A DNA stretch of 16,529 nt from Candidatus Desantisbacteria bacterium CG1_02_38_46. Lineage in GTDB: Bacteria > Desantisbacteria > UBA1551 > UBA1559. The notes under the pieces were generated by a model. The model did not search any database. It saw only the letters and a list, made by a program, of their open reading frames with translations, and was not told the origin of the DNA. Both the position numbers and the translations under genes were made by a program. The first letter of the stretch is position 1; the number at the start of each line of letters is the position of its first letter. Below are positions 1-16,529 of this stretch, piece by piece. The stretch is taken from positions 7,715-24,243 of the forward strand of contig MNUO01000071.1 in assembly GCA_001871015.1 (NCBI GenBank), written 5' to 3'.

Positions 1-45
1 AACCTTGTTTTTCGTAAAATAAACGTCGAGGGTTGGTCAAAATAA
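1..45 (+). CDS. C-terminal end of an upstream gene (partial, unidentified)
   Basis: The frame beginning at base 1 is open and reads NLVFRKINVEGWSK before a TAA at 43-45. The same 14 residues recur in the second copy of the flanking repeat, in another frame, ending in TAG at 101-103. This suggests that a gene's 3' end was duplicated in tandem. Too little is visible to name a family. It could also be chance open frame inside a non-coding repeat. Confidence 0.3.
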   Translation, partial: NLVFRKINVEGWSK

Positions 46-102
46 GAACCTCTTCGAGAACCTTGTTTTTCGTAAAATAAACGTCGAGGGTTGGTCAAAA
101 TA
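1..102. repeat. Two-copy tandem duplication, 58-bp period
   Basis: A 44-bp segment at 1-44 recurs exactly at 59-102; bases 45-58 separate the copies. The period of 58 is not a multiple of three, so the copies are read in different frames. The unit appears to include the tail and stop codon of an upstream gene. The satD ribosome-binding site (AGGAG, 102-106) begins at the end of copy 2. No clear promoter was found in the repeat. Confidence 0.85.
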
Positions 103-113
103 GGAGTTGAGAA

Positions 114-773
114 ATGAGAAATTATGTGGCAATAATTGGAGATATAATAAGATCACGGAACATTTTATCTCGGAATAAGGTCCAGAAAAATATAAGAAGG
201 ATATTAACCTATATAAACAGAAAATTGCATTCTAATATAGTTGTGCCTTTTACAATAATCAGGGGAGATGAATTCCAGGGATTAGTAAATAATTTATCTA
301 GTGGCTATGAGATTATACTGGAGTTAGAAAAATTATTATATCCAATAAAAATTTCTTACGGAGTTGGATTCGGAACAATAAGTACTACACTGGAGAAAAC
401 TACAGCAGAAATGGATGGAGAGTGTTTTCATCGCTCTCGCCAGGCTATAGAAGATAGGAAACAAAATGAACAAAGTATTGTCTTTCAGACTGGAAATCCC
501 AGGCTTGATACGGCAATCAATACAATTCTGTCTTTGCAGAGTTCAATAAAAGCAAGCTGGAAAAATATTCATTATAGAAGAATTATGCGATATGAAAAAG
601 TAGGCTCTATAGAAAAAGTTGCTGATATTGAAAGGGTTAGTTTTCAGGCGGTTTCAAAAACAATGATCCAGGCAAAATATAAAAAGTTTAAAGCAAGTCA
701 GGACACAATAAAATATCTGTTAAAAAATGTAGGAACAGGTAGGGAAAATATAAACAATAAGGTTGAAAAATGA
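114..773 (+). CDS. SatD family protein with C-terminal helix-turn-helix
   Basis: This 219-residue protein resembles the SatD family, whose biochemical role is not established. The N-terminus AIIGDIIRSR and the motif RGDEFQGLV (residues 50-58) are the family signatures. Residues 90-125 (SYGVGFG followed by HRSRQAIEDRK) have the layout seen near the end of GGDEF or cyclase-like palm domains, and D10 with D52/E53 could be metal ligands; this is inference. Residues about 160-195, with VADIERVSFQAVSKTM, look like a helix-turn-helix. AGGAG lies 7 nt before the ATG. The stop codon sits in the first copy of a 28-bp repeat and overlaps an ATG (ATGA at 770-773). SatD genes are often followed by a membrane-protein gene; here a small membrane peptide follows. 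The family call is fairly sure, the function unknown. Confidence 0.75.
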   Translation: MRNYVAIIGDIIRSRNILSRNKVQKNIRRILTYINRKLHSNIVVPFTIIRGDEFQGLVNNLSSGYEIILELEKLLYPIKISYGVGFGTISTTLEKTTAEMDGECFHRSRQAIEDRKQNEQSIVFQTGNPRLDTAINTILSLQSSIKASWKNIHYRRIMRYEKVGSIEKVADIERVSFQAVSKTMIQAKYKKFKASQDTIKYLLKNVGTGRENINNKVEK

Positions 774-836
774 TATTCAATCCAATAAGGTTGAAAAATG
801 ATATTCAATCCAATAAGGTTGAAAAATGATATTCAA
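755..836. repeat. Three-copy 28-bp tandem repeat spanning the satD stop/start junction
   Basis: Copies start at 755, 783 and 811; the third is exact for 26 bases, then diverges into the next gene. Each contains AAGGTTGAAAAATGA, that is, the last codons of satD, its TGA and an overlapping ATG. The duplication therefore multiplied a translational-coupling site. A period of 28 puts the three ATGs in three different frames. Confidence 0.9.
770..829 (+). other. 19-codon linker ORF created by the repeat
   Basis: The ATG overlapping the satD stop opens a short frame whose peptide ends in SNKVEK, nearly the same as the satD C-terminus NNKVEK. Its TGA (827-829) overlaps the ATG of the membrane-peptide gene at 826. 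A ribosome leaving satD could thus be handed on twice by ATGA overlaps. Whether the peptide is made is unknown. Confidence 0.3.
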
Positions 837-957
837 GATTATCGAGATAATTTTGGGATACGTAATTGTCATAATAGGTGGATATTGGTTTGTCTCAAAG
901 ATTTGTAAATCATTAGACTTGCAAAAGGTTAAGGAAAGCGGGGTTCAGAAAGATTGA
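826..957 (+). CDS. Small single-span membrane peptide, 43 residues
   Basis: The frame encodes 43 residues. Residues 1-24 are almost entirely hydrophobic (IIEIILGYVIVIIGGYWFV within them), followed by a basic and polar tail rich in Lys. This predicts one membrane helix with a short tail. The start is the ATG of the third repeat copy; AAGGTTG lies just before it, and the preceding mini-ORF ends with a TGA overlapping the ATG, which argues for translational coupling to satD. No family is recognised. The pairing of a SatD protein with a membrane partner fits the usual neighbourhood of that family, but the small size is unusual. Confidence 0.5.
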   Translation: MIFKIIEIILGYVIVIIGGYWFVSKICKSLDLQKVKESGVQKD

Positions 958-979
958 GTAGTATTTCCTGGGCTATTTC

Positions 980-3634
980 ATGGGGACTAATGACAAAGAT
1001 TATCTTAAAATGATTAGGAAGAAACTGTTTCTCATAGATGGACAAAACTTAATATACAGGGCATTCTATGCACTGCCGCGCCTGACGAATTCAAAAGGAG
1101 TTCCTACCGGGGCAGTGTACGGATTTGCAAATATGCTTTTGAAAATCATCAAAGAGGAGTTCCCTGATTATATTGCGGTGGTACTTGATTTGCCCGGCCC
1201 AACTTTCAGGCACAAGATATATAAGGAATACAAAGGAACTCGGCAGAAGACACCTGAGGAGTTAACAGCACAGATTCCTCTTATAAAAGATATAATTAAG
1301 GGATTTAATATATCTATTATTGAGAAGCCCGGATATGAGGCAGATGATTGTATCGGTACAATTGCAACCAGGGCAGGCAGAGATTTTGATGTTTACATTG
1401 TTACAGGTGACAAGGATGCCCTGCAACTCGTCAACGATAATGTCTGCGTGATGAACCGAAAGCCAGATGAAAAAATTGTGTACAATATAGAAGAAGTGAA
1501 ATCTGCTTTCGGCGTGCAACCACAGGCAATTGTGGATATACTTGCTCTTGCTGGCGATGTATCAGATAATATTCCTGGCGTCAAGGGAATTGGAGAAAAG
1601 ACCGCTGTAAAACTTATAGGACAATTCGGCAGCATCGAAAACCTGCTGAAAAATTTAAATGAAGTCCCGGAGGTTCTTGCTGGCAAGATAAAAGAACATA
1701 TTGAAGACGTGAAACTCAGCAAGGAACTGGTTAAGATTGATATTGATGTTCCTCTCGAAGTTGAAATTGAAGTCCTGAAAAAGAAAGAACCAAACAACGC
1801 CAGGTTGCTTGAGTTATTTACAGAGTTGGAATTCAGCAGATTATTAAAAGAAGTGAGTTCCCAGGGTGAACTTTTTGCCGTTCCTGAAGGACAGAGAGAA
1901 GAAGAACCCGCCAAATCTTTTGTGGAGGGTGCCAGCCTGCGGATGGAGAGTGCAGGAGGGTCGGTTAAAGGAGAGGTGATTGAAAAAAACGAAGACCTGG
2001 AGATTCTGTTGTCCAGAATAAAGAAGAACAAATTTTTAGGTTTTGACCTGACAACTGTTCATGACCCTGAGCAAGGTCGAAGGGTTGAAATTTGTATTGT
2101 CTGTGACGGCAGAGTTTACTTCTTAAAAGATGGAAATTTGTTTAATAAACTGAAACCGCTTTTTGAGAGTGAAGAAATTGAGAAAATAGGTTATAATCTG
2201 AAGGAAAAAATAATTGTTCTCAGGCGAAACAACAGTGTTCCTAAAGGATTTGATTTTGACCTGACCATTGCTTCTTATCTTCTTGAGCCGGAAAGATACA
2301 GCACAGAACTTTCAAAGGCAATAATTTCCTGGGGAGAACATAGCATTAACCCGCAGATGCTTAACCTTTTTTCATTAAAGGAGGACCTTGATACCCTGTT
2401 GAAAAAAAATGAATTATTTGATTTATTTAAAAATGTTGAGATGCCCTTGATTGAAGTTCTTGCTCAAATGGAGATTGACGGTATAAAGATTGATACAGAT
2501 TATCTCGTGGAACTGGGCAAGAGACTTGAAACTGATATAGGTAAGATTTCCCATAAAATTTACAATCTTGCAGGAGAAGAATTTAATATCAATTCTCCAA
2601 AGGTATTGAGACAAATTCTATTTGAAAAATTGAAACTGCCTCCGGACAGGAAAACCAAAACAGGATATTCCACTGATGTGGATGTGCTTAAAAAATTGGC
2701 AGTGAAACACGAATTGCCTGCAAATCTCCTTGACTACAGACAACTTACAAAATTGAAATCTACATATGTTGATGCGCTTCCCAAACTCCTCAATTCCCTA
2801 ACCGGACGGGTGCATACTTCGTTCAATCAGACAGGTACCGTCACAGGAAGACTTTCCTCCAGTGAACCGAATATGCAGAACATACCAGTTAAGACAGAAA
2901 TTGGCAGGGAAATTCGCCGTGTTTTTATACCCGAAGACGGATGGTTATTTATTTCTGCGGATTATTCACAGATTGAATTGAGAGTGCTTGCTCATTTGTC
3001 CTCTGATGAAAATTTAGTTGAGTCTTTTAAGCAGGATGAGGACATCCATCTGCGCACTGCCAGCGAAATTTTTGGGCTTCCGATTGATAAAGTTAATAAT
3101 TCAATGCGCAATCGGGCTAAAGTTGTGAACTTCGGAATAGTCTATGGAATGAGCAGTTTTGGTTTATCACAGGAACTGGGAATAAGCAAAGATGAATCCC
3201 AGGTATATATTGACACATATTTTCTGAAATATCATGGAGTTGCAAGGTATATCCGTGAAATTTTAAAAGATGCAGGGGGAAAAGGCTATGTAAGAACACT
3301 GCTTGGCAGAATCAGATATACACCTTCTATCACCAGCCAGAACAGGACTGTTCGCCAGATGGCAGAGAGAACTGCTATTAACAGTCCAATTCAGGGAACT
3401 GCAAGCGATTTAATTAAACTTGCAATGGTCAATATTTATCGGCAGTTGGACGATAAGGGTTTAAAGACAAGAATTTTGTTGCAGATTCACGATGAACTGC
3501 TGTTTGAATCGCCATTAGATGAAGTTGAGCAGGCTTGCAAATTAATTGAAAAAGAGATGCGAGAAGTTTATAAGTTAAAAGTACCATTGAAAGTAGATAT
3601 AAAAAAGGGTTCGAACTGGCGCGATTTAAAATGA
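980..3634 (+). CDS. polA: DNA polymerase I
   Basis: This enzyme fills gaps in DNA repair and Okazaki-fragment processing. At 884 residues it has the normal three-part layout. The 5' nuclease domain (about 1-290) shows LIDGQNLIYRAF, YEADDCIGTIA, VTGDKDALQLV and GDVSDNIPGVKGIGEKTA. The 3' exonuclease domain (about 330-480) is degenerate: the DxE motif reads FDLTT (D356, T358), and the second site reads NLKEK, with K410 where E. coli has an Asp. Proofreading is therefore probably lost, as in several other bacterial Pol I enzymes. The polymerase domain is intact: TGRLSSSEPNMQNIP, motif A DYSQIELR (D661), motif B with K714, F718 and Y722, and motif C IHDELLFE (H837, D838). An alternative ATG at 1010 gives MIRKKLFLIDG, closer to the usual family start; neither start has a strong ribosome-binding site. 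Confidence 0.97.
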   Translation: MGTNDKDYLKMIRKKLFLIDGQNLIYRAFYALPRLTNSKGVPTGAVYGFANMLLKIIKEEFPDYIAVVLDLPGPTFRHKIYKEYKGTRQKTPEELTAQIPLIKDIIKGFNISIIEKPGYEADDCIGTIATRAGRDFDVYIVTGDKDALQLVNDNVCVMNRKPDEKIVYNIEEVKSAFGVQPQAIVDILALAGDVSDNIPGVKGIGEKTAVKLIGQFGSIENLLKNLNEVPEVLAGKIKEHIEDVKLSKELVKIDIDVPLEVEIEVLKKKEPNNARLLELFTELEFSRLLKEVSSQGELFAVPEGQREEEPAKSFVEGASLRMESAGGSVKGEVIEKNEDLEILLSRIKKNKFLGFDLTTVHDPEQGRRVEICIVCDGRVYFLKDGNLFNKLKPLFESEEIEKIGYNLKEKIIVLRRNNSVPKGFDFDLTIASYLLEPERYSTELSKAIISWGEHSINPQMLNLFSLKEDLDTLLKKNELFDLFKNVEMPLIEVLAQMEIDGIKIDTDYLVELGKRLETDIGKISHKIYNLAGEEFNINSPKVLRQILFEKLKLPPDRKTKTGYSTDVDVLKKLAVKHELPANLLDYRQLTKLKSTYVDALPKLLNSLTGRVHTSFNQTGTVTGRLSSSEPNMQNIPVKTEIGREIRRVFIPEDGWLFISADYSQIELRVLAHLSSDENLVESFKQDEDIHLRTASEIFGLPIDKVNNSMRNRAKVVNFGIVYGMSSFGLSQELGISKDESQVYIDTYFLKYHGVARYIREILKDAGGKGYVRTLLGRIRYTPSITSQNRTVRQMAERTAINSPIQGTASDLIKLAMVNIYRQLDDKGLKTRILLQIHDELLFESPLDEVEQACKLIEKEMREVYKLKVPLKVDIKKGSNWRDLK

Positions 3635-3656
3635 AAAAGGGGACAGGCTACTTTTT
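3634..3656 (-). repeat. Short repeat element after polA
   Basis: A-run, GGGGACAGGCTAC, T-run, beginning at the last base of the polA stop codon. On the minus strand it reads GTAG followed by CCTGTCCCC. The GTAG and TGTCCCC parts match the fourth copy of the repeat after nth (4391-4410), so this looks like a truncated member of the same class. The flanking A and T runs could pair weakly, so a weak terminator is a less likely alternative. Confidence 0.4.
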
Positions 3657-3677
3657 ATTTAAATTCTGGAAGTTTCA

Positions 3678-4310
3678 ATGGAATTGAAAAAAAGGACATT
3701 GGAAATTATTAAAAGATTAAAAAAAGAATATCCGCACGCGAGGATTGCTCTTGAATTCGATAACCCGATTGAAATTCTTGTTGCAACTATTCTTTCAGCA
3801 CAGTGTACAGACGAAAGGGTAAATAAAGTTACTGAATCGCTATTCAAAAAATATAAAACTGTTAAGGATTATGCAAATGCCGATGTTAAAAAATTTGAGC
3901 AGGAGATTCGCTCCACTGGTTTTTATCACAACAAAGCAAAAAATATAATTAATACAGCAAAGATTATAATGGAGAAATTTGGTGGTAAAGTGCCGGACAA
4001 AATGGAAGATCTGATGAGTTTATCAGGCGTAGCAAGAAAAACTGCAAATATTGTGCTGGGCAATGCATTTGGAAAAATAGAAGGTATGCCAGTTGATACA
4101 CATGTCAGGCGGCTTTCACAGAGATTGGGATTGAGCAAGAACGATGACCCTGAGAAAATTGAGCAGGACTTGATGGAGATTGTGCCCAGAGATGAATGGT
4201 TTGGGGTTTCATATATTTTGATAGACCATGGCAGAAAAATTTGTGATGCAAAGAAACCAAGGTGCAACGGGTGTATTTTGAAAGACATATGCCCAAAAAT
4301 CGGCGTGTAG
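3678..4310 (+). CDS. nth: Endonuclease III (DNA glycosylase/AP lyase)
   Basis: Base-excision repair enzyme that removes oxidised pyrimidines and cleaves abasic sites. Its 210 residues match the family length. ATILSAQCTDERVN (residues 36-49) is the conserved N-terminal segment. The helix-hairpin-helix LSGVARKTANIVLG carries the catalytic lysine (K121), and MPVDTHVRRL carries the catalytic aspartate (D140). Four cysteines near the end (C189, C196, C199, C205; spacing 6-2-5) form the [4Fe-4S] cluster site. GGAAG lies just before the ATG. The last valine codon and the TAG stop come from the first copy of the downstream repeat, so the original 3' end may have been replaced by the insertion. It follows polA at a short distance, a plausible repair-gene pair. 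Confidence 0.96.
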   Translation: MELKKRTLEIIKRLKKEYPHARIALEFDNPIEILVATILSAQCTDERVNKVTESLFKKYKTVKDYANADVKKFEQEIRSTGFYHNKAKNIINTAKIIMEKFGGKVPDKMEDLMSLSGVARKTANIVLGNAFGKIEGMPVDTHVRRLSQRLGLSKNDDPEKIEQDLMEIVPRDEWFGVSYILIDHGRKICDAKKPRCNGCILKDICPKIGV

Positions 4311-4410
4311 TGGCAGGGATTGTTCCTGCGCGCAGTGTAGTGGCAGGGATTGCCCTCTGCGCAGTGTAGTGGCAGGGCTTGCCCTGCGTAGTGTAGTGGG
4401 GACTGTCCCC
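4305..4410 (+). repeat. Four-copy GTGTAGTGG-hairpin array (REP-like)
   Basis: Copies start at 4305, 4335, 4364 and 4391 (spacings 30, 29, 27), each opening with GTGTAGTGG. The third is cleanest: GTAGTG, then 7-bp arms GCAGGGC/GCCCTGC around a TT loop (4372-4387). The fourth has a different stem, GGGGAC/GTCCCC (4398-4410). Copies 1 and 2 have imperfect stems. The GTAG preceding a hairpin is the layout of REP elements recognised by RAYT-type transposases. The first GTAG provides the nth stop codon. No T-run follows, so a simple terminator role is not supported. Confidence 0.85.
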
Positions 4411-4429
4411 ATTATAAAAAGAGGAGTTT

Positions 4430-4888
4430 ATGAAAAAACCAAAAGTAGCGATTATTATGGGAAGCAAATCGAATTTACCAATAGTGGAGAAGGCAGGAAG
4501 TATTTTAAAAGATTTCGGCGTGGAATATGAAATTATCGTTTCATCTGCTCACCGCCAGCCAGGGCGGACACGTGCTATTGCACAGGGACTTAAGAGAAAA
4601 GGAGTAGATGTGGTAATTGTGGCTGCGGGTAAGGCAGCGCACCTACCAGGGGTAATTGCTTCCTGGGTTTCTATCCCGGTAATCGGACTTCCGATTGGCA
4701 CTGCTCCTTTGAATGGCATTGACTCTCTTTTATCTATTGCACAGATGCCAAAAGGTATACCTGTTGCCTGTGTTGGTATCAGTGAGCCGGAAAATGCAGC
4801 ACTTCTTGCAATTCAGATTTTGGGAATGAAATATCCTGCAAATGCAAAGAAATTCAAAGAGCACAAAAGAAAACTCGCAGGGAAATAG
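4430..4888 (+). CDS. purE: PurE-family N5-carboxyaminoimidazole ribonucleotide mutase (divergent)
   Basis: PurE interconverts N5-CAIR and CAIR in purine synthesis. The 152-residue length, AIIMGSKS near the N-terminus, SAHRQP (39-44, H41), AAHLPG and DSLLSIAQMPKGIPV identify a class I PurE. Three positions around the active site differ from the usual family sequence: GSKSD is GSKSN (N15 where E. coli has the conserved D19), AHRTP is AHRQP, and AGGAAHLPG is AGKAAHLPG. The fold is not in doubt, but the canonical activity is less certain. GAGGAG lies a few bases before the ATG. No other purine gene is visible nearby; the neighbours are repair genes and an accessory cassette. Confidence 0.85.
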   Translation: MKKPKVAIIMGSKSNLPIVEKAGSILKDFGVEYEIIVSSAHRQPGRTRAIAQGLKRKGVDVVIVAAGKAAHLPGVIASWVSIPVIGLPIGTAPLNGIDSLLSIAQMPKGIPVACVGISEPENAALLAIQILGMKYPANAKKFKEHKRKLAGK

Positions 4889-4890
4889 CG

Positions 4891-4913
4891 GACAAAATTT
4901 AACCATTTTTGTC
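4891..4913 (+). terminator. Weak AT-rich stem-loop after purE
   Basis: GACAAAA at 4891-4897 pairs with TTTTGTC at 4907-4913 around a 9-nt loop, just after the purE stop and just before a strong promoter. The position suits a terminator, but the stem is AT-rich and no clear T-run follows, so the call is weak. Confidence 0.25.
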
Positions 4914-4922
4914 TAATATTAC

Positions 4923-4951
4923 TTGACATTTTTGGAAATATATGATACAAT
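4923..4951 (+). promoter_or_regulatory. Sigma-70 promoter with extended -10, probably leaderless
   Basis: TTGACA at 4923-4928, a spacer of exactly 17 nt, and TACAAT at 4946-4951 preceded by TG at 4943-4944 (extended -10). Transcription would begin about 7 nt downstream, near 4957-4959, which coincides with the ATG at 4959. No ribosome-binding site fits between them. It would drive the ATPase and restriction-modification cassette. Confidence 0.8.
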
Positions 4952-4958
4952 AATAGCC

Positions 4959-6143
4959 ATGAAGATTTATCCCAGAAGTTTATCTTTGGCTCTGGCAAAA
5001 GAGATTGAAACGTCCAGAATCGTAGTTTTGACCGGGATGCGGCAGGTGGGCAAAACTACCCTGATGCGTCAGATTTTTAATAAGATCGAGGCTTCTAATA
5101 AAATTTTTCTGGATTTTGAAAATCCATTGAATCAAAAAATATTTGAAGAAGAAAATTTTGATAACATCATTCCTAATTTAGAAAGTCTCGGATTTTCCTT
5201 AGGGAAAAAATCATATATATTTTTAGATGAAGTGCAGATTATGCCCCGGATTGTAAGGGCAGTTAAATATCTCTACGACCATTATAAGATTAAATTCTTT
5301 TTAACCGGGTCAAGCAGTTTTTATTTAAAAAATCTATTTCCCGAGTCTTTAGCCGGCAGAAAAGTTAACTATGAACTTTTTCCGCTGAATTTCGAAGAAT
5401 TTTTAGTGTTCAAGGAAAAAGAAAAGGATTTTTTAAAAGATTTTTCTGCTAAGGTAAAAAAGAAGAACAAAATATCCTTTGAGCTGTATAAAAAATTATT
5501 TGATGAATATTCAGAATTCGGGAGTTTTCCTGCCATAGCATTGGAAAAAGACAGGTCGGGAAAAAGGCAGATATTAGAGGATATATTTAAATCCTATTTC
5601 GAGAAAGACATAAAAGTTTTGGCAGATTTCAGAGAATTGGGAAAGTTCAGGGACCTAATTCTGCTGCTGGCTAACCGCGTAGGTTCGAAAATTGACATTA
5701 GTAAGATTTCATCCGAAATAGGAATTTCAAGAGAAACCGTTTATTCCTATCTGAATTTTTTGGAAAGTACTTATTTTATCTCCTTGATTGAACCGTTTTC
5801 TAAAAGTATTGACGGAGAAGTGAGGGGTGCAAAGAAAATATATTTTTGTGACAGCGGACTTTTGAATTATCTGGGCAGAATCCAGGAAGGCACTATCTTT
5901 GAAAATACTGTTTTTCAAAACCTCAGAAAATATGGAAATTTGAATTATTACGAAAAATACAAGGGTGGAGAGATTGATTTTGTTTTGAATAAAAAATTTG
6001 CATTTGAAGTAAAAAGCAAAGCATCTGTCTCAGATTTGAAAAGACTGAAAAAATTCTCTCAGAATCTAAAGTTAAAAGAGTATTATTTAATTGCAAAAGA
6101 CTACTCAGAATTACCAAGGACAATTCTGGCACAGGAATTATAA
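4959..6143 (+). CDS. ATP-binding protein, AAA ATPase with DUF4143 C-terminal domain
   Basis: This 394-residue protein belongs to the AAA_14/DUF4143 family, common in accessory regions and of largely unknown role. Walker A is GMRQVGKTT (26-34, K32), Walker B is YIFLDEVQ (D90, E91), and LTGSSSF (115-121) is the sensor-like segment. Residues about 240-280 look like a winged helix (KISSEIGISRETVYSYLNFLE). The C-terminus has GGEIDFVL, then FAFEVKSK (D340, E350, K352), a pattern like the PD-(D/E)XK nuclease fold typical of DUF4143. An upstream TTG frame exists from 4923, but it would start inside the -35 box, so the ATG at 4959 is preferred. The restriction endonuclease gene begins directly after its stop. 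Its part in the restriction-modification cassette is inferred only from position. Confidence 0.88.
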   Translation: MKIYPRSLSLALAKEIETSRIVVLTGMRQVGKTTLMRQIFNKIEASNKIFLDFENPLNQKIFEEENFDNIIPNLESLGFSLGKKSYIFLDEVQIMPRIVRAVKYLYDHYKIKFFLTGSSSFYLKNLFPESLAGRKVNYELFPLNFEEFLVFKEKEKDFLKDFSAKVKKKNKISFELYKKLFDEYSEFGSFPAIALEKDRSGKRQILEDIFKSYFEKDIKVLADFRELGKFRDLILLLANRVGSKIDISKISSEIGISRETVYSYLNFLESTYFISLIEPFSKSIDGEVRGAKKIYFCDSGLLNYLGRIQEGTIFENTVFQNLRKYGNLNYYEKYKGGEIDFVLNKKFAFEVKSKASVSDLKRLKKFSQNLKLKEYYLIAKDYSELPRTILAQEL

Positions 6144-6809
6144 ATGAAAAAGAGGCAATTTAAAAAGTGTTCTAATAAATTAACAGAAATATTTAATGAT
6201 GAAAAACTTGTGAATAAAATTAAAGTACGCCTGCCATACTTATTTCAACTTGCAGAATTGGAAAGTTCAAGAGCTGATAGGATAGGGATGGAAGTTGGAT
6301 CACTCAGAGAAAAAATAATAATCGCTTTGCTTATTTACAAATTTGGTGAAGAAAACGTTGAAACGGAAATTCCTATAACCGAGCCTGAAATAGACGTGAA
6401 ACTATTCGGAGCGCCAATTTCGATAAAAACAATAACAAAGAAGAAAAAAGAAGATTTTGGTGGTGTGAAAATCTCCTGGACCGTCGATACTCAAAAATCA
6501 AGAGAATTCTTAGAAAATTATCAGCCCACCAGTGATATTTTGTTTGTTCTAATTAATTGGGATAATGGCGGTGGACTTTATTACATTCCAGTAAAAGCAC
6601 AAAAGGAAATCCTTCGTAAAATAGAAAGAGAAGATTATATTAAACTTCCTAAACCAGGAACGAATCCGAGAGGAGTTGAAATCACAAAAAAGGCACTTAT
6701 AGAATTAGTTAAGCATAGAGAAACCAGAAGTATTGAGATAGACTGGAAAAAAACTAAAGTAGATTTTAATCCTTACAAAAGATGGGTTGACTATTGGAAA
6801 GAGGACTGA
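6144..6809 (+). CDS. Type II restriction endonuclease, ThaI-like
   Basis: The 221 residues resemble the ThaI restriction endonuclease family, whose named member cuts CGCG. Recognisable stretches are FQLAELESSRADRIGMEVGS (34-53), IALLIYKFGEENVETEIPIT (60-79) and EIDVKLFGAPISIKT (82-96). EID followed by SIK (D84, K95) fits a PD-(D/E)XK catalytic core. The gene starts directly after the ATPase stop, with AGGA a few bases upstream, and is followed within 1 nt by a DNA methyltransferase, as expected for a restriction-modification pair. The family is recalled from sequence pattern, not from a search. CGCG specificity is an inference from the family name and may not hold here. The gene looks intact. 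Confidence 0.68.
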   Translation: MKKRQFKKCSNKLTEIFNDEKLVNKIKVRLPYLFQLAELESSRADRIGMEVGSLREKIIIALLIYKFGEENVETEIPITEPEIDVKLFGAPISIKTITKKKKEDFGGVKISWTVDTQKSREFLENYQPTSDILFVLINWDNGGGLYYIPVKAQKEILRKIEREDYIKLPKPGTNPRGVEITKKALIELVKHRETRSIEIDWKKTKVDFNPYKRWVDYWKED

Positions 6810-6810
6810 A

Positions 6811-7896
6811 ATGTTGTTAGTCAGGAAAAAAACAGGTACTAAAACAAGTGCTTTTGGTTCCCCGGGAAGGATTAATCATGATTCTTCCTCCTTTTATAGC
6901 AGTAGATTATACGAGGGGTTGTCTAAAGAGGAGATTGTTAAATATGTTGAAAATCCTATTCCACACGAATTTCTGAACAGGATTTTTTGTAAATCAAGTG
7001 AAAAAATGGAAGAGTTGCCAGACAATAGCGTTCATTTAATGGTTACCTCGCCTCCTTACAATGTAGGAAAAGAGTATGACGAAAATTTAACTTTAAAAGA
7101 ATACAGAGAATTTTTGAAAAAAGTGTGGAAAGAGGTTAAAAGAGTTCTTGTTCCTGGTGGAAGAATTTGCATTAATGTTGCAAATCTTGGAAGAAAGCCC
7201 TATATTCCTCTTGACGCTCTTATTATTGAAGATATGCTTGATTTTGGATTTTTAATGAGGGGTGAGGTTATATGGAATAAAGCCTCAAGTGGCAGCCCAT
7301 CAACTGCCTGGGGGAGTTGGCTTTCTGCTAAAAATCCAACATTGAGAGATATTCACGAATATATTTTGATATTTTCAAAAGGAATGTATTCAAGGGAAAA
7401 TACTGGAAGGAAAAGCACAATTTCCAAAGAAGAATTTCTTGAGTTTACTAAAAGTATATGGACGTTTTCTGCAGAACCAGCAACAAAAGTTGGACATCCA
7501 GCTCCATTTCCTGCTGAACTACCTTATAGATTGATTCAACTTTATACTTTTGAGGGTGATGTTGTTCTCGACCCTTTTATGGGAAGTGGACAGACTGCAA
7601 TTTCAGCAGTAAAGACGAATCGCGATTATATAGGATACGATATAAACAAAGAATATGTAAAATTAGCAGAAAAGAGAATAAGGGAATTTTCTTTAACCCT
7701 TAGTGCTCCTAAGTTGTTTGATTATAAGTTAGACAAGAACGGCAAAAGCAGTAAAATCATTTATACCTCAAAGCAATTGACATTAACTGACAGTCTTGCA
7801 GGATATAAAAAAGAAAAGAAGAGAAAGGTTTGCAGAAAGAAGAAAAAAGCAAGAGCCAAAAAAATTGATGGAGCAGATCAGCGAAAAGATAAATGA
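6811..7896 (+). CDS. Beta-class DNA methyltransferase (N4-cytosine or N6-adenine), probable C-terminal frameshift
   Basis: This is the presumed partner of the upstream endonuclease and would methylate the same site. Motif IV is TSPPYNVG (79-86), and the AdoMet-binding motif DPFMGSGQT comes later (254-262); this order marks the beta class. TSPPY is frequent in N4-cytosine enzymes. The ATG at 6811 is preferred over an in-frame TTG at 6787 because AGAGGA precedes it at good spacing. All catalytic motifs are intact. After SLAGYKK the reading turns into an odd Lys-rich, Cys-containing tail, whereas the next frame gives a normal-looking tail ending at 7957. A one-base insertion in the A-rich run around 7807-7820 would explain this. 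Without it the protein would be about 381 residues. Confidence 0.88.
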   Translation: MLLVRKKTGTKTSAFGSPGRINHDSSSFYSSRLYEGLSKEEIVKYVENPIPHEFLNRIFCKSSEKMEELPDNSVHLMVTSPPYNVGKEYDENLTLKEYREFLKKVWKEVKRVLVPGGRICINVANLGRKPYIPLDALIIEDMLDFGFLMRGEVIWNKASSGSPSTAWGSWLSAKNPTLRDIHEYILIFSKGMYSRENTGRKSTISKEEFLEFTKSIWTFSAEPATKVGHPAPFPAELPYRLIQLYTFEGDVVLDPFMGSGQTAISAVKTNRDYIGYDINKEYVKLAEKRIREFSLTLSAPKLFDYKLDKNGKSSKIIYTSKQLTLTDSLAGYKKEKKRKVCRKKKKARAKKIDGADQRKDK

Positions 7897-7957
7897 TGTA
7901 AGGCAGATTGATTCTGTTGAAGCAATTCAGATACCAACGAGAATGAAAAGAAGTTGA
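7802..7957 (+). pseudogene. Displaced C-terminal tail of the methyltransferase (other frame)
   Basis: The frame starting at 7802 reads RRERFAERRKKQEPKKLMEQ, continues ISEKINDVRQIDSVEAIQIP, and ends TRMKRS before the TGA at 7955-7957. It has the composition of a charged helix and a normal protein end, unlike the tail read in the upstream frame. It has no start codon until ATG 7868, and stop codons lie just upstream (7778, 7784). It is best explained as the original end of the methyltransferase, separated by an indel or a sequencing error. A 29-residue independent peptide from 7868 is less likely. Confidence 0.55.
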
Positions 7958-7985
7958 GGACATATTAGTTTTTCAAAAGTGATTT

Positions 7986-8171
7986 ATGAAGAAACAAAAA
8001 CAAAAGACAAAATTGCAAATTATTAAAAAGCTACACGATGATGGATTTATAGATGGAATGGTTTTGTGGAATCTTCTGGGTTCAAGATTTAAATTTAAAA
8101 AGCAAGAAATAGAAGAGATAGATAAAACATTTAGAGAATATTATCATAAGCCAAACACGGAGGAAAATTAA
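7986..8171 (+). CDS. Small hypothetical protein, 61 residues
   Basis: The protein has a Lys/Gln-rich start (KKQKQKTKLQ), a hydrophobic middle (GFIDGMVLWNLLGSRF) and a charged helical end (KKQEIEEIDKTFREYYHK). It has no membrane segment, cysteine motif or recognisable family. Its TAA overlaps the next ATG (TAATG, 8169-8173), and its last codons contain the GGAGG ribosome-binding site of the epimerase gene. It follows the methyltransferase after a short gap and may belong to the restriction-modification cassette, perhaps as a small accessory protein, but nothing in the sequence proves that. Confidence 0.5.
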   Translation: MKKQKQKTKLQIIKKLHDDGFIDGMVLWNLLGSRFKFKKQEIEEIDKTFREYYHKPNTEEN

Positions 8172-9109
8172 TGAGAGTACTTGTGACAGGTGGGGCGGGG
8201 TTTATTGGAAGTCATATTGTTGAGGAACTTGTCAGGCGCGGAGACGAAGTCAGAGTGCTGGATAACTTTGCAACTGGCAAAAGAGAAAATATTGCTGCAG
8301 TCCTTGATAAAATAGAATTGATTGAAGGGGACTTGCGGAATATGGAAGCAGTCAATAAAGCAGTGTATGGAGTGGAATATGTACTCCATCAGGGGGCGAT
8401 TCCTTCTGTTCCACGCTCTATCGCAGACCCGATTACTACAAATGAAGTGAATGCAGTGGGGACATTAAATGTTCTGGTCGCTGCACGGGATGCAAGTGTA
8501 AAACGGGTAGTTTATGCTTCTTCTTCGTCGGTTTATGGTGAAGCCAAAACCAGGATAAAAAAAGAGAATATGGCTCCCAATCCACTTTCGCCTTACGCAC
8601 TTTCTAAGTTGACGGGTGAATATTATTCAAGAATTTTCTATTCAATCTATGGTCTTGAAACAATTATTTTGAGGTATTTTAATGTTTTTGGTCCCAGGCA
8701 GGACCCTCTTTCACAGTACTCTGCTGCAATTCCAAAATTTATTACTCTTATGATTCAGGGTAAACAACCTACGATATTTGGAGATGGAAGGCAAACAAGA
8801 GATTTTACTTATGTCCAGAATGTTGTGCAGGCAAATCTTTCTAGTTTAGTCGCACCTGGTGCAGCAGGACAGGTATGCAACATAGCCTGCGGTAGAAAGA
8901 TAGAACTGAATAGAGTTATAGAATTGCTGAATAAAACTCTTGAAGTAAAAATATTGCCGGTTTATACTTCTCCACGGTCTGGAGATATTAAGTATTCTCT
9001 GGCAGATATTTCGAATGCAAAAAAGTTTTTGGGATATAACCCGAAGATTAGTTTTGAAGAGGGACTGAAAAAGACAGTGGAGTATTTTAGACGATTGGAT
9101 GTCGAGTAA
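8171..9109 (+). CDS. NAD-dependent UDP-sugar 4-epimerase (WbpP/TviC-like extended SDR)
   Basis: Extended SDR of 312 residues, likely to interconvert UDP-GlcNAc and UDP-GalNAc or the corresponding uronates. The Rossmann motif is TGGAGFIG (6-13), and LDNFATG (30-36) is the cofactor-ribose segment. HQGAIPSVPRSIADP (73-87) is characteristic of the WbpP/TviC type. The catalytic serine region is ASSSSVYG (116-123), and YALSK gives Y142 and K146. GGAGG precedes the ATG. The last two residues (Val-Glu) and the TAA come from the first copy of the following repeat. With the WbpA-type dehydrogenase further on, the set resembles the TviB/TviC pair that makes UDP-GalNAcA. UDP-glucose 4-epimerase activity is the main alternative. 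Confidence 0.87.
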   Translation: MRVLVTGGAGFIGSHIVEELVRRGDEVRVLDNFATGKRENIAAVLDKIELIEGDLRNMEAVNKAVYGVEYVLHQGAIPSVPRSIADPITTNEVNAVGTLNVLVAARDASVKRVVYASSSSVYGEAKTRIKKENMAPNPLSPYALSKLTGEYYSRIFYSIYGLETIILRYFNVFGPRQDPLSQYSAAIPKFITLMIQGKQPTIFGDGRQTRDFTYVQNVVQANLSSLVAPGAAGQVCNIACGRKIELNRVIELLNKTLEVKILPVYTSPRSGDIKYSLADISNAKKFLGYNPKISFEEGLKKTVEYFRRLDVE

Positions 9110-9175
9110 ACTCGACCACTACAATTGTCGAGTAAACTCGACCACTACAATTGTCGAGTAAACTCGACCACTACA
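9101..9175 (-). repeat. Three-copy GTCGAG hairpin array, 26-bp period (REP-like)
   Basis: Copies start at 9101, 9127 and 9153. Each has 7-bp arms GTCGAGT/ACTCGAC with an AA loop, followed by CACTAC. Read on the minus strand this is GTAGTG, a 7-bp stem and a TT loop, the same architecture as the array after nth but with a different stem. The first copy overlaps the end of the epimerase gene and supplies its TAA stop (9107-9109). Confidence 0.88.
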
Positions 9176-9185
9176 TAAAAATTAA

Positions 9186-10352
9186 ATGAAAATAAAAGTA
9201 GTAAGGATTATTGCACGACTTAATATAGGAGGTCCTGCAATTCATACAATTCTACTTACGCAGGGTTTGAACCCTCAAAGATATTCTTCTGTTCTTGTTA
9301 AAGGCAGCGAAGATATATCAGAAGGCAATATGCTTGGTTTAGCAGCAGAGAAAGGTATTCATCCTATTTTGATACCGACGATGCAAAGAGAGATTAATTT
9401 AAAAAAAGACTGGGATGCTTTCTGGAAAATTTTCTGGTTGATTAAAAAAGAAAAACCTCATATTGTTCACACCCATACTGCAAAAGCCGGGGCACTTGGA
9501 AGGTTTGCAGCAAAATTAGCTGGCGTGCCAATTATTATTCACACATTTCATGGCCATACTTTCTATGAATATTTTTCAAATAAAGAAGCAGCAAGATTCA
9601 TCAGGATTGAAAGGTTTCTTGGTTTGTTTACAAATAGAATTATTACTGTAAGCAGGCGCGGGATGGAAGACCTTCTTCATTATCGTATAGCTAGCCCGGA
9701 AAAAATACTTCATATCCCGTTAGGGTTAGAACTTGAGAAATTTCTGGATTGCGAGAAATATCGGGGTGAGTTTCGCCAGGAACTTGGTTTTAGTGCAGAT
9801 GATTTCCTTATTGGTATTGTTGCAAGACTTGTGCCCGTAAAAGGGCATACTTATTTCTTGGAGGCAGCCAGGAAAGTTCTGGAAAAAAATTCTAGAGCAA
9901 AATTTCTGATTATCGGAGACGGAGAATTAAAAAAAGAACTGGAAAATTATACAGAGAAACTCGGAATTGCCGACAGGGTATTTTGGACGGGCTTTCGCAG
10001 CGATTTACCCAGGATTTATGCTGATTTAGATTTAGTTGTACTTTCTTCATTGAATGAGGGATTGCCTGTTGCAATAATAGAAGCAATGTCTGCGGCAAAA
10101 CCTGTGGTTGCTACTGATGTAGGAGGAGTGAGAGAATTGGTGGTGGATGGGGAAACAGGTGTAATTGTATTGCCAAAGAATTCCGATGCTTTAGCCAAAG
10201 GAATTATTGACATTTTATCAAATTCTGATAAAATAAAAGATATGGGTAGGAGAGCAAGGGAATTGGCTTATCCAAAATACAGTGTAAAAAGGTTGATTAA
10301 AGATATAGAAAATCTCTACGAAGAACTGATTAAAGAAAAGCGAATCAAATAA
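9186..10352 (+). CDS. Glycosyltransferase family 4
   Basis: Retaining GT-B glycosyltransferase of 388 residues, expected to add a sugar to a lipid-linked intermediate on the cytoplasmic side. The N-terminal domain shows RIIARLNIGGPAIHT (8-22) and HTHTAKAGALGRFAAK (about 95-110). The C-terminal donor-binding domain shows GIVARLVPVKGH, FLIIGDGEL and the E-x7-E motif EGLPVAIIE (E291, E299), then KPVVATDVGGVRE. No signal peptide or membrane segment is evident. The ATG follows the repeat array closely, and no good ribosome-binding site is visible. The sugar specificity cannot be read from sequence; the neighbouring genes suggest a HexNAc-derived donor. Confidence 0.92.
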   Translation: MKIKVVRIIARLNIGGPAIHTILLTQGLNPQRYSSVLVKGSEDISEGNMLGLAAEKGIHPILIPTMQREINLKKDWDAFWKIFWLIKKEKPHIVHTHTAKAGALGRFAAKLAGVPIIIHTFHGHTFYEYFSNKEAARFIRIERFLGLFTNRIITVSRRGMEDLLHYRIASPEKILHIPLGLELEKFLDCEKYRGEFRQELGFSADDFLIGIVARLVPVKGHTYFLEAARKVLEKNSRAKFLIIGDGELKKELENYTEKLGIADRVFWTGFRSDLPRIYADLDLVVLSSLNEGLPVAIIEAMSAAKPVVATDVGGVRELVVDGETGVIVLPKNSDALAKGIIDILSNSDKIKDMGRRARELAYPKYSVKRLIKDIENLYEELIKEKRIK

Positions 10353-10400
10353 GACAGAGATTGCTTCCCCGCCAAAAAGACTGGCGGGTCGCAATGACAT
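10353..10400. repeat. Single palindromic element with ATTGC/GCAAT ends
   Basis: ATTGC at 10360-10364 and GCAAT at 10391-10395 bracket a 7-bp stem, CCCGCCA/TGGCGGG (10368-10374 and 10382-10388), with a 7-nt loop. It starts right after the glycosyltransferase stop. I recall similar elements, with an AGATTGCTTC start and a GCAATGACA end, as dispersed repeats in many bacterial genomes (memory, not a search). Its high GC differs from the flanks. It carries an in-frame TTG and an ATG that could mislead start prediction of the next gene. Confidence 0.65.
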
Positions 10401-10405
10401 TAGAG

Positions 10406-11389
10406 ATGAAAATATTAGTTACAGGTGGAGCAGGATTTATCGGGTCTCACCTCGCCGAGTCGTTACTGAAAGACAGGCACATGGTTACTATAATTGATGA
10501 CCTTTCAACCGGTAGAATGGAAAATATTTCCGGTTTTGCCCACAATAAAAATTTATCGGTTTACATTGATACTATCCTTAATGAAAATTTAATGCGTAAA
10601 CTTATTTCTAAGTCCGATTTCATTTATCACCTCGCTGCTGCTGTTGGAGTGAAGTATGTTATTGAAAATCCACTGCGTTCAATTCAAGCAAATGTCCGTG
10701 GCGCTGAGATAGTGCTTGAACTTGCGGATGAGCTGTCAAAGAGAAATCACAAGAAAAAAGTTTTACTTGCTTCAACTTCTGAGGTTTATGGAAAAAATAA
10801 AAGAATACCATTTAAAGAAGATGATGACAGGGTAATGGGTCCAACCACTATTAGCCGCTGGAGTTATTCCTGCGCCAAAGCGCTGGATGAATTTTTTGCA
10901 CTCGCTTATTATAAAGAAAAGGGATTACCCGTTATTATAGTTCGTCTATTCAATACCTGTGGTCCCCGCCAGGTTGGAGATTATGGTATGGTTATTCCGC
11001 GATTCATTGACCAGGCAATTTCCAATAAGCCAGTAACGGTTTATAGTGATGGAAAGCAGACAAGGTCATTTTTATATGTAGGAGATGCCATTGGGGCTAT
11101 GAAATTGCTTTCAAGTCACCCGAAAGCAATTGGTGAAATATTTAATATAGGCAGTCCTGAAAGAGTTACAATTAAGGAACTTGCAAAGAGGATAATTAAT
11201 TTGGTGAAAAGCAAATCAAAAATTCAACATATTCCCTACGAAGAAGTATACAGAAATCACTTTGAGGACATGAGACATCGATTACCGGATACAAACAAGA
11301 TCAAAAACTTAACTGGTTTTAAACCCAATTATAATCTGGACGATATTCTTAAGGAAATGATTTCTGAGAGGAGAACGAAATGTCATTAA
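10406..11389 (+). CDS. NAD-dependent SDR, UDP-uronate decarboxylase-like
   Basis: Extended SDR of 327 residues. TGGAGFIG (6-13) binds NAD. STSEVYG (123-129) with E126 is the form seen in decarboxylases and dehydratases (UXS, ArnA) rather than epimerases. RWSYSCAK (151-158; Y154, K158) resembles the ArnA decarboxylase RWIYSVSK, and FEDMRHRLPDT near the end could hold the arginine used by that group. The reaction would be oxidation at C4 and loss of the C6 carboxylate from a UDP-uronate. The start chosen is ATG 10406; upstream TTG and ATG codons lie in the repeat element and would add residues unlike any SDR start. The 3' end overlaps the dehydrogenase gene by 10 nt, so the two are probably co-translated. 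An epimerase role remains possible. Confidence 0.8.
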   Translation: MKILVTGGAGFIGSHLAESLLKDRHMVTIIDDLSTGRMENISGFAHNKNLSVYIDTILNENLMRKLISKSDFIYHLAAAVGVKYVIENPLRSIQANVRGAEIVLELADELSKRNHKKKVLLASTSEVYGKNKRIPFKEDDDRVMGPTTISRWSYSCAKALDEFFALAYYKEKGLPVIIVRLFNTCGPRQVGDYGMVIPRFIDQAISNKPVTVYSDGKQTRSFLYVGDAIGAMKLLSSHPKAIGEIFNIGSPERVTIKELAKRIINLVKSKSKIQHIPYEEVYRNHFEDMRHRLPDTNKIKNLTGFKPNYNLDDILKEMISERRTKCH

Positions 11390-12702
11390 AAGAAAAAATT
11401 TTAAAAAAGAAAGCAAGGGTTGGTATAATCGGTCTGGGATATGTGGGTTTACCTGAGGCGGTAGCTCTGGCTAAGGTTGGCTTTCAGGTGACCGGTATAG
11501 AATTAAACAAAAATAAAGTTGAAAAAGTGAACCGTGGCCATTCTTATATAGCAGATATCAGGGAAGGTGAACTCAGGGATGTTGTCAGGAAGGGGAAATT
11601 ACGAGCAACCACAAATCCATCAGCGATAAGAAATTTAGATGTTATTTGTATATGCGTTCCAACTCCATTTAATATTTATAAAGAACCTGACCTTTCATAT
11701 GTTCGAGATGCTACACAACAAATAGCAAAAAACTTCAGGCCTCAGCCGAGTAGGTTCTGCGAACAATTGATTATTTTAGAAAGTACTATTTATCCCGGGG
11801 CAACCCGGGAGGTTGTGCTGCCGGTTTTATCCACAGGACCTACTCGGAAAAAAGAAGGCAGGAAAGTTGGCAGGGATTTTTATTTAGTATTTTCCCCTGA
11901 GAGAATTGACCCGGGGAACAAGAAGTATTACATTACCAATACACCAAAAGTAGTCGGAGGAATAACCAGAAAATGTACAGAATTAGGCACATTATTTTAT
12001 AACCAGTTTATATCAAAGGTAATCCCGGTTTCAAGCCCGGAAGTTGCGGAAATGTCAAAATTGCTGGAGAATATCTTCCGGAATGTCAATATTGCACTTG
12101 TAAATGAATTAATGCTTCTTTGTGACCGGATGAAAATAAACATATGGGAAGTAATTGAAGCGGCGAAGACCAAACCTTTCGGGTTTATGTCATTTAAGCC
12201 CGGACCCGGAGTGGGCGGACATTGCATTCCAGTAGACCCGGTTTATCTTTCCTGGAAAGCAAAAGAATACGATTTCCATACCCGTTTTATTGAACTGGCA
12301 GCAGAGATTAATTCCAATATGCCCTATTATGTAGTTTCAAAAATCCTGAAGTTATTACAACATAAGGCTAAGTCAGTAAGTAAAAGCAAGATAGTAATAT
12401 TAGGGGCTGCATTTAAAAAAGATATATCAGATGTCCGAAACTCTCCAGCCCTGAAAGTGATTGAACTTCTGAAAGAGGAAGATGCAAAAGTTCTTTATAA
12501 TGACCCTTATGTACCAATGCTAAAAATTGGCAAAAATTTTCTAAAATCGGCAAAGCTCACTCCTGTATTACTCAGGTCTGCTGATTGTGTGGTAATACTT
12601 ACTGACCATTCAAATTATGATTATGAGTGGATTGTGAAAAATTCGCACTTAATTTTAGATACGAGAAATATAATTAAAAAAAGGAAAGTACTGAGACTTT
12701 GA
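11380..12702 (+). CDS. UDP-N-acetylhexosamine 6-dehydrogenase (WbpA/TviB type)
   Basis: NAD-dependent four-electron oxidation of a UDP-HexNAc to the uronate. The 440 residues show the Rossmann motif GLGYVGLP (18-25), CVPTPFN, FSPERIDPG, KLLENIFRNVNIALVNE, and the catalytic segment GPGVGGHCIPVDP with C282. GHCIPVDP and the following FHTRFIELAAEIN are features of the WbpA/WbpO/TviB group; UDP-glucose dehydrogenases typically read GGSCFPKD. The C-terminal domain (GAAFKKDISDVRNSPALKVI) is complete. AGAGGAGAA precedes the ATG, which lies inside the 3' end of the decarboxylase-like gene. The stop overlaps the next ATG (TGATG). UDP-GlcNAc is the best-guess substrate; UDP-ManNAc or UDP-GalNAc cannot be excluded. 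Confidence 0.9.
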   Translation: MSLKEKILKKKARVGIIGLGYVGLPEAVALAKVGFQVTGIELNKNKVEKVNRGHSYIADIREGELRDVVRKGKLRATTNPSAIRNLDVICICVPTPFNIYKEPDLSYVRDATQQIAKNFRPQPSRFCEQLIILESTIYPGATREVVLPVLSTGPTRKKEGRKVGRDFYLVFSPERIDPGNKKYYITNTPKVVGGITRKCTELGTLFYNQFISKVIPVSSPEVAEMSKLLENIFRNVNIALVNELMLLCDRMKINIWEVIEAAKTKPFGFMSFKPGPGVGGHCIPVDPVYLSWKAKEYDFHTRFIELAAEINSNMPYYVVSKILKLLQHKAKSVSKSKIVILGAAFKKDISDVRNSPALKVIELLKEEDAKVLYNDPYVPMLKIGKNFLKSAKLTPVLLRSADCVVILTDHSNYDYEWIVKNSHLILDTRNIIKKRKVLRL

Positions 12703-13748
12703 TGAAATATCTGTTAATTCTGTCGGGTTCGTTTATTTTGTCTTATAGCCTTACTCCATTAATGGGCTGGATTGCATTGAAGTTTAATATACTTGACCAG
12801 CCCAATCATCGTAAAATTCACACTGAGCCAAAACCGAGGACAGGCGGAATTGCAATCTATCTTTCATTTCTTATTATTTTCGCTCTTGCTCATAGATTCA
12901 ACCTGTTTACACGGGGTTTTGAGAATGAGTTTACAGGTTTGCTTCTGGGAAGTTCTATTGTATTTCTTACAGGGATGATTGATGATATCAGAGGATTGAA
13001 TGCATGGATAAAGTTGGGCGCGCAGATTTTTGCGGGCTTAATCCTCGTTATCTATGGAATTAGAATAAGTCTATTTATCCCGAATGTCTATGTCAGTTCA
13101 ATAATAACTATTCTCTGGGTCGTGGGTATTACTAATTCTTTTAATCTGTTAGATAATATGGATGGTTTATCAGCAGGTGTAGGAGGTATTTCTTCTCTTA
13201 TGTTCTTTCTTGTGTATGGACGTCAGGGACTTTCTGACCTCAATCTCTTGATGATGATACTCGTCGGCAGTCTTATTGGTTTTCTGAAGTATAACTTTAA
13301 TCCTGCCAGGATATTTATGGGAGATGCCGGTAGTTTATTTATTGGTTTCATCATCGGGGGTACTGCTGCAATGGGAGGTTATTTAAAAGGAAGTTTACTT
13401 ACACGTTTACCAGTAATTACACCTCTTCTGATACTTGGTGTTCCGATTTTTGATACTCTTTCAGTTATTTATATCAGGATTAAACAACACAGGTCCATAT
13501 TTTCTGCTGATAAAAGCCATTTTTCCCATCGCCTTGTTACACTTGGAATGACTCAGAAACAGGCAGTATTATTTATATATCTTGTTTCTTTCTGTGTGGG
13601 AATAAACTCTATTCTTTTACCAAGGATTACAAGAGGAGATGCACTGGTCATCCTTATCCAGGCACTTGCAATTTTTGCAATAATAGTTCTCTTGATGATT
13701 GCCAAAGGGGATGAGTTAAAAAGGAAAATCAGGAAGAAGGAGATTTAG
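12702..13748 (+). CDS. Undecaprenyl-phosphate sugar-1-phosphate transferase (WecA/TagO-like)
   Basis: Polytopic membrane enzyme of 348 residues in the MraY/WecA superfamily. It would start glycan assembly by moving a sugar-1-phosphate, usually GlcNAc-1-P, from the UDP-sugar to undecaprenyl phosphate. Many hydrophobic segments span the protein. Conserved cytoplasmic motifs are PNHRKIHTEPKPRTGG (34-49), GMIDDIRGL (D94, D95), NSFNLLDNMDGLSAG (145-159), FMGDAGSLFIGF (205-216) and DKSHFSHRL (270-278; H273, H276), the last being the WecA-type histidine motif. The start is the ATG overlapping the dehydrogenase stop. The tail is basic (KRKIRKKE). MraY is unlikely because no cell-wall genes are nearby and the motifs are WecA-like. 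Confidence 0.93.
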   Translation: MKYLLILSGSFILSYSLTPLMGWIALKFNILDQPNHRKIHTEPKPRTGGIAIYLSFLIIFALAHRFNLFTRGFENEFTGLLLGSSIVFLTGMIDDIRGLNAWIKLGAQIFAGLILVIYGIRISLFIPNVYVSSIITILWVVGITNSFNLLDNMDGLSAGVGGISSLMFFLVYGRQGLSDLNLLMMILVGSLIGFLKYNFNPARIFMGDAGSLFIGFIIGGTAAMGGYLKGSLLTRLPVITPLLILGVPIFDTLSVIYIRIKQHRSIFSADKSHFSHRLVTLGMTQKQAVLFIYLVSFCVGINSILLPRITRGDALVILIQALAIFAIIVLLMIAKGDELKRKIRKKEI

Positions 13749-13749
13749 G

Positions 13750-14814
13750 ATGAAAGCGATAATTTTATTAGGAGGTAAAGGGACGAGGTTGCTGCCCTTA
13801 ACAACCAATACGCCGAAACCACTTATTCCGCTTTTAAATCATCCTTTTATTGTTTATCAAATAGAATTGTTAAAGAAATACGGGATTAGCGAGGTCATAT
13901 TTAGTCTGGGTTATTTGTCAAAAAGAATTAAGGATTTTTTAGAATCTAAAAAGGACTGGAGAATTTCAATCAGGTGTGTGGTTGAGGAAGAACCACTGGG
14001 TACTGCCGGCGCACTGAAGAATGCAGAGAATTTTCTTAAAAAAGAATCCTTTTTAGTCTTAAACGGCGATATACTCACCAGTATTAATCTCGCCAATTTT
14101 ATTTCATTTCATCAAGAAAGGCGTGCAAAAGCAACCATTTCTCTAAGTGTTGTAGATGACCCTACTTCCTACGGACTTGTCAAACTTGATAAAAAAGGGA
14201 GTATTGAACAATTTCTTGAAAAGCCCAGCTGGGCAGAGGCAAGTGGTTGTAAAACTATAAATGCCGGAATATATATATTTGAACCAGATGTCCTTTCATA
14301 CATTCCACCTAAAAGGAATTTTTCTATTGAGAGGGAACTTTTTCCTGTACTTTTGCAAAGAAGAGAAAAGTTCTTCGGGTATGTGACCAAAAACTACTGG
14401 CTGGATATAGGAACGCTTGAAAAATATAAACAGGCGCATCGGGATATACTTGAAGAAAAGATTGTCTTTTCCTTCTTATTATTCAGGAAAGTAGAAAATA
14501 ATGTATGGGTTGAAGGAAATTCCAGAATTTCTCCACGGGCAAAACTTGTTGGACCTATTATGATAGGTGAAAATTGCAAAATTGCAGACGAAGTAGAAAT
14601 ATCCCCTTTCAGTGTCATCGGTAAAAATTGTGTTATTGAAAGTAATGCAAATATAATTAACAGCCTAATTCTGGATGGAACAAAGGTTGGCAGAGAAACT
14701 AAAATGGAAGGTTGTATAGTTGGTAAACATTGCCAGATAGAGAACAATGTCCTTATATCTGAGGGAGTGGCTCTCGGAGATAGAAGCACAGTGAAAGCAT
14801 TCAGCCAGATTTAG
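13750..14814 (+). CDS. Sugar-1-phosphate nucleotidyltransferase with left-handed beta-helix domain
   Basis: The 354 residues have an N-terminal nucleotidyltransferase domain: LGGKGTRLLPLT (7-18), TPKPLIPL with K23, GTAGAL (84-89), LNGD (104-107), EKPS and WLDIGT. A C-terminal hexapeptide-repeat region (about 255-350) has VGPIMIGENCKIAD, IGKNCVIESNA and VGRETKMEGCIVG. This is the layout of mannose-1-phosphate guanylyltransferase-like and related enzymes, and together with the downstream mutase it would make an NDP-sugar. Whether the product is GDP-mannose, dTDP-glucose or a UDP-sugar cannot be decided here. GGAG precedes the ATG, which lies 1 nt after the previous stop. The final G of its TAG is the first base of the following repeat array. 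Confidence 0.88.
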   Translation: MKAIILLGGKGTRLLPLTTNTPKPLIPLLNHPFIVYQIELLKKYGISEVIFSLGYLSKRIKDFLESKKDWRISIRCVVEEEPLGTAGALKNAENFLKKESFLVLNGDILTSINLANFISFHQERRAKATISLSVVDDPTSYGLVKLDKKGSIEQFLEKPSWAEASGCKTINAGIYIFEPDVLSYIPPKRNFSIERELFPVLLQRREKFFGYVTKNYWLDIGTLEKYKQAHRDILEEKIVFSFLLFRKVENNVWVEGNSRISPRAKLVGPIMIGENCKIADEVEISPFSVIGKNCVIESNANIINSLILDGTKVGRETKMEGCIVGKHCQIENNVLISEGVALGDRSTVKAFSQI

Positions 14815-14981
14815 GTGTCAGGTCTTGACATATGACAAATATCAGGACTAAAGTCCTGAGTTACATGTCAAGACCTGACATATGACAAATATCAGGACTA
14901 AAGTCCTGAGTTACATGTCAAGACCTGACATATGACAAATATCAGGACTAAAGTCCTGATTACATGTCAAGACCTGACACC
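14814..14981. repeat. Three-copy palindromic array bounded by an 18-bp inverted repeat
   Basis: GGTGTCAGGTCTTGACAT (14814-14831) is the exact reverse complement of 14964-14981. Between them, units of 50, 50 and 49 bp start at 14831, 14881 and 14931. Each unit has an 8-bp stem TCAGGACT/AGTCCTGA with an AA loop (first at 14842-14859) and ends with TGTCAAGACCTGACA. On the minus strand each stem is preceded by GTAAC and has a TT loop, similar to the two GTAGTG arrays. It fills nearly the whole intergenic gap. No good promoter or T-run was found in it. Confidence 0.92.
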
Positions 14982-14995
14982 AAAAAGGAAGATGG

Positions 14996-16465
14996 GTGAA
15001 GAGAAAAAATGTAGAAATTAAATTTGGGACAGATGGATGGCGGGGAATAATTGCTAAGGATTTTACATTTGAGAACGTGAGAATGGTTACTCAGGCAGTG
15101 GCAGACTATCTTAAAAAGAAAGTCTCAGATTTTCAGAAGGTGGTTGTTGGTTACGACACACGTTTCCTTTCGGACAAATTTGCAATGGCTGTAGCAAGAG
15201 TGCTTTGCGGTAATGGAATTAAAGTTATCTTAAGTTCCTGTGCTCTTTCAAGCCCGGCGCTTTCATATTCAGTTGTGAATGAAATGAATGAAATGAATGA
15301 AAAAGCCGGTCTTGGAATAATGATTACAGCCAGTCATAATCCACCAAATTTTAACGGACTTAAGATTAAAACAGAATTTGGTGCCTCGGCAGATAAAGCA
15401 ATAACAGAAGAGATTGAACACTATCTGTTCAGGAATAAACCAAAAGATAGCAATGGGAAAATTGAAGTCAAGGATTTAATTCCTGCTTATTTTAAAAAAG
15501 TAAAGTCTCTGGTTAATATGGAACTTTTAAGAAACGCTCGATTAAAAATAATATACGACCCTATGTTCGGGGTGGGGAGCGGATTACTACCTGGAATATT
15601 AAAGAACACAAAGTGTAAAATGTTTTCCATTCATTCAAATCCAGACCCTCTTTTTGGTGGAATTAACCCAGAGCCGATCAAGAAAAACCTGAAAGATTTG
15701 ATAAAAGAGGTGGTTAAGAAAAAAGCCGATATTGGAATTGCAACTGATGGAGATGCAGATAGAATTGGGTTAGTAGATGATACTGGCAGATACCTTACAC
15801 CGCATCAGGTCTTTCCTCTGATTCTTTCTTATTTAACAGAAGTGAAGGGATTAAAAGGAAAAGTTGTGCAGACAATTTCGTTAGGATATCTTGGAGAAAG
15901 GATTGCTCATCAATATGGTTTATCTTTTCAGGAAGTCCCTGTAGGATTCAAATACGTGGCTTGTTTAATGCAGACTCATAATGTGCTTATAGGAGGCGAG
16001 GAAAGCGGAGGGTTCGGTTACAAAGGGTATATTCCTGAAAGGGATGGGATATTGAGTTTACTTTTTTTCCTTGAAATGATTGCTAAGAAAAAGAAGAAGT
16101 TATCCTGCATTCTCAATGAACTTGAACAGAAATTTGGAAAATCCTATTATGACAGAGTAGACATAAAGATAAATCAAAGTGTCAAAGTATTAAAGTGTCA
16201 AGGTATTAAAGAAAAAATAAATAGTGTGATTATTAAAAAAGTTCCAAAAAGAATAGCAGGGATGAAGGTCAGGGAAATCAGGACATATGACGGAATGAAA
16301 TTCATCCTTGGTTCCTCGAATATTATTGGAGGGGAAGCATGGCTTTTGTTAAGACCATCAGGTACTGAACCACTCGTCAGGATTTACGCAGAGGCAAATA
16401 GTCCTGTAAAAGTTAGGGAAATGCTGAAAGCAGGAAAACAAATGATTGGAAGGAGGCAGGCATGA
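14996..16465 (+). CDS. Phosphoglucomutase/phosphomannomutase family protein
   Basis: Alpha-D-phosphohexomutase of 489 residues that would interconvert hexose 6- and 1-phosphates and feed the upstream nucleotidyltransferase. KFGTDGWRG (9-17) is the N-terminal signature; TASHNPP (111-117) holds the phosphorylated serine S113; DGDADR (251-256) binds the metal; GGEESGGFG (333-341) recognises the sugar; RPSGTEPLVRIYAE (453-466) binds phosphate. All four domains are present. The start is a GTG with AAGGAAGA upstream; the nearby ATG at 14992 is out of frame. Two short tandem repeats lie inside the gene and lengthen it slightly: EMNEMNE before domain I's active loop, and a 16-bp duplication near residues 395-405. 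The stop overlaps the next ATG (ATGA). Confidence 0.94.
   Translation: MKRKNVEIKFGTDGWRGIIAKDFTFENVRMVTQAVADYLKKKVSDFQKVVVGYDTRFLSDKFAMAVARVLCGNGIKVILSSCALSSPALSYSVVNEMNEMNEKAGLGIMITASHNPPNFNGLKIKTEFGASADKAITEEIEHYLFRNKPKDSNGKIEVKDLIPAYFKKVKSLVNMELLRNARLKIIYDPMFGVGSGLLPGILKNTKCKMFSIHSNPDPLFGGINPEPIKKNLKDLIKEVVKKKADIGIATDGDADRIGLVDDTGRYLTPHQVFPLILSYLTEVKGLKGKVVQTISLGYLGERIAHQYGLSFQEVPVGFKYVACLMQTHNVLIGGEESGGFGYKGYIPERDGILSLLFFLEMIAKKKKKLSCILNELEQKFGKSYYDRVDIKINQSVKVLKCQGIKEKINSVIIKKVPKRIAGMKVREIRTYDGMKFILGSSNIIGGEAWLLLRPSGTEPLVRIYAEANSPVKVREMLKAGKQMIGRRQA
15278..15301 (+). repeat. 9-bp tandem repeat inside the mutase gene
   Basis: AATGAAATG occurs twice in a row, followed by AATGAA. The period is a multiple of three, so it adds residues (NEMNEMNE) without breaking the frame. 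It sits between the domain I core and the active-site serine loop, probably in a surface turn. Confidence 0.75.
16179..16210 (+). repeat. 16-bp tandem duplication inside the mutase gene
   Basis: GTGTCAAAGTATTAAA at 16179-16194 is followed by GTGTCAAGGTATTAAA at 16195-16210, with one mismatch. The period of 16 is out of frame, so the copies give different residues (SVKVL, then KCQGIKE). It lies in the linker before the C-terminal phosphate-binding domain, where length variation would be tolerated. Confidence 0.7.
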
Positions 16466-16529
16466 GAGTAATTCAGATTGTAATAATTTGCGTTATTATT
16501 GCTGGACTGGCATTCGGGATAGGCTATTT
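16462..16529 (+). CDS. Start of a membrane or exported protein (partial)
   Basis: An ATG overlapping the mutase stop (ATGA), with GGAGG a few bases upstream (16452-16456), opens a frame that runs off the window. The 22 complete codons begin MRVIQIVIICVIIAGLAFGI and form one continuous hydrophobic segment, either a membrane anchor or an uncleaved signal. The overlap suggests co-translation with the mutase and a role in the same envelope-glycan operon. The family cannot be told. Confidence 0.65.
   Translation, partial: MRVIQIVIICVIIAGLAFGIGY

What the first reader, a model, noticed from the sequence alone, without database searches (positions are those of the whole stretch)
4305..9175. Two repeat arrays with different stems share one REP-like architecture: GTAGTG, 7-bp stem, TT loop
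The arrays at 4305-4410 and 9101-9175 look unrelated by sequence (stems GCAGGGC and GTCGAGT). Yet the first on the plus strand and the second on the minus strand both read GTAGTG, directly followed by 7-bp arms and a TT loop. The element at 3634-3656 reads GTAG on the minus strand, and the array at 14814-14981 has GTAAC, an 8-bp stem and a TT loop. REP elements bound by RAYT (IS200/IS605-like Y1) transposases have a GTAG tetranucleotide at the hairpin base. A constant guide with variable stems, amplified in tandem, would suggest one mobilising enzyme tolerating many stems. No RAYT gene is in this window.
Basis: partly seen in the sequence, partly recalled or inferred. Interest (0 to 1): 0.65.

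Follow-up and report, generated by a model that had tools for sequence, protein, structure and literature searches.

The report
GTAG-tagged REP hairpins, tandemly amplified
The window carries short DNA hairpins that all start with GTAG but have different stems; they are ordinary REP elements, spread by a known kind of enzyme (RAYT), and this uncultivated genome repeats them in unusually many tandem arrays.

Summary
The arrays at 4307-4387 (+) and 9101-9174 (-) share GTAGTG, a 7-bp arm and a TT loop with unrelated stems. Genome-wide, GTAGTGGN6TTN6C occurs 208 times against 5 in the reversed control. In 495 kb, GTAG is the most enriched of all 256 tetramers upstream of such hairpins. Stems covary; guide and loop stay fixed. 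The array at 14814-14981 combines a second class (GTAAC + 8 bp) with another palindrome. The element at 3634-3656 is not a GTAG hairpin but a GGGGACAG repeat of a different class.

The RAYT interpretation is supported. No cognate RAYT is in this 88%-complete assembly. The nearest relative (Ca. Desantisbacteria CG1_02_49_89) has one flanked on both sides by the window's GCAGGGC-TT-GCCCTGC stem. A Zixibacteriota RAYT is flanked on both sides by a dimer with GTCGAG and GCAAAG stems. Of 58 RAYT loci, 50 carry two or more stems and 48 a single guide; the guide follows the RAYT tree.

This is a new member of a known kind: GTAG REPs with interchangeable stems, TY loops and stop-codon supply are published. 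Less expected are the head-to-tail arrays and identical 22-mers in at least seven phyla.

The parts
4307..4329 (+). Array 1, copy 1, imperfect: GTAGTG GCAGGGATTGTTCCTGC. Its TAG (4308-4310) is the stop codon of the nth-like (endonuclease III-like) ORF 3678-4310.
4337..4360 (+). Array 1, copy 2, decayed: GTAGTG GCAGGGATTGCCCTCTGC
4366..4387 (+). Array 1, copy 3, perfect REP: GTAGTG GCAGGGC TT GCCCTGC. The same stem flanks the RAYT gene of the related Desantisbacteria genome (L337).
4398..4410 (.). Palindrome GGGGAC-T-GTCCCC directly after two abutting GTAGTG motifs at the end of array 1; looks like the other, TIR-type repeat class (inference)
   Evidence: motif GGGGWSAS from PMC3733652
9101..9122 (-). 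Array 2, copy 1: GTAGTG GTCGAGT TT ACTCGAC. The stem supplies the TAA stop (9107-9109) of ORF 8171-9109.
9127..9148 (-). Array 2, copy 2, identical
9153..9174 (-). Array 2, copy 3, identical; the linker AATT is the same between all copies
14842..14864 (-). Array 3, GTAAC-class REP: GTAAC TCAGGACT TT AGTCCTGA (units repeated at +50 and +100; the third lacks one G)
   Evidence: (62 GTAAC-class elements in 495 kb)
14892..14914 (-). Array 3, second GTAAC-class REP
14942..14963 (-). Array 3, third GTAAC-class REP, one base missing in the guide
14814..14981 (.). Whole composite array 3; bounded by and interleaved with TGTCAGGTCTTGACA palindromes. The related ATGTCAAGACCTGACCCC occurs twice downstream of a different RAYT (L146) in the related genome.
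3634..3656 (+). Separate repeat class, not a GTAG REP: AAAAAGGGGACAGGCTACTTTTT (core found 8 times in 495 kb). A related AAAAAGGGGACG repeat flanks the broken RAYT gene L001 of this genome.

Best explanation
The arrays are GTAG-tagged REP elements. Each is a strand-specific single-stranded hairpin: a 5' guide GTAG, two unpaired bases (TG), a short perfect stem of nearly free sequence, and a YTYR loop. A RAYT transposase (Y1 HUH enzyme, IS200/IS605 relative) would bind the folded strand through guide and loop, nick at a dinucleotide chosen by the guide, and rejoin it elsewhere, so stems can drift by compensatory change and several stem types share one enzyme. Head-to-tail arrays then grow locally by slippage or unequal recombination, which copies linkers together with hairpins. 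Shown here: architecture, excess, covariation, guide-hairpin link, RAYT genes flanked by the same elements and by several stems at once, RAYT fold, local linker duplication. Inferred: cleavage chemistry, dependence on guide and loop (from published in vitro work on other REP systems), mobilisation in this organism. The cognate RAYT of this genome is either in the unassembled 12% or lost.
For: Genome-wide excess. Among 27 distinct pattern hits not selected for pairing, cells with changes on both sides of a pair 25 against 8.6 shuffled, covariation score 0.402 against 0.203, collapsing to 0.093 or less when partners are slid. RAYTs flanked by matching elements: L337 in the same order, L339 with GTCGAG and GCAAAG stems, L332 and L336 with GCAGAG and GCAAAG in or beside the gene, and L150/L152 for GTAAC. 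50/58 loci with two or more stems, 48/58 with one guide. Guide class follows the RAYT tree: 13 changes against 29.2 shuffled, 0 of 200 as low. RAYT identity: Pfam Y1_Tnp, NCBIfam REP_Tyr_transpos better than the IS200 model though just under its cut-off, best profile and fold match 4er8, E. coli RAYT bound to a REP. Linkers identical within arrays 34/54, between arrays 30/892. 16 of 16 inverted neighbours have different stems.
Against: No RAYT of the matching subfamily in the window's own assembly; its two other RAYTs are flanked by different repeats and the third Y1 hit is an edge fragment that looks like IS200 TnpA. L337's flanks carry GTAGCT, not GTAGTG. No strain comparison showing an element present in one and absent in another was possible. 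[quoted passage not shown]
Confidence: 0.88

Rival explanations
1. The hairpins are kept mainly as RNA elements at gene 3' ends (transcript stabilisers or weak terminators), with mobility only in the distant past.
For: Elements often sit right behind genes: in 9 of 61 clusters the TAG of GTAG is the stop codon of the ORF, and both GTAGTG arrays of the window supply a stop codon. RNA would form the same hairpins; G-U pairs occur.
Against: The GTAG strand shows no significant preference for the gene's sense strand (21 against 11, p = 0.11), and array 2 of the window lies antisense to its upstream gene. The guide is outside the hairpin and would have no obvious role in RNA. Clusters also lie inside ORFs (14 of 59 by a simple ORF caller).
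Confidence: 0.08
2. The tandem arrays are plain satellite repeats that arose by replication slippage around chance palindromes, with no dedicated enzyme.
For: Linkers are copied together with units inside arrays (34/54 against 30/892), so array growth is local.
Against: Dispersal of about 200 copies with one shared guide over many contigs cannot be made by slippage; the same elements flank RAYT genes elsewhere.
Confidence: 0.03
3. Several RAYTs, each strictly specific for one stem, dispersed the families, and all of them are missing from this assembly.
For: In relatives the two spacer bases and the stem go together (G001: GTAGCT with GCAGGGC, GTAGTG with GCAGAGC; G059: GTAGTT with GCAGAGC-TT, GTAGTG with GCAGAGT-TT), so subfamilies exist. 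Multiple RAYTs per genome are common.
Against: Single RAYT genes are flanked by two to seven stems. G001 holds only one strong match to this subfamily yet carries both GTAGCTGCAGGGC and GTAGTGGCAGAGC families. Chimeric copies mix two stem families.
Confidence: 0.12

Closest known systems
GTAG super-family of REPs (Di Nocera et al. 2013, PMC3733652), in particular families with two unpaired bases between GTAG and the stem
   Same: GTAG at one end, short perfect stem, 2-nt TY loop, sub-families with alternative complementary stems, intergenic with some intragenic copies, TAG used as stop codon of neighbouring ORFs, inverted neighbours often with different stems
   Different: New host lineage (an order represented by Ca. 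Desantisbacteria); head-to-tail neighbours predominate (55/71) where the survey found them absent or rare in most genomes; spacer is TG or CG
RAYT/REPtron of group 3, REPtron Mb of Marinomonas (Corneloup et al. 2021, PMC8266576)
   Same: GTAG two bases away from a short perfect stem; loop TTTA in which T, T and A are required in vitro, as in the commonest loop here; stem changes largely tolerated, mismatches not
   Different: Stem 5 bp there, 6-7 bp here; no biochemistry on the Desantisbacteria-type enzyme
TnpAREP subclass 2.4 (PMC6006769; RAYT group 4)
   Different: Several genes here also carry a sense-strand copy before the HUH motif (L328-L330, L332, L335, L336, L358, L360); assignment to a subclass was not tested with the authors' own profiles
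TIR-flanked RAYT genes (TIRYT; PMC3733652)
   Same: GGGGWSAS-type repeats: window 3634-3656 fits the motif, and a similar repeat flanks RAYT L001

Membership tests
GTAG REP | Unpaired GTAG at the 5' end of a short palindrome | tested here: met
   GTAG is first of 256 tetramers before 7-bp/2-nt-loop hairpins
GTAG REP | High copy number, mainly intergenic | tested here: met
   208 pattern hits in 1.73 Mb; 14 of 59 clusters inside ORFs although about 88% of the sample is called as ORF
GTAG REP | Stem kept by complementary changes, loop short (TY) | tested here: met
GTAG REP | Inverted (head-head or tail-tail) dimers predominate over head-to-tail | tested here: not met
   55 of 71 neighbour pairs are head-to-tail. 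In the survey this is a tendency of most families, not a definition.
RAYT-associated (REPtron) | A RAYT gene flanked by the same REP in inverted orientation | tested here: met
   Met in relatives, not in the own genome: L337 in the same order, L339
RAYT-associated (REPtron) | Cognate RAYT in the same genome | tested here: inconclusive
   No match in the 88%-complete assembly; contig C30 ends exactly at a REP, so the gene may be unassembled
RAYT protein family | Y1/HUH fold and RAYT-specific profile | tested here: met
   Pfam Y1_Tnp above cut-off; NCBIfam REP_Tyr_transpos E 7e-20, 71.5 bits, just below its cut-off of 80; 4er8 best by profile and fold
RAYT-associated (REPtron) | Strand-specific cleavage of the hairpin by the enzyme | not testable with these tools
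   needs purified protein

The most novel reading that the evidence does not exclude
In this RAYT subfamily the stem is nearly a free label: the enzyme reads only GTAG plus a YTYR loop. The same 22-mers recur in at least seven phyla because the RAYT gene moves horizontally with its REPs and imposes the same few stems, with head-to-tail arrays formed by a rolling or slipping process peculiar to this group.
Probability: 0.25. Interest if true: 0.5.

Novelty: new member of a known kind. Interest (0 to 1): 0.3.

Why it matters
It extends GTAG REPs and their RAYTs to an uncultivated lineage. It also offers natural substrates for a standing question, namely which parts of a REP the enzyme reads: one RAYT gene bordered by two unrelated stems with one guide, and identical 22-mers in distant phyla. 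It corrects a plausible merging of three repeat classes that merely share GTA-like motifs.

Tried and rejected
No Rfam family or tRNA in the window. First pattern was one base too short per arm and was replaced. The own-genome RAYTs L001 and L002 were considered as the cognate enzyme and rejected: their flanks are AAAAAGGGGACG and GGGTCAGACCTC repeats, not GTAG hairpins. No RAYT lay inside the 80 named 22-mer loci themselves, so their genomes were searched. In-frame REPs inside RAYT genes first looked new, but PMC6006769 had described them for subclass 2.4. A strand preference expected of an RNA element was not significant. One folding call failed on length.
Full report
WHAT IS THERE. The window (16.5 kb, contig C85 of a 1.73-Mb, 133-contig, 88%-complete genome) contains three tandem arrays of short hairpins. 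Array 1 (4307-4387, +) has one perfect copy GTAGTG-GCAGGGC-TT-GCCCTGC and two decayed ones, and ends in an unrelated palindrome GGGGACTGTCCCC. Array 2 (9101-9174, -) has three identical copies of GTAGTG-GTCGAGT-TT-ACTCGAC joined by AATT. Array 3 (14814-14981) alternates GTAAC-TCAGGACT-TT-AGTCCTGA (-) with TGTCAGGTCTTGACA palindromes in a 50-bp unit. The hairpins fold better than shuffled sequence. The element at 3634-3656 has no stem behind its GTAG and is another repeat class. The nearest named relative, in the same order, is Candidatus Desantisbacteria bacterium CG1_02_49_89: its handle G063, reached through the MNUP record, gives the same coordinates and scores as G001.

CHANCE. The hexamer GTAGTG alone is hardly enriched (651 against 606 reversed). 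With the hairpin frame GTAGTGGN6TTN6C there are 208 hits against 5. In 495 kb of this genome, every tetramer was scored at the position six bases before a 7-bp, 2-nt-loop hairpin: GTAG comes first of 256 (126 of 2150 occurrences, median rate 0.23%), GTAA second (74 of 4030). GTAGYG hairpins number 115, against 0-2 in each of five dinucleotide shuffles. The contigs read were partly chosen because they hold hits, so the density is not a genome average; the whole-genome count is.

STEM DIVERSITY. Thirteen perfect stems were found (GCAGAGT, GTCGAGT, GTCGAGC, GCAGAGC, GCAGACC, GCAGGGC, GTCGCAT, GTCGGAT, GTGCGAT and others); the loop quartet is TTTA, CTTG or TTCA in 107 of 115. The 27 distinct sequences matching the frame, not chosen for pairing, show 25 cells with changes on both sides against 8.6 in shuffles, and a covariation score of 0.402 that falls to 0.093 or less when partners are slid by one to three bases. 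Guide, TT and the outermost G-C pair are fixed by the search pattern and cannot be counted as evidence in that test. Chimeras such as GTCGAG...CTCTGC show exchange between families.

ARRAYS. 130 elements lie in 59 clusters; 55 of 71 neighbouring pairs are head-to-tail, and all 16 inverted pairs join different stems. Linkers are identical within arrays in 34 of 54 comparisons and between arrays in 30 of 892, so arrays grow by local duplication. In 9 of 61 clusters the TAG of GTAG is exactly a stop codon, as for the nth-like gene in this window.

THE ENZYME. The own assembly has three Y1 genes: a broken RAYT flanked by AAAAAGGGGACG repeats, a RAYT with a DnaA-like C-terminus flanked by GGGTCAGACCTC repeats, and an edge fragment that looks like IS200 TnpA. 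None is flanked by GTAG hairpins in the usual inverted way. The exact 22-mer GTAGTGGCAGAGYTTRCTCTGC occurs in MAGs named as WOR-3/Stahlbacteria, Nitrospinae, Planctomycetes, Elusimicrobia, Zixibacteriota, Desantisbacteria and Parcubacteria, among others. RAYTs from those genomes gave a profile (A1) that matches RAYTs in 25 of 28 genomes searched, strongly in about half, but finds none in the window's own. In the Desantisbacteria relative the gene (L337, 152 aa) lies between GTAGCTGCAGGGCTTGCCCTGC copies on both sides, with a tandem array of partly truncated copies on one; the stem is that of array 1. In a Zixibacteriota MAG the gene (L339) lies between two copies of a heterodimer with GTCGAG and GCAAAG stems; three of the four guides read GTAGTG and one GTAGG. 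RAYTs L150 and L152 of the relative are flanked by GTAAC hairpins with several stems, the class of array 3. Over 58 RAYT loci with two or more hairpins, 50 have at least two stems and 48 a single guide tetramer. On a tree of 64 RAYTs the guide class needs 13 changes against 29.2 with shuffled labels; some loci are near-copies and the tree is a quick one, so this shows clustering, not strict co-inheritance.

The proteins are RAYTs: Pfam Y1_Tnp above cut-off, NCBIfam REP-associated tyrosine transposase at 70-75 bits, just under its cut-off of 80 and well above the IS200 model. The best PDB profile match and best fold match of an AlphaFold2 model (pLDDT 87) is 4er8, E. coli RAYT bound to a REP hairpin.

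MECHANISM. Shown by sequence: strand-specific architecture, link to RAYT, tolerance of several stems next to one gene, local array growth. Inferred from published biochemistry: in group 3 REPtrons the guide participates in choosing the cleavage dinucleotide, loop positions (TTNA in Marinomonas) are essential, and stem changes are tolerated while mismatches are not (PMC8266576). This fits the fixed guide, YTYR loop and drifting stem seen here. That inverted neighbours always differ in stem fits the published suggestion that identical inverted pairs form long hairpins that are removed (PMC3733652).

KNOWN OR NEW. PMC3733652 describes GTAG REPs with alternative complementary stems, TY loops, two extra bases in some families, GTAG supplying stop codons, and a separate class of RAYT genes flanked by GGGGWSAS repeats. 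PMC6006769 describes in-frame REPs inside RAYT genes of subclass 2.4. The finding is therefore a new member of a known kind, in a lineage for which the few papers I read gave no description. The predominance of head-to-tail arrays and the identical 22-mers across phyla are the less expected points; the latter depends on MAG binning being sound.

Noticed in passing
L328, L329, L330, L332, L335, L336, L341, L353, L358, L360 (inside the RAYT ORF): RAYT genes carry GTAG hairpins in frame within their own coding sequence, often a sense copy before the HUH motif (e.g. GTAGTTGCAGAGCTTGCTCTGC = VVAELAL) and an antisense copy after it; in L335 and L332 internal and flanking stems match. Copies between HUH and Y are known (PMC6006769); the sense copy before HUH, which hardly changes the protein's length, seems less documented.
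   Followed up: partly
window 1-105: 47-nt direct repeat AACCTTGTTTTTCGTAAAATAAACGTCGAGGGTTGGTCAAAATAAGA (two copies); the core CCTTGTTTTTCGTA recurs at L036:16342 and next to an IS200 gene in the related genome (L138).
   Followed up: no
window 755-838: Three tandem copies of a 28-nt unit CAATAAGGTTGAAAAATGATATTCAATC, overlapping the end of ORF 114-773; not found elsewhere in the 495 kb read.
   Followed up: no
L002:1462-2445: RAYT of the window's genome with a C-terminal DnaA-like domain (NCBIfam DnaA, E 8e-16), flanked by inverted GGGTCAGACCTCAACATC repeats.
   Followed up: partly
G000:C30:5284-5305 (contig length 5305): A contig ends exactly at a GTAGTG hairpin, suggesting that the repeats break the assembly and may hide the cognate RAYT.
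   Followed up: no
L048:4877-5042, L310:7507-7618: Tandem REP arrays with periods of 24 and 30 (multiples of three) lie inside long ORFs, so they may be translated as repeats.
   Followed up: no
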